Source: a virus
IMG/VR virus record: IMGVR_UViG_3300046782_000740
Coordinates: 1 to 62,775 of that record
Reading direction: 5' to 3' (one strand)
DNA: 62,775 nucleotides
The notes under the pieces are model-generated. The model was given only the letters and a program-made list of their open reading frames with translations, ran no database searches and had not been told where the DNA came from. Below are positions 1 to 62,775 of the stretch, one piece after another; the first letter of the stretch is position 1; the number at the start of each line of letters is the position of its first letter. The position numbers were made by a program, and so were the translations under genes.

Positions 1-208
1 CCAGCCGCTGCCTCGGCAGCAGAGGCGATGGCGTCGTGCAGGACGCCAGCCTTCTCGGCAGGGATCGACGCCACGCGCTTAGCCATGTCCATCGTGGATG
101 CGGCGCTGGTTTTCGCCTGCGCCGCGTCGGCGGCAGCCTTGGCCGAGTCGCTCGCCCACCACGGCTGACGGGCGAAGAAGACGTCGTCGGGCATAGCCCT
201 GCCTGCCA
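1..208. repeat. Left copy of the terminal overlap (circular joint)
   Basis: These 208 bases match 62568-62775 except at position 81 (a here, g at 62648). The mismatch is a silent Ala codon change in the giant minus-strand gene. The overlap shows that the sequence closes on itself into a circle of about 62,567 bp, because the reading frame continues through the joint. It lies inside a gene, so it is more likely an assembly overlap or a circularly permuted end than a true packaging repeat. Confidence 0.9.
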
Positions 209-3200
209 GGATCTGCGCGTCGTGGGTCAGCAGCGGATGGTCGGCGTTGTACAGCACCCTATCGCCAGCAGCGATGATCTCTTCTGGCGTCATAGCCGGG
301 TTAGCGGTGGCGATGGCGTTGATGATCGTGCGCCTGAGTTGCTCGCCCGTCTGTGGCTCGTGCTTGTCGACGCCGTCCATCAGCCGTCGAGACTGCGCCT
401 CCAGATTGGCGTCGTTCAGGTCGATGGCCGCACTCTGCAGCAAGTCAATCTCTTCGTCGACGTGGTACGTGCGGTCCAGCGCCACGGCCACCGGGCTGTC
501 TGGCGACATCAGCCGCGTCTCTTCAGCAGCCAGATTGCGCGCCGCCTCGGCGTTGCCGCGTGGAGCCGCACGGGCTGCCTCAGCACTGCCCTCCTCGGCT
601 GCCTTGGCGGCTTCTGAGGTGCCGTAGCGTAGCTCGCCCGACTCGTCGGCAGCGAACTCCGCGACTGCCTTACCGGCACGTCCGAGCGCTTCGACAACAC
701 CGGGTTTGGTGGCGACGGTCGACGCCTCTTCGATGGCCTTCCTGCCTACCGCTGCCTCGCCGACACCGATGTACATCGTCGGGTCGGTGGCCATCGCCAG
801 CACTTGCTGCAGCGCCTGGCCCTCGACGGTGTCGCGGATCTCGGGCGCCTGAGCCTGCTTGACGGCCTCGACGCGCTGGTCGTTGAGGTACTGCAGCACC
901 TCGCCGCCCACCCCGAGCACGTCGCCTGGACTCTGGATGCCGGTGTCCGCGACGCGCGCGCTGACGCTTCCGGGGTCGGCGGGCTTGCTGGCGCTCGCCT
1001 TCAGCGCGTCGAGGTCGTAGCCCATCGAGCGCAGGTAGCTCACCGACGCCTCTGCCCCAGGCAGCATCTCAGGGATAGCAGTGGTTGGATCAATCGCTCG
1101 TTCGAGGTGCTGCGCCGTCTCGGCTGCCTGCTGAGCCTCGGGCGTTTTGGCGTAGTCTGAGAACGCCTGCCCGAGTTGTTGACCGGCCTGGAACGCACCC
1201 GTCCCCACCTGCACCGCTGCTCCAGCGGCGGTCGCAGGGAGATCGGTCAGCGCCTGGCCCGCGTCGTTGAGCGCACTCAGCGCCTCGGGGGCCTTCTCGG
1301 GAATCTGGCTGGCGAGGTCAGATACCCCCTGCGCCACGGCGGCGCCTGGCGTCGCGGTGTTCAGCGCCTGTGCCGTATCGCCGATGGTGCCTGCCGTATC
1401 CGCCACGGTCTGGGGTAGCTGTTGTGCGCCTTGCACAACGTCGCCCGCCTTGTCGGCGATGCCGCGCCCGAGCGAACCGAGCCCGCTGAACGCGCCGCCA
1501 AGGGTCTCACCGGCGCCTGAAGCCAGGTCGCTGCCGAGCGTACCGGCCTGCGCGCTGGCGTTGAACTTCGACGCCATGTCGCCAACTCCACCCGCGAGGG
1601 CCTCGGCGGGCTTGGCGAAGAGCGCGCTCGCGGCGGCGACGGGCACAGGTGGGGCAGCCGACTTGGTGGGATCGTCTGCCCCCAGCGCTGTTGAGGGCGG
1701 CGTGCTCGCGTCGAACGGCGTCTGCTGGAGCTTCTCGAAGTTGCCCGTCGACGGATTGAAGAACGTCTCTGCGGCGTCGTCCTGGCCCGCCCCCATGTGC
1801 TTGGCCACGGCCTCTTCGATCATGGTGCGCAGCGCCTGTTCGAGAGGTGAGCCGGAAGGCTTGTCCTGACCCGCGCCGATCTCGGGCTTCGCCATGCGAC
1901 GGAACACTGGCTTGAAGGTGCTGGGGTTGAGTTGGTCGTACTCGCCCACGGCACCGCCCGTGGCCTTGTCGTAGCGGGCCTCGTAGGTGCGCCCGTCGCC
2001 CAGATAGAACCCCACGTGCGGGTACGTCACCCCGCGCTGCTCGGGGTCGTTGTACCGATAGAAGATCAGGTCTCCCGCCTGCTCCTCACCCGAGTTCACG
2101 GGCGCCGTCTCGTCGAACATCCTGTCCGTAAACGGGCTCAGCTTGTAGCCCTGGCGCGCTGCCACCGACGACACGAACGAGGAGCAGTCGTACGCGGGGT
2201 GATCCCCCGGGTCTGACGACATGTCGTTCTCTCGACCAGCAGCCATCTTGTACGGCTTGCCCAGGTCGGGCTGTACCAGATCCGACAGGCTGGGGCTGGG
2301 AGCAGGCGTGGGCGCGCCGCCCAGGTGCTGCGTCAGGTCAGGGTCGGGGTTGATCTCGTCCTGGCCAGAGCCCATGCGGTCGTTGCCCCCACCGGGGGTC
2401 TCGCCCAGACCCATACCGGTGCTGGAGCCGAGCAGCACGCCGTTCTTCTCGTCGGTCGAGCCCATGTCCTCGGTGACCATCGCCCCCGAAGCCAGCATGC
2501 CCTGCAAGATCTGATGCCCAGCGTGCGCGATGATGTGCCACTCGACCATCGAGTCGCCGGTCTGGCCCTGCGGTTTGGAGGGGCTGTTGGTGTTGGCGTA
2601 GCTGGCCAGGCTCGTATCGACCCCAGGCACACGCCTGAACTGTGCGCCCTTCCACAGTGGGGTAATGTCGACGCCGCCGTTGGGGTTGATCGAGGAGTCG
2701 TGCAGCATCATCCCGTTGCCCGCGTAGATGCCGACGTGCTGCTCGTGCGGGTCGCCCTGGTTCATGTTGTACATGACGAGGTCGCCCGGCGAAGCTTCAT
2801 CCGACGAGATAGATTGCGTGGCGTCCCAGATCGAGCCTGTGTAGGCAGGCAGCTTGACGCCCGTGGCTTGCTGGTAGGCCCAGGCAACGAACCCGGAGCA
2901 GTCCGAGCCCGAGAAATTGGGGTCGAAATTGCTTCTTCCGCCCGAGCCGCCCCAGACGTATTTACTGCCGATGGCCGTCGAGCCCACGTCGATCACCGAC
3001 GGCACGCCCGTGCGTCCCGACTCGGTCGGGTTGAAGCGCGTCGTGCCCTGTGCGGCGCTGCCCGTGCCGTCGATCCCGTCGCCGATGCTGATGATCTTGT
3101 CGGCCCACTTCGGATCGGTTGCATAGCCGGCGTCAGCGACCATGCGGACGAAGCCGCGCCAGTCGTTGGGCTGCTTCTGCAGGTAATCCAGCGCGGGCTG

Positions 3201-4007
3201 GTAGCGCGGGTTGGTCTTCAGGAAGGTGACAAAGTCGTTCGCCGATTCCCCGTAGCCGCCGTACGCCCTGAAGGTGTCGTTGATGTTGACCTTCTGGCCG
3301 TTGATGACCTCCCACGTGCCGACCTGGCCCGTGTTGGCGCCCGTGTTGGGGTTGGATCCCTTGATGCCGAAGTAGTTGTTGCCCGCCTGAGCGGTGCCCC
3401 AACCCGTCTCGTTACCGGGGATAGCGAGCAGCACCTGATACGGAATACCGGTCTGCTGCGAGATGCTCAGTGCCGTTGGAGCGTTCTGCTCGACAAACGA
3501 CACCATGCTCGACGAAGGCGCCGAGCGGGCTGCAGACGAGGGCCCTTGAGGAGGAGGCGCTTTCGCACCAGTTGCTACCCTCGCCTGCGTGCTCGAACGA
3601 TCTGGCGCTGGTGCGGTAGGGAGCACACCCCCACCGGTAGCGGCCTGATCAGTAGAAGGAGCCTCGATGGACGTCTTCGGCTCTTCTGGAACTGTAGCAG
3701 CAGCAGGGGGCTCCGTCAAGTTTTCGGTTGGTGCACTAGCCTGCGTGCTGCTGAGGTTCAAGTCAAGCGGTACAGCCGGGGCCGTGAGTGTAGGCACAGT
3801 TGGGGTGTGCTGGATTGGCTCGTAATTCCCCGTGCTGGGGTTGAGGAACATGTCGCCGTCGTCCGCACCTGCCCCCACCTCGGGGGGCACGGCCCAGGCT
3901 TTGACCAGATGCACCTTGCCGTCGGGCTTGGGCGCCCAGCCAGCCCGGGTACGTAGCGACGATCCCCGCTCTACAGGGTCAGACGCGAGCCAGTTCGGTA
4001 CGGGCAC
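1..4007 (-). CDS. Giant virion protein, N-terminal 1335 residues: glucosaminidase plus two NlpC/P60 domains (continues at 62567)
   Basis: I checked every codon of this frame from 4007 to 1 and found no stop. With the part at 58619-62567 it gives one protein of about 2651 aa. In order there are: a Pro/Thr/Ala-rich linker; a glucosaminidase-like domain (residues about 168-310); an NlpC/P60 domain (about 345-440) with DCSGF Cys370 and His424; and a second NlpC/P60 domain (about 580-685) with YDCSSF Cys608 and His664. An Ala-rich helical stretch follows. The start is taken as the GTG directly after the TGA of the 1779-aa gene, with a weak GGGGA upstream; the first in-frame ATG is at 3851. Two stretches share an FxNPSTGN[YF]E motif. 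By family, these domains cut peptidoglycan, so I infer an ejected internal virion protein that opens the wall during DNA entry. Confidence 0.85.
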   Translation of the reverse strand, partial: MPVPNWLASDPVERGSSLRTRAGWAPKPDGKVHLVKAWAVPPEVGAGADDGDMFLNPSTGNYEPIQHTPTVPTLTAPAVPLDLNLSSTQASAPTENLTEPPAAATVPEEPKTSIEAPSTDQAATGGGVLPTAPAPDRSSTQARVATGAKAPPPQGPSSAARSAPSSSMVSFVEQNAPTALSISQQTGIPYQVLLAIPGNETGWGTAQAGNNYFGIKGSNPNTGANTGQVGTWEVINGQKVNINDTFRAYGGYGESANDFVTFLKTNPRYQPALDYLQKQPNDWRGFVRMVADAGYATDPKWADKIISIGDGIDGTGSAAQGTTRFNPTESGRTGVPSVIDVGSTAIGSKYVWGGSGGRSNFDPNFSGSDCSGFVAWAYQQATGVKLPAYTGSIWDATQSISSDEASPGDLVMYNMNQGDPHEQHVGIYAGNGMMLHDSSINPNGGVDITPLWKGAQFRRVPGVDTSLASYANTNSPSKPQGQTGDSMVEWHIIAHAGHQILQGMLASGAMVTEDMGSTDEKNGVLLGSSTGMGLGETPGGGNDRMGSGQDEINPDPDLTQHLGGAPTPAPSPSLSDLVQPDLGKPYKMAAGRENDMSSDPGDHPAYDCSSFVSSVAARQGYKLSPFTDRMFDETAPVNSGEEQAGDLIFYRYNDPEQRGVTYPHVGFYLGDGRTYEARYDKATGGAVGEYDQLNPSTFKPVFRRMAKPEIGAGQDKPSGSPLEQALRTMIEEAVAKHMGAGQDDAAETFFNPSTGNFEKLQQTPFDASTPPSTALGADDPTKSAAPPVPVAAASALFAKPAEALAGGVGDMASKFNASAQAGTLGSDLASGAGETLGGAFSGLGSLGRGIADKAGDVVQGAQQLPQTVADTAGTIGDTAQALNTATPGAAVAQGVSDLASQIPEKAPEALSALNDAGQALTDLPATAAGAAVQVGTGAFQAGQQLGQAFSDYAKTPEAQQAAETAQHLERAIDPTTAIPEMLPGAEASVSYLRSMGYDLDALKASASKPADPGSVSARVADTGIQSPGDVLGVGGEVLQYLNDQRVEAVKQAQAPEIRDTVEGQALQQVLAMATDPTMYIGVGEAAVGRKAIEEASTVATKPGVVEALGRAGKAVAEFAADESGELRYGTSEAAKAAEEGSAEAARAAPRGNAEAARNLAAEETRLMSPDSPVAVALDRTYHVDEEIDLLQSAAIDLNDANLEAQSRRLMDGVDKHEPQTGEQLRRTIINAIATANPAMTPEEIIAAGDRVLYNADHPLLTHDAQILAGRAMPDDVFFARQPWWASDSAKAAADAAQAKTSAASTMDMAKRVASIPAEKAGVLHDAIASAAEAAA

Positions 4008-7000
4008 TCAGCCAGCAATCCCCGATGTGCCTTGAGAATACTGCTGTTTGACCTGGGGCGCCTGGGCCTGCGACCACTGACGGTTCTGCTGATCCCAGAA
4101 GTTCTGCGGCGTCTGGCCGAAGATGTCAGCGGTCATCTCCGCGCCCGCACGACCGACTGCTCCACCGGCTGCCGACTGCATGCGCGTGACGTTGGGGTCT
4201 AGCCCCTGCTGCAGGAAGTTGCCTGCCAGGTCGTTCGACTGCTGCGCCCACACGCCAGGCCCGAGCGCTTCCTGATCGGTACGGTAGGCAGCCTTCTGGA
4301 ACGGATCCCAACTCTGCCACTGCTGCGCCGTGATCGGCTGGCCTGTGCCGCCCGCTGGCGTGGTCGAGCCCTGCTGTGGAAGCTGCCCACCAGGCTGCGC
4401 AGCACCGGTGCTGCCCGCAGCGACGCTGCCCTGCGCGCCTCCACCAGGGTTGTAGCCAGCCGAGCCGAAGCCTGTGTAGTTGGGCGTGTTCTCGACGCCG
4501 TACTTGGTCGGGTCGTACGGCTGCAGGATCGAGTTGATCAGGTTCGACAGGTTCTGACCGCCGACGGCCTGACCCTGATAGCCGGGACCAGGGGTCATGC
4601 CCTGCAGCTTCTGCAGCCACGGGTTCTGCAGCGCGCTGCCCAGGATGTCCATCTTGTTCTTCTGCGTGGTCTGCCAGTCGGTGAACGCCTGCGAGCCCTC
4701 CTGCAGGTAGACCTTGTTGCCCTCGGACATCTCGGTCATCTTGATCTGGGTCGCGTCGCGCATCTGCTCGATGTCTTTGGTGGACTGGATCTGCTCGCGC
4801 TGAATCTTCTCGGACTCCTGATTGTGGCGCTCGTTCTCGGCGTTGATCTCCTGCTGGCGCTTGTCCTGATCCTGATGGATAGCCCAGTCCTGATCAATCT
4901 TCTTGAGCGTCTCGTTGTGCCGGTTGTCCTCGTTGGTCTTGTTCTGTTCTTCGATGGCCTTGTCGTTGCGGATCTTCTCGTCGATCTGCCTGTTCAGGGC
5001 GTCGATCTGGGCCTGCTGGCTGGGGGTCATGGCGACCGCACCAGCACCGGCGCCCATACCCCACTCGCCGCCCGCACCCATATCCGAGGCGTCTCGGGAG
5101 ATGGCCCTGTCGTCCCAGAGGTTCTGGTTGCCCGTGCCCATCTGCTGCTGATCTGTCGGCTGCTGCTGTTGCTGTGGCTGCTGACCCAGCGGCTGTTGCT
5201 GCGGCGGCGGCTGTTGACCTACCGGTTGCTGCTGCTGCCGCTTCACCGACTGCACGCTTGCGGTGATCGGCGACTGCTGGTTGCCGTTGCCCCAGAAGCT
5301 CTGCTTGTCCTTCTGCTCGTACAGATCCCAGCGCGAGTCAGCGTTGTCCTGCCCGCCGCCCATCGGGGGCTGCTGGGGAGGTGGTGCGCCAGGCTGCGGG
5401 GGCATCGGCGGGGAGCCGCCAGACGGAGAACTGGATCCGCCGGGCGGGCCCATCATCTGAGTCCCTGGCACAGGTGGGAGCGAGGCCATGGACCCAAGCG
5501 CGCCCGTCGGGTCGACAGGCTGACCTTGCGGGTCGCGCACCGCCCAGTGTAAGTGAGAGCCGGTGGTGTTGCCCGTCGAACCGACCTGGGTCGCCAGGTT
5601 CTGACCTTTGGCTACCTGCGCGCCGCGATACAACTCGGTGCTCTTGAGGTGCCCCAGCTTGTGCAGCGTGCCGTCGTTGCCGCGAATCATGACCACGAGG
5701 CCGAGCCCCTCTGGGTCGTCCTCGATGCTCTCGACCATGCCGTCGACGGGGGCGATGGTGTCGGTGCCCTCGGGCGCCTGCAGATCGACCCCACTGTGCA
5801 CGGGCTCGCCCTGGTTCATCTCCTGGCCGAAGCGATGCCCGATGCCCGCCACGTCCCCTGGCGGTACCGGTGGCGTCCAGCCAGGGGAGCCAGGGCCAGG
5901 TGTACCTCCTGGCCCTGGCATGGCACCAGCGTTCGGCGGAGAGCCAGGCGCAGGAGCCCCTGGAGAGGGTACCCCACCCGCCGTGGGTGGAGGGGCCCCA
6001 CCAGCGGGCGGAGCCCCGCCCATCTGACCGCGCAGCATTTCGATGTCAGGCGGGACGCCTGGCGGCAAGCCGCCTGGCGCACCGCCCCCAGCAGCAGGCG
6101 GCGGGGGGGAATCCGCGCCTGCACCAAAGAAGCTCAGGCCAGGCATCCCAGGCAGCTTGGGTTGAGGCACGGGCGGCGCGTGCCCCCCGCCCTGCGGCAG
6201 CGGCGTCACGGGCGGCGCGTGGCCCTGGCCCTGGCCCAGGCTCTGCTGCTTCTTCTGGAACTCGTCCCACCAACTGGGGTTTCCCGTAGGTGGCGTGACC
6301 TCGGGCGTGTGCCCGAGCGGCGGACCCTGCTCCACAGGGGTTGAGTTATTGCGCTCAGGTTCCCTGTGGACATCATCCGGCTCCGCGCGGATCCACTCTC
6401 TGGGATCCGTCGGCGGCAAGTCCCACGGGAGTTGCGGGTACTTCTGCGATTCTCCCTTGGGCGGATCAAAGGGAGTCTCAGGCTCGGTCCCGCCGTACCC
6501 CTGAGTGACGTCTCGCCAGTCACCTATATCCGGCTTCTGCGTAAAGGGGTCTGGCGGGAGCGGGGCTTCAGGCGGCGGCTTCTCCTGCTCACTCCACGCC
6601 GCTTCGTCCTCTGCACGGCTTGCCTCTTCGTCCTCATCCGCACCAGACGTGGGATTCCACGCCTCGCCTCGCATCGGCTCGTCTTTCGGCTGGTCGTGCT
6701 GGTCCTGCTGGTGCGGGTTTTCGAGCCCGCGCATCGCCTCGTCGTAGCGTCGCTGGACCTCGTCCTTGTGGGCCTGCTCGTCGCCAGGCTGCGCTGGGGG
6801 CTCGCTGCTGCCCCACGACTTCGGGTCGAGCGGATGGAAGTCGATACCGGCGCCCATCTTCGGGGTCCAGCCCTCGTGGCCCGCGCCGATGTCGATGGCC
6901 GTGCCGAGCCCGAGCGGGTCGCCGAGCTTCTCGAAGTCGGAGCCGAGCATGTTGGGCGAGTTGCTCTGCTCGGCGTCGGGCTGCTGCGAGGGCTGCAGAT

Positions 7001-9347
7001 CGACGCGCTTCTTGGACTTGGGATCCCAGATGCCGAAGCTCTCGGAGTTGCCGGAGTCAGCACCGGCACCCTCGTCGATCTGGGCCTGATTCTCGATGTC
7101 GAGCGGGTTGTCCTCGTTGAGCCCCAGCACGTTCCTGGCCTTGGCGGCAGCGGCAATCTGCTCGGGAGTGGCGACCGTGCCCAGCCGACGCGGGTCGTTG
7201 ATGTCGACGGTGCCCGTCAGCCCTGCCTGCGTTGCCTGTTCGTTACCCGCTGGGGTGCGGCCCTGCTCCTGATCGGCGCGCTGCCAGTCGGAAGCGCCAG
7301 GCGTCCAACCTGTCTTGTTCTCTTCAGCCGGCTTAGCTGTCTCAGTTGGGGCAGCCGCCGCCGTCGTCGCCGTCGGTGCGGGGGTGGGTGCCCCCGTCGC
7401 TGCTGCGGATGGAGCAGGGGTGCTGGCAGCAGGGGTGGACTTGTCGGTACCGCCCGAGCGTATCTCCTTGATCTGGTCCATCAGATCGTTGTAGACAGCC
7501 ATGCCGCGCTCGTCGGTGCCCGTGTCGTAGTGCTTGACGCCGCGCGATCCGCCGTAGTCGATATCCGTCTGCATACCCGGCGGCATGTAGATGTCCGTCG
7601 AGGTCATGATCGGCTTCGGGTTGGCGATGTCGTAGGCCGTCTTCTCGATCCGCGAGATGGCCTCGGCGCGCGTGACCTTGCCGGTCTTGATATCCTCTTC
7701 GAGCTTCTGCCTGTCGAGCGGCGCCTTCAGCAGATCGTCCCTGGCCTTGGCCGCGTCGGCCTGCAGCTTCTCCAGCGTGGCCTGTTGGGTCGGCAGGTAG
7801 AACTGGCTTTCGTCGATGGTCTGCAGCGTCTTCTTCGGGTCGCGCGGGTCGTACTGCACGGTCTTGCCGTTGATCGTGTCGACCTTCATGTCGTGCGGCG
7901 GCTCGTACGCCACGCTGGGAGATTCGCCAGGAGCGGTCGGCAGCTTGACCACGGCGTTGCCGACGACCTTGTAGCCGTTCTCGACGTCTGCCGGACCCAG
8001 CGGAGAGGTATCGCCAGTGTTCTTGTTGATCAGCCACATCTGACCGCTGGCGTCTTTCTGGGTGTCGTAGATGCTGGCCGTGGATAGCGAGGTCGCCGAC
8101 TTCAGGTTCTGAATGTCGACCTTGCCCTGCTGCAGCGAGTTGGCCTGTTGCTTGGCAGCGGCCTGCGCCGTGGCGGTCGCCTCGGGATCTGGATCCCACT
8201 TTGTACCGTCGGCGCTGAGCTTGAAGACCTGTGTATACGTGGTGCCCGGGAAGATGGTCTTGACGTTGCCCGCCTGACCAGGCGTGACGGTCTTGGGGGT
8301 CGCGGGCTTCTGGCTGACGCCCAGGTCGAACTTGTTGTTGGGATCCTTCTTGTCGACGAGGAAGCGGTGCATCAACCCGTCGTCGCCCCGAAGCTCGGTG
8401 GGGAAGTGCGTATCGGGCCCGACCCCCGCGCCCGTCATCTGCTTGCGTACATCAGGCGGGTACGGCACGAAGTCGGTCGTACCTTTGATTGGGTCAGGAT
8501 TACCAGGCAGGAAGTAACCCATCGGCACGGGTGGTTTGGACTTGTCGTTCGGATCGTCGGGAACTTGCCAGGCAGACTGGTACCTGCCGTCGGCGCCCTT
8601 CCTGAACTCGACGTGATAGCCGGGCAACGCGGCGATGCCGTTGGCTGCAGCAATGTCAGATTCACCCGGCTCTGGGAAATACTTCGAGGGGGCAGCGGGC
8701 GCTCCAGCCGTAGCCGCAGCAGGAGGCGCTGGCATCTGCGTGGCGGGCTGCTGTTGCACGGGTTGGGTACCGTTCGACTGATCTGGCACCTCGTCGGTGG
8801 TGCCCGAGAAGTCAGGGCGCCTGAGCGGATCTGGTGCTTCCTGGCCAGCGCCGAAGTCCGCGCCGTTGCCGACCATCGAGCCGCGCTGCGAGAAGTCGCG
8901 CGTCTCGGGACCGGTGGCCTGCAACTGCGGGCCTGGGCCCGTGCCGTACGGGTGTGCCGAGATGGGCGGCTGGCCTGGCGAGAACGAGTTGTCGCGTGCG
9001 GACTGCGCTGGCGCGTAGCGTCCATTGCCGGTGGTGCCTGGCGGTGAGCCGGGCGAGGCAATGCCTGGGCCCATCGTCATACCCCAGTCGACGCCTGCCC
9101 CCATACCCATGCCCGCGTCGTGCGGCATCAGGCTGTAGTTCAGCTTGTCGGAGGGCGCCAACACGCCAGGGCCGTGCACCTCGTTGGTGTCGGGCGTGTA
9201 GTTGATCAGGTGCGCAGGCGCCTGGGTTCCCGGAGGGGATGCCAGCACATGTGGCTGGGGGTGTGTGAGGCCGTCCATGCCGTGCTCGGCCTGCAGCCGC
9301 TCGGCGGGTTTGTGGGACGACAGCGACGGTGGTTGCCAGAACGCCAT
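4008..9347 (-). CDS. Giant virion protein with M23 endopeptidase domain (1779 aa)
   Basis: Mostly disordered Pro/Gln/Gly-rich sequence around one folded enzyme domain. Residues about 1145-1290 form a lysostaphin-type M23 zinc peptidase: His1184 and Asp1188 (HSGVD) and the HLH pair at 1265-1267 are all present, so it should be active on peptide cross-links. Residues about 1440-1570 are a charged coiled coil. Short GAG-x-[DE] motifs recur through the linkers and in the next gene. The start overlaps the previous stop (TGATG). The TGA at 4008 is followed in the same frame by the 2651-aa giant. By position and domains, an internal or tail-tip protein acting on the cell wall at entry. Confidence 0.9.
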   Translation of the reverse strand: MAFWQPPSLSSHKPAERLQAEHGMDGLTHPQPHVLASPPGTQAPAHLINYTPDTNEVHGPGVLAPSDKLNYSLMPHDAGMGMGAGVDWGMTMGPGIASPGSPPGTTGNGRYAPAQSARDNSFSPGQPPISAHPYGTGPGPQLQATGPETRDFSQRGSMVGNGADFGAGQEAPDPLRRPDFSGTTDEVPDQSNGTQPVQQQPATQMPAPPAAATAGAPAAPSKYFPEPGESDIAAANGIAALPGYHVEFRKGADGRYQSAWQVPDDPNDKSKPPVPMGYFLPGNPDPIKGTTDFVPYPPDVRKQMTGAGVGPDTHFPTELRGDDGLMHRFLVDKKDPNNKFDLGVSQKPATPKTVTPGQAGNVKTIFPGTTYTQVFKLSADGTKWDPDPEATATAQAAAKQQANSLQQGKVDIQNLKSATSLSTASIYDTQKDASGQMWLINKNTGDTSPLGPADVENGYKVVGNAVVKLPTAPGESPSVAYEPPHDMKVDTINGKTVQYDPRDPKKTLQTIDESQFYLPTQQATLEKLQADAAKARDDLLKAPLDRQKLEEDIKTGKVTRAEAISRIEKTAYDIANPKPIMTSTDIYMPPGMQTDIDYGGSRGVKHYDTGTDERGMAVYNDLMDQIKEIRSGGTDKSTPAASTPAPSAAATGAPTPAPTATTAAAAPTETAKPAEENKTGWTPGASDWQRADQEQGRTPAGNEQATQAGLTGTVDINDPRRLGTVATPEQIAAAAKARNVLGLNEDNPLDIENQAQIDEGAGADSGNSESFGIWDPKSKKRVDLQPSQQPDAEQSNSPNMLGSDFEKLGDPLGLGTAIDIGAGHEGWTPKMGAGIDFHPLDPKSWGSSEPPAQPGDEQAHKDEVQRRYDEAMRGLENPHQQDQHDQPKDEPMRGEAWNPTSGADEDEEASRAEDEAAWSEQEKPPPEAPLPPDPFTQKPDIGDWRDVTQGYGGTEPETPFDPPKGESQKYPQLPWDLPPTDPREWIRAEPDDVHREPERNNSTPVEQGPPLGHTPEVTPPTGNPSWWDEFQKKQQSLGQGQGHAPPVTPLPQGGGHAPPVPQPKLPGMPGLSFFGAGADSPPPPAAGGGAPGGLPPGVPPDIEMLRGQMGGAPPAGGAPPPTAGGVPSPGAPAPGSPPNAGAMPGPGGTPGPGSPGWTPPVPPGDVAGIGHRFGQEMNQGEPVHSGVDLQAPEGTDTIAPVDGMVESIEDDPEGLGLVVMIRGNDGTLHKLGHLKSTELYRGAQVAKGQNLATQVGSTGNTTGSHLHWAVRDPQGQPVDPTGALGSMASLPPVPGTQMMGPPGGSSSPSGGSPPMPPQPGAPPPQQPPMGGGQDNADSRWDLYEQKDKQSFWGNGNQQSPITASVQSVKRQQQQPVGQQPPPQQQPLGQQPQQQQQPTDQQQMGTGNQNLWDDRAISRDASDMGAGGEWGMGAGAGAVAMTPSQQAQIDALNRQIDEKIRNDKAIEEQNKTNEDNRHNETLKKIDQDWAIHQDQDKRQQEINAENERHNQESEKIQREQIQSTKDIEQMRDATQIKMTEMSEGNKVYLQEGSQAFTDWQTTQKNKMDILGSALQNPWLQKLQGMTPGPGYQGQAVGGQNLSNLINSILQPYDPTKYGVENTPNYTGFGSAGYNPGGGAQGSVAAGSTGAAQPGGQLPQQGSTTPAGGTGQPITAQQWQSWDPFQKAAYRTDQEALGPGVWAQQSNDLAGNFLQQGLDPNVTRMQSAAGGAVGRAGAEMTADIFGQTPQNFWDQQNRQWSQAQAPQVKQQYSQGTSGIAG

Positions 9348-9637
9348 CAGTCCTGCTCCATCCGCTTGTGCATGCGCTTGATGGGCCTACCCGTGCGTCC
9401 GTCGATCAATTCAACCACGCCTAAACCTTCGGCGCCGACGCCGTCGATGCGTTCGATGAACGGCTCAGGGGCCTGTCCAGGCCCCACGAGCCGCTCATCC
9501 ATGAACGCCCGCGTCCCGGGTTGAGGCTGCTGGAGTAGCCCGTGGCCTGGGGGTGCGGGGTGTAGCTCCGCTTCGGGGGTAGCGGAGTAGACGTCGTGCA
9601 GCTTGCGCATCGCGGCGCGGAAGTCACTGTTTGGCAT
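9347..9637 (-). CDS. Small structural-operon protein of unknown function (96 aa)
   Basis: The start is chosen as the ATG at 9637, which lies inside the end of the 77-aa gene (14 bases overlap), rather than an upstream ATG in a region that only looks like a shadow. The protein has a short helical N-terminus, a Pro-rich middle and a compact C-terminus rich in Gly, Val and basic residues. It ends in TGATG overlap with the M23 giant, so the two are probably translationally coupled. No recognised family. Confidence 0.7.
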   Translation of the reverse strand: MPNSDFRAAMRKLHDVYSATPEAELHPAPPGHGLLQQPQPGTRAFMDERLVGPGQAPEPFIERIDGVGAEGLGVVELIDGRTGRPIKRMHKRMEQD

Positions 9638-9857
9638 GGTGCGCCTCCAGATACGCGCGCACCACGTCGGCGGCGTGCTCGTCCAGCGGCCTCTCGCCAG
9701 CGACAACCTGGGACAGGTAGTGGCCCTGACGCTCGTTAGTCTTCTTCGGGCTGATCCACTTCCGCCCCAACGGCGGCTGGTCCCGGTCGTCGTGGGCCAC
9801 GATCTCCAGACCCCTCGGCACCTCGGTCATGAGTTTGCGGAGATTGGCTCCGGGCAT
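9624..9857 (-). CDS. Small structural-operon protein of unknown function (77 aa)
   Basis: The ATG at 9857 has a strong AGGAG site six bases upstream. The protein is charged and mostly helical, beginning with MPGANLRKLM and ending in a helix with EAHHAKQ. It overlaps the 3' end of the preceding 221-codon ORF by 122 bases in another frame. No recognised family. Confidence 0.75.
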   Translation of the reverse strand: MPGANLRKLMTEVPRGLEIVAHDDRDQPPLGRKWISPKKTNERQGHYLSQVVAGERPLDEHAADVVRAYLEAHHAKQ

Positions 9858-10401
9858 CGTTGTTCTCCTGTTCCAGCATCAACAGGTCGCCGCCTGTCTT
9901 GTCCATGATCTTCGTGCCCAGCGCGCGGGCCATGCTGATCATGGGCGGCACCTGTAGCGGGGAGACCTTGAATGTCTGTACAGCGTCCCAGTCGGGGGCC
10001 GTCTCTACGCAAATCACGTAGGTGTCGCCGCGCCCGACGTACAGCGCCACGCGCTGCTGGGGGATCTCAGCCACGGTCGCTTGCACAGGTTGTGGATCGT
10101 ACACCTGGGGCCTCCGCATGGCCGTGGCACTGACAGGCTCGTCGTGCACCACGGTCACGGGTTCAGGCATCCAGTCATGGCCGTAATCGACGCCGGGATG
10201 GTGATCATCGCCGCATTGATAGCACGGCGGCTTGGGGATCCGCGAGTTGTATCCCGGTGTGCCAGGCACGACAGCCAGGCTGTGCAGGTCCACCTGCCCG
10301 TTGGGAGCGCTCACCTGCGCGCGGCGGATGTCTGGAGAGAGGGCGGGCGGCGTGGGCCGCATGGCGCTGAACAGACCCAACGCGCCGTCGTCGGTCGACA
10401 T
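9736..10401 (-). CDS. Unknown protein downstream of portal (up to 221 aa)
   Basis: Follows the portal gene after about 15 bases. It has a CxxC pair next to a His-rich stretch (CYQCGDDHH), followed by a compact alpha/beta-looking region. The last about 40 residues are Arg/Gly/Pro-rich and read over the well-supported 77-aa gene in a different frame, so that tail may be unimportant or the true 3' end may involve a frame change near 9855. No recognised family. Confidence 0.65.
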   Translation of the reverse strand: MSTDDGALGLFSAMRPTPPALSPDIRRAQVSAPNGQVDLHSLAVVPGTPGYNSRIPKPPCYQCGDDHHPGVDYGHDWMPEPVTVVHDEPVSATAMRRPQVYDPQPVQATVAEIPQQRVALYVGRGDTYVICVETAPDWDAVQTFKVSPLQVPPMISMARALGTKIMDKTGGDLLMLEQENNDARSQSPQTHDRGAEGSGDRGPRRPGPAAVGAEVDQPEED

Positions 10402-10416
10402 AGCTCGCTCAGTCTA

Positions 10417-12402
10417 TCATCCAAGCGTACGCGCCTGGCCGCGTTGATCCGGCCCCATACCGCCTGGTCTGCCGGAGGTACGCACGCCGTTGCGCGAGCG
10501 GCTGGACTGCGCCATGGAGGTGCCCGCTGGGCTGCCTCCGCCTGCGGGCGGCGCCGAGACTCCGCCACCCGACGGTCCGCCAGCGGCTGGCGGCTGCATC
10601 GTGCCGCCCTGCGGATTCAACGGCGAGTTGCCGCCGCCGCCACCGCCCTGCTGCTGCTGTTCCTGCAGGAGCTTCTGGCTCAAGGCGATGAAGCGCGGGC
10701 TGTCCTCGCCGAACCAGTTCTTGATGCGCTCCAACCCGACTTGCTCGACCACGAACGGCAGCCCGTCGACGGCCTCCCGGACCATCTCGTCGAGCCACTC
10801 TTGCGGGTTGTCGGTCGCACCGGAAAGCTCGATGCTCGTCCGATGCGGCATCCATTTGTTGGTCTGCAGCGCCTGCAGCGCCTTCCACTGCTCCAGCAGC
10901 GCGGGATCCAGGCGCCGCCCGAGGCTGACCTCGAAGCCGTCCCAGTAGCCGTCGATGTCCTTGGGCGCGATGGTCACTTCGCCGAGGTCGTCACCGTTGC
11001 GGTCCTTACCCGGTACCGGTAGGGTGAGCTTGTCTTGCAGGCATACTTCGAGTTCCATTGCCGCCAGTTCGAGGGCCCGCGTCACACCCCGCACGATGGC
11101 ATCTTTGGCGCTCTCGATCTTGAGCGTCCGCATGGACTGAATGGCCCAGAGTTGCTGTGCCGAGCGTGTGCCCTCCGCCGAGCGGGGGCCCTGTGCAACG
11201 CCGTTGCGCTGAATGTACTGGTCGACCACGCCCGTGGTCTGGAGGAGTTCCTCCGGTACAGGCTGCCCTTCGAGCATCTGCAGGTACTCGCCGATGCGCT
11301 GGTCGATGGGGATGTACTGACCGGGCCTGATCTCGATCTGCCGCCCGTCCTTGGTCCAGCCCAGGTAGGTCCGCCAGGCATTGATGGCCAGCATCCAGAT
11401 CTGCATCGTCAGGACGTTTGACTCGATGGGGTACAGACCGGAGGCGTTGGTCAGCATGCCCCGGTACTTGCGCTCCATGTCGTTGAAGGTCAACTCCCGG
11501 AACGGGCAGATGACGTACGGCACCTCGGGGTAGCCGTGCTCGGCGACGCCTCGGTACGGCCCGTTGTCGCCGACGTCGAAGAGCGGATGATCGTTCAGGA
11601 TCAGGCAGCGGTAGCGCCCGATCCACACGTCGTCCACCCAGACGAGCGAATCGGGCGCCAGGTTGCGCAGCGCGTGGGGCGTGTCGGCGTAGCGCGCAAA
11701 GGCGTACAGCGCCTCGGTCTTGGACGTCTCGTAGTGCTCGACCACGACGAGTAGCTCGCCGTCCTCGGCCTCGCGCCAGCGCACAACCCGGGGGTCGCGG
11801 CGCTGGAAGACGATGGGGTTCTTGCGCCTGTGCCTGATCTCCCAGATCTCCTCGGGGTCGGCCTCCTGCCAGTCCTGCACGCGCATGTCGTAGGTGTCGT
11901 CGTCCTCGCCCTCTTCCTGCTCGGGCTGCGGGCCGTGCACCTGCATGCCTTCCGGCTTGTTGGGCCACACGCTCCGGTCGATCATGATCCGAAAGACACC
12001 CACCCTGCGGATGACCATGTCCGTCGGGATCTGCCGCAGCACGTCCTTCTGCTTGCGCCAGGCGTGCAGCATGGCCTTGCCGAAGCGCGTCAGCTTGTCC
12101 GCCTGCTCACGATACTTCTGACGTGCTCGCGCGGGCCGAACGCGGATCGAGATGTCGGGCGGTACCAGAGAATCAATAGCCGCGTCTGCATCTGCTGGCG
12201 CCGAGCCCGTCTTGACTGCCAGCCTGCCGCCCGGGGACTCCACGTCGAACTGTTGGAAGTACAGGTCTTCCTCGTCCTCCATGGCATCGTCGATCTCCCC
12301 CCACTCACTGATCAGATGGTCGCGCCAGTACACGACCTCCTCGTAGGTCGGACGGTCGTCAATCTCTGACCGGTATGCGCTCGGCGGCTGGGTGTCGCTC
12401 AT
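10417..12402 (-). CDS. Portal protein (661 aa)
   Basis: The start overlaps the large terminase stop (ATGA), the usual terminase-portal order. An acidic N-terminus is followed by a long mixed domain and a helical core containing a QYIQRNG / SAEGTRSAQQLW region typical of the portal stem and hinge. The C-terminal 80 residues are a Gln/Gly/Pro-rich tail. The portal forms the dodecameric ring through which DNA enters and leaves the head. Length is near that of larger podovirus portals. Identification rests on position, size and general sequence character, not on a unique motif. Confidence 0.85.
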   Translation of the reverse strand: MSDTQPPSAYRSEIDDRPTYEEVVYWRDHLISEWGEIDDAMEDEEDLYFQQFDVESPGGRLAVKTGSAPADADAAIDSLVPPDISIRVRPARARQKYREQADKLTRFGKAMLHAWRKQKDVLRQIPTDMVIRRVGVFRIMIDRSVWPNKPEGMQVHGPQPEQEEGEDDDTYDMRVQDWQEADPEEIWEIRHRRKNPIVFQRRDPRVVRWREAEDGELLVVVEHYETSKTEALYAFARYADTPHALRNLAPDSLVWVDDVWIGRYRCLILNDHPLFDVGDNGPYRGVAEHGYPEVPYVICPFRELTFNDMERKYRGMLTNASGLYPIESNVLTMQIWMLAINAWRTYLGWTKDGRQIEIRPGQYIPIDQRIGEYLQMLEGQPVPEELLQTTGVVDQYIQRNGVAQGPRSAEGTRSAQQLWAIQSMRTLKIESAKDAIVRGVTRALELAAMELEVCLQDKLTLPVPGKDRNGDDLGEVTIAPKDIDGYWDGFEVSLGRRLDPALLEQWKALQALQTNKWMPHRTSIELSGATDNPQEWLDEMVREAVDGLPFVVEQVGLERIKNWFGEDSPRFIALSQKLLQEQQQQGGGGGGNSPLNPQGGTMQPPAAGGPSGGGVSAPPAGGGSPAGTSMAQSSRSRNGVRTSGRPGGMGPDQRGQARTLG

Positions 12403-14384
12403 CGGGTGGCCGCGCTCAGGTACGACCTGGGCTCAAATGGGCCGCGCTCATGATAGCTACGCATGTGTTCGATGAACATTCTGCCGCGCGAGACGGGCTG
12501 TCGGGCGAGGACTTCCGGTGGGATACGCGGACGGTTGATGTCGTCCTCGTCGATGTCGGGCTCGATGTGCGTGTCCAGATAGCTGTAGCTGGCGCCTTCG
12601 GGCTCCCCCTCGAAGCGCTTCTTCATCCACACGTAGTAGCCCCACGCGTCCATGGCGTGGTTCATCCAGTCGCGCGGCTGCTCCAGATAGTTCTCGTTGG
12701 CGCTCTTGGCACGCTTGTCGAAGGTGTACGCCTTGAACTCGGCGATCATGTTGGTGCAGCCGGAGTCGATGCGGATCCTGGCACAGCTTCTCAGGTACTG
12801 CAGGGTCGGCCCCAGCAGGTGCTCGTCGTTCAGGGATTCCTCGACCTGAATGACCAGCGCGCGCTGCGCGTCCTCGTCCAGCAGGTGGTCGGTGTCTGCC
12901 TCCATGCCCATGTCTTCCAGCATCATGTTGACCCTGCTGCGGTAGAACCGGAAGAAGCGCACCGGGTCGCGTAGCTGGTTGCGCATGAACGGCAGCCGCT
13001 CGGAGACCTTGGGCTTCTTCTCGATGCAGTAGGCAGGGAACCCCATGCGCTGCCAGCGCCGCATCTCCTCGGGCTGTGCCGAGTCGCAGATCATGTCGGA
13101 CACACCCTGAATCTCCCACTGGGGCAGCAGGGATCCTTCTGGTGAGATCTGCTTGGCGTTGAACCACGGGCGCGAGCACAGTAGCTCGGCGATCTCTTCG
13201 GTCGACCGGTGGGTCTCGTAGATCTCGTCGAAGATGACCGTCATGTCGGTGTACTCCTGCAGCGCCATGACGCAGTACGCGTTGCTGCCGCCCGACGGGT
13301 CGACGGCCAGGATCACCGGTAGATCGGCGTTGTACTCGACGGTGGTGACGTGCACCTTCTCCTTGAACTGCGGGAAGACGCGGCTGCGAGAACTCGCGGG
13401 GATGCCGCCGAACTGTTCGAGGAACTCGTGCGGCTCCATCTCCTTGCTGGCCTGGACCAGGGCTGGAGTCTGCCGGCCTTGCGGGAAGGCGTAGAAGTTG
13501 ATCTCGTAGCTGGCGTCCTGAAACATCTCCCAGGCTGCCTGCTCGCCGTCGCGCGCCATCTCGCCGCGCGCGTCCATGGCCTTCTGCCAGAAGAAGTCGC
13601 CCTCACCCTCCCAGGATGAGATGAGCAGCGCCTGCCCGTTGCGGTCTGTCAGCGGCGGCAGGATAGCCCTGGTCCACGCCTGCTCGTAGACCTGTGCCGC
13701 CTCGTCGATGATGGCCAGGTCAATCGCCGCGCCCGCCGCCGTCCAGATGTTATCCAGCGAGATACCTTCTAGCCGGGCCCCGTTGTCGAGTATGCACAGC
13801 TTCTCTTGATTGGTATCCCTGACGGTGCGGGTCTTCATGCCGTAGTCGCGGACCATCTCCATGACCTTGTCGAAGGCGCGTGAGACGAGCTTCATGGTCG
13901 GCGCCGCCAGCCAGATCCACGACCTGGGGCGCGCGTCGGCGACAACGATGGCCTCCATGGCAGCCTCGGTCGTCTTGCCGCCGCGCCGCCCCCAGGCAGC
14001 GATCCGAAACCTGGCCCTGGAACGAGCGAGCGCCTGCTGGCCAGTCCAGTGTCCATCCAGGCCCTGCTGCTGCCAGGCTTCGGACTCGTCCTGCAGCGCG
14101 TGGTACTCGCGCAGCCGCTCGTCGGGCGTGGCCTGCGAGCCGATCCAGCGCAACCTGCGCCTGAGATCCTTCTCCTGATCCTCGTCGTTGGGGACGAAGA
14201 TGCCGTGAGGCCGGAAGTTGAACTTCCGAAAACCCGCCAGGCGCTCCTCGGGACTGATGGGTCGGAACGGCGCTACGCGCGCCGTCGCCCGATCTTCCCA
14301 GGTCTTCAGCCAATCGTCGCTGGAACCTTGCGCCAGACGGCCAAAGTCCAGGCCCGTCAGCCCGGGGAGCGTGGTCGGCGGCAA
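12399..14384 (-). CDS. terL: Terminase large subunit (661 aa)
   Basis: DNA-packaging motor ATPase and nuclease. The ATPase half has a Walker A (GRRGGKT, residues about 132-138) and a Walker B with catalytic acid (DLAIIDE, 222-228). The nuclease half begins near 358 with LAVDPSGG, where Asp362 is the likely first metal ligand; a later acidic run (ICDSAQPEE) could hold the second. The first 120 residues are an N-terminal extension. No small terminase is obvious next to it. ATGA overlap with the portal gene downstream shows coupling. Confidence 0.95.
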   Translation of the reverse strand: MPPTTLPGLTGLDFGRLAQGSSDDWLKTWEDRATARVAPFRPISPEERLAGFRKFNFRPHGIFVPNDEDQEKDLRRRLRWIGSQATPDERLREYHALQDESEAWQQQGLDGHWTGQQALARSRARFRIAAWGRRGGKTTEAAMEAIVVADARPRSWIWLAAPTMKLVSRAFDKVMEMVRDYGMKTRTVRDTNQEKLCILDNGARLEGISLDNIWTAAGAAIDLAIIDEAAQVYEQAWTRAILPPLTDRNGQALLISSWEGEGDFFWQKAMDARGEMARDGEQAAWEMFQDASYEINFYAFPQGRQTPALVQASKEMEPHEFLEQFGGIPASSRSRVFPQFKEKVHVTTVEYNADLPVILAVDPSGGSNAYCVMALQEYTDMTVIFDEIYETHRSTEEIAELLCSRPWFNAKQISPEGSLLPQWEIQGVSDMICDSAQPEEMRRWQRMGFPAYCIEKKPKVSERLPFMRNQLRDPVRFFRFYRSRVNMMLEDMGMEADTDHLLDEDAQRALVIQVEESLNDEHLLGPTLQYLRSCARIRIDSGCTNMIAEFKAYTFDKRAKSANENYLEQPRDWMNHAMDAWGYYVWMKKRFEGEPEGASYSYLDTHIEPDIDEDDINRPRIPPEVLARQPVSRGRMFIEHMRSYHERGPFEPRSYLSAATR

Positions 14385-14762
14385 CTACTTCTTCTTGGGG
14401 GCGAACGCGGGTGGCTTACCGGTGCTCTTCTTGGCGGCGGGCCGCGTGCTGCTGGCCTTCGGTGAAGCCGCCTTGGAGTTGCCGTTGCCCAGCGTCGCGG
14501 CGCCCGCGCGAGAGCCGCCTGTCAGCGTGCGCGGCAGCTTCTGGCGTCCCGCCTTGGGCGCGGCGCCGCCGAGCGCCTTGCGCGTGGGGCGCTGCGGCGT
14601 GGGCGGCTTGAGCCCACTGCCGACACCAGGCAGGGGCGGCGCGCTGCCCGCGAACGGGTTGCTGGGGACGCGGCTGCCCGTCGGGCCTGGCGCGCCGAAG
14701 GGCCCAGGCTGGGCGCTCGGGAAGGGGGGCCCGAGGGGTGAGTTGGGGGGCGGAGGCCGCAT
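14385..14762 (-). CDS. Pro-rich basic protein upstream of terminase (125 aa)
   Basis: Low-complexity protein: the N-terminal half is rich in Pro and Gly, the C-terminal half in Ala, Lys and Arg, ending KKK. The ATG directly follows the stop of the 33-aa gene, and its own stop abuts the terL start. A basic disordered protein here could bind DNA during packaging, but that is only inferred from composition. Confidence 0.65.
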   Translation of the reverse strand: MRPPPPNSPLGPPFPSAQPGPFGAPGPTGSRVPSNPFAGSAPPLPGVGSGLKPPTPQRPTRKALGGAAPKAGRQKLPRTLTGGSRAGAATLGNGNSKAASPKASSTRPAAKKSTGKPPAFAPKKK

Positions 14763-14763
14763 C

Positions 14764-14865
14764 CTAGTATTTGTCCGTCTTCTTGCTTGACGGTGTGCCG
14801 CCCGGGACTTTGATCACCGGAATGCAGCGGCTGCCGCTGCCTGACTTACTTCCCTTTTTTGCCAC
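14764..14865 (-). CDS. Microprotein (33 aa), Gly/Ser/Lys-rich
   Basis: GTG start with an AGGA site about seven bases upstream; it overlaps the end of the 49-aa gene by 20 bases. It starts MAKKGSKSG and ends KKTDKY. The tight packing between two stronger genes supports it. No family recognised. Confidence 0.5.
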
Positions 14866-14995
14866 TCTTGTTCCTCGCTTTCCCAGCCATCCGCATAGAC
14901 GCGGCGATGGCCTGTTTTTGTGGATGGCCCGCTTTGACCATCTCCCGGATATTACCGCTGATCACCTGCTGGTTGGAGCCCTTCTTGAGCGGCAC
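14846..14995 (-). CDS. Small basic phage protein (49 aa)
   Basis: Starts [11 protein letters not shown] and contains [10 protein letters not shown], the pattern of a very common small phage protein found near structural genes (DUF6496-like, recalled not searched). It is Lys-rich at the end. GTG start two bases after the previous stop. Function unknown; frequent in virion gene clusters. Confidence 0.75.
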
Positions 14996-14996
14996 G

Positions 14997-15131
14997 TCAG
15001 GCCCACGCTTTCCACAGCACAAAGAGCGCCGTACTGGTCAAAACGAGAACGGTGATGACGTAGACGAGGCACGTGCTGAACGGTAGCTCGTCCTCGCCTG
15101 GAAGCTTGTAATAGTGGCGCGATTTCGGCAC
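14997..15131 (-). CDS. Small single-span membrane protein (44 aa)
   Basis: Charged N-terminus followed by one clear hydrophobic segment of about 23 residues ([12 protein letters not shown]...ALFVLW). GTG start with no good ribosome site; an overlapping frame starting ATGA codes for a non-protein-like sequence, so I prefer this one. It follows the peptidase-like gene and may be a lysis accessory protein such as a holin or spanin-like anchor. That role is inferred from place and topology only. Confidence 0.5.
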
Positions 15132-15144
15132 GGCGCCATAGTAA

Positions 15145-15672
15145 TCATTGCCGCAGCCAGACCACCTGCCAGGGCAGCAGCGACTCGAATTGCGAGCGTG
15201 AGATGGTGTCGTAGATGCCGTACCAGCCTGGCGCGGAGTTGGCTACCCACAGCCGTCCGTTGAGCACCCCGCGTATCGCCACGAAGTGGTACCACGTGGT
15301 GGAGTTCAAAACACCGGCGGTCTCTTCGCACAGTTGGTAGATGCGGTCCCAGTCGGCCCACTCCTGATGTGCGCTGGGGCCGTAGTTGCCGAGCGTGTTG
15401 ACGGCGCACTGGACGCTGGCCAGCCCGACCTGGGGGTTCACGCACTCGGGGTAGCCCATCTCGAACGCCGTCTGCTCCCGGGTCGACCACGGGTCGAGCC
15501 CCGTGGCGCGCAGGGTCCAGTCGACGCTGCAGATCGAGCACGTCCAGTCGTACGACTGGGGCGGCATGGCCATGTCCCGGTGGGCGTTGAAGTGCGACCA
15601 CCAGTCGTCTGGCACAGGTGGGGGCGGGGCGATCTTGCGTACCGGTGCCCAGACCCCCGCCAGAGCGGTCAT
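15145..15672 (-). CDS. Candidate cysteine peptidase-like lysin, C39-like fold (175 aa)
   Basis: The start at 15672 overlaps the stop of a two-span membrane gene (ATGA). Residues 43-50 (WTCSICSV) supply a likely nucleophile Cys45 or Cys48, His129 lies in WYHFVAIRG, and Asn145 in LWVANSAPG. This Cys-His-Asn/Asp order matches C39-like and papain-like peptidases used as lysin domains by some actinophages. No signal peptide is seen, so export would need the neighbouring membrane proteins. It could instead be a virion-associated protease. Family assignment is by pattern only. Confidence 0.55.
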   Translation of the reverse strand: MTALAGVWAPVRKIAPPPPVPDDWWSHFNAHRDMAMPPQSYDWTCSICSVDWTLRATGLDPWSTREQTAFEMGYPECVNPQVGLASVQCAVNTLGNYGPSAHQEWADWDRIYQLCEETAGVLNSTTWYHFVAIRGVLNGRLWVANSAPGWYGIYDTISRSQFESLLPWQVVWLRQ

Positions 15673-15839
15673 CGCAACAGGATTGCCAGCGCCAGACCGC
15701 CGAGCACCAGCGCCAGCTTGGGCTCGATCATGTTGGTCAGCCACATCACGAACACGGCGATCAGCACCAGCAGGGCGATCAGCCCGCCGATCCAGCCGCC
15801 GTAGACCACGGGGTAGGTGCGTTGAACAGGGACGCTCAT
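15669..15839 (-). CDS. Two-span small membrane protein, holin candidate (56 aa)
   Basis: Two hydrophobic segments (around residues 15-35 and 40-55) are joined by a short loop with Asn and Glu, and the N-terminus is short. ATGA overlaps link it to genes on both sides, with the peptidase-like gene directly downstream. That order, holin then lysin, is typical of lysis cassettes, but small membrane proteins of other kinds look the same. Confidence 0.65.
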   Translation of the reverse strand: MSVPVQRTYPVVYGGWIGGLIALLVLIAVFVMWLTNMIEPKLALVLGGLALAILLR

Positions 15840-16066
15840 CTCAGTGATGCTCCATTCGTCGCATCCCAGGCAATAACCGCGCCGCTGGAGAACGCCATCT
15901 GCATTCCCCCGGTGTCGGCGTCCGCCATCTCGTCGGACACCGGCACGCCGATATACGTGCCGTTGGCCTTGAGATCGAGCCAGTACCTGCAGATGGCCGT
16001 CTCGGGGTTGAAGACCAACCCGTCGACGACCGAATGCCAGGCAGCCTGGTGACCCACGTCGGACAT
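15836..16066 (-). CDS. Small structural-operon protein (76 aa)
   Basis: Starts in a TAATG overlap with the 24-aa ORF and ends in an ATGA overlap with the holin candidate. The sequence looks like a short beta-rich domain with one Cys (FNPETAICRYW). No family recognised. By position it may be a decoration or fiber-associated protein. Confidence 0.7.
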   Translation of the reverse strand: MSDVGHQAAWHSVVDGLVFNPETAICRYWLDLKANGTYIGVPVSDEMADADTGGMQMAFSSGAVIAWDATNGASLR

Positions 16067-16140
16067 TAGCTGAACGTCCGCGCCCAGGTGTACTTCTGCC
16101 AGTTGTACCTGTAATACCCGGCTACGAGTGTGGTGTGCAT
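16066..16140 (-). CDS. Aromatic microprotein (24 aa)
   Basis: A 24-codon ORF fills the gap between two genes, with a stop that overlaps the next start (TAATG). Rich in Tyr and Trp; its YTWA resembles the end of the preceding 168-aa protein (SYTWAQYNP), so it may be a remnant or duplicate of that C-terminus. No ribosome site seen. Confidence 0.35.
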   Translation of the reverse strand: MHTTLVAGYYRYNWQKYTWARTFS

Positions 16141-16142
16141 GG

Positions 16143-16649
16143 CTATGGCGTCGGGTAGGTGGTCATCTTGGGGTTGTACTGGGCCCACGTGTAGGACGAC
16201 CAGTTGCCCGCCGCTGGGCCCTGCCCGAGGCTGGTCGTGCCGCCGCCGTACGCGGGGCGCGTGCCGTCGCCGTACATGTTGAACCTGACCGGTACCGAGC
16301 GCCCCTGCTGCACCCGTCCGCCGAGCAGCCGCACGAAGCCCTGCTGCGAGCGCAGCGATTTACCCGAGACGTCGGCGGCATCCAGGCGCAGCGAGAAGCC
16401 GAAGGTGTAGCCGCCGTGGTTGCCAGCGGGCAGCGCGTTGGTGGTGATCGAGTGGCGCGTGCGCAGCACGCCTTCGAGGACGGAGCCCGCCAGCGGCTGC
16501 GGCAGGCTGGGATCGTTCTGCGCCCAGTAGTCCATCGCCATCAGCACCGGCTGATCGGTGTCGAAGGTGACGGTGAATCCCGCGTTGGTGGGGGTGGCGA
16601 CGATGTTGGACAGCGTGATGAATCCGGCAGGGCCAGCGACGATGGGCAT
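16143..16649 (-). CDS. Fibronectin-III-like virion protein (168 aa)
   Basis: Beta-rich sequence opening with a stretch typical of Fn3-like domains (ATPTNAGFTVTFDTDQP), followed by Gly-rich surface-like segments. Fn3-type domains are common on phage fibers and capsids, where they bind carbohydrate. Stop and start overlap with the upstream gene. The fold is inferred from pattern only. Confidence 0.6.
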   Translation of the reverse strand: MPIVAGPAGFITLSNIVATPTNAGFTVTFDTDQPVLMAMDYWAQNDPSLPQPLAGSVLEGVLRTRHSITTNALPAGNHGGYTFGFSLRLDAADVSGKSLRSQQGFVRLLGGRVQQGRSVPVRFNMYGDGTRPAYGGGTTSLGQGPAAGNWSSYTWAQYNPKMTTYPTP

Positions 16650-17053
16650 CAGAGGGTCTTCTCCTCCGCTTCCTTCTCTTCGCTCTGCGTGTCTTCGACG
16701 ACGATCTCGGGCGGGGGCTCTTCCTCGATGCTCTCCGGTGGCACACCCACGTACAGTGGCGGGTCGGTGCCCTCCACCTGCACCCGTACCCCCATCGTCG
16801 TCTGGGCGGTGTTGGGCACGATATCGGTCGGGTTCTGGCTGTCGACCACGACGCCCGTCGTTCGCGCGCGGAACTCGGCGTCCGACTCACCAGGCTGTTG
16901 CTGATGGGTCAGATCGTCGGGCGGCACGTCGGGCGCCGTCAGCAGGTTGGGCTGTTCGCCAGGCGGGGGCGGGTCGGGCATCGGCGCCGACGGGGTGTCA
17001 CGAGGCTCTACGTAGCCGGGATCTCCGGGTTCCAGAATGACTTCTTCGCTCAT
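16649..17053 (-). CDS. Acidic Pro-rich protein (134 aa)
   Basis: ATGA overlap with the end of the collagen-like fiber gene. Rich in Glu, Pro and Asp throughout, probably disordered, with a short ordered stretch around [11 protein letters not shown]. Possibly a linker or chaperone for the adjacent fiber; no family recognised. Confidence 0.65.
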
Positions 17054-18387
17054 CGGGCTCCTCCGAGCACAAGGGTACGCTGAGATTGCACCGCGTTCTG
17101 CGGCAGCGCCGTGCTGTACGGGCAGTTGGCCAGGTAGTGCCACTCGCCGTCGGCGTAGCCAGGCTTGACCTCGTCGAGGAACGTCGCTGGTCCGCCGCGC
17201 GTGCCCAGCACAAACACGTTGAGGATCGACAGCGACAGATCGGTGGCGAGCACCACGGCTGGCTTGCACAGTCCATACCGGTCGTAGGTGGTGGGCCACG
17301 CGCGCCAGTGCACCATGGCGCCGATGGCCATGCCAGGCTGGCCAGCGGGGTCGCCTGGCGGTCCCTGCGGCCCAGCGGGTCCGTCGTCGCCCGTGTCGCC
17401 CTTGAGCCCGGGATCCCCCTGCGGACCCATCGGGCCAGCCACCCCCTGCGGTCCCGTGGCCCCCATCGGGCCCTGCGCGCCCGCCACACCGGGCGGTCCC
17501 TGGATGCCCTGCGGCCCGAGGAACTGGCCGATGTCGGTCCACGCGTTGCCGTCGGAGACGTGCAGGTGGCCGTCGTTCAGGGTGACGTACGCGTCGCCCA
17601 CGGGCTGCGGCTGCTGCGGCAACTGGGCGGTCGACTGGACCGAGCCGCGCAGCGTGTAGCCGTCGCCCTGCGGACCCATCGGGCCCTGTGCCCCGGTTGG
17701 TCCGATAGGCCCCTGAACCCCCTGCGGGCCCTGGTTGCCTGGCACTCCCTGGTCGCCCTGCGCGCCTGTCGGCCCGTGCGGCCCAGGCACCCCCTGCACC
17801 CCCTGCGGTCCCGCCGGCCCAGTCGCGCCGATGGGCCCCACGTCTCCGGGAGGACCGGTACCCCCCGTGGCGCCCTGCGACCCCGTGGGCCCCTGGATCC
17901 CCTGCGGACCCTGGATGCCCTGTGCGCCCTGCGGCCCCGTGTCGCCCGTGGGCCCCATGATGTTGGTCGAGGACTGCGCCCAGGTGCCGTTCTTGGACCA
18001 CACGTCCCCGTCGTCTTCGAGGTACATGTCGCCCGCTTTGCCGAGCGCCGCGTCGGGGATCGTCGCGCCGGTGTACCAGCGCGAGATGGCCGTAACGCCG
18101 CTGGTGTAGTCGACGGTGACCCGCTCGGTGCCGTCGAACGGCGTGCTGAAGGTGAGCACCCCAGCGGCAATGCTGTAGTTGCCGTCCTGAATGGACTGCA
18201 CCACGCCGTTGCGCGAGACGACCATGACCGAGTCGGGGGTCTGCGAGCAGGTGACCGTGGTCGCCCCGTTGGGGGGCATGAACTCCTCGTGGATGCCGAC
18301 CGGTGTCGTGCCAGACCCGCCGCCGCCCGTACTCCCCGCAGGGACGTCGAGCGCGTCGTAGGTCGGCGAGATCGTGGTGAAGCTCAC
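17050..18387 (-). CDS. Collagen-like tail fiber or appendage protein (445 aa)
   Basis: The N-terminal 140 residues are beta-rich with a Gly-rich hinge, then two blocks of collagen-type G-x-y repeats, mainly GPQG, GPTG and GPMG, lie at about 146-240 and 290-345. A short globular insert separates them and a globular C-terminus of about 95 residues follows. Such repeats form triple helices in phage fibers. It probably makes a trimeric fiber for attachment. Located far from the other fibers (46-52 kb) but in the same operon. Confidence 0.85.
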
Positions 18388-18587
18388 GTGTGGGTTACCT
18401 GCACGCTGGGGATCGTCTCTGGTGCCGGATGATCGTACGGAACGATCTTATAGGCCACCCCGAACTGCCCGAAGTGCCTGGTCCAGACCATGTAGTCGCC
18501 ATAGTAGTCGAAGTGGCCGATGCACACGTACGCGCCGCCCGTCGGCTGACAGCGACCGGTAACCTCAAGACTCGGGGTTGGGTCCAT
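18384..18587 (-). CDS. Small protein of unknown function (67 aa)
   Basis: Start taken at the ATG at 18587 (MDPTPSLEV); an in-frame ATG at 18602 would add five residues. The protein is rich in Tyr, His and Phe ([11 protein letters not shown]) and ends in ATGA overlap with the collagen-like fiber. It overlaps the end of a 41-aa membrane ORF by about 20 bases. No family recognised. Confidence 0.6.
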
Positions 18588-18690
18588 CACGCTGGTTACC
18601 AAACCAGACCGCGACCAGCGCGGCCAGGACGGTTGAGACGCACAGTGTGGCTGCCACCCCCAGGCCGAAGCTCAGGAGGTCGAAGCTCAC
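18565..18690 (-). CDS. Single-span membrane microprotein (41 aa)
   Basis: GTG start in a GTGA overlap with the preceding zinc-ribbon-like gene. One hydrophobic stretch (LSFGLGVAATL ... VLAALVAVWF) is followed by a short polar tail. Topology fits a small inner-membrane protein; a role in lysis is possible but unsupported. Confidence 0.5.
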   Translation of the reverse strand: MSFDLLSFGLGVAATLCVSTVLAALVAVWFGNQRDGPNPES

Positions 18691-18872
18691 GCCTGGAGCG
18701 CGGCGCTCAGGTGCGGCAGCAAACATGCGCTGCACAGTCGGATCTCCTGCACGGGCGTACTGAAGGTGGCGTACAGCAAGGCTGTGGCCTCCGCTGGCAG
18801 CGCATGCAGCCGTGATGATGCCACTTCTGCAGCGTGGCTGACGGGCGCCTCGCAGGCCAGACAGACGCTCAC
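18687..18872 (-). CDS. Small CxxC protein (61 aa)
   Basis: GTG start overlapping the previous stop (GTGA). Two CxxC pairs, CLAC near residue 4 and CSAC near residue 49, could bind one zinc. No family recognised. Confidence 0.6.
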   Translation of the reverse strand: MSVCLACEAPVSHAAEVASSRLHALPAEATALLYATFSTPVQEIRLCSACLLPHLSAALQA

Positions 18873-19132
18873 TTCTTGAATCCCTTGAGGGTTTGCGCCA
18901 GGCGCGCCTGCTTGCCGACCTTGCCGCCTTTGCTGGCGGCTTTCGTCAGCTTTTTGCTGGGGATGGGCTGCCCCTCGGGAATGCCCAGGCTGCGGTGCAG
19001 CCCGCCCTTGTTCTTCGTCGCCCCGGTGATCCAGTTGCCCTTGCTCTTCCGGTCGTTGCCGTTGCCGTACTCGGTGCCCTGGATGGGCGGCAGGGCAGCG
19101 GGCAGCGGCGGATTCTTCCTGGGCTGCGGCAC
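18869..19132 (-). CDS. Small basic protein with GIPEG motif (87 aa)
   Basis: Lys/Gly-rich protein starting two bases after the previous stop. It contains LGIPEGQPIPSKKL, resembling the HGIPEGSKK of the neighbouring 51-aa protein; the two may be related. Proteins with this motif are common, uncharacterised, in phage structural regions. Confidence 0.7.
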   Translation of the reverse strand: MPQPRKNPPLPAALPPIQGTEYGNGNDRKSKGNWITGATKNKGGLHRSLGIPEGQPIPSKKLTKAASKGGKVGKQARLAQTLKGFKK

Positions 19133-19134
19133 AG

Positions 19135-19290
19135 TTATCTCTTCTTACGCGCGTTCCCGGCACCGGGCTTGTCGATGGGCAGCCCCCGCTTGCGGTCGAG
19201 CGCGTTGTCCTTCTTGGAGCCCTCGGGGATACCGTGGGCTTTGTCGAACGCCTTGTCCTGCTTCTCGGTGAACTTCTTCCTGGTGGCCAT
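19135..19290 (-). CDS. Small basic protein with GIPEG motif (51 aa)
   Basis: Starts MATRKKFTEKQDKAFDK and includes HGIPEGSKK; highly charged and helical, ending RKKR. I recall similar short proteins from actinophages, function unknown. It ends directly before the related 87-aa gene. Confidence 0.65.
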   Translation of the reverse strand: MATRKKFTEKQDKAFDKAHGIPEGSKKDNALDRKRGLPIDKPGAGNARKKR

Positions 19291-19299
19291 GCGTGCATC

Positions 19300-19410
19300 C
19301 TATGCCAGGCGCCACGTGGGGTGGCGGTCGTATCGGGTACAGCCTGTAAAGGTTTTCCAGCGAATGCGCTCGTCCCACAGGTCGTACCACCACGTGCGGT
19401 CGATCCACAC
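19300..19410 (-). CDS. Trp-rich microprotein (36 aa)
   Basis: GTG start with a GGAAG site about seven bases upstream fills most of the gap between the 225-aa and 51-aa genes. Six Trp in 36 residues (MWIDRTWWYDLW...) and an Arg-rich end. The composition is protein-like, unlike the other frames here. Confidence 0.45.
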   Translation of the reverse strand: MWIDRTWWYDLWDERIRWKTFTGCTRYDRHPTWRLA

Positions 19411-19432
19411 CGGCGGCTTCCAGCGGTGATAC

Positions 19433-20110
19433 CTATGCCGCGCGCGCACCCTCAAGCGCACCTCGGACGTCGTGCATGATGGCGTCCCACATCTCGGGGT
19501 AGGATGCAGCGAGCCGCCGTTGCACGAGTCCCAGGATGGCTTCTGCGACGGCCTGGCTCTCCCGCGAGATCGACTCGGACTTCATCGCCTCGGTGTACTT
19601 CTGCAACTGGTTGATGTAGCTCAAAAGCTGGGCGTTCAACTGTGAGTGCTCCGCCGGAGCGTAGCTGCGTCCCGAGGTCTCCATCTGCCTGAGCCTGACG
19701 TGCAACCCGGCTACACGCTCGCACAGTAGCTCGTAGTGCGGCCCGCCGTCGATGAACTGGCCCTGCAGCCTGGACAGGGTGTGCTGGTACTGCGCCTGGT
19801 ACTCGGGGCTGGACGGTAGCTCTAACGCCTTGCGACGCAGATTCTCTGACTGGCCCTGTGCCTGGTCGGCGATCTCCGACCATCGCCGGTACGCGTTCCT
19901 GATGTTGCGTCTGGCCTGCTCCAGCCCGTCTGGGTCAAGCTCGGGGTCGATGTCGTCGGCGATGCGCTGGCACTCGTCCCACTCGTCGAAGGCCCGCCGC
20001 AGGGCCAGCAGGGTCAGCTTGAGGCGCTCTTCTGGATCAAGCTCGGGCGCGTCCAGCACAGGTGGTCTGGTGGACGGCGCCTCGTCGTCGCGGACCAGCG
20101 TCGGCGGCAT
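19433..20110 (-). CDS. First gene of the leftward arm, helical protein (225 aa)
   Basis: Start chosen at the ATG at 20110 (MPPTLVRDD); an upstream ATG at 20137 lacks a ribosome site. Almost wholly alpha-helical and charged, with long heptad-like stretches (residues about 40-110 and 130-215), so it probably forms an oligomer. As first gene of the packaging and virion operon it could be a small terminase or a scaffold-like protein; no DNA-binding motif decides this. Confidence 0.75.
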   Translation of the reverse strand: MPPTLVRDDEAPSTRPPVLDAPELDPEERLKLTLLALRRAFDEWDECQRIADDIDPELDPDGLEQARRNIRNAYRRWSEIADQAQGQSENLRRKALELPSSPEYQAQYQHTLSRLQGQFIDGGPHYELLCERVAGLHVRLRQMETSGRSYAPAEHSQLNAQLLSYINQLQKYTEAMKSESISRESQAVAEAILGLVQRRLAASYPEMWDAIMHDVRGALEGARAA

Positions 20111-20221
20111 GGTGCCAGCGTAGCACGAATTGTGCATTGGGGGGCGGCGTGTATACGATTGGGGGCACTAACCGGTGCGGGTGGTGGGACACCCATGCAG
20201 GCTAGAGAACTGGAGTTGGAC
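20111..20221. promoter_or_regulatory. Divergent control region between the two arms
   Basis: The two transcription arms diverge here. A TGTATACGAT stretch at about 20149-20160 is a candidate -10 box and its GTATAC core is self-complementary, so it could serve either strand. No clear -35 is seen for the leftward genes, which may depend on a phage activator. A GGAG site precedes the rightward start at 20222. Confidence 0.4.
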
Positions 20222-20482
20222 ATGAGCGTACGCAACGGATCTCTTTCAGGCAGGTTAGGCACGGTGGAGACGTCGATCCTCGAACTGTTACTGGAAGATT
20301 ACAAACTGGCGGCTCGGCGAGATCACTGCTCGCGCCAGGACTTCGCGGCGGGCTGGCTGGCATTGCTGTCTCGACTGCGCACACGCGGCGTGGACAGGAG
20401 CCTGCTGCGCTGGGCCTGCCCCGAGCACCCGATGGGCGCCCTGGAGCAAAGCTCGCTGGAGCAAGAGATGACCGCCGCGTAA
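20222..20482 (+). CDS. Small helical protein, paralog of the next gene's C-terminus (86 aa)
   Basis: Start at the ATG at 20222 with GGAG spaced seven bases; an alternative ATG at 20195 has no site. Residues about 20-55 contain CSRQDFAAGWLALLSRL, which matches SRQDYAIGWLTLLAKV in the following gene, so the two share a small helical domain. First gene of the rightward arm, so perhaps an early regulator or DNA-binding protein; no known family recognised. Confidence 0.75.
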   Translation: MSVRNGSLSGRLGTVETSILELLLEDYKLAARRDHCSRQDFAAGWLALLSRLRTRGVDRSLLRWACPEHPMGALEQSSLEQEMTAA

Positions 20483-20498
20483 CTGGAATTAGTTCCAG
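20483..20498. promoter_or_regulatory. Perfect inverted repeat upstream of promoter P1 (operator candidate)
   Basis: CTGGAA-TTAG-TTCCAG, six-base arms, sits four bases upstream of the -35 box of P1 and right after the stop of the previous gene. It is too short and lacks a T run for a terminator, so a dimeric repressor or activator site is the better guess. Confidence 0.45.
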
Positions 20499-20502
20499 AA
20501 AC

Positions 20503-20532
20503 TTGACAACCATTTCCGGCCCGTGGTAGGAT
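20503..20532 (+). promoter_or_regulatory. Promoter P1, sigma70-type
   Basis: TTGACA (20503-20508), 18 bases, TAGGAT (20527-20532). It belongs to a family of at least six near-identical TTGACAAYC promoters in this arm. Drives the 292-aa gene. Confidence 0.8.
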
Positions 20533-20567
20533 GATTCCTATCTACGGAAAAGGAGTGGTTGTCAGTT

Positions 20568-21446
20568 ATGGCACTACGCAGAAACAAAAGCACGGGTGGC
20601 TGGGAGCGTCAGCAGCCCGATGGCACATGGTTAGAGGTGGCGGGTCCGAGCGCCGCGCCGCCCGTCGGGGTCGCCGCTCCCGTAGCGGACTCGCTCGACG
20701 CGGCGCTGGACGAGGCATTCGACGCCGCGCTGGACGAGGCATTCGAGGCGTCCCAAAAACCCACCGAGCCCGTATCGGCGAATGGCTCCCAGGATTCGGC
20801 AGAGCCTGCGCCTGCTGCTTCGGTCAGTGAGCCGTCCCCCACGCTTGAGGCTGCCGTCGTCGAGGGCCAATTCACCGAGGTGCCCAGCGACGGAGCACAG
20901 GTTGTTGAGGGTGCTGCGGACGCGGGGCTCGACTTCGACATCCCTGGGCTGACGTCCTCAGACGGATCCAAAGGCACCAGGGGCGCCGCCGGTGTGCGCG
21001 ACCGCCTGATGGCCCGTCGGGGCACGGGAGGCCGCTCCACAGTTAGTGGTGCTCGCTCGGGTACGGGCGAGGGCACGGTGGTGGTAGCCGAGCGCGCCGC
21101 TCGGGCAAGCGGCCCCGCCGTCCGCGACGGCACCGAGGCCAGAGGACGCAGGGGGCGTTCTGGCGCACCCAGTCGGCCATCCACAGTTGGGTCGGGGACC
21201 GCTTCTGGTGGAGCGGCCAAGGCTGCCAGGTACACCGCGAAACCTGCGCCGGGTATCCTGAGTTCGTCTCCGAAGTGGGTACAGGATCTGTTCGAGGCGC
21301 ACTTCCGTTCGGACATGACGCTTCGGCTTCGACGGGAAAACAACCGGATGAAGATCAGTCGGCAGGACTATGCAATCGGGTGGCTGACGCTGCTGGCCAA
21401 GGTGAAGGAGGATCCGAGCATCCTGCGACTGAAGGACAAGGGGTAG
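20568..21446 (+). CDS. Disordered protein with C-terminal helical domain shared with previous gene (292 aa)
   Basis: Start set at the ATG at 20568; AAGGAG lies 12 bases upstream, and a TTG at 20559 is a less likely start. Residues 1-25 form a small ordered region, about 30-230 are Ala/Gly/Ser/Pro-rich linker with an acidic repeat (DEAFDAALDEAFEA), and about 235-290 are a folded domain with SRQDYAIGWLTLL, matching the 86-aa neighbour. The linker becomes Arg-rich toward its end, suggesting nucleic-acid contact. Own strong promoter. Function unknown; the two proteins may form heteromers. Confidence 0.85.
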   Translation: MALRRNKSTGGWERQQPDGTWLEVAGPSAAPPVGVAAPVADSLDAALDEAFDAALDEAFEASQKPTEPVSANGSQDSAEPAPAASVSEPSPTLEAAVVEGQFTEVPSDGAQVVEGAADAGLDFDIPGLTSSDGSKGTRGAAGVRDRLMARRGTGGRSTVSGARSGTGEGTVVVAERAARASGPAVRDGTEARGRRGRSGAPSRPSTVGSGTASGGAAKAARYTAKPAPGILSSSPKWVQDLFEAHFRSDMTLRLRRENNRMKISRQDYAIGWLTLLAKVKEDPSILRLKDKG

Positions 21447-21461
21447 GGAGAGGGGGCTGAC

Positions 21462-21493
21462 TTTACCTAGCCGGTAAAAGGGAAAAATTTTTT
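21462..21493 (+). terminator. Probable Rho-independent terminator
   Basis: TTTACC-TAGCC-GGTAAA (21462-21478) followed by a purine run and six T at 21488-21493. The stem is AT-rich and weak, but its place 15 bases after a stop codon and the T run fit a terminator. Confidence 0.5.
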
Positions 21494-22640
21494 GGGGGCT
21501 CGCACCGTCCCCGAATAGCGCCCCAAGTGGTGCGTAGCACCACGGGGGGGCGCCTCCCCCCCTGCTTGCAGGGGGGGAGCTTCGCTGCGCGCGCGGCGGC
21601 GGCGGCGCTGGGCGGGGGTGCCCCCCGCTTAGCGCGTGCCTGCCGCTAGCTGCAGCGTACCCGCGCCGCGTGGCGCAGCGCATGGGGTGCAGGGCGTGCG
21701 CAGCACGCCCTCCAACACCCATGCCCGCTGCCCATGCGGCAGCGCCTGGCCGCGCGCTGGCGTGGCGGAAGCGGGGCATACGCCCGCTCACCGCCGCGCA
21801 GTGCGCGCTGCGCAAGAGCGCACCTCCAGGCCAGGGCTACGGCGCAGCCGTCGCCCACTGGCCAGGAGGCGAGCACGGTCGCTGCCCATCGGGCAGCGCA
21901 GGCCAGGCCGTGCGCCTTCGGCGCACGACCCGAGCCTGGCGCGGCGGACGCCGCTCCTGCCCCAGCGACAGCCAGCGGCACGCTGCGCTGCAGCGCTGCC
22001 GTCGGTCGGCGCGCCGCCGTGCGCGGCGTCTGCGTCGAGCGTGCTCGGCTCGCGCGCCCCGCGCCCATCGCCTCGTTGCTGGCAAGCGGCGCTTGCCTGC
22101 GTGCGGCAACGCCCCGAAGACTGGCCTGGGCGGCGAGCCGCCCGGGCCAGGCGAACAGCAGGGGAGATAGCCGAGCGCTGCTCGGCCCATCTTCTGCGCT
22201 CACGGGCACAGCGGCGGAGCGACTTCGTCGTTCCGCTTGGGCACGTGCTCGTGCGGCCCACATGCCGCGACCTCTGGCGTCGGACGTCTGCCCTGGCCGC
22301 GCGCTATCGTCGCGTCCGCGCGGGCTCGCGGCCCCTCGCCAGATCCACACGCGCGTCCCTCGCACAGTGGGACGCGGGCTTGCCCAGCGTCGCACCTCCC
22401 GCCTTTCGTTGGTTGCGCGGGTTCGGCGTAGCCGACCACGCGCGGTCGCGGCCGTCGCTGCCTCCGAGGTCTCAGGTTGTCGCCGGGGCGAACCTCTTGG
22501 GATGGCACCAGCAGACCACACGCTGGCATTTCAAATGTAACCCAGCGGTAAAGGGAGCAAGCTCCCCCGTCACCTGCCAAGGGGCGACACACAGTGAGTC
22601 GGCAAGCCGACCGCCCGCAAGGGGCTCTCACTGTGACTCG
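21494..22640. other. Non-coding hairpin array, about 1.15 kb
   Basis: Very GC-rich and packed with perfect or near-perfect inverted repeats, mostly 7-14 base arms with 2-4 base loops. Examples: arms 21527-21533/21537-21543 inside 21518-21524/21547-21553; 21554-21565/21568-21579; 21692-21699/21703-21710; 21880-21887/21891-21898; 21909-21916/21920-21927; 22081-22087/22091-22097; 22121-22134/22137-22150 (14 bases, one G-T); 22170-22176/22180-22186; 22214-22223/22227-22236; 22352-22359/22369-22376. Long ORFs exist in several frames on both strands but are Arg/Ala/Pro/Ser-rich, lack ribosome sites and overlap one another, so I do not call a gene. Possibly a large structured RNA, a packaging site or part of the origin. 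Confidence 0.7.
22591..22634 (+). other. Three-way-junction inverted repeat upstream of promoter P2
   Basis: Outer arms ACAGTGAG (22591-22598) and CTCACTGT (22627-22634) enclose two small hairpins: TCGGC-AA-GCCGA (22599-22610) and a CCC-GCAA-GGG stem with a GNRA-type loop (22614-22623). It ends 15 bases before the -35 box of P2. Could be a regulatory or primer-site fold. Confidence 0.6.
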
Positions 22641-22648
22641 CCTTATCC

Positions 22649-22677
22649 TTGACAGGAGCCGGCCACTGTGTTACTAT
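22649..22677 (+). promoter_or_regulatory. Promoter P2
   Basis: TTGACA (22649-22654), 17 bases, TACTAT (22672-22677). Differs from the rest of the family after the -35 (GGA instead of AYC) and in spacer length. Precedes the SSB-like operon. Confidence 0.7.
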
Positions 22678-22728
22678 ATTTGATGCCAGCGGTGGAGCCG
22701 CTGAGCCACACCAAGGAGGTTGCCCCTC

Positions 22729-23133
22729 ATGGCAACAACCCTCGATACCCTCGTCGGGAGCAGCGACTCCCCCCGCGACCGCTCGGTCGTGGTCGACTAC
22801 AGCGCCGAACTCCGCAAGCACACCAACGAGAAGAGCGGCGAGGTCAGCTACGCGCTGGTCATCTCCCCCGTCTTCTCCACTGGTGCGAAGGGCCGCAACG
22901 CGCTGTGGATCTGGCTCGATGGGCCCGCTTCGCTCCGCGCCTTCCGCGACTCGATGCAGCGCACGGCCAAGGGCATCGACGCTCTCGACGCCAAGATGGT
23001 CGCGGCCAAGGAGTGGGCCGCCCGACCAGTCGCGCCCAAAGCGGAAGCGGGCAAGCCCGCCTCCTCCGCCGCTGCGCCCGTTGAGGCTCCGAAGACGGTC
23101 CTCGACAACGCGCTCTCCGATCTCCCCTTCTGA
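22729..23133 (+). CDS. Single-stranded-DNA-binding-like protein with SSB-type tail (134 aa)
   Basis: ATG at 22729 behind an AAGGAGG site and promoter P2. An N-terminal beta-rich region of about 85 residues precedes an Ala/Pro linker and a C-terminus ending LSDLPF, which matches the conserved acidic-hydrophobic tail of bacterial SSB (consensus D-D-D-I-P-F) that recruits partner proteins. The core does not obviously match a standard SSB OB-fold by eye. Length is slightly short for SSB. It lies just upstream of the origin-like region, which fits a replication role. Stop overlaps the next start (TGATG). Confidence 0.6.
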   Translation: MATTLDTLVGSSDSPRDRSVVVDYSAELRKHTNEKSGEVSYALVISPVFSTGAKGRNALWIWLDGPASLRAFRDSMQRTAKGIDALDAKMVAAKEWAARPVAPKAEAGKPASSAAAPVEAPKTVLDNALSDLPF

Positions 23134-23546
23134 TGTTCGCCTGGCTGGGGCGCGCGCTTGCGCCCCAGGCCGTTCTTCGGAGCATTGCCATGCACACGCA
23201 GGAAATCGCCACTATTCGCCAGCAACTCGCGGACATCCGCGCGTGGCTCGCTGAGACCGAGCACAAGCTCGACCGCATGACGCTCGCGCCCAAGGCGGCG
23301 CCGCTGTCGACCGACGAGATCATCGCTGCAGCGTCCAGCGCGACCGCTGTCTACAAGTCGCTGGAGCAGGAACTCGGCGTCGACCGCCGCACCATCCTGG
23401 CTCGGGTCGAGCGCCTGGTCAAGGCGCACAACCTGGCCGAGCGCTTCCCCGAGTGGGGCACCGACCTCAAGCTCGCCAAGTACCTGGCCGAGCGGGTCGA
23501 CGGCGACCGCCGCCGCATCACCGTGGCTCTGGAGGCGCTCTCATGA
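23133..23546 (+). CDS. Helix-turn-helix-like protein (137 aa)
   Basis: Starts in TGATG overlap with the SSB-like gene; an internal ATG at 23190 (MHTQEIATI) is also possible. Residues about 20-48 form a coiled coil, and about 70-105 (SLEQELGVDRRTILARVERL) look like a winged-helix DNA-binding motif. Possibly a regulator or origin-binding protein given the neighbourhood. ATGA overlap with the next gene. Confidence 0.7.
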   Translation: MFAWLGRALAPQAVLRSIAMHTQEIATIRQQLADIRAWLAETEHKLDRMTLAPKAAPLSTDEIIAAASSATAVYKSLEQELGVDRRTILARVERLVKAHNLAERFPEWGTDLKLAKYLAERVDGDRRRITVALEALS

Positions 23547-23553
23547 GCGCCTC
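23532..23553 (+). promoter_or_regulatory. Start-codon hairpin of the 43-aa gene
   Basis: Nine-base arms (23532-23540 and 23545-23553) with loop TCAT; the ATG start codon at 23543-23545 sits at the loop. Such a fold could make translation depend on ribosomes arriving from the upstream gene. Confidence 0.55.
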
Positions 23554-23674
23554 GCGCCACCCCGCGCACAGGGGTGAGCGGCGCGCGCTTCGCGCCATCG
23601 ACCAGCGCAAGCGCGACCAGGCCGCTGCCCGCAAGGCAGCGCGCGCCCTGGTCAGTTGGAGGGCGGCTCGATGA
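23543..23674 (+). CDS. Small Arg/Ala-rich basic protein (43 aa)
   Basis: ATGA overlaps on both sides. Very basic and helical (RALRAIDQRKRDQAAARKAAR), with one Trp near the end. No ribosome site of its own, so it is probably translated by coupling. No family recognised. Confidence 0.55.
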   Translation: MSASRHPAHRGERRALRAIDQRKRDQAAARKAARALVSWRAAR

Positions 23675-23680
23675 GCCGCC
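23662..23680 (+). promoter_or_regulatory. Start-codon hairpin of the 56-aa gene
   Basis: Eight-base arms (23662-23669 and 23673-23680) around a GAT loop; the ATG at 23671-23673 is at the loop, as in the preceding gene. Confidence 0.55.
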
Positions 23681-23841
23681 TTCCCCTCCTGCGCTGCGGC
23701 TACTGCGGGCGCATGATCTCGCAACAGCGCGGCAAGCCCGCGCCCCACAAGTGGGTGCAGGCTCCGCGACCAGGCGCTCGCGCCTCTGGCCCGTGGTGCG
23801 TCGGCGGCGCGCGGCAGCTACCGCTCCCCGGGCTCGGCTAA
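23671..23841 (+). CDS. Small CxxC protein (56 aa)
   Basis: ATGA overlap with the previous gene. Residues 8-13 (RCGYCGRM) give a CxxC knuckle and a single later Cys (WCVGG) might complete a zinc site. The rest is Pro/Gly/Arg-rich. Function unknown. Confidence 0.55.
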   Translation: MSRLPLLRCGYCGRMISQQRGKPAPHKWVQAPRPGARASGPWCVGGARQLPLPGLG

Positions 23842-23892
23842 CGCCGGGCCTTCGCTGCCCTACCGGGCCGCTGTCGCGGCCCTCGCCTCGCA

Positions 23893-24012
23893 CTAGCCCG
23901 CCCCCCTGCGGGGCGGGCACCGGCTGGCTGCGCCAGCCGGAAGCACCTGGCACGGCGCGCGCTCCGCGCGCTGGGCCAGGCGCGCCGCTCCCCCTGCGGG
24001 GGGCGGGCTAGC
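23893..24012. other. 120-base nested inverted repeat
   Basis: Perfect 13-base outer arms, CTAGCCCGCCCCC (23893-23905) and its complement (24000-24012), enclose further hairpins: CCGGCTGGC (23920-23928) with its complement after a 3-base loop, a GCGCGC stem inside CCTGGC/GCCAGG, and a CCCC-CTGC-GGGG hairpin next to the right outer arm. The left outer arm can alternatively pair locally (CCCGCCCC with GGGGCGGG), so two folds compete. It sits between the 56-aa gene and the origin-like region. Confidence 0.7.
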
Positions 24013-24111
24013 TTGTCCGAGGCCGACGGCTGGGCCCTGCGGCTTGCGGAGTCTTGCTGCCGGCTAAAACAAGAGGCCCGAGCGCGCACAGGGGCACCAC
24101 CCCCTGGGTAC

Positions 24112-24393
24112 ATTAGCAAACGCCCTGATTGTTACGTCAACCGGTGTTCTGTCTACTAGACATAACTATCTGGGGTTTTGCTAATAACACGCCGGATGTT
24201 GCATATACAGGCCCGGATAGCCTATATGCTATTCCGGCGTAAATAACCGGTAACAATCCCGGTCTTTATGGTGTGGATAAGAACAGGCCCGTTTTCAGGG
24301 TACCGGGCCTAACATCCACATTTGCCACGCCGTAAGCTCCCCGGTAACGGCTCTCGGAGCCGAAAAAGGGCCATTCCTTATCCACACCATAAG
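24112..24393. other. Probable replication origin with two perfect DnaA boxes
   Basis: Clearly AT-richer than its surroundings and free of genes. Two perfect DnaA boxes (TTATCCACA) lie in opposite orientation at 24272-24280 and 24378-24386, within 16-base inverted repeats 24266-24281 and 24377-24392. Other inverted repeats: ATTAGCAAA 24112-24120 with 24176-24184; a 6+6 palindrome around TGTCTACTAGACA; an imperfect nested palindrome at about 24191-24238 (GCCGGA, GCATATA, GGC arms); and AGGCCCG with CGGGCCT at about 24285-24309. DnaA is the bacterial initiator, so use of host DnaA is inferred. Confidence 0.65.
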
Positions 24394-24475
24394 AACCCAG
24401 GCTGTGATCTTGAGCCTTAGCCAATCGTGGATTAGATCCTTGCACAACCACAGACAACCTGCTAGGCTTCTGCCC

Positions 24476-25636
24476 ATGCCCGACGCATCCCCAGACTTGT
24501 TGGCTCTCTCCAAGCGAGTCGTCGACTCACCCACTGTGTCCCTGGAGACCGGTGGTCGCTATCTGCCTGTTCTCGATCTCCGTCCTGATAGCGATACAGC
24601 GGGGCTCATCACCGTAGCCGATGGTCGAGTGCTCTACATGGGCTATCTGTGGCCCACACCTCCACCTCCGCCCTACCCGACCTACATTCCCACCCTACCC
24701 AAGGTCGACACTGAGGTGCATGGGCTACTCAACCACTTCACCTTCTACGCCGAGGATCCATGGCGAGCACTCTCGGTCTACGCTATGCGGCTCAACACAG
24801 TGGAGCGCTTCGCCCGGGATGAGAACGACGACATGCTGCACGTTCGCATCGGTGTCGAGCAGTCGCTGTGGCGCAGGCTCTACCACCGCACGCTCAGGCA
24901 GAGCGTGATGAGTCACGTTGAGCACGATCTCGAAAGCAGCGACCACATGTGGTGGCGAGGGCCGTACCCCGACACGTACACCGGTCGTCCCAGAGTCAAG
25001 CTGCCCGGATACAACTATCTGCCCGTCTATCGCCTGCTGTGGCCTCTGGAGCGTCCGCATCTGCTCATTCCTGACGGGCGCCCGCGCAAGATCAGCTACC
25101 TGTGCAACGACAAGCACTCTGACGACCCTGCTCAGGACTTCCGCATGTGCGTCAACCCGCACCACTTCGAGGAGTCTGTGCCAAAAGCCTGGCGTCTCGA
25201 TCAGCACACCCGGCGAGGTGTGGCGAACGAGCTATTGCAGTTCAGGTTCCCGCTCTCGCAGATCAGCATCCGCAACTTCGCCGAAGATGGGAAGCCGCTG
25301 CTCGGCACGTGCCCTAACGGGCACGACGTCGGCGAAGAGGTGATCAGGAACTACAACGAAGGCGTCGGCTCGAACCGGTTCATCTGCTATCCCTGCAAGG
25401 TACAGGCGTACAAGATCCAGCGAGCTATGGGCCGCGAGACCGCCCGCACCCGCAATCGCTGGGAGCCCACGCTGGCGGAGCTTGATGAGATGCATGTCGG
25501 GCTGCGTCGCCAACTACCGGACCGATACACAGGGCCTGACAGTCTGGATGCAGACATAGAAGAACTCAAGCGCTTGATGGTGCTCGATAAGGCAGCCGAA
25601 AGCGGGGCTTCTAGTCCCGGCTATATAGACGAGTAG
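24476..25636 (+). CDS. HNH-like nuclease with zinc ribbon (386 aa)
   Basis: Start set at the ATG at 24476 (MPDASPDLL). Residues about 205-240 carry a Cys, KHSDD, then CVNPHHFE, the typical Cys/Asn-Pro-x-His pattern of HNH endonucleases. Further on, CPNGHD and CYPCK (about 290-330) form a zinc ribbon. HNH proteins nick or cut DNA; free-standing ones are often homing endonucleases. It lies directly after the origin-like region and has no strong ribosome site. A second HNH gene is at 33.3 kb. The N-terminal 170 residues are unrecognised. Confidence 0.65.
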   Translation: MPDASPDLLALSKRVVDSPTVSLETGGRYLPVLDLRPDSDTAGLITVADGRVLYMGYLWPTPPPPPYPTYIPTLPKVDTEVHGLLNHFTFYAEDPWRALSVYAMRLNTVERFARDENDDMLHVRIGVEQSLWRRLYHRTLRQSVMSHVEHDLESSDHMWWRGPYPDTYTGRPRVKLPGYNYLPVYRLLWPLERPHLLIPDGRPRKISYLCNDKHSDDPAQDFRMCVNPHHFEESVPKAWRLDQHTRRGVANELLQFRFPLSQISIRNFAEDGKPLLGTCPNGHDVGEEVIRNYNEGVGSNRFICYPCKVQAYKIQRAMGRETARTRNRWEPTLAELDEMHVGLRRQLPDRYTGPDSLDADIEELKRLMVLDKAAESGASSPGYIDE

Positions 25637-25650
25637 CTGTTGCAGGAGAC

Positions 25651-25680
25651 TTGACAATCTCCCCCACCCCATAGTACGAT
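25651..25680 (+). promoter_or_regulatory. Promoter P3
   Basis: TTGACA (25651-25656), 18 bases, TACGAT (25675-25680); the -35 is extended as TTGACAATC. A GGGG...CCCC inverted repeat lies in the leader just downstream, followed by CCTTGAGGAGG at 25722-25732. Confidence 0.8.
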
Positions 25681-25742
25681 GTCGGGGCATCGGTCCCCTG
25701 GGCTGGGATCGGTAGCTTGTTCCTTGAGGAGGACAGCACAGC

Positions 25743-26129
25743 ATGCCCGAGGATCCCCACTTCACCGAGGCTGAGAAGCAGGCCGTGGTCTCAGCCATGA
25801 AAGAGTTCGGCAACTGCCAGTGCAAGCAGGTAGTCGCCGACCCCGAGACTCACAGGCTCAAGACCATCGAGGTGTGCGACGGCCACCGGTTCCTCGCCGA
25901 GACCGACGGGCCGCAGTCGCTGGCTCGCCTGCATCGGCTGCTGTACGTGCGCCGCACCAGGCACCGCTGGATCGAGAACGAATACGTCGGTCGCTGCAAA
26001 GGCTGCGGCGATGCGGCTGCACAGTTTGGTGTGGGCAGCGCGAAGCAGTGCATCCGCTGCGAACTGAACGCGGCGCCAACGGCACCCGAGCCTGCCGCAC
26101 CGGTCGACTCGCCAGCGCTGCCGTGGTAA
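25743..26129 (+). CDS. Zinc-ribbon-like protein of unknown function (128 aa)
   Basis: ATG ten bases after CCTTGAGGAGG. Two paired-cysteine groups are visible: CQC near residue 25, and RCKGCG with CIRC at about 85-105, the latter a likely zinc ribbon. The C-terminus is Pro/Ala-rich and ends ALPW, loosely like an SSB-type tail. No family recognised. Strong promoter and ribosome site suggest high early expression. Confidence 0.75.
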   Translation: MPEDPHFTEAEKQAVVSAMKEFGNCQCKQVVADPETHRLKTIEVCDGHRFLAETDGPQSLARLHRLLYVRRTRHRWIENEYVGRCKGCGDAAAQFGVGSAKQCIRCELNAAPTAPEPAAPVDSPALPW

Positions 26130-26133
26130 TGCC

Positions 26134-26850
26134 ATGGCTCGCTCTTCCCACCAGAAGTGCAAGGTCTGCCAGACGCTCATTCACAAACGCAACCGGTACG
26201 GCCTGTGCCACGTGCACTACCAGCAGCACGAGGACAGGCTGCGCCTCGAACGGGCCACGGCGAAGCTGCGGCGTGAGCGTCAGCAGAGCAATCCGATCAC
26301 GCAGATCATCGACGATCTGCGTACCGAGCGGCGCGAGGAGCAGATCATGCAGGAGATGTCAACCAACGGCACCGTCGCACTCCCGGATCTGCAACTGATG
26401 CGGCAGACACCGAGAAAGCTCAGCGACGAGCAGAAGCTGGAGATCGGCGCAGCCTACGAGGACGAGCGGGTCGCCGTGCTCGACATCCTGACCCGCTTCG
26501 AGATCACCGAGAACAGGCTGTACGACGTGCTGAAGGGGCTCGGCCTGCCGACCCGCAGCCAGAAGCGCAAGACCGCTGCCGCAGCACCGGTCATCGAATC
26601 CAACGTCGGTGTGCCGCCCGAGGTCGAGGTCGCCCTCGAACACATGCTGCGCCCCGTCGAGCCCATGGCACCGACACCCTTGCCACGGGCAAGGCAGGCC
26701 CCCGTAGCATGGCAGCAGGCCCAGCTATGGGAAGCCACGGTGACTGGCACCGTGGAGTTTCGCGGCGAGGAACTGGAGGACATCATCAGCCAGGTGAAGG
26801 CAGTCTTCCCCAACCTGCGCATCACTGCTATCAAGCAGGTAACCGGCTAA
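26134..26850 (+). CDS. Zinc-finger and HTH-like protein (238 aa)
   Basis: N-terminus has CKVCQT and CHVHYQQH, a C2-C/H zinc knuckle. It is followed by a charged helix and, at about 90-140, a possible helix-turn-helix (EDERVAVLDILTRFEITENRL). The C-terminal 50 residues look like a small alpha/beta domain. Likely a DNA-binding protein; in the same transcript as the previous gene (four-base gap). Confidence 0.7.
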   Translation: MARSSHQKCKVCQTLIHKRNRYGLCHVHYQQHEDRLRLERATAKLRRERQQSNPITQIIDDLRTERREEQIMQEMSTNGTVALPDLQLMRQTPRKLSDEQKLEIGAAYEDERVAVLDILTRFEITENRLYDVLKGLGLPTRSQKRKTAAAAPVIESNVGVPPEVEVALEHMLRPVEPMAPTPLPRARQAPVAWQQAQLWEATVTGTVEFRGEELEDIISQVKAVFPNLRITAIKQVTG

Positions 26851-26865
26851 GCTAGTACACGGAAT

Positions 26866-26895
26866 TTGACAATCGTCGACGGCCCCGAGTATGGT
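26866..26895 (+). promoter_or_regulatory. Promoter P4
   Basis: TTGACA (26866-26871), 18 bases, TATGGT (26890-26895). The leader has a GTCGGA-GATTCG-TCCGAC hairpin (26905-26922), then CCTTGAGGAGG at 26937-26947. Confidence 0.85.
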
Positions 26896-26957
26896 ACTGG
26901 GGTCGTCGGAGATTCGTCCGACACCAATACGCACTGCCTTGAGGAGGGCACATCGCT

Positions 26958-27269
26958 ATGAGCAACATCTATCGGCTCGCTCTACAGGTACAGGACGCCA
27001 GCAACATCAACGGCGTCGTCAACTCGCTGGCCAAGGAAGTCCTGCCAGCCATCCGCGAGGAAGCGGCGTACAGGGCGCAGGGCATGCCAGCCATGGCCAA
27101 CAACCCCGCCTTGATCCTGTTCCTCGACAAGCTTGTGTCGATGACCAACGTCGGCTGGATCCACGACGTCGACAGCCGCATCAGCCAGGCGTACACCGAC
27201 TGCCACACCCTGGCCGAGGGGCTCGAAGCGGTGGCGGCAGCCTCCCTCCCCGGTGGGCCGCTCTCATGA
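26958..27269 (+). CDS. Helical protein of unknown function (103 aa)
   Basis: ATG ten bases after CCTTGAGGAGG. Predicted mostly helical with a central WIHDVDSRISQAY stretch. Phage proteins of this type (short, helical, after a strong early promoter) are common in actinophages but uncharacterised. ATGA overlap with the next gene. Confidence 0.8.
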   Translation: MSNIYRLALQVQDASNINGVVNSLAKEVLPAIREEAAYRAQGMPAMANNPALILFLDKLVSMTNVGWIHDVDSRISQAYTDCHTLAEGLEAVAAASLPGGPLS

Positions 27270-27784
27270 GCTACGCCTTCCCGCTCCACATTGACTGGCA
27301 CTGCGTCTGCGGCGACGCGGCTGCCAGCCACGTCACTCGGGCCACCGGTGAGGAGTGCCACGGCCACTGCCAGCGCACCCCGAAGGACTGTGCTGGCCAG
27401 GGCTACCGCCCCATCTTGCACACCGACCGCACCCCGGCTATCGAAGCCATCTTCACTGCGGCGGGCAGCAACGTCGACCACTGGCCCAAGCACTATTCGT
27501 GCGACCTGAGCACTGACTACCAGATGCTCATTCGCCCCGACGCACCGACCCGGTTCATCTGGATCCTGCGGGAGATGGGCACCCAACTCTACCCGCTGGA
27601 TCAGGAAGCCTGGGGTACGGGCTACACCCGAGCAGCGCTCAAGTGGATGGCCGAGAACCATTCCGAAGCGTACGTCTTCCACTGGAACGGGTTCACGCTG
27701 GACCCGGTGAGCTACGACACGGCCAGGACACTGGCCGCTGTCCCGCCCATCAGGCAGCCCACACGTGATCTGGTTACCAACTGA
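27266..27784 (+). CDS. Cys/His-rich protein of unknown function (172 aa)
   Basis: ATGA start. The N-terminal 60 residues carry HCVCGD, ECHGHC and a further Cys, probably a zinc site. The rest is an alpha/beta-looking domain with many aromatic residues. No family recognised. Confidence 0.7.
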   Translation: MSYAFPLHIDWHCVCGDAAASHVTRATGEECHGHCQRTPKDCAGQGYRPILHTDRTPAIEAIFTAAGSNVDHWPKHYSCDLSTDYQMLIRPDAPTRFIWILREMGTQLYPLDQEAWGTGYTRAALKWMAENHSEAYVFHWNGFTLDPVSYDTARTLAAVPPIRQPTRDLVTN

Positions 27785-27854
27785 TCAGGCTGTCGCGCTG
27801 TTCATCGGGCTGCTCGTGTTGCTGCACATGCTGCACGAGTGGCCCCGCACCTAA
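27765..27854 (+). CDS. Membrane microprotein (29 aa)
   Basis: GTG start inside the end of the previous gene; one hydrophobic helix (AVALFIGLLVLLHML) with a short polar end. Only composition supports it; no ribosome site. Confidence 0.35.
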   Translation: MIWLPTDQAVALFIGLLVLLHMLHEWPRT

Positions 27855-27968
27855 CCCACACCCGGGTGGATTGCCGGTTACAACCCCGGTGCCGAGAGAG
27901 CGTTCAGACTTATCCGCGTCTGGCGCTACCCGGTACGCTATTGCACCAGCCTTGAGGAGGGCTCCGGT
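27855..27968 (+). promoter_or_regulatory. Leader of the 82-aa gene
   Basis: A gene-free stretch with a CAGAC...GTCTG inverted repeat near 27905-27922 and the CCTTGAGGAGG site at 27950-27960. I see no TTGACA box; a TTACAACC at about 27878 is a poor match. Confidence 0.45.
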
Positions 27969-28217
27969 ATGCACGTATTCATCGTTCTCGTGAGCAAGCT
28001 GGCAGGGCCCAGCGTGCAGGTTGAGGTGCGCGGGGTGTTCGCCCACATGCACCAGGCCACGCCGTTCGTCCAGTACCTGCGCAAGCAGGAAGGGCTCGAT
28101 GCCCAGATCAGCAAGCACGAGGTGCTCAACCACGTGTTCGGCACCGACCCGGTGGCACGCTCGATTCGCATGCGCATCGGGCTGCCCGAGCCCGCGTTCC
28201 CCGAGGCGGGGCAATGA
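27969..28217 (+). CDS. Small protein of unknown function (82 aa)
   Basis: ATG eight bases after CCTTGAGGAGG. Begins with a beta strand (MHVFIVLVSKL) and appears to be a small alpha/beta domain. ATGA overlap with the next gene. Confidence 0.75.
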   Translation: MHVFIVLVSKLAGPSVQVEVRGVFAHMHQATPFVQYLRKQEGLDAQISKHEVLNHVFGTDPVARSIRMRIGLPEPAFPEAGQ

Positions 28218-28486
28218 GCGAGGCACCGGAGGAGAGCGGCATCACCCCGATACTCCTGTCTGCTGAGGACGTCGACAGGCTGGCCGACTACGTCGAGGCC
28301 CACGCGGCGGCCCGGCGAGACGTGCGGGGCAGCAAGTTCGACGAGGTGGACTACCTGTGCGGCGCGATGAGCGTCTATTTCGCGCTGGGCCTGCAGGGCA
28401 AGATCCCCGCCTCGTGGATCTTCGGCCCGCTGACCAACCGCCCCGCGCTGCGCCTCGACAGGGTGCCCGACGATGCAGCCAACTAG
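28214..28486 (+). CDS. Small acidic protein of unknown function (90 aa)
   Basis: ATGA start. Helical, acidic N-terminal half (LSAEDVDRLADYVEAH) and a hydrophobic stretch at about 50-70 (CGAMSVYFALGLQG). Overlaps the next gene by 14 bases. Confidence 0.7.
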   Translation: MSEAPEESGITPILLSAEDVDRLADYVEAHAAARRDVRGSKFDEVDYLCGAMSVYFALGLQGKIPASWIFGPLTNRPALRLDRVPDDAAN

Positions 28487-28664
28487 CCCGCACGGCTGGC
28501 ACACCCACGACAACGTGGTGTGCTCGAAGTGCGGCGTGCTGGTGCACGACCGAATGTGGTGCATCCGACGAGCGGGGCAGCGCAACTGCCCCATCCCTCG
28601 CACCATCATGTGCTCAGCTTGCCGGTTCAAGCAGAGTGTAGCAGAGTCGAAAACTTCGGGTTGA
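28473..28664 (+). CDS. Zinc-ribbon protein (63 aa)
   Basis: Three cysteine groups: CSKCG at about 17-20, a Cys at 30 and CSAC near 47-50, flanked by basic residues. Typical of small phage zinc ribbons that bind nucleic acid or protein. Its last codons overlap the -35 box of promoter P5. Confidence 0.65.
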   Translation: MQPTSPHGWHTHDNVVCSKCGVLVHDRMWCIRRAGQRNCPIPRTIMCSACRFKQSVAESKTSG

Positions 28665-28690
28665 CAACCGATTTGACACCGTGTTATGGT
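28661..28690 (+). promoter_or_regulatory. Promoter P5
   Basis: TTGACA (28661-28666), 18 bases, TATGGT (28685-28690). The leader forms GTCGG-AAACGAA-CCGAC (28698-28714) and then has CCTTGAGGAGG at 28744-28754. Confidence 0.85.
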
Positions 28691-28763
28691 TCCCCCTGTC
28701 GGAAACGAACCGACGGACCAATCGGCTCACACACGAGCCAACACCTTGAGGAGGGCATACTAC

Positions 28764-29840
28764 ATGCCAGCAGATCTTTTCGGTAACAAGTTCTACGGTG
28801 GCCGTGGCCTTGCGGCCTGGCACAACAGGGGCTTCGTCGATGACGTCGAGCACACGGCGTCCGAGGCGTTCGATCTCATCGGTCGCTATCACGTGCTGAA
28901 GCTACCGCTGCAGACCATCGCCACTCGCCAGGACGGCACGCATGTGCCGACGCCGTACTTCGGCCTGGTGCGGGGCCCGATCCCCGAGGATCCGCAGGAG
29001 AACGTCTTCGGCGTGGTGTCTGGCCAGTACATGCTGGTCACGCCAGACGAGTTCGTCGACCTGTGGGATGCCCGGGTTCGCCGTCCAGTGGAGACGATGC
29101 TGGCGCTGAAGGACGGCAAGCAGTTCATCATCACCACCAAGCTGCCAGGCTTCAACGTGCGGGGCGACGAGATCGAGAACTTCCTGATGGCCTGGAGCAT
29201 GATGGACGGCAGCACGGCTTCCGGTGCCAACACCTCCAGCGTTCGGACGGTGTGCGCCAACACCTTTGCCGCGTCGCTACAGGCGAGCAGCCAGCGGGTC
29301 TCGTTCGTCCACGACAGCTACATCCTGCAGCGCATGGGCCGCTGGATGGAGGATGTGGTGCAGCGGGCCGAGGCGAAACTGCCGCAGTTGGCCGAGGCGT
29401 ACGACGCCATGGCGGCGTACACCCTGACCAAGAGCCGCCCGGAGGCTGGCCGCGAGATCAAGTACGTGCTGCAGAGCGCTTACCCCTCGCTGCCGAAGTA
29501 CGATGCCGACCCGCTGCTCTCGACCGAGCAGAACGAGGAGAAGGCGAAGCGGCGGGACGGCGAGATCCGCGTCGCCGACGAGCGGCGGGTACAGGCTCTC
29601 GAACTGTTCAAGGGTGCTGGCACCGGCATGAAGAACCGCGCTGCCTACGGCACGGCGTGGGGCCTGTACCAGGCAGTCGTCGAACTGGAGGATTGGAAGG
29701 GCGGCAGCAAGGGCGCTGGCCTGGCCCACAGTGTCTTGTTCGGCGAGCGGGCCGACACCAAGGAGCGGGCCTTCGACGCCACCATGGCAGTGGTGGCGGG
29801 CAAAGCGCCCATCGACGCCAGGGCACCAGCCCTGGCCTAG
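28764..29840 (+). CDS. DUF932-like phage/plasmid protein (358 aa)
   Basis: ATG nine bases after CCTTGAGGAGG and behind promoter P5. The opening region (GLAAWHNRG, followed by YHVLKLPL) and the later SSVRTVCANT stretch match the DUF932 / TIGR03299 family of phage and plasmid proteins. Length about 360 aa is normal for it. Function is not established; these proteins are often among the most highly expressed early phage genes, which fits the strong promoter and ribosome site. Confidence 0.8.
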   Translation: MPADLFGNKFYGGRGLAAWHNRGFVDDVEHTASEAFDLIGRYHVLKLPLQTIATRQDGTHVPTPYFGLVRGPIPEDPQENVFGVVSGQYMLVTPDEFVDLWDARVRRPVETMLALKDGKQFIITTKLPGFNVRGDEIENFLMAWSMMDGSTASGANTSSVRTVCANTFAASLQASSQRVSFVHDSYILQRMGRWMEDVVQRAEAKLPQLAEAYDAMAAYTLTKSRPEAGREIKYVLQSAYPSLPKYDADPLLSTEQNEEKAKRRDGEIRVADERRVQALELFKGAGTGMKNRAAYGTAWGLYQAVVELEDWKGGSKGAGLAHSVLFGERADTKERAFDATMAVVAGKAPIDARAPALA

Positions 29841-30004
29841 TGCCAGATCGGGGGGCTCTGCTGGGGTGGACTCGCAATGCTCCACTCCCCAGCAACCCCC
29901 CAGCTTCTGGACGGTGGATCTGTGAGCGGGATCGCTTACGCGCTTTTGGCGACCCCGCTCACGGTTTCTTCTACGCAACAGCCTTGAGGAGGCACTACAC
30001 CACA
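29841..30004 (+). promoter_or_regulatory. Intergenic leader with two strong hairpins
   Basis: First hairpin, about 29850-29903: G6 and C6 outer runs enclosing GCTGGGG-TGGA paired with TCCA-CT-CCCCAGC. Second, 29922-29962: perfect nine-base arms GTGAGCGGG / CCCGCTCAC with an inner TCGC/GCGA. Then CCTTGAGGAGG at 29982-29992. No TTGACA box is present. It may end one transcript partly, or stabilise the downstream mRNA. Confidence 0.6.
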
Positions 30005-30238
30005 ATGCGTTACGGACTTATCGCACACCACGAGGACGGCGAGGCCAGCCCGGTCCCGTACTTCGTGGTCGACAGCACACAGAACAGCATCTCGCTCGGC
30101 ACGCTGGGCCCCAAGTTCAGCGAGGCCGAGGCCGAGGTCATCGCCTTCGCCCTCAACGCCGTGTCCGAAGGGCTCACGTTGTACGCCGGGCACCAGGCCA
30201 ACGAGGTGCTCACCGCATACACGGGGCCACGGCTATGA
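30005..30238 (+). CDS. Small protein of unknown function (77 aa)
   Basis: ATG twelve bases after CCTTGAGGAGG. Beta-rich start (MRYGLIAHHEDG) and a helix at about 38-55 (EAEAEVIAFALNAV). ATGA overlap with the next gene. Confidence 0.75.
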   Translation: MRYGLIAHHEDGEASPVPYFVVDSTQNSISLGTLGPKFSEAEAEVIAFALNAVSEGLTLYAGHQANEVLTAYTGPRL

Positions 30239-30501
30239 GCGGCCCGCAGATCGAGAAGGTCGAGTGGGACACGCCGCTGCTGGGGCTCGTGCCCCAGCTT
30301 CGGCGCCTGCAGTACGCGGCCAACACGCTCAACTACCACGAGTTCTGCGAAGCCGTGGGCTGGCCCGAGGACGACTACAGCAAGGCCAAGTTCGTCGAGT
30401 TCCAGAAGCTGGGCCGGCTACATGTCTTCGACGACCACACCTTGGTGTGTGCCGTCGAGCACTACGAGTACCTGGCCAAGCGGCGCGAGTCCGTCTCGTG
30501 A
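30235..30501 (+). CDS. Small protein of unknown function (88 aa)
   Basis: ATGA start and GTGA end. Helical, with two aromatic-rich stretches (YAANTLNYHEFCEAVGW and HYEYLAKRRE). No family recognised. Confidence 0.7.
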   Translation: MSGPQIEKVEWDTPLLGLVPQLRRLQYAANTLNYHEFCEAVGWPEDDYSKAKFVEFQKLGRLHVFDDHTLVCAVEHYEYLAKRRESVS

Positions 30502-30887
30502 GCACCGAAGAGATTGGGCAGTACGCCGTGGTCATCACGGTTGAGGGGCCGCTCGAAGCGGCCCTGAGCATTGCCCGACAGGCGACGCTGTACTTCCTGG
30601 GCGGCGAGCCCATCCCGACGGTCAAGAACGTGGCGCTGCACCGCAACATGATGGCCGACGACAGACCGTACGAACCGTGGGCGCTGGTCAGGCCCACCAC
30701 CACCGAGCCCTGCCCCTACGCCGTCTTTCACGGGCCAGGTCACCAGTCCCGCACACGTTGCCGGATACGTGGCCCGCACGAGGTGCATGAGGCCATCTAC
30801 GGCGAGTTCAACCAGTACGCCACGTGGCGCGGCGAGTCCGACTCGTCGAGCGGCGTCTTCGACGAGGCACCGGAGGCAGACGAATGA
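30498..30887 (+). CDS. Unknown protein (129 aa)
   Basis: GTG start in GTGA overlap. The N-terminal half looks alpha/beta; the middle has Cys and His residues (CPYAVFHGPGH, then CRIRGPHEVHE) that could bind metal. Acidic end. Not recognised. Confidence 0.65.
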   Translation: MSTEEIGQYAVVITVEGPLEAALSIARQATLYFLGGEPIPTVKNVALHRNMMADDRPYEPWALVRPTTTEPCPYAVFHGPGHQSRTRCRIRGPHEVHEAIYGEFNQYATWRGESDSSSGVFDEAPEADE

Positions 30888-31423
30888 GCGTGCTCAATCC
30901 AAACTGCGACGGCGGGGACTGCACCGGCCCCACCCAGGTGCGCCGCTACTTCCTGGGCGGTCACTCCAACCTCAATCTGTGCCAGCCGTGCTGGCACGCC
31001 GAGGATGAGTACGCCATCAGCCGAGGCTGGCCGCGCACCCAGTGGAGCAAGGCTCCGGTGGTGTGGTCACCTGAATCGGGCGAGACCAAACCGGTGCGCA
31101 AGACCGAGGTCTACGCCGAGATCCACGCCGAGCGAGAGCGGGCCCACACCAAGCACGGCGCCAGGGGCAACAGCCGCGAGGACGCTGCGTGGTCCGAGCG
31201 TGAGTGGCTGCCCATCCTGATGGAAGAGCTAGGCGAGGTGGCCCACGAGATGACGTACGACGTGGAGACGCTGGGTAGGGCCCAGCGGATGCGCGCCGAA
31301 TTGGTGCAGGTTGCGGCGATGGCCGCAGCCTGGATCGACGCCATCGACCGTTCCGGTAGTCTGGAGCCCCATGACCGTACTGCTGAGCGCGGCAATGCTG
31401 ATCACCGTGCTGTCTCAAACTGA
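30884..31423 (+). CDS. MazG-like nucleotide pyrophosphohydrolase with N-terminal zinc ribbon (179 aa)
   Basis: ATGA start. Residues 1-40 have CDGGDC and CQPC, a zinc ribbon. Residues about 75-155 read EREWLPILMEELGEVAHE followed by a helix with AELVQVAAMAAAW, the EExxE-type helical pattern of MazG-like enzymes that hydrolyse NTPs to NMPs. Phage MazG proteins have been linked to nucleotide-pool and (p)ppGpp control. The last 20 residues overlap the start of the Rpf-like gene. Confidence 0.65.
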   Translation: MSVLNPNCDGGDCTGPTQVRRYFLGGHSNLNLCQPCWHAEDEYAISRGWPRTQWSKAPVVWSPESGETKPVRKTEVYAEIHAERERAHTKHGARGNSREDAAWSEREWLPILMEELGEVAHEMTYDVETLGRAQRMRAELVQVAAMAAAWIDAIDRSGSLEPHDRTAERGNADHRAVSN

Positions 31424-31778
31424 CACGCTGTCCAGCGGGACCGACGAGCCGAGCACCGGAGTGGTCGAGAGCACAGACGCCATCGAGGCGCCCGAGGTGG
31501 AGCAACCCGCTCCTGTACCGGTGCCTGCAGTACGCCCCGTATGGGATCGACTGGCGAACTGCGAGTCAAGCGGTAACTGGCGTATCAACACGGGCAATGG
31601 CTACTACGGCGGGCTGCAAGAGGACATGCAGTTCTGGCGCCGCCACGGGGGGCTGGCCTATGCCAGCCGCCCCGACCTGGCCAGTCGAGAGGCGCAGGTG
31701 GCTGTCGCCGAGCGCGGCCTGGCAGCACAGGGGTGGGGGGCATGGCCCCGGTGTTCGCGCATGCTGGGTTTGCGATGA
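31371..31778 (+). CDS. Resuscitation-promoting-factor-like lysozyme with export signal (135 aa)
   Basis: Residues 1-15 form a short hydrophobic export signal or anchor (MTVLLSAAMLITVL), about 20-55 are an acidic Pro-rich linker, and 58-134 are a full Rpf transglycosylase-like domain: WDRLANCESSGNW with catalytic Glu65, NTGNGYYGGLQ, DLASREAQVAVAE and AQGWGAWPRCS. Cys64 and Cys128 are the expected disulfide pair. Rpf enzymes cleave peptidoglycan glycan strands and help dormant actinobacteria resume growth. It lies in the early arm, between a MazG-like gene and a helicase, not in the lysis region. Confidence 0.85.
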   Translation: MTVLLSAAMLITVLSQTDTLSSGTDEPSTGVVESTDAIEAPEVEQPAPVPVPAVRPVWDRLANCESSGNWRINTGNGYYGGLQEDMQFWRRHGGLAYASRPDLASREAQVAVAERGLAAQGWGAWPRCSRMLGLR

Positions 31779-33301
31779 GCGAACTGGTCACCAAGATCTA
31801 CGGCCCGCCAGGCACCGGCAAGACCACTCGGCTGACCGCCGTCGCCAATCGCGCAGCACAGTTGGTTGGGCCTGATCAACTGTGCGCCATCACCTTTACC
31901 CGGGCTGGGGCAGACGAGATCAAGCAGCGCATCGCGGTCAGCCTGGGTATGCCGGTACCGCCCGACCCGTGGCAGCGCAGGAAGCTCCTCGACGCGCGGC
32001 TGCCGTGGGTCGGCACCATCCACTCGCTGGCGTATAAGCTGATCGGCAGGCCACCCACCCTGCGCGCGGCGGACCTGACAGAGTTCATCGCACGTATGGG
32101 CGGGCGAGCCTCGGGCATGCTGCAGGACGTCGACGCCCAGGAGGGCTACGCCTGGGCCGAGCCCGGTAGAGATGAGGTCGAGGCCGCGCTGGCCGTGATC
32201 TCCGGTGCCAGGCACCGCATGATCGGGCTGCTTGAGGCATACGACAAGATGCCGTGGGGCTACCAGGGACCGACGGTCTCGCCCGAGCGGGTCGAGTTCA
32301 TCGCCCGAGCCTACGCCGACTTCAAGCAACAGACCGGGCGCATCGACTTCGAGGACATGCTGGAGCTAGGCCAGAGCGAGAGACCGCCCGCTCAGGTGTT
32401 CCTCGTCGACGAGGTGCAGGACAACAGCCCCCTGCTGTGGAGCGTGACCGACGCCTGGACTGCGGGGCACAAGACGTACCTGGCAGGCGACCCGTACCAG
32501 GCCATCTACCTGTTCTCGGGTGCGGCGCCCGACCTGTTCATCAACCACACCGGTACGCTGTACCCGCTCGGCGACTCACGTCGCCTCACGGCGCGGGCAA
32601 GCGAGGCCGCTCAGCGTGTCTTACGCGAAGCTGGCGTGCTCGAAGGGCAGTGGCTCGGCACGTGGACCGGAACGGGCGCCGGTGAGCAGACCGACGGCAG
32701 CGAGTTCTACCTGGCCCGCACCAACCGCTTGCTGCACGGCGTCTATCAGGATCTCGAAGACGAGGGCACGCCGTACGGCTACATGCGCGGCGGCGGGCCG
32801 CTCAAGCAGAAGGCAGCCAGCGGCTTCCGCACCCTGATGCAGTTGCGGCGTACCGGTGGCGCCCCTGCCAGCGCGGTCTCGTCGCTGGTCGAGGAGTGCG
32901 AGTCGAGCTACCTGCCGCAGGGGCTCAAGGCCCGCATGCGGGCCCTGGCCAAGGCTGACCCCGACATGCTGCTCGGCCCCGAGACGCTGCCCAGCCTGGA
33001 GGCGGGCGCGCTGGGGCTCAAGCATGCCAGGTACTACGAGCGGGTGCTGTCCCGCCACGGGCCCCGAGCGTTCGTGCTGGAGCCCAGCGTGCGGGTCGGC
33101 ACGATCCATGCCGCCAAGGGCAAGGAAGCCGATACCGTGCATCTCGTGAGTAGCTGGGGTACGCTTCCCTACCGCAGCGCCACCTCGTCTGCTGAGGGCG
33201 CGTTAGCCGAGGGATGCGTGGCGTACGTAGCTCTCACTCGGCACCGGGTGGCGCTGCATTTGATACCCGGTGATGAGGGCATCCCCTATCCCGGTTTCTA
33301 G
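31775..33301 (+). CDS. UvrD/Rep-type SF1 DNA helicase (508 aa)
   Basis: ATGA start after Rpf. Motif I GPPGTGKTT (about 9-17), motif II FLVDEVQD (about 208-215), motif III AGDPYQAIYLFSGA, motif V VGTIHAAKGKEADTV and motif VI VAYVALTRH are all present, so it should be an active ATP-driven 3'-5' DNA helicase. Somewhat shorter than bacterial UvrD. Likely serves replication or recombination with the nearby polymerase. Confidence 0.92.
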   Translation: MSELVTKIYGPPGTGKTTRLTAVANRAAQLVGPDQLCAITFTRAGADEIKQRIAVSLGMPVPPDPWQRRKLLDARLPWVGTIHSLAYKLIGRPPTLRAADLTEFIARMGGRASGMLQDVDAQEGYAWAEPGRDEVEAALAVISGARHRMIGLLEAYDKMPWGYQGPTVSPERVEFIARAYADFKQQTGRIDFEDMLELGQSERPPAQVFLVDEVQDNSPLLWSVTDAWTAGHKTYLAGDPYQAIYLFSGAAPDLFINHTGTLYPLGDSRRLTARASEAAQRVLREAGVLEGQWLGTWTGTGAGEQTDGSEFYLARTNRLLHGVYQDLEDEGTPYGYMRGGGPLKQKAASGFRTLMQLRRTGGAPASAVSSLVEECESSYLPQGLKARMRALAKADPDMLLGPETLPSLEAGALGLKHARYYERVLSRHGPRAFVLEPSVRVGTIHAAKGKEADTVHLVSSWGTLPYRSATSSAEGALAEGCVAYVALTRHRVALHLIPGDEGIPYPGF

Positions 33302-33314
33302 GGAGCGGCCCAAC

Positions 33315-33938
33315 TTGCCCATTGCTGACGAGCCCGGTCCGCAAAATTCGCGGCCAATTTCATGGGATCCGGTATGGACCGAACGCTTCGACGACCGCAT
33401 CGTGCGTACCGAGGCGCACTGGCTCTGGACGGGCTACGTCGACCACCGAGACGGCTACGGGCGCTTCAAGCCCAGCCACGCCGACACGGCGATGCTGGCC
33501 CACCGTCTGGCCTACGTCAGGTGGGTGGGCCCGATCTCCGACGAGACCCCGGTGATCGACCACGTGGGGCACCCGTTCTTCCTGCGCAACTGCGTCAGGC
33601 CAGACTGCCTCGAAGCCATCACGCACGCCGAGAACATCAGGCGCGGCGGCAGCCCCGCAGGCAAGAACGCCCGCCTGACGCACTGCCCCCGGTGCGGCAA
33701 CGAGTTCAACCCCGAGAACACCGTCTACCGGCCCAATGGGGAGCGCCGCTGTCGCATCTGCCTGCGCGAGGAGAAGCGGCGCTACAAGCTCAGGCGGAAG
33801 GCTGAGAAGACGGCGGCGGCAGTGCCGGTAGTGAGTGCAGCCGAGGCCGCGCCGAGCGCAGCGAGAGCACGATTACTTGCTCGGTCTCGCCGTTCGGATA
33901 GCGATGCGTCAGGCTCTGATACTCCCCAATCTGTTTGA
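33315..33938 (+). CDS. HNH endonuclease with zinc ribbon (about 207 aa)
   Basis: Start uncertain: TTG at 33315 has GGAG nine bases upstream; an ATG at 33273 inside the helicase gene is possible. The N-terminal half has WTGYVDHRDGYGRF and HRLAYVRW, followed by IDHVGH, CVRPDCLEAITHAEN, the H-N-H core of phage homing endonucleases. Residues after it form a zinc ribbon (CPRCG, CRICL). The C-terminal 50 residues overlap the 3' end of the opposing primase gene by 149 bases and are low-complexity, so that end may have been acquired by insertion. Confidence 0.8.
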   Translation: MPIADEPGPQNSRPISWDPVWTERFDDRIVRTEAHWLWTGYVDHRDGYGRFKPSHADTAMLAHRLAYVRWVGPISDETPVIDHVGHPFFLRNCVRPDCLEAITHAENIRRGGSPAGKNARLTHCPRCGNEFNPENTVYRPNGERRCRICLREEKRRYKLRRKAEKTAAAVPVVSAAEAAPSAARARLLARSRRSDSDASGSDTPQSV

Positions 33939-35406
33939 GGGCCTCCAGGGCTATGCCTGGCTTGAACGGGTGGATCTGGGCCTTGAGGCGCTGCACGACG
34001 TCGCCGAAGCGCAGGTAGAACGCCTCACCGGTACGCCAGCCCAGCGCTGAGGTCTCGGCGGGCCCGTTGGGTAGCGGACGCTCGATCATCGGCTTGAGCA
34101 GGTTCAGCATGATCCTGGCGGCGTAGCCCGCGTCGCTGGCCTCCATCGGCGCGTGCGTCTCTTCCTCGACCATGCTCGACACGGCGTCAGTGAAGTCGGA
34201 GAAGTTGTGGCCGCGCTGCCCGGGCAGGAACTTGGGCGTCCAGTGCACCTGCAGGAAGCACTTGCGTATGAACGTTTGTTCTGTTAGCAGGTCGACGGCT
34301 GGCACCGCCACGCTCAGCAAGCGCGTGGTCCCGGTATTGCTTACGACCTCGATATCCAGGGTGTACTGCGCCTCGTCGGGCCCGATGATGTACCTGGCGG
34401 CGCGCAGCACCTTGAAGTTGGCGCCCGAGGCGACTCGGGCTGCCTGCCTGGCCTGCTCGATGGAGTCCCTGGCTCTATCGAAGGTCAGCTTGAGGTAGCC
34501 GTAGCCGTGGTTGGCCCGCGACTTGTCCCGGTACGTCGTCCCGCCAATCTCGCAGCAGGCGAAGATCCGCTCGATGGCCTCGAAGTCCTGCTCCTTACGG
34601 ATCAGTTCGCAGATCACGGCGTAGTCGATCTCGCTCTGGCTGGGCACGTTGTTCCAGTGCCGCGTGCCTGGCGCCTGATTCCCGGGGACCAGCAGGGTGT
34701 CCTTGATGCGCTGCTTCATGTTGAGCCCGCGCACCTTGCTGAACGTGTCGGTCTTCTCGTCGTCGCTTAGCTGCAGGATGCTGCGATCATTGGCGCGCGG
34801 CGGGATAGCCCCAGGCACCGGCGTCTCGGACAGGTACGCGTCGCCGACGGCCTTCAGGAACGCCTCACCGTTGGGCACGGTGGGCAGGTTCTCGAAGCCG
34901 CCTGACCTGATCTGGTACGCGCGGCCCGTGTCGGGGTGGATGCTGGGCGGCACCACCATGTAGCTCGGCCCAGCACCGGAGCGTCCGTCGCCGCGCACGT
35001 CGCCCGCGTGGGCGGCGCGGTTGGTCAGGTACCACACCCCGCTCTGGACCCGATTCGGGCAGCGGAACCAGATGTGTGCCTTGCCCGAGCCCGACTCGAC
35101 GATGCACGCGCCGCGCAGCAGCGGGTCGCGCGCGTGGTCCAGTACCCAGCGGGCAAACTCCATGTTGTCGACGTCGCCGCAGTAGATCCCGCCCGAGATC
35201 TCGCCGCAGATCAGGCCCCAGTTCTGGGTGCCCCGCTCGATCCATAGCTGGGCCTCTTCCCGAGTCACCCGACGCTTCTGGAACGGGCTCCACACGCCGT
35301 CCTGCAGGACGCTCAGGTAGGGCCGCTTGTCGCGCGTCTGGAGCGGGATGATGTTGGCGCCCAGCGCCAGGTACCGGAAGGCTATGTGCTCTTGCCCATC
35401 CGGCAT
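33790..35406 (-). CDS. Bifunctional DNA primase/polymerase, prim-pol family (538 aa)
   Basis: Opposite strand to its surroundings. With numbering two higher from an upstream GTG: the start FRYLALGANIIPL is typical of the prim-pol N-terminal domain; GLICG, then GIYCGDVDN, gives metal ligands Asp80 and Asp82; SGSGKAHIWFR carries His113; and SYMVVPPSIHPDTG is the third motif. These belong to the archaeo-eukaryotic primase superfamily, which lays primers. No clear SF3 or DnaB helicase domain follows, so the helicase function must come from another gene. The last about 50 residues overlap the HNH gene and look non-conserved. Confidence 0.85.
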   Translation of the reverse strand: MPDGQEHIAFRYLALGANIIPLQTRDKRPYLSVLQDGVWSPFQKRRVTREEAQLWIERGTQNWGLICGEISGGIYCGDVDNMEFARWVLDHARDPLLRGACIVESGSGKAHIWFRCPNRVQSGVWYLTNRAAHAGDVRGDGRSGAGPSYMVVPPSIHPDTGRAYQIRSGGFENLPTVPNGEAFLKAVGDAYLSETPVPGAIPPRANDRSILQLSDDEKTDTFSKVRGLNMKQRIKDTLLVPGNQAPGTRHWNNVPSQSEIDYAVICELIRKEQDFEAIERIFACCEIGGTTYRDKSRANHGYGYLKLTFDRARDSIEQARQAARVASGANFKVLRAARYIIGPDEAQYTLDIEVVSNTGTTRLLSVAVPAVDLLTEQTFIRKCFLQVHWTPKFLPGQRGHNFSDFTDAVSSMVEEETHAPMEASDAGYAARIMLNLLKPMIERPLPNGPAETSALGWRTGEAFYLRFGDVVQRLKAQIHPFKPGIALEALKQIGEYQSLTHRYPNGETEQVIVLSLRSARPRLHSLPALPPPSSQPSA

Positions 35407-35419
35407 AACCACTGCGGGC

Positions 35420-35752
35420 CTACGTTCCTGGGACGGACTCTACGGGGCTGTCTCCTGCCTCGGTGGCCGTCTCATTAGCCGGTGAATTGGCGTCCGACCG
35501 GTGCTTGCCCAGGTCAGGGTGCAGCTTCTTATAGGCGTCCAGATCGCTGATCCTGAACATCAGCACGCGGCTCTTATCACCGAGCATAAAGCCGGGTATG
35601 CCAACGCCTCCGCCATCGTAGATTGACTTGAGCCGATACACGTACTCGCGGCTCACGCCAAGGTAATCTGCGGCTTCCTGTGCGGGCAACCAGCCCATAA
35701 ACGAGACCCTGCTGGGTGCTTCTGGCTTAACCGGTGCTACAGCCTGTGTCAT
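35420..35752 (-). CDS. HTH DNA-binding protein, excisionase/MerR-like (110 aa)
   Basis: ATG with GAGGT five bases upstream. Residues about 19-45 (GWLPAQEAADYLGVSREYVY) are a typical helix-turn-helix of the excisionase type, then a wing-like part (VLMFRISDLDAYKK); the last 35 residues are acidic and disordered. It lies 31 bases from promoter P6 of the rightward SNF2 gene and heads the primase operon, so it may regulate this divergent pair. Confidence 0.8.
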   Translation of the reverse strand: MTQAVAPVKPEAPSRVSFMGWLPAQEAADYLGVSREYVYRLKSIYDGGGVGIPGFMLGDKSRVLMFRISDLDAYKKLHPDLGKHRSDANSPANETATEAGDSPVESVPGT

Positions 35753-35783
35753 ACAAACCTCGCTAGAAGTTGGTTCGGTCGAC

Positions 35784-35813
35784 TTGACAATCGACGAGGG
35801 CCCAGTGTACAGT
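35784..35813 (+). promoter_or_regulatory. Promoter P6 with overlapping inverted repeat
   Basis: TTGACA (35784-35789), 18 bases, TACAGT (35808-35813). GTCGA (35778-35782) and TCGAC (35791-35795) flank the -35 box as an inverted repeat, a possible site for the adjacent HTH protein. The stretch from here to 35898 is gene-free leader. Confidence 0.8.
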
Positions 35814-35898
35814 GACCCCTGTCATTCGTGCAACAACGCCATGGACGTGGCGCCGTTGTGAGTATGCAAAATCTTGTGAAGGGAGCACACCCCTATCT

Positions 35899-37368
35899 AT
35901 GTCTACAGTAGCGTTCTACCCCTACCAGAAAGAGGGGATCGTCCGAGCGTATCACGCCATGCAGGACGACCAGGCACGCGGCGGGTTCTACCTGCAGTGG
36001 AAGCCTGGCATGGGCAAGACGCTGGGCGCCATCGCCCTGCACCGCTCGCTCAAATCGTCCCGTACCGTCATCGTCTGCCCCGTCGTAGCACAGGGCGTAT
36101 GGCGCCGCGAGTTTGCCAAGTGGCTGCCAGGCGTCGACATCTCAACCGAGGTCACAGCTACGGCACAGGTGGTCATCACCACCTACGACAAGCTGAAGGA
36201 TCCCAAGGCCAGCAACGGGCTGCACCAGCGTACGCTGGGCCGGGACCGACTGCATCGGCTGCAGGGCTGGGAGCCCGATCTGCTGATCCTCGACGAGGCG
36301 CAGTACATCAAGTCCCCGTCGGCCAGCAGGACCAGGGCCATGTGGAAGCTGGCAGGGGCCTGCAAGTTCAAGCTTCTCCTGTCGGGCACTCCTGCGCATA
36401 GCCCGCTCGACTGGTGGGCACAGTTCAGGGTGGTTGCTCCGCATGAGCCGGTGTTCATGCAGAACTTCACCACCTTCAAGCAGCAGACCGTCGTGCTGCA
36501 GCAGGGCCCCAACGGGGCGTATCCGCTGCGAGGTCGGGGCGGCAACCTGATCGTCCAGAAGGACGGCTACGAGCAGTTGATCCGAGCCATGGCGCCGTAC
36601 GTCCATGCGGTACCCAAGTCGGTGCTCAACCTGCCCGAGCCCATCGTCACCGAGGTGCCCATCACGCTGTCGCCAGCCGAGCGCAAGGCGTACACCCAGA
36701 TGGAGACCATGCTCCGGGTAGAGCTTCAGGATGCCGAAGGCAACCTGTCCGAGGCGAACGCCACCATCGTGCTCACCAAGATCCTGCGGCTGACGCAGAT
36801 CGCGGCGGGCCACGTGACCGACGAGAACGGCAACGCCGTCGACATCGGCAAGACCAAGCTCAACGATTGCCTGGAGCTACTCGACGAGCGGGAAGACGAG
36901 AAGGTCGTCGTGGCCTGTCGCTTCAGGCGGGACATCGCCCGTCTGGCCGAGGCACTCAAGGAGTCGGGCCGACCCTACCGGGTCATCGACGGCAGCGTGT
37001 CTGGCGGCAAGCGCACCGAGGCTGAGGACTGGTTCCAGAAGGAAGACCACAACGGGGTGATGATCCTGCAGTACCAGGCTGGCGGCGTGGCCATCACCCT
37101 GACGGCGGCGAGCAGCATCATCATGTACACGCTGACCCCGAGTGTGATCCAGTGGGAACAAACACTCAGCCGGGTACATCGAATCGGCACGACCACCCAC
37201 GTGCAGGTTCTCTACCTGATTGCCGAGCAGACCCAGGATGAGATCATGCTGGCAGCGCTGCGACGTGGGGCGTCTGCCGTTGATATGGCGAGGCTCCTGC
37301 TCAAGTACCTCAAGCGCACCGACGGCGGGGCGCCCGAGGTGCTGGCAGAAGACGAGGCGGCAGCCTGA
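35899..37368 (+). CDS. SNF2-family DNA helicase/translocase (489 aa)
   Basis: Start at the ATG at 35899 (MSTVAFYPYQ). Motif Q YPYQKEG, Walker A WKPGMGKT (about 31-38), DEAQ box DLLILDEAQ, motif III LLSGTP, and in the second lobe VACRFRRDIARL, motif V ITLTAASSI and motif VI WEQTLSRVHRIG are all present. Phage SNF2 proteins remodel protein-DNA complexes or aid replication and recombination. Length is typical of the phage type. Shares a TGATG junction with the next gene. Confidence 0.93.
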   Translation: MSTVAFYPYQKEGIVRAYHAMQDDQARGGFYLQWKPGMGKTLGAIALHRSLKSSRTVIVCPVVAQGVWRREFAKWLPGVDISTEVTATAQVVITTYDKLKDPKASNGLHQRTLGRDRLHRLQGWEPDLLILDEAQYIKSPSASRTRAMWKLAGACKFKLLLSGTPAHSPLDWWAQFRVVAPHEPVFMQNFTTFKQQTVVLQQGPNGAYPLRGRGGNLIVQKDGYEQLIRAMAPYVHAVPKSVLNLPEPIVTEVPITLSPAERKAYTQMETMLRVELQDAEGNLSEANATIVLTKILRLTQIAAGHVTDENGNAVDIGKTKLNDCLELLDEREDEKVVVACRFRRDIARLAEALKESGRPYRVIDGSVSGGKRTEAEDWFQKEDHNGVMILQYQAGGVAITLTAASSIIMYTLTPSVIQWEQTLSRVHRIGTTTHVQVLYLIAEQTQDEIMLAALRRGASAVDMARLLLKYLKRTDGGAPEVLAEDEAAA

Positions 37369-38408
37369 TGGCCAGCCCCCTCGATGCCCTGGCCTTCAGG
37401 GAGATGTACGGCAGGACGCTGCGGCGCCCTGACCGGGGCTACTCGCACGCCTTCATCGTCGCCCCGATCACCGACAGCATGACTGCCGCTGAGCGGGAGC
37501 GCATGATCGAGATCGTGCGGCAGAGCCTGTATCGCTGCATCGACTACGGCGAGATCTTCTACGTCTCCTCTGAGATGACGGCGTTCCTGCAGCGCGTGGT
37601 CGACACGCACCTGAAGGACCGCACGATGTTTCACGTCGACGTCGGGGATATCCCCAGCCTGACCGGGTTCGTGTACTTCGACGGCGACATTCAGATCCCT
37701 ACCATCTACAGCCCGACGGGCACGCAGCCTCTGCGCGCCATCCTGTGGGACCAGTATGCGTACGGCCCACCGCAGCGGGGCTTCGAGAAGACCGTCAAGA
37801 CGGGAATGTACTTCGGCGGGACCGAGGGCAACCTGCCGATGGAGGCTGCCGGCAAGGTGCTGTACACCGTGTGCGAGACACCCAACCGCGAGCAGCGTAG
37901 CGGGTACGGCCCGTGGAAGCCGCGCCACTGGATCCCCGTCGAGTTTGGCCTGCGCATCGACCCTGGAGAGGCCGTCAACACCGCTCAATCCGACCTGGCC
38001 TATCGAGACCTAGCGCTTACCCCAGAGCAGTTCGAGCGAGACGAGCAGGACACACAGACGGCGATGCTCATCGTCTTCCGCCTGCTGACTGCCTGGACGC
38101 GGGTCATCAAGACCGAGATCCCGGTACTCCACCCTGCCGATGCTGCCCACGACAAGGTCATGCACAAGGAGGGCAGGCCGCCGGCTCAGGTGAAGGTGAC
38201 TCACCTGCGACGCTACGCTGAGACCCCGCCGCACGGCATGGCCGAGGTCGACTGGGCCTACCGCTGGGAGGTCAACGGCCACTACCGCAACCAGCGCGTC
38301 GGGCCTGGCAAGCAGTACACGCGGAAGGTCTGGGTCCGAGGCTACATCAAGGGGCCGGCGGACAAGCCCCTGGTCATCCGCGACAGCATCACGAGCCTGG
38401 ACCGATGA
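37368..38408 (+). CDS. Unknown phage protein (346 aa)
   Basis: Coupled to the SNF2 gene by TGATG and to the next gene by ATGA. A mostly alpha/beta protein; its C-terminal 60 residues (WAYRWEVNGHYRNQ, then VWVRGYIKGPADKPL) match a pattern I recall from many uncharacterised actinophage proteins near DNA-metabolism genes. No catalytic motif identified. Confidence 0.75.
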   Translation: MASPLDALAFREMYGRTLRRPDRGYSHAFIVAPITDSMTAAERERMIEIVRQSLYRCIDYGEIFYVSSEMTAFLQRVVDTHLKDRTMFHVDVGDIPSLTGFVYFDGDIQIPTIYSPTGTQPLRAILWDQYAYGPPQRGFEKTVKTGMYFGGTEGNLPMEAAGKVLYTVCETPNREQRSGYGPWKPRHWIPVEFGLRIDPGEAVNTAQSDLAYRDLALTPEQFERDEQDTQTAMLIVFRLLTAWTRVIKTEIPVLHPADAAHDKVMHKEGRPPAQVKVTHLRRYAETPPHGMAEVDWAYRWEVNGHYRNQRVGPGKQYTRKVWVRGYIKGPADKPLVIRDSITSLDR

Positions 38409-38782
38409 GCCGCCGCAAGCGCGCCCCGCTGATGACCTTCGGTATGCCCAGGCCGTGCGTCGACTGCCCCTTCCTCGAACCGCGCGACTTCCCGCTGCAC
38501 GGCCTACGTGCAGCGGAGATCGCCGAGGGCCTGGAGCACGGCACGTTCGCCTGCCACAAAACCCTGGAGCAGGTGCCTCAGCAGCACTGCGCCGGTGCGC
38601 TGGTGATCATGGCGCTCAACGATGATTGGGGCGACATGCAGCAGATCGCCATGCGGATCGGCCTGTTCGATCCCAGCAAGCTGGACCTGAGCGTCCCCGT
38701 TTACCCCACGTTCGACGCGTTCGTGCTGGCCAAAGGCGGCACGCCCCGTCCCTGGAGGGCTCGCCGTGCCAAGAAATCCTGA
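38405..38782 (+). CDS. DUF6283-like Cys/His protein (125 aa)
   Basis: ATGA start. Has CVDCPFLEP, FACHKTL and QHCAGAL, the C-x2-CPF ... CH ... C layout of the DUF6283 type of small phage proteins, presumably binding a metal or iron-sulfur cluster. Usually encoded near replication genes; function unknown. Its 3' end overlaps the polymerase start by 17 bases. Confidence 0.7.
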   Translation: MSRRKRAPLMTFGMPRPCVDCPFLEPRDFPLHGLRAAEIAEGLEHGTFACHKTLEQVPQQHCAGALVIMALNDDWGDMQQIAMRIGLFDPSKLDLSVPVYPTFDAFVLAKGGTPRPWRARRAKKS

Positions 38783-41150
38783 CTGCCGACTGTGCCCTCT
38801 CGGGGGCACAGTGTTGAATACCTGCGTCTGGGGTGAATGGTGGGGCGACGTCGAGTACACCGGCCCCGCCGTGATGGTCGTCGGCATCAACCCTGGCGGA
38901 CGCGAGGACGCCGAGGGGCGCCCGTTCATCGGCCCGTCTGGGCAGCTACTCAAGGAGGCGCTGCGCCAGGCTGGGGTCAAGCGGGCCTACCTGACCAACG
39001 CCTTCAAGTGCTTCGCCGAGCCCGACATGGCGCATGCCCGAGCTTGCGCCGGCTATCTGGAAGAGGAAATCGCGGATGTCAAACCGGTTTTCATTCTGGC
39101 TCTGGGCAACGTTGCCGTGCAGCGACTGCTTGGCAGGGGTACGGTTGGCCAGGTTTCGGGTAAGGAAACTTGGGCCGCTAAGTATGAGGCGTGGGTACTG
39201 CCCGCATTCCACCCGGCTGCGATCCTTCGTGATCGTGGTCGGGAGAATGCCTGGCGGGCCGACATCCATCGCTTCGGGCGCCTCGTTCGAGGAGATCTGG
39301 AGCCACCGCCGAATACCCCACCGGTACGTGTCGATCTGGTTTCAACTGGCGGGCATCTCCGCGCACTGGACACGGCGCTTCGGACTGAGCCTGCCTTCAC
39401 CTACGACTTCGAGACCAACGTCACCCCAGGCTGGTGGCACAAAGACTTCACGGTCTACACGATAGCCTTCAGCTTCACGGGGCAGGAGGCCATCTGCCTG
39501 CCCATCGCCCACCCCGACGTCGACGCCACGTGGACCGAGCACGTGGTGCGCTGGATGCGCGAGCGGGCCCAGCCGCTGATGGAGGAGAGCGGCATCCGTC
39601 GGACGGTGCACAACGGGATGTTCGACGACCTGGCCTGGCTCAGGCAGACGGGCAGGCTTAGCCGGCCCACGTTCGATACGATGCTGGCGCTGCAGCTTCT
39701 CGACGAGAACGCCCCCAAGTCCCTGAAGTGGGCGGGCCGTGCCCATCTCGGCTGGCCCGACTGGGACATCAACGCGAAGAAGTACCACAGCCTGGCGGAT
39801 CTCTATCCGTACAACGGCTACGACGCGGCGGCGACGTTCCTGCTGCAGGAGATCCTGGCCGACAGGCTGCGCGACGAGCCGGTGCTGCTGCGCTACTTCC
39901 TCAAGCTGGAGATGCCCAAGCTACGTGCGCTGCAGCGGATGGTGGCCCGAGGCATCTACGTCGACAGATCTGCCGCCGCCCGGCTAATGCGTGTAGCGTG
40001 GCGGGAACGCGACGCCGCCGACGCCCGACTGCCAGAGGGCCTCAATCCAGCGAGCCCACGCCAGGTAGCTGCCTGGCTCTACAACGATCTCAAGCTGCCC
40101 GTCATCACCATGGGCAAGCAGCACCCCAGTACAGACGAGGCGACCATCAAAACGCTGGCTCTCAACTACCCAGGTGCTCGTGCCATCCTCGATGCGCGCC
40201 GCCCGAGGAAGAAGATCACGACGTACTTCAGGCCGATCAACCGCATGACCAAGCAGAGCTTCGACGGTCGCCTGCACCCGGACATGCGGACGACCAGCGT
40301 CGAGACCGGTAGGTTGGCTGGCTTCTTCCATACAACGCCGAGGGACACCAGCGTACGCCCCGTCTTCTCGGCGCCGCCAGGCATGATCCTGATCCAGGCA
40401 GACTACCGCCAGATCGAGGCTCGCCTGTGTGCCTGGATGGCGTGCGGTCGGCCCGACAACTGGGACGGCATGCCCACCAACACCATGCTCGGCATGTTCT
40501 TCGGGGGCATGGACATCTACATCGACTTCGCTGCCCGTGCGCTGCGCAAGCACACCAACGACGTCACCAAGGAAGAGCGCCAGATCATGGGCAAGGTGCC
40601 GGTGCTAGCACAGTTGTATGGCATCTCTCCGCAGGGGCTGAGGGAGTACGCCTGGAAGGCGTTTGAGATTGCCTGGTCCGAGGCGCAGGCCACCGCACTG
40701 TGGACGCTCTTCCGCCAGCGCTACCCGGAGTTCCCCGCCTGGCATCGCCTGGCTGAGGCCAAGCTGGTCCGGCGAGGCTACACTCAGACGCCCATCGGTC
40801 GCATCCGCCGTCTACCCAGCGCGCAGTCGTACCAGAAGGATGCTATCCGGGCGGGCATCAACGCCGAGCCGCAGTCGCTGGCGTCCGACATCACTCAGGA
40901 TTCGCTCATCGCACTGGATGCGCTGGGCGCCCGTGTGGTGGGCGACATCCACGATGCGCTGCTCATCGAGGTGCGCCGAGACCGTGGCCGCAGAGCCGTC
41001 GAGGTGATCAGGCAGACCATGCTGGACGCTCCGACCAGGCTGCGTGCGCTGGGCCTGTGGCTACCCGACGGGCTCATCGACGTGGAGATAACAGCAGGGC
41101 CCTGGGGGCTCGGCAAAGAGATCAAGCAGTCCAAAATATCCACACCTTGA
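38766..41150 (+). CDS. Family-A DNA polymerase fused to an N-terminal uracil-DNA glycosylase domain (794 aa)
   Basis: GTG start. Residues 1-175 are a family-4-type UDG: Cys7, Cys10, Cys82 and Cys94 for an iron-sulfur cluster, GINPGGREDAEGRPFIGPSG (40-59), and FHPAAIL with His149. Residues about 205-390 are the 3'-5' exonuclease (DFET with Asp214 and Glu216; HNGMFDDL; YNGYDAAAT). Residues about 400-790 are the polymerase: motif A QADYRQIEARL, motif B region MGKVPVLAQLYG, and motif C DIHDAL, where the usual HDE is HDA. Replicative polymerase of the phage. UDG fusions to PolA occur in other phages; the glycosylase may remove or sense uracil. The stop codon lies inside the next promoter's -35. 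Confidence 0.93.
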   Translation: MPRNPDCRLCPLGGTVLNTCVWGEWWGDVEYTGPAVMVVGINPGGREDAEGRPFIGPSGQLLKEALRQAGVKRAYLTNAFKCFAEPDMAHARACAGYLEEEIADVKPVFILALGNVAVQRLLGRGTVGQVSGKETWAAKYEAWVLPAFHPAAILRDRGRENAWRADIHRFGRLVRGDLEPPPNTPPVRVDLVSTGGHLRALDTALRTEPAFTYDFETNVTPGWWHKDFTVYTIAFSFTGQEAICLPIAHPDVDATWTEHVVRWMRERAQPLMEESGIRRTVHNGMFDDLAWLRQTGRLSRPTFDTMLALQLLDENAPKSLKWAGRAHLGWPDWDINAKKYHSLADLYPYNGYDAAATFLLQEILADRLRDEPVLLRYFLKLEMPKLRALQRMVARGIYVDRSAAARLMRVAWRERDAADARLPEGLNPASPRQVAAWLYNDLKLPVITMGKQHPSTDEATIKTLALNYPGARAILDARRPRKKITTYFRPINRMTKQSFDGRLHPDMRTTSVETGRLAGFFHTTPRDTSVRPVFSAPPGMILIQADYRQIEARLCAWMACGRPDNWDGMPTNTMLGMFFGGMDIYIDFAARALRKHTNDVTKEERQIMGKVPVLAQLYGISPQGLREYAWKAFEIAWSEAQATALWTLFRQRYPEFPAWHRLAEAKLVRRGYTQTPIGRIRRLPSAQSYQKDAIRAGINAEPQSLASDITQDSLIALDALGARVVGDIHDALLIEVRRDRGRRAVEVIRQTMLDAPTRLRALGLWLPDGLIDVEITAGPWGLGKEIKQSKISTP

Positions 41151-41176
41151 CAATCGAAAATTGCCCGTGATATGGT
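41147..41176 (+). promoter_or_regulatory. Promoter P7
   Basis: TTGACA (41147-41152), 18 bases, TATGGT (41171-41176). The polymerase stop codon TGA (41148-41150) is part of the -35 box. Leader up to 41239 is gene-free. Confidence 0.85.
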
Positions 41177-41239
41177 TCTAGAACCTGTCGACCGACGACG
41201 TTGATGTTGCAGTAGGAACGCCAGGTAGAAAGGAATAGA

Positions 41240-42247
41240 GTGGACGTAAGCTTGTCTACGACGGCGTTCAACGATGCTGCCCGCTGCTTGAAACGCTATG
41301 AGTACCGATGGGTAGAGAACCTTGTCCCGAAGCCACGGGACGTTCGCCCCGCCATGCGGCGCGGGGTATGGCTGCACCGCTGCTTGCAGTTGCACGATCA
41401 GGGAGAGATGTGGACGGGAGAGCTAGCGCTGATGGGGCGCTGGGCTGTCGACCACGGGGTGCCTGAGAGCGACGTGCTGCAGACCATGCGCGAGACGTAC
41501 GAACTCGTGCAGGATTACATCGCGTACTGGGCTGGCCACGAGGAGAGCCCGGGACCGTGGCGTACCGACGCCACCGAGGTCAAGGTTGACTGGGAGCCCC
41601 AGCCTGGGGTCAGGCTGACCAGCACCATCGACTGCCTCAAGCGCGACGCCAGCGGCAAGCTGTGGATCTGGGAGCGCAAAAGCACCGCTGACATCCCCGA
41701 CTCGAACTGGCGGGGTGTCGATCCGCAGACCATGCTGCAGTACATCGAGGCCCGTGCCCGTGGCTTGCAGATCACGGGTATCGTCTTCGACTACATCAGC
41801 ACCCGCCCCGGTACGGCGCCCCGTGTCACCCAGAAAGGCGCGCTGTACAAGGGCGACGAGGACAAGCAGGTGCGCGGCAGGGCCTGGGCCCAGACCGAGC
41901 AGGAGCTTCGTGCCAAGGGTGCGGCGGAGAGCTACATCGACGAGATGCGCTCGCGCATCGTCAGCGACGGCTCGTGGTTCCAGCGCTACTACACCTTCCG
42001 TCCCGACGACAACGCCATGCTCACCCTGCGGGACGTCAGCGAGACGCTGCGCCACGTGGCCAGGGCAAGGCAGGCCAACTACTACCCTCGCTCGATCAAC
42101 CTGCTGGACTGCCGCCTGTTCTGCCCGTACGGCAAGCTGTGCATGCGGGAGTATGCGTTGGGCCGCAAGAGCGAGGCGTACCGAGAGGAGTACATGACAC
42201 CCGGCACAGACGACCTGTACTACATGGGCAGGACGGACGTCGAATGA
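41240..42247 (+). CDS. Cas4/RecB-like PD-(D/E)XK nuclease with iron-sulfur cysteines (335 aa)
   Basis: GTG start with AAAGGA upstream. Cys16 (AARCLKRYEYRW) and a C-terminal cluster LDCRLFCPYGKLC give the four-cysteine iron-sulfur layout of Cas4/AddB-type exonucleases. The catalytic core is STIDCLKRD followed by WIWERKST (Asp, then Glu-x-Lys). These enzymes resect DNA ends for recombination. It is followed by a Sak4-like ATPase, so the pair may work together. Confidence 0.85.
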   Translation: MDVSLSTTAFNDAARCLKRYEYRWVENLVPKPRDVRPAMRRGVWLHRCLQLHDQGEMWTGELALMGRWAVDHGVPESDVLQTMRETYELVQDYIAYWAGHEESPGPWRTDATEVKVDWEPQPGVRLTSTIDCLKRDASGKLWIWERKSTADIPDSNWRGVDPQTMLQYIEARARGLQITGIVFDYISTRPGTAPRVTQKGALYKGDEDKQVRGRAWAQTEQELRAKGAAESYIDEMRSRIVSDGSWFQRYYTFRPDDNAMLTLRDVSETLRHVARARQANYYPRSINLLDCRLFCPYGKLCMREYALGRKSEAYREEYMTPGTDDLYYMGRTDVE

Positions 42248-43092
42248 CGCTCACCGACCTGTTCGTCCCAGCCGAGAAGATCACCGCCCTGACCCGTGTC
42301 AGGATGGGCATCTACGGCCCCAACGGGGCGGGCAAGACCACCTTCGCCAGCACCATCCCCGCCACCGAGCGAGTGCTGTACGTGAGCGTCGACGACGAGA
42401 ACATCCGTCCCGTCGCCAGGCTCAAGCACTTCCGGGTGGTGAAGGTGCGCCGCTGGAACGATCTGCTGATCGTCTACCAGGCGCTGGCTCACCCCCAGAA
42501 CAAGATCACCGCCGTGGTGTGGGACACATGGTCTCGCATTCAGGATCTCGCCGTGGGCAAGGTCTGCAACTACGAGCCCAGCGACCCAGCCAAGCTGAGC
42601 CAGTACATCAACGCCATCCCGAAGAACCCCAGCGACTGGCGGGGCTGGGGTCAGGTCGGGGCGCTCTGCTCTGAGTGGCAGCGCAACTTCAACCTGCTCC
42701 CCATCCACATGCTGTACCTGCTGCAGGAACAGGACCGGGTGAGGGATATCGAGGAGGACGTGAAGACGGGGCCACGCCTGACGCCAGAAGCGCTCAAGGG
42801 AATCAGGGATTCGCTCGAACTGCTGGGACGTCTGTACGTGGATCTGCAAGGGCCCGACCCTGCCGGTGCGAACGGCACCGCTGGCGAGCCGCTGATGCCG
42901 AGCATCGACTTGCTGGCTCCCGTCGACAACCACAACCAGCGCATCGAGGCCAACGTCAAGGAGGTACGTCGGCTGTTCATCGGTCAGCACGACCGGTACA
43001 TCGCCAAGGGTCCGACACATCTGCTGGGCAGGGTGATCACCGACCCCAACTGGGACAAGATCGTCCCGCCGCTCATGGCACAGGTGGCCTGA
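42244..43092 (+). CDS. Sak4-like RecA-fold ATPase (282 aa)
   Basis: ATGA start. Walker A GPNGAGKTTFA (about 25-35), a Walker B-like VVWDTW (about 90-95) and the single-ATPase-domain size fit the phage Sak4/AAA_24 group, single-strand annealing recombinases related to Rad51. Neighbouring exonuclease-like and DUF669-like genes fit a phage recombination module. Could also be a general DNA-repair ATPase. Confidence 0.8.
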   Translation: MTLTDLFVPAEKITALTRVRMGIYGPNGAGKTTFASTIPATERVLYVSVDDENIRPVARLKHFRVVKVRRWNDLLIVYQALAHPQNKITAVVWDTWSRIQDLAVGKVCNYEPSDPAKLSQYINAIPKNPSDWRGWGQVGALCSEWQRNFNLLPIHMLYLLQEQDRVRDIEEDVKTGPRLTPEALKGIRDSLELLGRLYVDLQGPDPAGANGTAGEPLMPSIDLLAPVDNHNQRIEANVKEVRRLFIGQHDRYIAKGPTHLLGRVITDPNWDKIVPPLMAQVA

Positions 43093-43268
43093 TGGCCGAC
43101 GCTGCGCCGGTGGTGGTGAACATGAACGCTCAGTGGACCAGTGGCTCGTCCACCATGAGCGTCACCATTTCGTTCGGAGCTACCGACCTGGCGGATGCGC
43201 TGGCGCTGATTCACTCAGCGACCGACGCCGCACCGCTGTTCAAGGCTTCCCTTGAGGAGGAGCAATAA
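43092..43268 (+). CDS. Small protein of unknown function (58 aa)
   Basis: The start codon begins within the preceding stop context (TGATG). Beta-rich first half, then a helix (DLADALALIHSATD). Its last codons contain the CCTTGAGGAGG site (43250-43260) of the next gene. Confidence 0.65.
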   Translation: MADAAPVVVNMNAQWTSGSSTMSVTISFGATDLADALALIHSATDAAPLFKASLEEEQ

Positions 43269-43270
43269 CC

Positions 43271-43897
43271 ATGGCCTGGACGCCAATCGAGATTGATGGT
43301 TCCGTCGGACGTACCGACGGTGCTCGGGCTCGTGTGCCCGAGGGCTATTACCTGATCGAGTGCGAGGGTGCCGAGCCCACCGCAGAGGACTTCGAGAAGA
43401 CCGCCGGGATCTTCGTCAAGATCCGCATCGTGCAGGGCCCAGACGCCACGCCTGGCCTGGGTGTTGGCGGTCGGCTGCGCGACTACAACACGATGGGCAA
43501 GAAGGATGCCTTCTTCGCTCTCGGCTCGACGCTCAAGGCGTTCGGGCTGGGCGCCATCGCCAAGCAGTTGGAGACGCGGGCCAAGGCGGGGCAGCCGCTG
43601 CGGCTGGCCACGTACAGGGACTTCGCGGCCTTCACCGAGAACATCGCTCAGCGGCTGACCGGTCGCCGTGCGGTAGCCCTCATCGCCGACCAGCCTGGCA
43701 ACAACGGTCGCCCGTTCAGCGGGGTCGAGTCGTTGTTCGAGGAGGCCGACTGGGCTACGTATCGCACGGCACAGATGGTCGGGGCGCCGACCGCACCGCA
43801 GACCATGGCAGCCGTGGCAGCGGCTGGGTCGAACGGAGCGTCGTCGGCGCCGACTGGAGCGGCGGACCTGTTCGCCGATCTGGACGCGGCGCTCTAG
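43271..43897 (+). CDS. DUF669-like single-stranded-DNA-binding protein (208 aa)
   Basis: ATG ten bases after CCTTGAGGAGG. A beta-rich domain of about 130 residues starting with EGYYLIECEGAEPT and KIRIVQGP is typical of phage DUF669-type proteins, which often accompany Sak4 and act as ssDNA binding proteins. The C-terminal 60 residues are an Ala-rich linker ending in an acidic helix (ADLFADLDAAL), reminiscent of SSB tails. Together with the 22.7 kb gene it would be a second ssDNA-binding candidate. Confidence 0.65.
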   Translation: MAWTPIEIDGSVGRTDGARARVPEGYYLIECEGAEPTAEDFEKTAGIFVKIRIVQGPDATPGLGVGGRLRDYNTMGKKDAFFALGSTLKAFGLGAIAKQLETRAKAGQPLRLATYRDFAAFTENIAQRLTGRRAVALIADQPGNNGRPFSGVESLFEEADWATYRTAQMVGAPTAPQTMAAVAAAGSNGASSAPTGAADLFADLDAAL

Positions 43898-44802
43898 TGT
43901 CCACACCCGAAGCAGGGCTGCGCGAGCGGGTTCAGCACCAGATTCGCCTGGACTATCCGCCTCGCCGCTCGGGGGTGCTCATCTTCGGGCGCCCCGCTTC
44001 GGGCTCGACTGGTGCAGGCCACCCCGATCTGTTCGGGGTGGTGCTGGGCCGCTACATCGGGCTCGAACTGAAGATGCCCGGCGGTAAACCAACCGACGTG
44101 CAGGTTGCGAGGATTCGTGATCTGCGCCAGTGCGGGGCTTGCGCATGGGTAGTGCGCTCTCCCCTCGAAGCCGTCAAGGCTATCTACCAGACCAAACAAG
44201 GAGCACAGGTAATGCCTGAAGATCCCATTGATTTCGACGACTGGCTGAAGGGCCTGGAGTTGGGCGGCACGTCCAACGAGATACAGGTGATTGAGTCTGC
44301 AGCGCCCATCGAGGACGCCGCGCTAGCATCCGGGCTGGAGGTCACCACCGAGGGCTCGCCCGAGATGGACTTCGATCCGCTGCCCGAGACGAGCGGCCCT
44401 GCCAGCCCCACGCTGGAGGCCGAGCTACTCAACAATCAGCGCACCGAGGCTTCTCAGATTATCGAGGCGGCAGCCGACGAGATCGAAGAGGCTGCGGCCA
44501 TCATCGCTGGCTCGGACGATCTCCGCACAGTTGGGGACCGGGTCACGCTGGTCTTCAACGCCGTGAGCGTGGTCAACCAGCGGCAGAGTGCACTGTACAG
44601 CCTGCTCGCCAACATGGCCAGCGAGCTTCTGATTCTGCGGGCTCAGATGAACGCGCTGCTGGAGGAGGTCGAGGTCAAGCAGGCCGTGCAGCCGATCACC
44701 ATGCCCGAGCCGCTGCCGCTCGACGACATCCTGCCGCCGAGCAACGGCACCGCACCGGCCCCTGCCGAGGTCATTCGACGGAGGCGTCGCAAGGCCACCT
44801 AA
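43897..44802 (+). CDS. VRR-NUC nuclease fused to an acidic helical region (301 aa)
   Basis: GTG start overlapping the previous TAG. Residues 1-100 are a VRR-NUC domain: GHPDLFGV supplies the Asp, IGLELKMPGGKPTDVQ the Glu-x-Lys and the Gln. Such nucleases cut structured DNA or act as Holliday-junction resolvases. Residues about 105-290 are acidic and helical with coiled coil and an Arg-rich end (RRRRRK). An ATG at 44211 (MPEDPIDFDDW) could be a separate start for the second half, so two products are possible. Confidence 0.75.
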   Translation: MSTPEAGLRERVQHQIRLDYPPRRSGVLIFGRPASGSTGAGHPDLFGVVLGRYIGLELKMPGGKPTDVQVARIRDLRQCGACAWVVRSPLEAVKAIYQTKQGAQVMPEDPIDFDDWLKGLELGGTSNEIQVIESAAPIEDAALASGLEVTTEGSPEMDFDPLPETSGPASPTLEAELLNNQRTEASQIIEAAADEIEEAAAIIAGSDDLRTVGDRVTLVFNAVSVVNQRQSALYSLLANMASELLILRAQMNALLEEVEVKQAVQPITMPEPLPLDDILPPSNGTAPAPAEVIRRRRRKAT

Positions 44803-44828
44803 CTGTGCGATGATGGCCAGGGGATGCA

Positions 44829-45761
44829 GTGAATCTCTACGTCCAGGCTGCTCTGTTCACCGCCGTTGGCGGATGTGCAGGTGCCCTGGTGGTGGTGGGC
44901 TTGACCGGCCCGCCACCCGTCGAGTCCTCACCGCAGCCCACGGCCATCGTGAGCGTTGCTGAAATCACGGCGACGACCGCTGGGGCGGTCGTCGCCATGA
45001 CTGCAACCAGCATACCCGCGACGCCCTTCCCGGTAACCCCCAGCCAGGCGCCCACGACTACGGTTACGGCCACGCCGCAGCCGACGTCGACAGAGCAGCC
45101 CACCCCAGAGCCGACCGACACCCTCGTGCCGACACTTGTTATAGCCGGGGTCGTGAGCCAGCCGTTCGTGCGCGCGCCGACAGCGCGCCCCACTGCGACG
45201 CGTCAGCCTATCCCTGTGCCCGAGGTGGAAGTCGGCCCCGCAGAACCCTCAGAGGAGAAGGAACCGCCCCCCGAGGAACTGCCTTCAGAGCCGACTCCCA
45301 CGTCCCAGCCTACAGCTACCTCCTCGCCGTCAGCCACCGCCACGCCCAGTCCAACGCCGTCGCCAACAGCGACAGCAACGTCCACGCCAACGTCAACGCG
45401 CAGCCCCACACCGACGCGCACCCCTAGCCAGACGCCCACCGTGGAGCCAACAGCTACCCGGAAGCCAGCCCCGAAGGGTGGTCAGAGCGCGCCTGCCGCT
45501 ACCGCCGTTCCCCCAACTCCGCCCGCCACGCCGACACCAACTCCCACGCCGCTCGTACCCAGCCCCACACGTCCTGCAACCCCCACCACACCAGCACCAA
45601 CGCCGTCGCCAACGTCACCCCCAGCCACCGCAACGCTGGTCCCAACCGGTACACCGACGCTTCTTCCCAGGCCGTCACCGTCGCCCACCGACTGCGGGAA
45701 CAACGGCGCCAACTGCAGGACAGCGACGCCTATCCCGATCCCGACAGCGAGCCCGCGATGA
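44829..45761 (+). CDS. Membrane-anchored Pro/Thr-rich surface protein (310 aa)
   Basis: GTG start. A hydrophobic N-terminal segment (ALFTAVGGCAGALVVVGL) acts as a signal or anchor; the rest is nearly pure Thr/Pro/Ser/Ala repeats (TPTPTP, TSTP), ending with two Cys. Such sequences are typical of extracellular, often glycosylated linkers in Chloroflexota and some actinobacteria. No enzyme domain is seen. Perhaps a surface protein made late in the rightward arm, for superinfection exclusion or wall attachment; this is a guess. Confidence 0.75.
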   Translation: MNLYVQAALFTAVGGCAGALVVVGLTGPPPVESSPQPTAIVSVAEITATTAGAVVAMTATSIPATPFPVTPSQAPTTTVTATPQPTSTEQPTPEPTDTLVPTLVIAGVVSQPFVRAPTARPTATRQPIPVPEVEVGPAEPSEEKEPPPEELPSEPTPTSQPTATSSPSATATPSPTPSPTATATSTPTSTRSPTPTRTPSQTPTVEPTATRKPAPKGGQSAPAATAVPPTPPATPTPTPTPLVPSPTRPATPTTPAPTPSPTSPPATATLVPTGTPTLLPRPSPSPTDCGNNGANCRTATPIPIPTASPR

Positions 45762-45943
45762 CGGGCGACGTGGTCACCGTCGGGACGATCATCGGCGCGC
45801 TGATCGGTGTTATCAGCCTGCTCTTGAGGCTGTTAGTAGTAGGCAAGAACCAGCACATCAAGACGCTGGAGGACACGCTCGACAACGTACGCGCCGAGCG
45901 CGATCTGTTCAGAGACCTGACGCTCACGCATCGCCGCGATTAG
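45758..45943 (+). CDS. Single-span membrane protein with coiled coil (61 aa)
   Basis: ATGA start. One hydrophobic segment (IIGALIGVISLLLRLLVV, about 10-27) is followed by a charged helix (LEDTLDNVRAERDLFRDL). The layout resembles small phage holin or Rz-like proteins. Its stop overlaps, on the opposite strand, the stop of the last leftward gene. Confidence 0.7.
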   Translation: MTGDVVTVGTIIGALIGVISLLLRLLVVGKNQHIKTLEDTLDNVRAERDLFRDLTLTHRRD

Positions 45944-46164
45944 TTCGGAGGCAGGGCGACGGGCTCGGCGTGGGCAACGCCGTTTGGCGTAGCCGGTACG
46001 TCGACATCGTCAGCCACGACGAACTGGCCACCCTGCATGTCTAGTTGATACCGGGTTCGCGTATCAATGCCCATCGCCTCTGCCACCACGGCGGTCAACT
46101 GCTCGAACTGTGCGTAGGCCGCGCGGATGCGCTGCATGCTGGCCTCGGGAATGGTGTACAGCAC
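45940..46164 (-). CDS. Last gene of the leftward arm, small protein (74 aa)
   Basis: Helical start (PEASMQRIRAAYAQFEQLTAVVAEAMG) and a Pro/Ala-rich end. The stop overlaps the opposing gene's stop with no terminator between. Function unknown. Confidence 0.7.
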   Translation of the reverse strand: MLYTIPEASMQRIRAAYAQFEQLTAVVAEAMGIDTRTRYQLDMQGGQFVVADDVDVPATPNGVAHAEPVALPPN

Positions 46165-46173
46165 AGGGTCTCC

Positions 46174-47697
46174 TTAGTTGGGGTAGTCGGCAGTCGGTAT
46201 GAATGCGATCAGCATCTCGCCGCCGCCGCTGATGCTATCGAAGCTGGTCTGGAAACGCAGGGTGATCTGCTCCCCAGCGTTCAGTATCCCCGACCATGTG
46301 AAGTACCCGCCGAAGTAGCTGGTGATCCTGAGCGGGATGCCCAGGCTGTCGAGGGTGCCGCGCTGATTGCTCAGCAGGGTCATCGACATGGTCTCCTGAT
46401 TGCCGGTCTGGTTGTAGCCGTTGACGCCGCCAGCAATCGAATAGTACCCGGTGTAGGGTACTACGACCTGAGAGCCTGACAGACTTGCACCGAGTGAGTT
46501 GTAGACGGGATTGTGATTCGCATCGCCAGTGCCGCCACTGTTGCTCAGACCGGGCAGTTGCAGGTTCGACTGAAAGTAGCGTGTTACTGCTGGGGGACCG
46601 ATTGCATTTGCAGGCCACCAGCGCAGGTAGTTGTCGCCAGCACCCAGGCGTCCGAGGACATGCGTCGGACGGGTGTTGCCTGGCTGATCACTGCCGGTGT
46701 AGGTAATGAAGCTCGCCTGGACGTAGCCGCTGCCGTCGCGCTGGACCAGGGTGTTCGCCGCCACAGGCACGCTGTAGGTGAAGTCGGCGTTGTCCCAGCA
46801 CCGATAGTTGCCGCTGGCGCGCTGGTAGAAGAAGCCCGAGGCGATGACGTTGCCACCGAAGTTGCCCCCCCACGACGGCCCCGCGTCGTACCCGTTGGCG
46901 ATCATCCGTCCGCCCGACTGGATCGTCGTCGCGGCGTATAGCGAGGTGCCGACACTGACCGAGGCACCGACGTTCAGAGCCCCAGCTAAGCTCATGTTGC
47001 CGGGGCTGATGGTGAGGGTTCCGCTCAGGCCCATCCCGTTGGCGACGGTCAGCCCGCCCGTGATGCTCTCCGAGCCGTTCACCTGCGAGGCGCCGTTGAC
47101 GGTCAGCCCCCCATCCAGAATCGTGGCCCCCGGGGTGACGCGCAGCTTGGGCACCTGAATGAACGTGTTGTCTGGCGGGTACGCCTGGACGAATGCCGTC
47201 GGGCTGAAGTTGATGCGCGTGGCGCCGATGGTGCCGAGCCCGCCGCCCGTTACCTGAATCGTGCCCGCCGTCATGGCGCCCGAGATGACGATGTTGCCGG
47301 TGATCTTCGCGTCGCCCAGCAGTTCCAGGCCAGGCACGAAGTACACCCCAGCGGCGTTGTCGGCGTGCCCGTTCTGGTTGCCGATGCGCGACATGAAGGT
47401 GTCTTGCGGCGCCGTGCCGCCAGGCCCCCAGCCGAACTGCCCCGCCGCGCCGATGCCGAAGCCAGGCTGCGACGAGCTACGGTCGGGGTACAGGTCGATC
47501 AGGTTGGTGTTCTGGCCCGGTGCGCCGTAGATCTTGAACGGCACAGTTGTGATGCCCTGGTTGCCCCCCACCGTCGCCACGTTACGGAAGGTCACGGGCT
47601 GGTCGCTCATGGCCCCCGTGAACAGGTCATAGAACTGCCGTATGTCCCCGCTGTTGACGGGGCCCTGCGGGTGGAAGTTGGTGGGGTCGAGGGGCAT
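46174..47697 (-). CDS. Tail fiber with C1q/TNF-like head (507 aa)
   Basis: The N-terminal about 45 residues (MPLD..., DIRQFYDLFTG, SDQPVT) share a layout with the fiber at 50485-52113, probably a common anchor to the tail. The middle is a repetitive beta-helix-like shaft of Gly/Thr/Ile-rich stretches. The last about 130 residues (from about SNSGGTG) read as a beta-sandwich with VPYTGYYSIAGGV and RITSYFGGYFTWSG, typical of C1q/TNF-like receptor-binding heads. It probably forms a host-recognition trimer. Confidence 0.8.
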   Translation of the reverse strand: MPLDPTNFHPQGPVNSGDIRQFYDLFTGAMSDQPVTFRNVATVGGNQGITTVPFKIYGAPGQNTNLIDLYPDRSSSQPGFGIGAAGQFGWGPGGTAPQDTFMSRIGNQNGHADNAAGVYFVPGLELLGDAKITGNIVISGAMTAGTIQVTGGGLGTIGATRINFSPTAFVQAYPPDNTFIQVPKLRVTPGATILDGGLTVNGASQVNGSESITGGLTVANGMGLSGTLTISPGNMSLAGALNVGASVSVGTSLYAATTIQSGGRMIANGYDAGPSWGGNFGGNVIASGFFYQRASGNYRCWDNADFTYSVPVAANTLVQRDGSGYVQASFITYTGSDQPGNTRPTHVLGRLGAGDNYLRWWPANAIGPPAVTRYFQSNLQLPGLSNSGGTGDANHNPVYNSLGASLSGSQVVVPYTGYYSIAGGVNGYNQTGNQETMSMTLLSNQRGTLDSLGIPLRITSYFGGYFTWSGILNAGEQITLRFQTSFDSISGGGEMLIAFIPTADYPN

Positions 47698-47981
47698 CAG
47701 ACCAGTCCGAGTAGCCGGTTGATGAACGTCATGTCAATACCGTCCAGCGCCGCGTCGAGTGAGCCGATGGCCGACTTGATGTCAGTCTCCTGCTCCGCCG
47801 TGAAATAGTACGGCGCCGCCTTCAGGTCTGCACTCAAGAGCCAGTCCTGATTCTGGTTGATGATGTTCTGTACCCGGACAAACTCCTTGAGGCAGGTACC
47901 TACACGCTGGTTGACTTCAAAGGCGTTGGTTGGCTGCGCGCCAATCGTCGTGGGCGGGGCGGTCGGATCGAGTGGAATCAT
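47697..47981 (-). CDS. Small fiber-cluster protein (94 aa)
   Basis: Begins MIPLDPTAPPT, echoing the MPLD starts of the neighbouring fibers, then is helical (VNQRVGTCLKEFVRVQNIINQNQ and a C-terminal helix). Start of the next gene overlaps its stop by one base. It may be an assembly partner of the fibers. Confidence 0.7.
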   Translation of the reverse strand: MIPLDPTAPPTTIGAQPTNAFEVNQRVGTCLKEFVRVQNIINQNQDWLLSADLKAAPYYFTAEQETDIKSAIGSLDAALDGIDMTFINRLLGLV

Positions 47982-48063
47982 GAGGGCTCCTTCTCTGTAG
48001 CGTAGCGTCTAGCGCAGCTAACGCGGCGTTGTCTAGTACCCAGCGCTCCTCACCGTCGGACAT
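47917..48063 (-). CDS. Doubtful small ORF in the fiber cluster (48 aa)
   Basis: Starts MSDGEERWVLDNAALAALD and overlaps the 94-aa gene by about 65 bases. The first 27 residues look protein-like; the rest is a shadow of the next gene. If not coding, 47982-48091 is a 110-base gap with no visible signal. Confidence 0.3.
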   Translation of the reverse strand: MSDGEERWVLDNAALAALDATLQRRSPHDSTRSDRPAHDDWRAANQRL

Positions 48064-48091
48064 GAAGGGCGACGGTGCAAGGACAGCAGGC

Positions 48092-50065
48092 TCATCGCCG
48101 CTGCTCGGTGCAGTACATGGTGCCGTAGCTGATCGTGCTCACTCCTGCGTTCATGTTGAGAAAGACGGCAACGCGATGACTACCAGCCGGCATCGTGTAG
48201 TACACAACGCCCGACGCGGAGCAATAGTAGTTCGCGCCTGGGGTGTGGATGACGTGCGTTCCAACCCACAGTCCGCCGTCGATGCCGATGCCGAGATTGA
48301 TAATGGCCCCGGCTATGGAGTTGTAGAACGAGAGGCTCCACTCAATCCGCACGTTCAGTCCACCGGTGTACGTCCCGATGACCGCCACCGACGTCTCCAG
48401 CCAGCCGGCAGCGCCGGTTGACCAGCCGCCGCCAACGCCATTGAATGACCCTATGATCGCTTGCGCCGCGCCAGCCGCGAGCATCGGCGTGGTGACCGAG
48501 CCAGCAGGCAGAGATAGGGAGTTGGTGGCGGTTATCCCATAAGCCTGGAAGTTGCCCCAAGCAGTCAGGCCACTGGTCATCGTCACCGCACCGGTGTAGT
48601 CGATGATCACTGCGTCGGTGAGCGCGGCGTCGGTGACGACGCGCCGCGTGGCAATGTTCAGTGAACCCAAGCTGTTGGGTTGACCGTTCGCCAGGAAGCC
48701 TTTGATGCCTGCAAAGGCGATGTTGTTGCCAGCACCAAACAAAAGCACCCCGCCGTTGCCTGCGTTCTGGTTCGTGTCGTGCAGTGCGAGCAGCCCCCCG
48801 CCGACGGTCAGCCCCAGGCCGCTGGTGTTGTTGTAGCCAGCCCAGGTGGTGGCCCCCACGCCGTAAATCTCCGCCTGGGCATTCGTAGCAGAGCCGCCGC
48901 CGACCGTTAGCAGGGGCGTGACCATGCTGGTACCGGCGTATACCGTACGCGGCCTCTGGCTAGGCCAGCCGACATCCATCTGGTTGTCCTGCCCCGGTAC
49001 CCAGTGACCCGCGTTTCCCTCCACGCCCCACTTGGTCGCGGCGTTGACCTGAAGCCTGACCGCGCTACCCGACGTGATGAAGAACGTGTTGCTGCCAGCG
49101 TCCCAGATCATCGGGCGAGCCACACCAGTACCGTTGGCCTGGACTCCGATAGCTACCTGATTCGCCGCCCAGTTGATCCTGAAGCGCTCCCAGTTGTTGG
49201 CGTCGGAGTACGTGTTGTAGATGTACAGACTCTGTGCGTTCAGCCCGTTGCGCTGCTCCACCACGTTGCCAGCCGGAGCCAGCAGTGGGGTATCGACCAG
49301 TGGCGTGACCACGCTGGTGCCGGCGTAGATGGTGCGGGGTCTCGATGCTGCTGCGGCGCCGATGTCGTAGGTGTTGTCGGTGTTCCACATCAGCGTGTTG
49401 TTGAGCAGCGTCACGCCCGCGTTGTACAGACCGACGTTTCCGGCGCCTGACTGGTTGCTGATGTACACACCGTAGGCAATGCTGACCCCCGCAACGCCCT
49501 GGTTGTCCACGTATAACCCGTACATGCTCCCGACCCCGCTGCCGGATCCTAACGACGGTGCTCCCGCACGCAGCACATACCCACTGGTCAGGTTGGCCGC
49601 GACCGCTGTCGTATGCAGCCTGGCATAGACGCCGTAGAACGTGCCGAATGCAACAGCCGGAACCACAGGATCGACCTGAACCCCGTAAAAGAGGCTGCCG
49701 CTGAAGCTACTGCTGGGACTGCCGATGTACAGGGACGAAGAAGTCAGCCCCCCACTGCCAATACCCACGTTGCCAGTCAGGTTGCTGCCACCAGTCACGT
49801 ACAGCGTGTTGGTGACCCTTAGCTGTCGGCCCACATATACGTCGCGCGGCCTGCTCGCCGCCGTGGCGCCAATGTCGTAGGTGTTGTCAGGGCTGAACGT
49901 CAGGTTCTGCGTCAGCGGCAGCGTGAGCCCCCCGCCACCCCCCGACTGGTCTGCCCAGCCCATGGCGTAGTCGACGCTTGAGTTCTTGACCAGCACCTGA
50001 CCGGTCGTGCCGCCCATCGGAATGGGGTTCTTGAGGTCGAGGTTGGTGACAAGCTGGCGGGACAT
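48092..50065 (-). CDS. Modular tail fiber (657 aa)
   Basis: Contains several copies of a module like TFSPDNTYDIGA..RPRDVYVG, at about residues 55-80, 240-262 and, degraded, 355-375, linked by beta-rich shaft segments. The C-terminal about 130 residues form a globular domain with aromatic strands. The same module occurs in the fiber at 50485-52113. Repeats of this kind occur in fibers of many environmental phages. Probably a trimeric fiber or spike; no depolymerase motif recognised. Confidence 0.8.
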   Translation of the reverse strand: MSRQLVTNLDLKNPIPMGGTTGQVLVKNSSVDYAMGWADQSGGGGGLTLPLTQNLTFSPDNTYDIGATAASRPRDVYVGRQLRVTNTLYVTGGSNLTGNVGIGSGGLTSSSLYIGSPSSSFSGSLFYGVQVDPVVPAVAFGTFYGVYARLHTTAVAANLTSGYVLRAGAPSLGSGSGVGSMYGLYVDNQGVAGVSIAYGVYISNQSGAGNVGLYNAGVTLLNNTLMWNTDNTYDIGAAAASRPRTIYAGTSVVTPLVDTPLLAPAGNVVEQRNGLNAQSLYIYNTYSDANNWERFRINWAANQVAIGVQANGTGVARPMIWDAGSNTFFITSGSAVRLQVNAATKWGVEGNAGHWVPGQDNQMDVGWPSQRPRTVYAGTSMVTPLLTVGGGSATNAQAEIYGVGATTWAGYNNTSGLGLTVGGGLLALHDTNQNAGNGGVLLFGAGNNIAFAGIKGFLANGQPNSLGSLNIATRRVVTDAALTDAVIIDYTGAVTMTSGLTAWGNFQAYGITATNSLSLPAGSVTTPMLAAGAAQAIIGSFNGVGGGWSTGAAGWLETSVAVIGTYTGGLNVRIEWSLSFYNSIAGAIINLGIGIDGGLWVGTHVIHTPGANYYCSASGVVYYTMPAGSHRVAVFLNMNAGVSTISYGTMYCTEQRR

Positions 50066-50080
50066 CTGGGCTCCTGGGGT

Positions 50081-50488
50081 TTACCGTGGGTGGGCCGCTG
50101 TAGGCACGAAGAAGAGGTACTGGTAGATCTGGATACTGCCGGACACGAAGTACGACTGCGACCACGCCATGTACCACTGCGTGCTCGCGGCCATGTCCGC
50201 GTAATACGCATAGCCCCAGTTCATGTCGTTGCCGGAGTACGCCTTGAGTTGCTTGGTGGGCGCCATTTGGTTGCCGCCGTTGAGTCGAACAGCGATGTTG
50301 AAGCTCGGGTTGTCCTCATTGGTTGAGAGGTTGCCCGTCATGCTCACGTAGAACATCCAGCGCCCAACACGGTCGGTGTAGATCGGCACCGCATTCTGAC
50401 CACCGGAGCCAGTGCCGATGTTATAGCCACCCTGATTGGAGATCTGGATGGGCGGTTCAACCGGAAACTTGCTAGGCAGGTAGGTCAC
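50081..50488 (-). CDS. Small fiber-cluster protein, beta-rich (135 aa)
   Basis: Starts MTYLPSKFPVEPP and has Gly/Asn/Tyr-rich, beta-strand-like sequence with many aromatics (WGYAYYADM, WYMAWSQSYF). Size and place between two fibers suggest a separate fiber head or chaperone. Overlaps the preceding stop (ATGA). Confidence 0.7.
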   Translation of the reverse strand: MTYLPSKFPVEPPIQISNQGGYNIGTGSGGQNAVPIYTDRVGRWMFYVSMTGNLSTNEDNPSFNIAVRLNGGNQMAPTKQLKAYSGNDMNWGYAYYADMAASTQWYMAWSQSYFVSGSIQIYQYLFFVPTAAHPR

Positions 50489-52113
50489 ATGATCATCCAG
50501 CCGACGTAGCCAGAACTTGCAAATACCGTGATCGACTCCCCCTGCTGAAGCGTATACGGGTTGACCCAGCCCGTGGAGTAGATGCCGTTGCCATTGGTGA
50601 CATACACGTTGAACGCCGCGCCGGTAACGTTCTTGACGTAGTACACTCTCCCATACACGTAGTTCAGGTCTGGCAGGTAGACATAGGTGCCGGTGTTGAT
50701 GACCGCGAGATCGGTGGTGACGCCGAGCGTGACGTTGCCGCCAGTCTCCACGCGGTAGAGCATGTCGGCACGCTGGTGCGACTGGAGCAGTTCGTTGGGA
50801 GCGTAGGAGCCCGCGTAGAAACGCGGCCCGATGGTGTCGCCGAACGTGATCCCGATGCCGTAGGTGGTGTTGTAGATCCCACAGGCGCCGTTCATTCGCA
50901 TCCAGCCCAGGTGCTGCACCCCGTCGGCCATCGTGCAGCTAGCCCCGATTGCCGCGTTGTTGAGCGGGCCGTTGCAGTTGATCGTGGCTGCCGCTAGCGG
51001 GCCAGGCGTCACCGTCAGGTTGTTGGCCGCAACGTAGGACGAGCCGTAGTCCGAGAGTACCCCGCCGCCTGGGAACTTGATTGAGCCCGTGACCGTGATC
51101 CCCGTGGAGTCAACCATCAGTCGCTGCGCATGCGAAGCCGGGTTGGCACCTGCCGCAACGGTGTTGAAAGTCATTATCCCAGCGCCGATGACGATCAGCG
51201 ACGAGGCAGCCGACGTGTCGTAGCGCATCCAGTTGGTGCCGTCGAAGTAGGCATTGCTGGTCAGGTTCACGCCGACCTTGCCGCCTTCGAGGATGGCCGA
51301 CGTGGGCGACTCGATGACCAGATAGTTGGCAGCGCCAGGCGCGATGTGCAGGATCGGCGCGTTTACCCCAGCGGGACCAATGGCGAGCGTACCCGGCACC
51401 GTAGCGTTGTGGCTCAGGTACAGGTCGCGCGGCCTGCTCGCTCCGCTCGCGCCGATGTCGTATGCGCCGTCAGGGCTGAACGTCAGGGGCTGGCCCAACG
51501 GCAGCGTGATCCCCCCAGACTGTGCCGCCCAGGCCACGTTGTAGTCCGCAGTCGCGCTCTTCTGCAGCACCTGACCGACGGTGCCGCCTGCTGGCACGGC
51601 GCCTGGGCCGACGAACGACGTGGCCGCATAGACCGTGCGCGGCCTGCTGGCGCCAGCGATGCCGACGTCGTAGGTGTTGTCTGGCGAGAACAGCAGGGAG
51701 GCAGCTAGCGTCGTTGCACCCAGGCTGGTCTGTCCCGTCACAGCCAACGTACCGGCAACCGTCGCGTTGCGGCCCAGGAACAGGTCACGCGGTCTACTTG
51801 CAGCGCTGGCACCAATGTCGTAGGTCGCATCGGGGCTGAACGTCAGGGGCTGACCCAGCGGCAACGTCACCCCCAGGTTGAGGGTGGTCCACCCAACGGC
51901 ATAGTTGGTAGCGCTGGTCTTGGCCAGCACCTGGCTGGTCGCGCCGCCGGTAGGTACCGAGCCAGGCCCGCTGATAGAGCCTGTGACCTGTAGCGTGTTG
52001 GCGATAGTGACAGGCTGATCGGCCATCACCCCGGTCAACAGGTCGGCGTACTGTTTGATGTCAGCGTGGGCGATGAGGCCCTTGTTGATCAGTCGGCTGG
52101 TGTCGAGGGGCAT
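50485..52113 (-). CDS. Modular tail fiber (542 aa)
   Basis: Start at the ATG at 52113, four bases after the nozzle gene's stop; upstream codons of this frame are a shadow. N-terminal anchor MPLD..., DIKQYADLLTG, ADQPVT matches the 507-aa fiber. Three copies of the SPD-x-x-YDIGA..RPRD module lie at about 75-180, then a beta-rich shaft and a globular C-terminus ending in an aromatic strand (ASSGYVGWMIM). Probably a tail fiber. Confidence 0.8.
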   Translation of the reverse strand: MPLDTSRLINKGLIAHADIKQYADLLTGVMADQPVTIANTLQVTGSISGPGSVPTGGATSQVLAKTSATNYAVGWTTLNLGVTLPLGQPLTFSPDATYDIGASAASRPRDLFLGRNATVAGTLAVTGQTSLGATTLAASLLFSPDNTYDVGIAGASRPRTVYAATSFVGPGAVPAGGTVGQVLQKSATADYNVAWAAQSGGITLPLGQPLTFSPDGAYDIGASGASRPRDLYLSHNATVPGTLAIGPAGVNAPILHIAPGAANYLVIESPTSAILEGGKVGVNLTSNAYFDGTNWMRYDTSAASSLIVIGAGIMTFNTVAAGANPASHAQRLMVDSTGITVTGSIKFPGGGVLSDYGSSYVAANNLTVTPGPLAAATINCNGPLNNAAIGASCTMADGVQHLGWMRMNGACGIYNTTYGIGITFGDTIGPRFYAGSYAPNELLQSHQRADMLYRVETGGNVTLGVTTDLAVINTGTYVYLPDLNYVYGRVYYVKNVTGAAFNVYVTNGNGIYSTGWVNPYTLQQGESITVFASSGYVGWMIM

Positions 52114-52117
52114 CAGA

Positions 52118-54172
52118 TCACTTCGCGTCGTAGAGTGCCAGCGGCGTGTCGTAACCGAACAGCGCGGCCTGGTCCGGGTGATTGGTCGGGTCGGAGGTCC
52201 AATCCATGTCGTACACGAAGTCGCCCGTACGGGCCTCGCCTTCGAGGTACTCCAGCAGCGTCCAGTCGAGCACCCACTCGGGGGTCTTGTCGGGCTCGCG
52301 CAGCGCTTCCTGCTGCTGCAACTTGAGCACGCGCACCTGAAAGGCGTCGCTCCAGGGATCCTGATACGGCACCGGTACACCCATCCTGCGGATGTGCCAG
52401 CTATGCGCGATCTGCAGGTAGGGGTTCTGAAGGTCGTCGGCCAGCGTGCTGAAGGAGCCCGACGGCAGGCGCGTCTGGAGCACGAACAGACGGTACACCT
52501 TGGTGTTCAGCGAGACGCGCAGCGAGAACCCCCACAGCTTGGGGGTCAGCGCGTGGTCGTCGGTGAAGAACCAGATGCGCAGCGCGATGCGCTTCGCTGT
52601 AGTCCCCAGCGCGAATCCGACCTCGTCACCGGGTGACTGGTTGACGATGCCCAGCGTGATGTAGTCCCCGCCGTCGATGCTCGCGTCGATCTGGTGGTAC
52701 TGGCTCAGGCCCACCAGATTGTCCGAGATGACGCGTACCGAGAAGCCGATCTTGTCCTCGTCGGGGAACCCCAGGTCGATGTCGGGGACGTCGATGTAGC
52801 CCTGCATGGCGTAGCGGCAGTTGGGATCGTCGATCTCCGAGTCGCCGTCGAGCGGCAGCACGATCTCGGCGACGTTGGTCCCAGCGCTGAACAACAGGAT
52901 CGGGTTACCCGGAAAAAGGTGGGTCACCCCCATGGCCTGCACAGTGGTGTGGCCCAGGTACAGGTAGGTGTGCGGGGCGCCCGTCGACTGGTCGTTGCGG
53001 TATATCCACGTCTCGCCGTTGCCGTTCTGGACCGCGTAGTACAGCCAGCGGGACGTGCCCAGGATGGCCGTGACGATGCCGCGTGCGTTCGGCGGACGCC
53101 TGAAGTCCGCCGACCACGGGGCGATGCACGACGCCGTACCGGAGAACTGGTCGGCGGGGGCGTACTCCCACAACGATCTCTCGCGCGGGAAGACCAGCGT
53201 CATCGAGCCGCGCTGTTGGTCTGAGCCAGAGGCCAGGAGCCACTTGACCGGGTTGCAGTTGGTGTTCATGCGCGAGTCGAACGGGATCAGGTCGTGGTAG
53301 ACGGCGGTGTTGTCGATGCAGCCCAGCGCGTCGATCTTGCCCACGTACACGATCACCAGCCCGCCGCCTGGCGCCAGCGAGTTGACCAGCGTGTCGCCCG
53401 TCGAGACAGGCTTGGAGTACAGCGTACCCGGCTGGGTGCTGGACATGACCCTGAAGTAGTCACCTGTGCCTGGCCCGCCGACGATGTAGTTGGTGGCGTG
53501 GTCAGACGTGTAGGCCCACACGTACAGCGGCTGGACGTTGCCTGGCTCGCTGGCGTCCTGGGTCACGGGGGTGATCACGCCGCCCGCGCTGACCGCGACG
53601 GCGGTCGTCGCCGAGCCGAAGCCGATGATCAGGATCCCGCCGTACACGCCGCACGCCGTGGGGCGCGGGTTAGCCTTCCCGGTGACGGTCACCAGCAGCG
53701 TCCAGGGCCCCGTCGGCCCCTTCTGGTAGATGCGCGTGTCGGCGCCCGCTGGCGCCACGCAGAGCACCCGCTTGGGGCTGCCCGCGACGTCAGACCGATA
53801 GTCCTCACCGATCCATACGGCTGGTCCGGTGGCGCCGACCAGCGGCTGGAAGAGCACCTCGGGGCTGAGCACCGCTGGCGTGAACGCCGTGTTGACGTTC
53901 GACGTCTCGGTGTACAGCGTCATGAAGTTCTGCGGGTCGCCAGGCGCGTCGGAGTAGCGCCGCAGCCCCGCCCCTCCGACGAACGCGGCTACCGAGTGGG
54001 CGCTCTCGTACGGATTGAAGTCGGCGTACTTGAGCGTGCCCTGGCTGACCTTCTCACCGAACCGGTCTGCCTCCTCGACGCTGTACTTGCCAGGCACAAG
54101 CTGCATCGGCATGTCGTCGATGACGACCTGATCGGGCTGCCCCGGGGTAGGGAACGGCCACGGCATCGCCAT
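52118..54172 (-). CDS. Tail nozzle-like protein, tail tubular protein B analogue (684 aa)
   Basis: Beta-rich, with repeating short strands and aromatic residues that suggest a beta-propeller or platform fold. Size and place, after the connector-like gene and before the fibers, match podovirus nozzle proteins (T7 gp12-like). It would form the tail end to which fibers attach. No sequence motif proves it. Confidence 0.65.
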   Translation of the reverse strand: MAMPWPFPTPGQPDQVVIDDMPMQLVPGKYSVEEADRFGEKVSQGTLKYADFNPYESAHSVAAFVGGAGLRRYSDAPGDPQNFMTLYTETSNVNTAFTPAVLSPEVLFQPLVGATGPAVWIGEDYRSDVAGSPKRVLCVAPAGADTRIYQKGPTGPWTLLVTVTGKANPRPTACGVYGGILIIGFGSATTAVAVSAGGVITPVTQDASEPGNVQPLYVWAYTSDHATNYIVGGPGTGDYFRVMSSTQPGTLYSKPVSTGDTLVNSLAPGGGLVIVYVGKIDALGCIDNTAVYHDLIPFDSRMNTNCNPVKWLLASGSDQQRGSMTLVFPRERSLWEYAPADQFSGTASCIAPWSADFRRPPNARGIVTAILGTSRWLYYAVQNGNGETWIYRNDQSTGAPHTYLYLGHTTVQAMGVTHLFPGNPILLFSAGTNVAEIVLPLDGDSEIDDPNCRYAMQGYIDVPDIDLGFPDEDKIGFSVRVISDNLVGLSQYHQIDASIDGGDYITLGIVNQSPGDEVGFALGTTAKRIALRIWFFTDDHALTPKLWGFSLRVSLNTKVYRLFVLQTRLPSGSFSTLADDLQNPYLQIAHSWHIRRMGVPVPYQDPWSDAFQVRVLKLQQQEALREPDKTPEWVLDWTLLEYLEGEARTGDFVYDMDWTSDPTNHPDQAALFGYDTPLALYDAK

Positions 54173-54175
54173 GGG

Positions 54176-55138
54176 TTAGCCGCCTCGAATGAAGGAGCTA
54201 CTCTTGAACGCTCCCAGGTAGCGCCAGTCCTCGGGCGATGGGAACGCCATCGCATCGCCGTGGCCAGGCGTGACGATGCGCCCTGGCTGGTGGCTCGGAG
54301 AGTTGACCAGCACATCGTTCTTCTGGCGCTCCAGACGGTCCATGGCCTGCTGCCTGATGCGCTCCGCCTCACCCGTGGGGATGCGGTTCGACAGGCTGTC
54401 GTTGAGCCTGAACTCTGCCCAGTCGTAGATCCACTCCAGCGCGCCGCCCTCCCACTTGCCTGCGATGGCCAGCACGTCGGCATCGGTACGCAGCGTGGGG
54501 TAGAAGCCCTCGCCGAAGATGCGCAGCTTGCGGTCTGGCGGCGGCAGGATGGCGAACTCGATGGCCCACGTCTCATGCCCTGTGTTGTCGACCCAGCGGC
54601 GCGGGCGCCAGTTCAGGTACTCCGCGTCGGCGTACGGGTAGCCGATCTGATCCTCAGACGTGTTGATCTGAATCTCTAGCCGGTAGATGTTCGCCCAGTT
54701 CTCTGCCGGATCGGGGTAGTAGATCCACGTGTTCGTCGCCGTGTGGACCGTCTCGTCGACGATCTGGCGGTACCACGTCAGGCCAAGCTGGCCGATGGCC
54801 GAGTTGAGCGCCGCCATCTTGCGGTGCCTGGGGAAGCGCATGCTGATCTCGTACTCGCCGCCCGTGATCGGGCTGGGAAAGCCTGGCGAGTACAACTGCA
54901 ACAGGCTCTGGTCAGGGCGCCACTGCTGGCCCCTGCGCTCCAGGCCACGGTTGCCCGCATCCTGGCTGCCCTGCGTGCAGTAGATCCAGCCGTTGAACTG
55001 CTGCAACGGCTGCGGGAAGTATTGCAATAGATCGGGGTCGACCATCGACGCCGTACCCCCAGAGTTGGGGGTGGAGATCACCAGATCCCCGAGACGCTCA
55101 GACAGTTCCCGGATCAGCGCCAGTGCTGTCTGCGCCAT
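54176..55138 (-). CDS. Head-tail connector/adaptor-like protein (320 aa)
   Basis: Begins with a helical segment (ALIRELSERLGDLV), then beta-rich sequence with WYRQIVDETVHTATN and a C-terminal helical hairpin (EAERIRQQAMDRLERQ). Order capsid-connector-nozzle-fibers matches podoviruses, where the adaptor (T7 gp11-like) binds the portal. Overlaps the previous gene by 41 bases. Role inferred from place. Confidence 0.65.
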   Translation of the reverse strand: MAQTALALIRELSERLGDLVISTPNSGGTASMVDPDLLQYFPQPLQQFNGWIYCTQGSQDAGNRGLERRGQQWRPDQSLLQLYSPGFPSPITGGEYEISMRFPRHRKMAALNSAIGQLGLTWYRQIVDETVHTATNTWIYYPDPAENWANIYRLEIQINTSEDQIGYPYADAEYLNWRPRRWVDNTGHETWAIEFAILPPPDRKLRIFGEGFYPTLRTDADVLAIAGKWEGGALEWIYDWAEFRLNDSLSNRIPTGEAERIRQQAMDRLERQKNDVLVNSPSHQPGRIVTPGHGDAMAFPSPEDWRYLGAFKSSSFIRGG

Positions 55139-55481
55139 CCTGCTGCATCTCCTGTCGCACAGTGGGATCCCAACTCATCTGCGGGATCAGCGGCGGCTCG
55201 GTGGCAGGAGGCTCAGGCGGAGGGTAGTCGTCGGGGATCAGGAGTTCGGCAGCGACCCGCTCCCCCACCTCGGCCATCCAGCCCTCCAGCCACGACATCG
55301 CGTACGGCGTGAACACGATCTTGACGTCCGGGCGGCGCATCATCGCCATCAGGTCGGTATCGACCTTGAGTTCCGCGTGGCCCTGCATGAAGCGCACGGT
55401 ACGCCCAGGCGTGCTGGGCATCATGATGCTGCGCGCGGGCAGCACGTACGCGTCGGCGAGGGACTGCGGGTGGGTGATCAT
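55098..55481 (-). CDS. Small head-tail region protein (127 aa)
   Basis: ATGA overlap with the previous gene. Mixed alpha/beta with a Pro/Glu-rich C-terminal 40 residues (PPPEPPATEPP). Possibly a head-completion protein; no family recognised. Confidence 0.65.
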   Translation of the reverse strand: MITHPQSLADAYVLPARSIMMPSTPGRTVRFMQGHAELKVDTDLMAMMRRPDVKIVFTPYAMSWLEGWMAEVGERVAAELLIPDDYPPPEPPATEPPLIPQMSWDPTVRQEMQQDGADSTGADPGTV

Positions 55482-55687
55482 GCTTGCTCAGGAGGCACGA
55501 ACCGCCGCACCGGTGGCAATGGCTGCTGCGGCACCAGGGTGCGGAAGCCGTGCTTGCTGGCAGTGTACAGGGCCTGCTCGCACGTCAGATCCTGGCCGTG
55601 CGAGACGCACGGCCAGCGCGTGTGGTTGACGTTGTTGTCCAACGTCATCAACCCGATGTGCTCAGGGTTTGCGTTCCTGACGATCAT
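55478..55687 (-). CDS. Small protein of unknown function (69 aa)
   Basis: ATGA overlaps on both sides. Two Cys (WPCVSHGQDLTCEQA) and a Pro-rich end. No family recognised. Confidence 0.6.
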   Translation of the reverse strand: MIVRNANPEHIGLMTLDNNVNHTRWPCVSHGQDLTCEQALYTASKHGFRTLVPQQPLPPVRRFVPPEQA

Positions 55688-56001
55688 TCGTGACCGAACG
55701 CTAACGCATACCGGTCCCTGTACGCATCCGACGGGACCGACACGAAGCGTCCCTTACCCGCGCCTGCGGTCAGGTTCAGCGGCGTGCGCCCGTGAGCGTG
55801 GTCCTTTTCTTGCCCTGTGGTCGTGGTGCGCGTCCACGTCGCTCCGCAGCCGCCCTCCCTGCGGTCGGCGCTGAAGATCGACCAGTCGTGGTACTGCTCG
55901 ACGCGCTCGCCGTGACCGGTCCCTTCGGACCGGTGCGCGGCGTCTACTTCGAGGCAGCCATCGGCGGGGCAAACATCGTAGTAGTCCCCGTCTTTGCTCA
56001 C
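55684..56001 (-). CDS. Cys/His-containing protein downstream of capsid (105 aa)
   Basis: ATGA overlap with the capsid stop. Has CPADGC and a later Cys with several His, perhaps a zinc site, then a Gly/Lys/His-rich stretch. Ends in a helix (SDAYRDRYALAFGHE). No family recognised. Confidence 0.65.
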   Translation of the reverse strand: MSKDGDYYDVCPADGCLEVDAAHRSEGTGHGERVEQYHDWSIFSADRREGGCGATWTRTTTTGQEKDHAHGRTPLNLTAGAGKGRFVSVPSDAYRDRYALAFGHE

Positions 56002-57221
56002 GACTGGCTGGACCCCACCTCACCCCGGAACAGCCAGGCGTTGCGCGTGCGGGAGTAGCCCTCGATGCCGTACCAGCCGAACGTCAGGAACCGACCGAGT
56101 CGGTCGAACGGACCCGTCACGACGGTTTCGCCGTACGGTCCGGTCCAGTCGGAACTGGCCTTGGTCACGCTGTTGGGGCCGAAGACAGGCACGGGGAACA
56201 CACTGTTGGCGTTGTTCACGACGGCGCCAGAGGCATGCGCGAAGCGCAGCCCAGCCGCGTCGCCAGGACCGGGATCGAGCGCGAAGCCCGTGACCGTGGT
56301 GCCAGCCACGCCGGTAACCATGAACAACTCGTTCGAGTCACTCCACGTGTTGCCAGGCTCGGCGGCGTCCTGAATCGCCAGCCACTGGCCGATGGCGATG
56401 TTGGTGCCGAGCGCGACGCTGAGCGTGGTGTCACCGGGGTTGGCAGCCGACGCGAGCGTGGTCGCTACCGCGCTGGTGGCTGCAGCGCCTGCGCCCCAGA
56501 AGCCCTTGGCGTTGGCCGTCACGACCATGCGCAGGCCAGCCCAGTAGGCAAGCTCGCCGTTGAACAGGATCTCCGGGTGGGAGTACAGCGCCATCGTGCG
56601 CAGCCCGCCGTTGGTCGGATCCTGCATCAGGTCGTAGAAGACGAACGGGTGGATGGCCGTGCACACGGCACCGTCCTCGTACAGCGGCATCTTGGCCGAG
56701 CGCGCGGCGACCAGGCTGAGCAACTCGATGAACCTGATGGTCATCTGATCAGCGGTCTGCGTCTGCCCAGCGAACTGCACCCTGGCGTTGTGCTTGTTCT
56801 GGAACCATACCCGGGAGCCCTGCCCGAAGACGGCCCGCGCGATGTAGTCGTAGCTCTCTGCCAGGTTGTAGCCGTTGATGTACGCGGCCTGCTTGTACAC
56901 GTCGGCGTACGCCGTGGCGACGAGGAACTTGGTGACCTCAATCGCGTTGCCGTACTCGCTGAGCGTGACGACGACCTCGGAGCCGCGCATCTGCTGCGGC
57001 GCCACGTCGATCAACTCGTCGAGCACAGTGGGGTTCGGCTGCAGTGATTCGATGATCGGGAAGTTCTGGCTGATGCCGCGCTGCCCGTTCATGATCGGGC
57101 CCTTCAGGTCGCAGAACTGGTCCCAGTACAGGACGCTCTGGCCCTGGATATAGAAGTCGGCGTCATACATCGCCTTGACTTCCGGGGCCAGGGCGACGGT
57201 GCCGGTCGTACCTTGTGGCAT
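55998..57221 (-). CDS. Major capsid protein, N4 gp56-like family (407 aa)
   Basis: Acidic start, then LPYWDQFC-like region near residue 35 and repeated strands with the N4 gp56 family pattern: ISQNFPIIESLQPN, PQQMRGSEVVVTLSEYGNAI, a helical stretch around ATAYADVYKQAAYINGYNLAE, and AIHPFVFYDLM. A Gly/Thr/Ala-rich insert at about 265-320 (ANPGDTTLSVALG) may be a surface domain. Forms the head shell. Typical length for the family. It follows the scaffold and a 42-aa gene. Confidence 0.88.
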   Translation of the reverse strand: MPQGTTGTVALAPEVKAMYDADFYIQGQSVLYWDQFCDLKGPIMNGQRGISQNFPIIESLQPNPTVLDELIDVAPQQMRGSEVVVTLSEYGNAIEVTKFLVATAYADVYKQAAYINGYNLAESYDYIARAVFGQGSRVWFQNKHNARVQFAGQTQTADQMTIRFIELLSLVAARSAKMPLYEDGAVCTAIHPFVFYDLMQDPTNGGLRTMALYSHPEILFNGELAYWAGLRMVVTANAKGFWGAGAAATSAVATTLASAANPGDTTLSVALGTNIAIGQWLAIQDAAEPGNTWSDSNELFMVTGVAGTTVTGFALDPGPGDAAGLRFAHASGAVVNNANSVFPVPVFGPNSVTKASSDWTGPYGETVVTGPFDRLGRFLTFGWYGIEGYSRTRNAWLFRGEVGSSQS

Positions 57222-57224
57222 GGT

Positions 57225-57353
57225 CTAACCCTTCTTCTTCACTTTTTTGTTCTGGGAGGACCAGGGCTTACCCTTGCCCCTCCCCACCGGTGGTTTGCCG
57301 TAGCTGGGCTTGACCTGTGCCGACAGTGCCTGGGTTCCAGTCGTGCCTGGCAT
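57225..57353 (-). CDS. Basic microprotein between scaffold and capsid (42 aa)
   Basis: ATG overlaps the scaffold stop (TAATG). Lys/Gly/Pro-rich (VKPSYGKPPVGRGKGK, ending KKVKKKG). Not long enough to fold; may be a minor head protein or a DNA-binding peptide. The dense packing supports it. Confidence 0.6.
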   Translation of the reverse strand: MPGTTGTQALSAQVKPSYGKPPVGRGKGKPWSSQNKKVKKKG

Positions 57354-58234
57354 TACCCCATCGAATCCCGCAGTTGCTGCAGGCGTTGAATGTTGGCCTT
57401 GGGCCCGAGCTTCGAGCTGTACGTCTGAGCCGCGCTGCGCACGTCTGCCTCGCTGGCAGCTTTGGTGCGCCGTGACCCCGAAGCGGCGGGGCGCGCCGCG
57501 CTGGGTGCGTTCACGCCCAGCTTTTCACGCTCCTCTTGCCGGATGCGATCTCGCATCTGCTCCGAGGTCTCTGGTTTCTTGGCTGCCATAGTGCCTCCGT
57601 TCTGGCTGGCTGTGCGCGCCTGTGTCATCACTGCCCTGGTGAATGCGTCTTCTGTGTTCCAGTCGTCATCGGCGACCTGATCGAGATTGGGGCGAACGCC
57701 GTACGCGCGCTCGGCCTCGTCGACGATCTGCTTGACGCGCTGCTCCATGTAGGCCCGACGCTCGTCGTCGGTCGCACCACTGGAGGGTTGGGACACAGGT
57801 GGTTGGGCTGCCGGGGGGGTCGGTTGATACGCCGGTTGTGCCTGCGGCGCAGCGGTCCGTATCTCGGTGATCTGCCCCTGGAGTAATTCGATCTGGCGCT
57901 GCAGTCGATCAGCGGGGGGGAGGCGTTCCAGTTCAGCCTTGATCTGTGCCTGGCGTTGCTCGGCGTCGCGCTTGTCCCGCTCGCCCAGGTTGGCCGTCAG
58001 CAGCCTGGTGGCTGCCTCTAGCTCGGCGAGCTTGGTGGTTTGCGCGGCCAGCGCGTTCTGCGCTAGCTGTGCCTGGCGACGTGCTTCGGCGGCTTCGCGG
58101 CCCTGTTGGGTCAGGCGTCGCTGGATCTCTCGCTCTCGGGCTTCCGCTTCCGTCTCCGGCCCGGCGTCCTGCGCAGGGGGAGCTTGCCCTGCGGAGACTG
58201 ATTCGTCGGGTGCGTTGTCGGCGGGCATTGTCAT
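57353..58234 (-). CDS. Scaffolding protein (293 aa)
   Basis: Directly upstream of the capsid gene. Acidic N-terminus, long coiled coil (about 30-130, EREIQRRLTQQGREAAEARRQ), a Pro/Gln linker, and a short basic helical C-terminus (LGPKANIQRLQQLRDSMG), the general plan of phage scaffolds that guide head assembly and leave before DNA entry. Assigned by composition and place. Confidence 0.8.
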   Translation of the reverse strand: MTMPADNAPDESVSAGQAPPAQDAGPETEAEAREREIQRRLTQQGREAAEARRQAQLAQNALAAQTTKLAELEAATRLLTANLGERDKRDAEQRQAQIKAELERLPPADRLQRQIELLQGQITEIRTAAPQAQPAYQPTPPAAQPPVSQPSSGATDDERRAYMEQRVKQIVDEAERAYGVRPNLDQVADDDWNTEDAFTRAVMTQARTASQNGGTMAAKKPETSEQMRDRIRQEEREKLGVNAPSAARPAASGSRRTKAASEADVRSAAQTYSSKLGPKANIQRLQQLRDSMG

Positions 58235-58238
58235 GGGA

Positions 58239-58427
58239 TCAGCCGGGGTGCTTACCCTGTGCCACGGACGGGCCAGAGTAGCCCTTCTTGTTGGTCAGCC
58301 CCTCTTTGGTGCCGATCATCGAATCGGGCACGGGGCCTGCGGCGTAGCCGTCCTTCTTGAACTCGGCGTTGGTGCCGCTGCTCTTGCCGCTGACCTTCTG
58401 GTGCTTGGCGTTGATGGTGTCTGCCAC
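58239..58427 (-). CDS. Small basic protein (62 aa)
   Basis: GTG start with AGGAGA five bases upstream. Gly/Lys/Ser-rich (KVSGKSSGTNAEFKKDGYAAGPV), ending KHPG. Resembles common small structural-region proteins; unknown function. Confidence 0.65.
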   Translation of the reverse strand: MADTINAKHQKVSGKSSGTNAEFKKDGYAAGPVPDSMIGTKEGLTNKKGYSGPSVAQGKHPG

Positions 58428-58439
58428 GACATCTCCTCT

Positions 58440-58616
58440 CTACGTTGGGTGCGAGCCGACTTTACCCTGCCGCTCGGCGCGCATGCTGTCGCCCTTGGCC
58501 TCGCTGGGCCTGCTCTTGTCCCCCCAGCGTTGAAGGGGGACCGGCCCAGACTCGATCTTGAGTTGGCCCGTGTATTTCTTTGCCGGTGCGGCAAGGTCGC
58601 CGTTCGTTGCTGCCAT
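58440..58616 (-). CDS. Small basic protein (58 aa)
   Basis: ATG directly after the giant gene's stop, with a perfect AGGAGG site six bases upstream. Lys/Gly/Pro/Arg-rich. Its strong ribosome site suggests high expression; function unknown. Confidence 0.7.
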   Translation of the reverse strand: MAATNGDLAAPAKKYTGQLKIESGPVPLQRWGDKSRPSEAKGDSMRAERQGKVGSHPT

Positions 58617-58618
58617 CG

Positions 58619-61600
58619 CTAACCTCCTGCCGAGGATACCGCTTGCTGCGGATTGGGGTCTATGTCGCCCAGCACGTAGTGGTTGTTCTTGTAGGTGTTG
58701 ATGTAGTTGATGTACCCCGCCAGCGAGGACGACCGGGACTCCATCTTGCCCGTCGGCCCGAGCGCGCTGTAGGTGATGGGCTTGCCGCCGCCCGCCTCGG
58801 GGATGCCGTACGTCCAGCGCTCTTCCGGGGTCAGTCCCGCCCACACCCGCATGGCGGTGTTGCGATTCTTTGCCTCGCGTGGATCGGGGTTATCGTGCCA
58901 CATGTCGAGCGTGCCTGCCTGGTACTGCTCCCACTGCTTGTCGGTCAGGTTGGCGCCGTCCCCGAACCAGCGGTAGTAGTCGTCCTTATTGGGCGAGTTG
59001 AACACGCTCCGGTAGCGGTACGCCGTGGCACGCTGCTTGTCCTCGAACAGGCCGGTCAGTTCAGGGTCGACCTTGCCGTCCTTCATGTAGAAGCCCTTGC
59101 CGTCCTTCTGCACGAACTCGAACCGGTTGCGCGCCGCGCTGAGCTTCTTGTCGTATTCCTGCCACTCGGCGGGGCCGTCCTTCGGCGAGCCGTCGGCGTT
59201 CTGGTACGGGTAGTAGCGCGAGTCGGACAGCACGTCCAGCGCGCGCGAGCGGCTCAGCCCAGCAGGTGTGGTGTCGGCCATCGGCAGGTTACGCAGCTTG
59301 ATGCGCTGCGCCAAATCCTTCGGATCCAGCCCCAACTCCTGCGCCGTGGCCATCACGTATTCCTGGCGCAACCTAGCGGCGGTACCCGGGTCGGTGATCG
59401 GCTGGTTGTTCTGGCTCAAGCCCTTGTCCTGCCAGCCCTGGACGATGTCGTCCAACTGCGACGAGGTGACTCCGGTCAGCGGCGGCGGGGTCTTATTGGG
59501 CAGATCGTACAGGTTGGCCTTGACGTAGTCCTGCATCACCGCAGGGTCGATGCCCCACGTCTTGGCGTAGTCCTCGGTCCACTGTGCGCGCAGGCCCTGC
59601 AGTTCCTTGCTCGATGTGGATCCTGGCGGGTTGTGGATGACGTCGCGCAGCGTGTCGCCCAGTCCAGACTCGGCGAACGATGCGCCCATACCCTGCCCGA
59701 AGTCGATGGGCTTCGGGCTCGTGCGCGTTAGCCGATCCACGGCGCTCGGGTCTTTATTCCACGCCTTGTTGAACAGGTCGGCGGGGTCGATGTCGGTACG
59801 TCCTGTCAGGTCGACCGGGTCGTTGCCGCCCGAGACGATGTCGTACGACAGCATCTCCTTGAGTTGCCGCTGTAGCTCGTCCTTCTCAGGACCGTCAGGC
59901 AGATTGCGCTTGTCGATCAGCCCCTGCAGATCCTTCTTCTGCGTGGGCCGCTGTGCGGCCAGCGCGGCGATCTGGTTGTTCCGGTCGCGCGGCGTCATGT
60001 CGCTGCCGTCGTCGTTCTTTTTGGCGCCCGACTGGATAGCCTCGATCTTCTGGTCGATGGCCTGGCTCTGCGCGCGCGAGTCGGCGCGCAGGTTGGCCCA
60101 GTCCTGCGTGTTCTTCTTGTTCTCGTTGACGAACTGGTCCTGCCACTGGAAGAACTTGGTCGTCTCGTCCTCGCGCTTGGTGCGCATACCGGTCGCCGCG
60201 CTGAAGAGCGCCACGGGCCACGGGTCGCCTTTGGCGACGTCCTTCAGACCCTCACCGGTACCCGTCGGCTGCATGTGGTTGGTGATCATCCACACGCGGT
60301 TGATGGCGCGCTGCACCTCGTTGTCGTCAGCCTGGTCGATGGGGCGCCCAGCGAAGTCGTAGTTGGCCCTGACCTCACCCGCCGTGCTGGCCAGCCAGCC
60401 TGCCCGCGAGGAGATGAAGCGACCCACCGAACCGGCTGGATCTGGCGGCGGGATCTGGCCCCACTTGCCAGCGACCTCGTCGTGCAGCGGCAGCTTGTTC
60501 AGGTCGTAGCCCGACGCCGTGTACGCGCCTGCGGTGGCCGCGCGGGCAGTCTCCTGCACAGGTTCGATCATGCTCCTGAACGGCCCCAGGATGTCCCAGT
60601 ACGGCGTGTAGCTCTGACCCGTCTTGGGGTCGGTATGGTCCCAGCCCATCATGTCGTAGAACCGACCGGCGTTCACCTGCAGCGTGGCGTCTGGATCGTT
60701 CTGCCACGAGAACTGCCCGCCGAAAGCCAGGTTCATACCCTCCAGCACAACCGCGTGCTGGACCAGCGCATTGCTCCAGTATTTGCGCGCCATGTCGCCC
60801 TGCGGCGCGTCCTTGCCCCAGTTGAACAGTGCGTTGCCCGCCAGGCGCGCGAAGCCTTCCTGCCAGTCAGGCGCCAGCGCCGCCATGCTCGCCGCGTTCT
60901 GGACGGAGCGCGAGCGTGCGATGGCCAGCAGGTTCTGCCCGCCGAAGACGCTGTTGACAAAACTCGCCGCGTCGCGCCCGCCGAACTCCGGGGCGTACAT
61001 CTCGTACGTGGTCAGCTTCAGGGCGGGGATCCAGCGGTCCCACATAGCATGCGAGAGGTGCTCGACCAGCGAGCGTCGCTCGGGGCTGAGCGCGTCCAGC
61101 TTGATCACTGGAGAGCCTGCGGCGCCGCTGATGATCCCCGTGGCCAGCGCGGTCTTGAGCGCGTCCTCGTTGGTCTCGCCCGAGTTGAGCGCGGTCTGGT
61201 AGCCCGCCACCGAGCCGATGCCCGCGTTCATTGCCGCCAGACCCCAGCGCTGCGGCAGGTTCAGGTTGTCCATCCGGTCGGCCACGACGTTGAGTGTCAG
61301 ACCGTCCTTCTCGGCCTGCCGAGCAAGAGGCCCGTTGGTGGTCATGAACTGGCGGAAGCCGCCAGGGAATGTTGTCTGCCACATGATCTTGCCCAGGTTC
61401 ACGGGCGCCTCAGCGCCCTGCGTGGCAAACGTCTGGCGCACCTCGTTGAGCAGGTGGAACGCCGAGCCCGACAGGGTGTTGTGCTTGAAGATGCTGTTGA
61501 TGTTGCGCGACTGCCGCAGCAGCGCGCTGTCCCAGATGCTGTCCCCAGACCCGGCGTAGTTCTTGAGCACAGTGGCTAGCTCGGGGGAGATGTGCACGTC

Positions 61601-62775
61601 GTCCAGATTGCCGAAGCCCTGGAAACCCTCCAGGCTGTTGAGCGGGATCATGCCCTCGGGTACCTGCCGCCCGCGCGCCCTGACCACGTCGGCGCCGCTC
61701 AGGATGTCGCTGCCCTTGCTGCCTGGGCTGACCAGATCCATCAGGTTGCCGAGGAGTTCCGGTCGGTTGACCGACGCCTCCTGTGCCAGCTTGTCGACGA
61801 ACGCCTGGTTCGAGGCCGACTGGATGGCGCGCGTGTAGTAGTTGCCCAGCACCGTGGGCAGATCGTCCACGTACTGCGCGCCGTTGGCCTGGCCCTCGAT
61901 CATCGTGCGGTAGTCGCGGCTCTTGTTGTAGGTGCTGAACGGGTTGCGGTTGAACCGCCCGCCGCCACCGGGTCGCTTGCCTTCTTCGGCCCCCCTGGTG
62001 GTCGCCGCCGCCCACTCCTTGTCGAGCACGTGGGGCACGTACATCTTGGCCTGGCCCGCGCCTTCGAGGCCCAGCGGATCCTTGACGATGTCGTATTTGC
62101 GCGCCCACTCAGAGACGGCCTGCCAGCGGTCGAAGGCTGCCTGTGCTCCAGGCAGATCCTTTACCCGGTTCGGCAGTCGACCCAGCATCTCCATCTCTGC
62201 CGCCAGGTCGGCGTTGGCCAGGTCGCCGAAGACGCTGCGCCACTGATCGGCCAGTTGTTCGCCGGCGTTCTGCGACATCGCGTGGTTCCCGACCAGCGCC
62301 GCGTACGCATCCCTGGCGGGCTTGCTGAGCTTCGTGGCGGGGGCCAGCAGTTCCTGCCCCGCCTCGATGGCAGCTTTGCCGACGGTCTTGCTGATGCCCG
62401 TGGCGATGTACGGCGCGCCTATCCCCAGCGCGAAGCCGAGCATGCCTTTGGTGACGGCCTTGCCGTAGTGGTTCGGGTCGTTCTCGTCGCCGTATGCCAG
62501 TTCCGAGCCGCCCGCCAGCGCTCCCGTGGCCAGCCCGCCAGCGGTGCGCTTGACGATACCCGGTGCTCCAGCCGCTGCCTCGGCAGCAGAGGCGATGGCG
62601 TCGTGCAGGACGCCAGCCTTCTCGGCAGGGATCGACGCCACGCGCTTGGCCATGTCCATCGTGGATGCGGCGCTGGTTTTCGCCTGCGCCGCGTCGGCGG
62701 CAGCCTTGGCCGAGTCGCTCGCCCACCACGGCTGACGGGCGAAGAAGACGTCGTCGGGCATAGCCCTGCCTGCCA
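58619..62775 (-). CDS. Giant virion protein, C-terminal part (residues about 1268-2651)
   Basis: This is the same open frame as 1-4007, read through the circular joint; the ATG at 62761 is internal (residue about 1272), equivalent to position 194. The stretch is largely helical with Gly/Ala-rich segments and no clear enzyme motif. It resembles the helical rear parts of large polyvalent phage proteins (LPD38-like), including a segment around 60.85 kb containing LAPDW. That family link is from memory and weak. The gene ends with TAG at 58619, directly before a 58-aa gene with an AGGAGG site. Likely packaged in the head or core and ejected with DNA. Confidence 0.8.
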   Translation of the reverse strand, partial: AGRAMPDDVFFARQPWWASDSAKAAADAAQAKTSAASTMDMAKRVASIPAEKAGVLHDAIASAAEAAAGAPGIVKRTAGGLATGALAGGSELAYGDENDPNHYGKAVTKGMLGFALGIGAPYIATGISKTVGKAAIEAGQELLAPATKLSKPARDAYAALVGNHAMSQNAGEQLADQWRSVFGDLANADLAAEMEMLGRLPNRVKDLPGAQAAFDRWQAVSEWARKYDIVKDPLGLEGAGQAKMYVPHVLDKEWAAATTRGAEEGKRPGGGGRFNRNPFSTYNKSRDYRTMIEGQANGAQYVDDLPTVLGNYYTRAIQSASNQAFVDKLAQEASVNRPELLGNLMDLVSPGSKGSDILSGADVVRARGRQVPEGMIPLNSLEGFQGFGNLDDVHISPELATVLKNYAGSGDSIWDSALLRQSRNINSIFKHNTLSGSAFHLLNEVRQTFATQGAEAPVNLGKIMWQTTFPGGFRQFMTTNGPLARQAEKDGLTLNVVADRMDNLNLPQRWGLAAMNAGIGSVAGYQTALNSGETNEDALKTALATGIISGAAGSPVIKLDALSPERRSLVEHLSHAMWDRWIPALKLTTYEMYAPEFGGRDAASFVNSVFGGQNLLAIARSRSVQNAASMAALAPDWQEGFARLAGNALFNWGKDAPQGDMARKYWSNALVQHAVVLEGMNLAFGGQFSWQNDPDATLQVNAGRFYDMMGWDHTDPKTGQSYTPYWDILGPFRSMIEPVQETARAATAGAYTASGYDLNKLPLHDEVAGKWGQIPPPDPAGSVGRFISSRAGWLASTAGEVRANYDFAGRPIDQADDNEVQRAINRVWMITNHMQPTGTGEGLKDVAKGDPWPVALFSAATGMRTKREDETTKFFQWQDQFVNENKKNTQDWANLRADSRAQSQAIDQKIEAIQSGAKKNDDGSDMTPRDRNNQIAALAAQRPTQKKDLQGLIDKRNLPDGPEKDELQRQLKEMLSYDIVSGGNDPVDLTGRTDIDPADLFNKAWNKDPSAVDRLTRTSPKPIDFGQGMGASFAESGLGDTLRDVIHNPPGSTSSKELQGLRAQWTEDYAKTWGIDPAVMQDYVKANLYDLPNKTPPPLTGVTSSQLDDIVQGWQDKGLSQNNQPITDPGTAARLRQEYVMATAQELGLDPKDLAQRIKLRNLPMADTTPAGLSRSRALDVLSDSRYYPYQNADGSPKDGPAEWQEYDKKLSAARNRFEFVQKDGKGFYMKDGKVDPELTGLFEDKQRATAYRYRSVFNSPNKDDYYRWFGDGANLTDKQWEQYQAGTLDMWHDNPDPREAKNRNTAMRVWAGLTPEERWTYGIPEAGGGKPITYSALGPTGKMESRSSSLAGYINYINTYKNNHYVLGDIDPNPQQAVSSAGG
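62568..62775. repeat. Right copy of the terminal overlap (circular joint)
   Basis: Repeats bases 1-208 with a single silent difference (62648 g versus 81 a). The overlap length and the mismatch suggest two molecules of a mixed population or a sequencing error, not an exact k-mer overlap. Confidence 0.9.

Follow-up and report, generated by a model that had tools for sequence, protein, structure and literature searches.

E. coli is known to undergo inverted duplication around interrupted palindromes (Darmon et al. 2010, PMC3315005), and SbcCD cuts long palindromes during replication (Azeroglu et al. 2014, PMC4245961). In yeast, template-switch inverted copies arise at short inverted repeats located at a replication fork, a process termed ODIRA (Martin et al. 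2024, PMC10766183). Template switching also makes imperfect inverted repeats of bacteria more perfect (PMC7202029), and RNA hairpins are generated and maintained by it (PMC8794818). At the phage locus described here, an array of GC-rich hairpins is, judged from sequence comparisons, a dead, reversed and broken copy of the four adjoining genes.

The window, i.e. the whole stretch of DNA analysed, comprises the 62,775 nt of the IMG/VR record IMGVR_UViG_3300046782_000740. It carries an 80-nt exact direct repeat near both ends (1-80 and 62568-62647) and ORFs run off both ends; an exact terminal repeat at the window ends was not found, the matching bases being only those 80. Related IMG/VR contigs, including L004, L005 and L006 and the more distant L016 and L017, were used for comparison.

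Positions 21494-22640 had been predicted to be a non-coding array of GC-rich hairpins, denser than the GC content should give. Perfect hairpins were counted when they had arms of ≥ 7 bp and loops of 2-8 and did not overlap; the stretch contains 10, and 100 dinucleotide shuffles gave 2.06 ± 1.48 (maximum 6), so that the shuffled controls did not reproduce the hairpin density. The RNA fold of 21500-22499 reached z = -10.4 on the plus strand and -8.2 on the minus strand, both being more stable than all 20 shuffles. The hairpin excess is therefore genuine and exceeds what the GC content (up to 0.74-0.78 within the stretch) would give, and the region is non-coding and unusually structured, as the original prediction held. 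The 14-base arms reported at 22121-22150 do form the longest near-perfect hairpin, although the arms are not perfect; the longest perfect arms measure 12 bp (21554-21565/21568-21579).

21525-21580, no strand assigned: left edge of the array; hairpin GTGGTGC-GTA-GCACCAC followed by a G-run/C-run hairpin
22121-22150, no strand assigned: longest near-perfect array hairpin; 13 Watson-Crick pairs and one T.G among 14

The window was compared with itself, and positions 21706-22548 matched the reverse complement of 22663-23665 (blastn, E 7e-65, 71% identity, 18% gaps). An alignment with low gap penalty extended the match to 21574-22548 versus 22663-23829, with z 61 against shuffles. Outside gaps the array is ~90% identical to its source, from which it differs by ~100 small deletions; the outermost ~100 nt match most weakly. 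The array is thus collinear, in reverse complement, with an intact source adjoining it. The longest near-perfect hairpin aligns with the boundary of genes A and B, which likewise forms a hairpin (23145-23168). The following features are involved:

21574-22548, minus strand: main body of the array; genes A-D in inverted, degenerate form, 1167 nt of source reduced to 975 nt
22571-22658, plus strand: centre of the inverted duplication, with basal stem, apical stem and two hairpins; from folds of the window, L004 and L006 and a three-sequence alignment
22649-22677, plus strand: promoter-like site of gene A, TTGACA-17-TACTAT
22663-23829, plus strand: source arm, promoter-proximal leader and copied gene block; from blastn and the alignment with low gap penalty
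22729-23133, plus strand: gene A, 134 aa; homologs in L004, L005 and L006
23133-23546, plus strand: gene B, 137 aa, all-helical model; homologs in L004, L005 and L006
23543-23674, plus strand: gene C, 43 aa, small basic protein; similar ORFs after gene B in L004, L005 and L006
23671-23841, plus strand: gene D, 56 aa, one CxxC motif; similar ORF in L005 (5117-5359)

Genes A-D form a block of four genes after the promoter-like site, and the proteins of A and B were aligned across four phages. Because A and B have homologs in three relatives and the surrounding gene order is conserved, the genes are taken as the original and the array as the copy. The source is conserved in relatives and the reading frames are lost in the copy, where 88 of 100 deletions (79 of 93 in L004) are not multiples of three. 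The AlphaFold2 model of gene A (pLDDT 69.6) shows a beta-beta-beta-alpha arrangement and a disordered tail ending in DLPF; Foldseek returned weak matches, including Pur-alpha and PC4, with a best E of 0.07. Since these matches are weak, ssDNA binding by the gene A protein is put forward tentatively, as a hypothesis from the model. A fold search with gene B gave no match.

The centre of the duplication overlaps the -35 hexamer of the gene A promoter. An inverted repeat is present there in the window, L004 and L006, and the three share a fold while their apical-stem sequences differ. RNAalifold on the centre found two-sided changes in 8 of 24 pairs, with many pairs broken in the automatic alignment and an unfavourable covariation term. 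A conserved fold of the centre, with mixed covariation support from three sequences, is suggestive only. It is possible that the structured centre is an origin or packaging element, for which it is a candidate. The centre motif ACCGCCCGCAAGGGGCTC was found in one further contig, L018, in which no array was seen.

The original prediction also stated that the genome has almost no spare bases, which did not hold, since other non-coding DNA lies nearby (about 23842-24475). A second hairpin-dense stretch, partly coding, extends over 23500-24060 (7 hairpins versus 1.2 in shuffles). Its part downstream of the gene block, 23842-24060, is a second cluster of perfect GC-rich hairpins (e.g. 23896-23918, 23920-23940 and 23955-23971), for which a copy relation to any gene was not detected. 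Between gene D and the next gene, an AT-richer non-coding stretch (24100-24475) carries CCGGTAAC-like and ACCGGT repeats; its counterparts are located at about 5780-6060 in L004, 5470-5820 in L005 and 5430-5830 in L006. This stretch is a candidate origin or control region.

At the corresponding locus, the related soil phage L004 also carries a stretch rich in GC and hairpins, copied in inverted orientation from the genes of L004 itself. Array versus own genes scored 695 against 69 ± 10 in the window (z 61) and 504 against 57 ± 6 in L004 (z 76), with ~90% identity outside gaps in each phage. Array versus genes across the two phages was near noise in both directions (z 2-2.5). The proteins of the two phages are only 29% (A) and 41% (B) identical; since each array nevertheless keeps ~90% identity to its own genes, the copies arose after the two phages diverged or have since been renewed. 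The copy starts 66-107 nt upstream of gene A in the window and L004 alike, whereas the outer ends differ, the window copy reaching close to the gene D end and the L004 copy stopping within gene B. An artefact of assembly or sequencing, namely a fold-back chimera with indel errors, was considered, since the contigs are metagenomic and an adjoining inverted copy rich in small indels looks like an erroneous fold-back read. Such an origin is highly improbable, as the same locus and centre recur in two phages, each with its own genes copied, and the array joins a left-edge motif common to the relatives. Moreover, hairpins strengthened beyond random placement and avoided long runs (see below) are unlike random read errors.

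Among the other relatives, L006 contains only ~90 nt of copy, at the promoter, and a convincing copy was not found in L005, L016 or L017. An inverted signal in L017 reached z 3.9 under one scoring scheme and vanished under two others. A weak signal in L016 (tiles 8001-8600) was rejected as an artefact of overlapping self-comparison. The long copies known are thus two, those of the window and L004, and a young, nearly perfect copy was not found among the stretches compared. Genome contig searches yielded no relative, and GenBank phages, searched by DNA and by the gene A protein, gave no match. The maximum inverted tile score is 269 here versus 47-58 in four other high-GC phages. No other convincing palindromic copy was found in the window or in the stretches of the relatives, where high scores were mostly due to direct repeats in repetitive genes.

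Several further repeats were observed. Diverged direct repeats of ~200 nt occupy window positions 49817-51970, both inside neighbouring minus-strand genes and between them; one of these genes is tail spike family-like. In the place of the array, L005 (3590-3745) shows CTCCGGTAAC motifs repeated in both orientations, along with a hairpin whose arms (ACTCCGTGAAC/GTTCACGGAGT) are 11 bp long. Dense, non-coding clusters of GC-rich hairpins lie near the same genes in L016 (7838-8150) and L017 (6295-6470), with no detectable similarity to genes. They may represent remnants too old to be recognised, or such clusters may simply be common in these genomes.

A giant structured RNA of the GOLLD, ROOL or OLE type had been suggested for the array. 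No Rfam family reached its gathering score anywhere in the window, the covariance models for GOLLD, ROOL and OLE included, and with relaxed thresholds nothing significant appeared in 21400-22720 or in L004 3600-4590. Nor were sequence and structure conserved with covariation among the relatives: the array of each phage tracks the genes of that phage and is therefore not conserved as one sequence. Array versus array, the window and L004 scored 230 against 80 ± 11, a value which includes the shared left edge and comes from simple shuffles that leave dinucleotides uncontrolled. The left edge by itself has an alignment score of 99 between these two phages, and similar motifs were seen by eye at the same place in L004, L005, L006 and L017. 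The array, a degenerate inverted gene copy, is neither a gene nor an RNA of the GOLLD, ROOL or OLE type.

The array could still act as RNA if a read-through transcript folded or paired with the mRNA of genes A-B and regulated the operon, bulges keeping RNase III away. Its position fits, upstream of the matching operon and where a read-through transcript could include it; a search for terminator-like sites separating it from the upstream gene found none. The changes favour structure in both phages as well. The inverted copy of the gene A promoter has, on the other hand, been lost, as no promoter-like site is found there. G-U wobbles favour neither strand clearly (20 versus 21 in the window, 13 versus 18 in L004). 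With sequence conservation absent, no copy in L005, L016 and L017, and ~90 nt only in L006, a regulatory RNA is regarded as quite unlikely.

The decay of the copies was then compared with simulations. Relative to the genes, the window copy shows 82 substitutions, 100 deletions and 20 insertions, and the L004 copy 54, 93 and 9, respectively; as re-alignment of simulated copies detects only about 70% of the events planted in them, the true numbers are higher. Deletions outnumber substitutions in both copies and exceed insertions 5 to 10 fold. They are mostly 1-3 nt long, AT-enriched and mostly not multiples of three; codon-phased or clearly periodic deletions were not found. Replication slippage was rejected for the window, where the deletions have no excess microhomology. 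When the same changes were placed at random, far less local structure resulted, and in both phages 0 of 200 simulations were as extreme in fold energy. At paired array positions, the base that was substituted would not have paired in 47 of 56 cases in the window and 24 of 31 in L004, counts which stand without a random baseline.

Long stretches of identity between array and genes are missing. The longest identical run is 12 nt in the window and 13 nt in L004, whereas simulated random decay, tuned to reach a comparable alignment score, left longest runs of 20.4 and 22.6 nt (minima 13 and 14 in 60 runs each). Runs of ≥ 12 nt numbered 1 in the window and 2 in L004 versus 8.2 and 8.2 in the simulations. 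A copy evolved for local structure alone reached the fold energy of the array with 73-92 edits and retained runs of 42-46 nt; selection for local structure alone was rejected, as it leaves long identical runs (~42 nt). A model in which changes prefer the long remaining runs gave values close to those observed, with a weighting that was chosen for fit. On the full single strand of 2 kb, 71-81% of the array bases still pair with the gene arm versus 84-85% in simulated decay; the escape from the giant hairpin is partial, because this pairing is only slightly below that of simulated decay.

Mutation alone might have remodelled the array, with quasipalindrome template-switch correction perfecting hairpins in dead DNA and deletion-prone replication of hairpins removing the rest. 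Template switching is known to improve the pairing of imperfect inverted repeats (PMC7202029) and to give rise to RNA hairpins and preserve them (PMC8794818), its products would persist in a non-coding array, and other intergenic DNA of the group also has hairpin clusters. Against this, most hairpins in the window carry edits relative to the source in both arms and not in one, and correction should yield insertions as well as deletions, at odds with their 5 to 10 fold difference. It also does not predict the loss of long identity between array and genes, as gain of structure alone leaves runs of ~42 nt. As a full explanation it is unlikely, but quasipalindrome correction may contribute. Selection against the giant palindrome fits the decay pattern best, even though the ~200 changes seem to exceed what taming a palindrome would need. 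The stronger proposal that phages or hosts actively recognise long inverted homology and erase it through small deletions placed at even intervals in the non-essential arm, down to runs of ≤ 12-13 nt, is a doubtful one; such a repeat-erasing process would be loosely comparable in purpose to fungal RIP, but deletion-based here.

Taken as a whole, it is considered likely that a large inverted duplication of fold-back origin left the array as its dead arm, which then decayed under the harm done by a palindrome. The self-comparison shows that the block A-D and its leader were copied in reverse to a place immediately upstream, around the structured promoter hairpin. The two long copies show that the copying occurred independently, or was renewed, about one and the same centre in different phages. 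From this common centre and the variable outer ends, we infer fold-back copying at the promoter hairpin: during replication the nascent strand may fold back there and copy its own arm. The resulting palindrome of ~1 kb per arm could be harmful through cleavage by hairpin nucleases, stalling of forks or annealing of strands. As SbcCD cleaves long palindromes, selection could favour broken long identity or local hairpins, and in keeping with the pattern in both copies, changes would be kept if they break the longest identical runs or strengthen local hairpins against the giant one. The coding arm cannot change, and the small deletions would therefore accumulate in the spare arm and turn it into short hairpins from end to end. 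A dedicated function of the array itself is improbable.

The data point to a natural hotspot for inverted duplication beside the gene of a candidate ssDNA-binding protein, a site which seems to make mirror copies repeatedly and then to erode their identity in an oddly even manner. A dead inverted gene copy can mimic a convincing structured RNA and is thus a trap for RNA discovery in phages. Even, deletion-rich decay with shared runs capped at 12-13 nt gives a quantitative signature for which other genomes can be searched; through it, the ways in which genomes put up with long palindromes or take them apart become testable.

GOLLD, ROOL and OLE RNAs, some of which occur in phages, are large, strongly structured and non-coding like the array, but the array derives from adjoining protein genes, matches no covariance model and has no conserved sequence. 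With quasipalindrome correction it shares hairpins that are more perfect than chance (0 of 200 simulations), whereas the one-armed signature is absent in the window and deletions dominate. Yeast ODIRA likewise yields inverted neighbouring copies, and fold-back copying is proposed here; the yeast amplicons are, however, large and nearly identical, while the array copy is short, adjacent and degraded. As in the palindrome-centred duplications of E. coli, the array is centred on a hairpin-forming interrupted palindrome and the product would be a replication hazard. The E. coli cases are large chromosomal events in engineered strains, in contrast to a natural phage event of ~1 kb, heavily decayed and with one arm coding. 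The array is a variant of palindrome-centred inverted duplication, a kind of event already known, and the variant itself is new.
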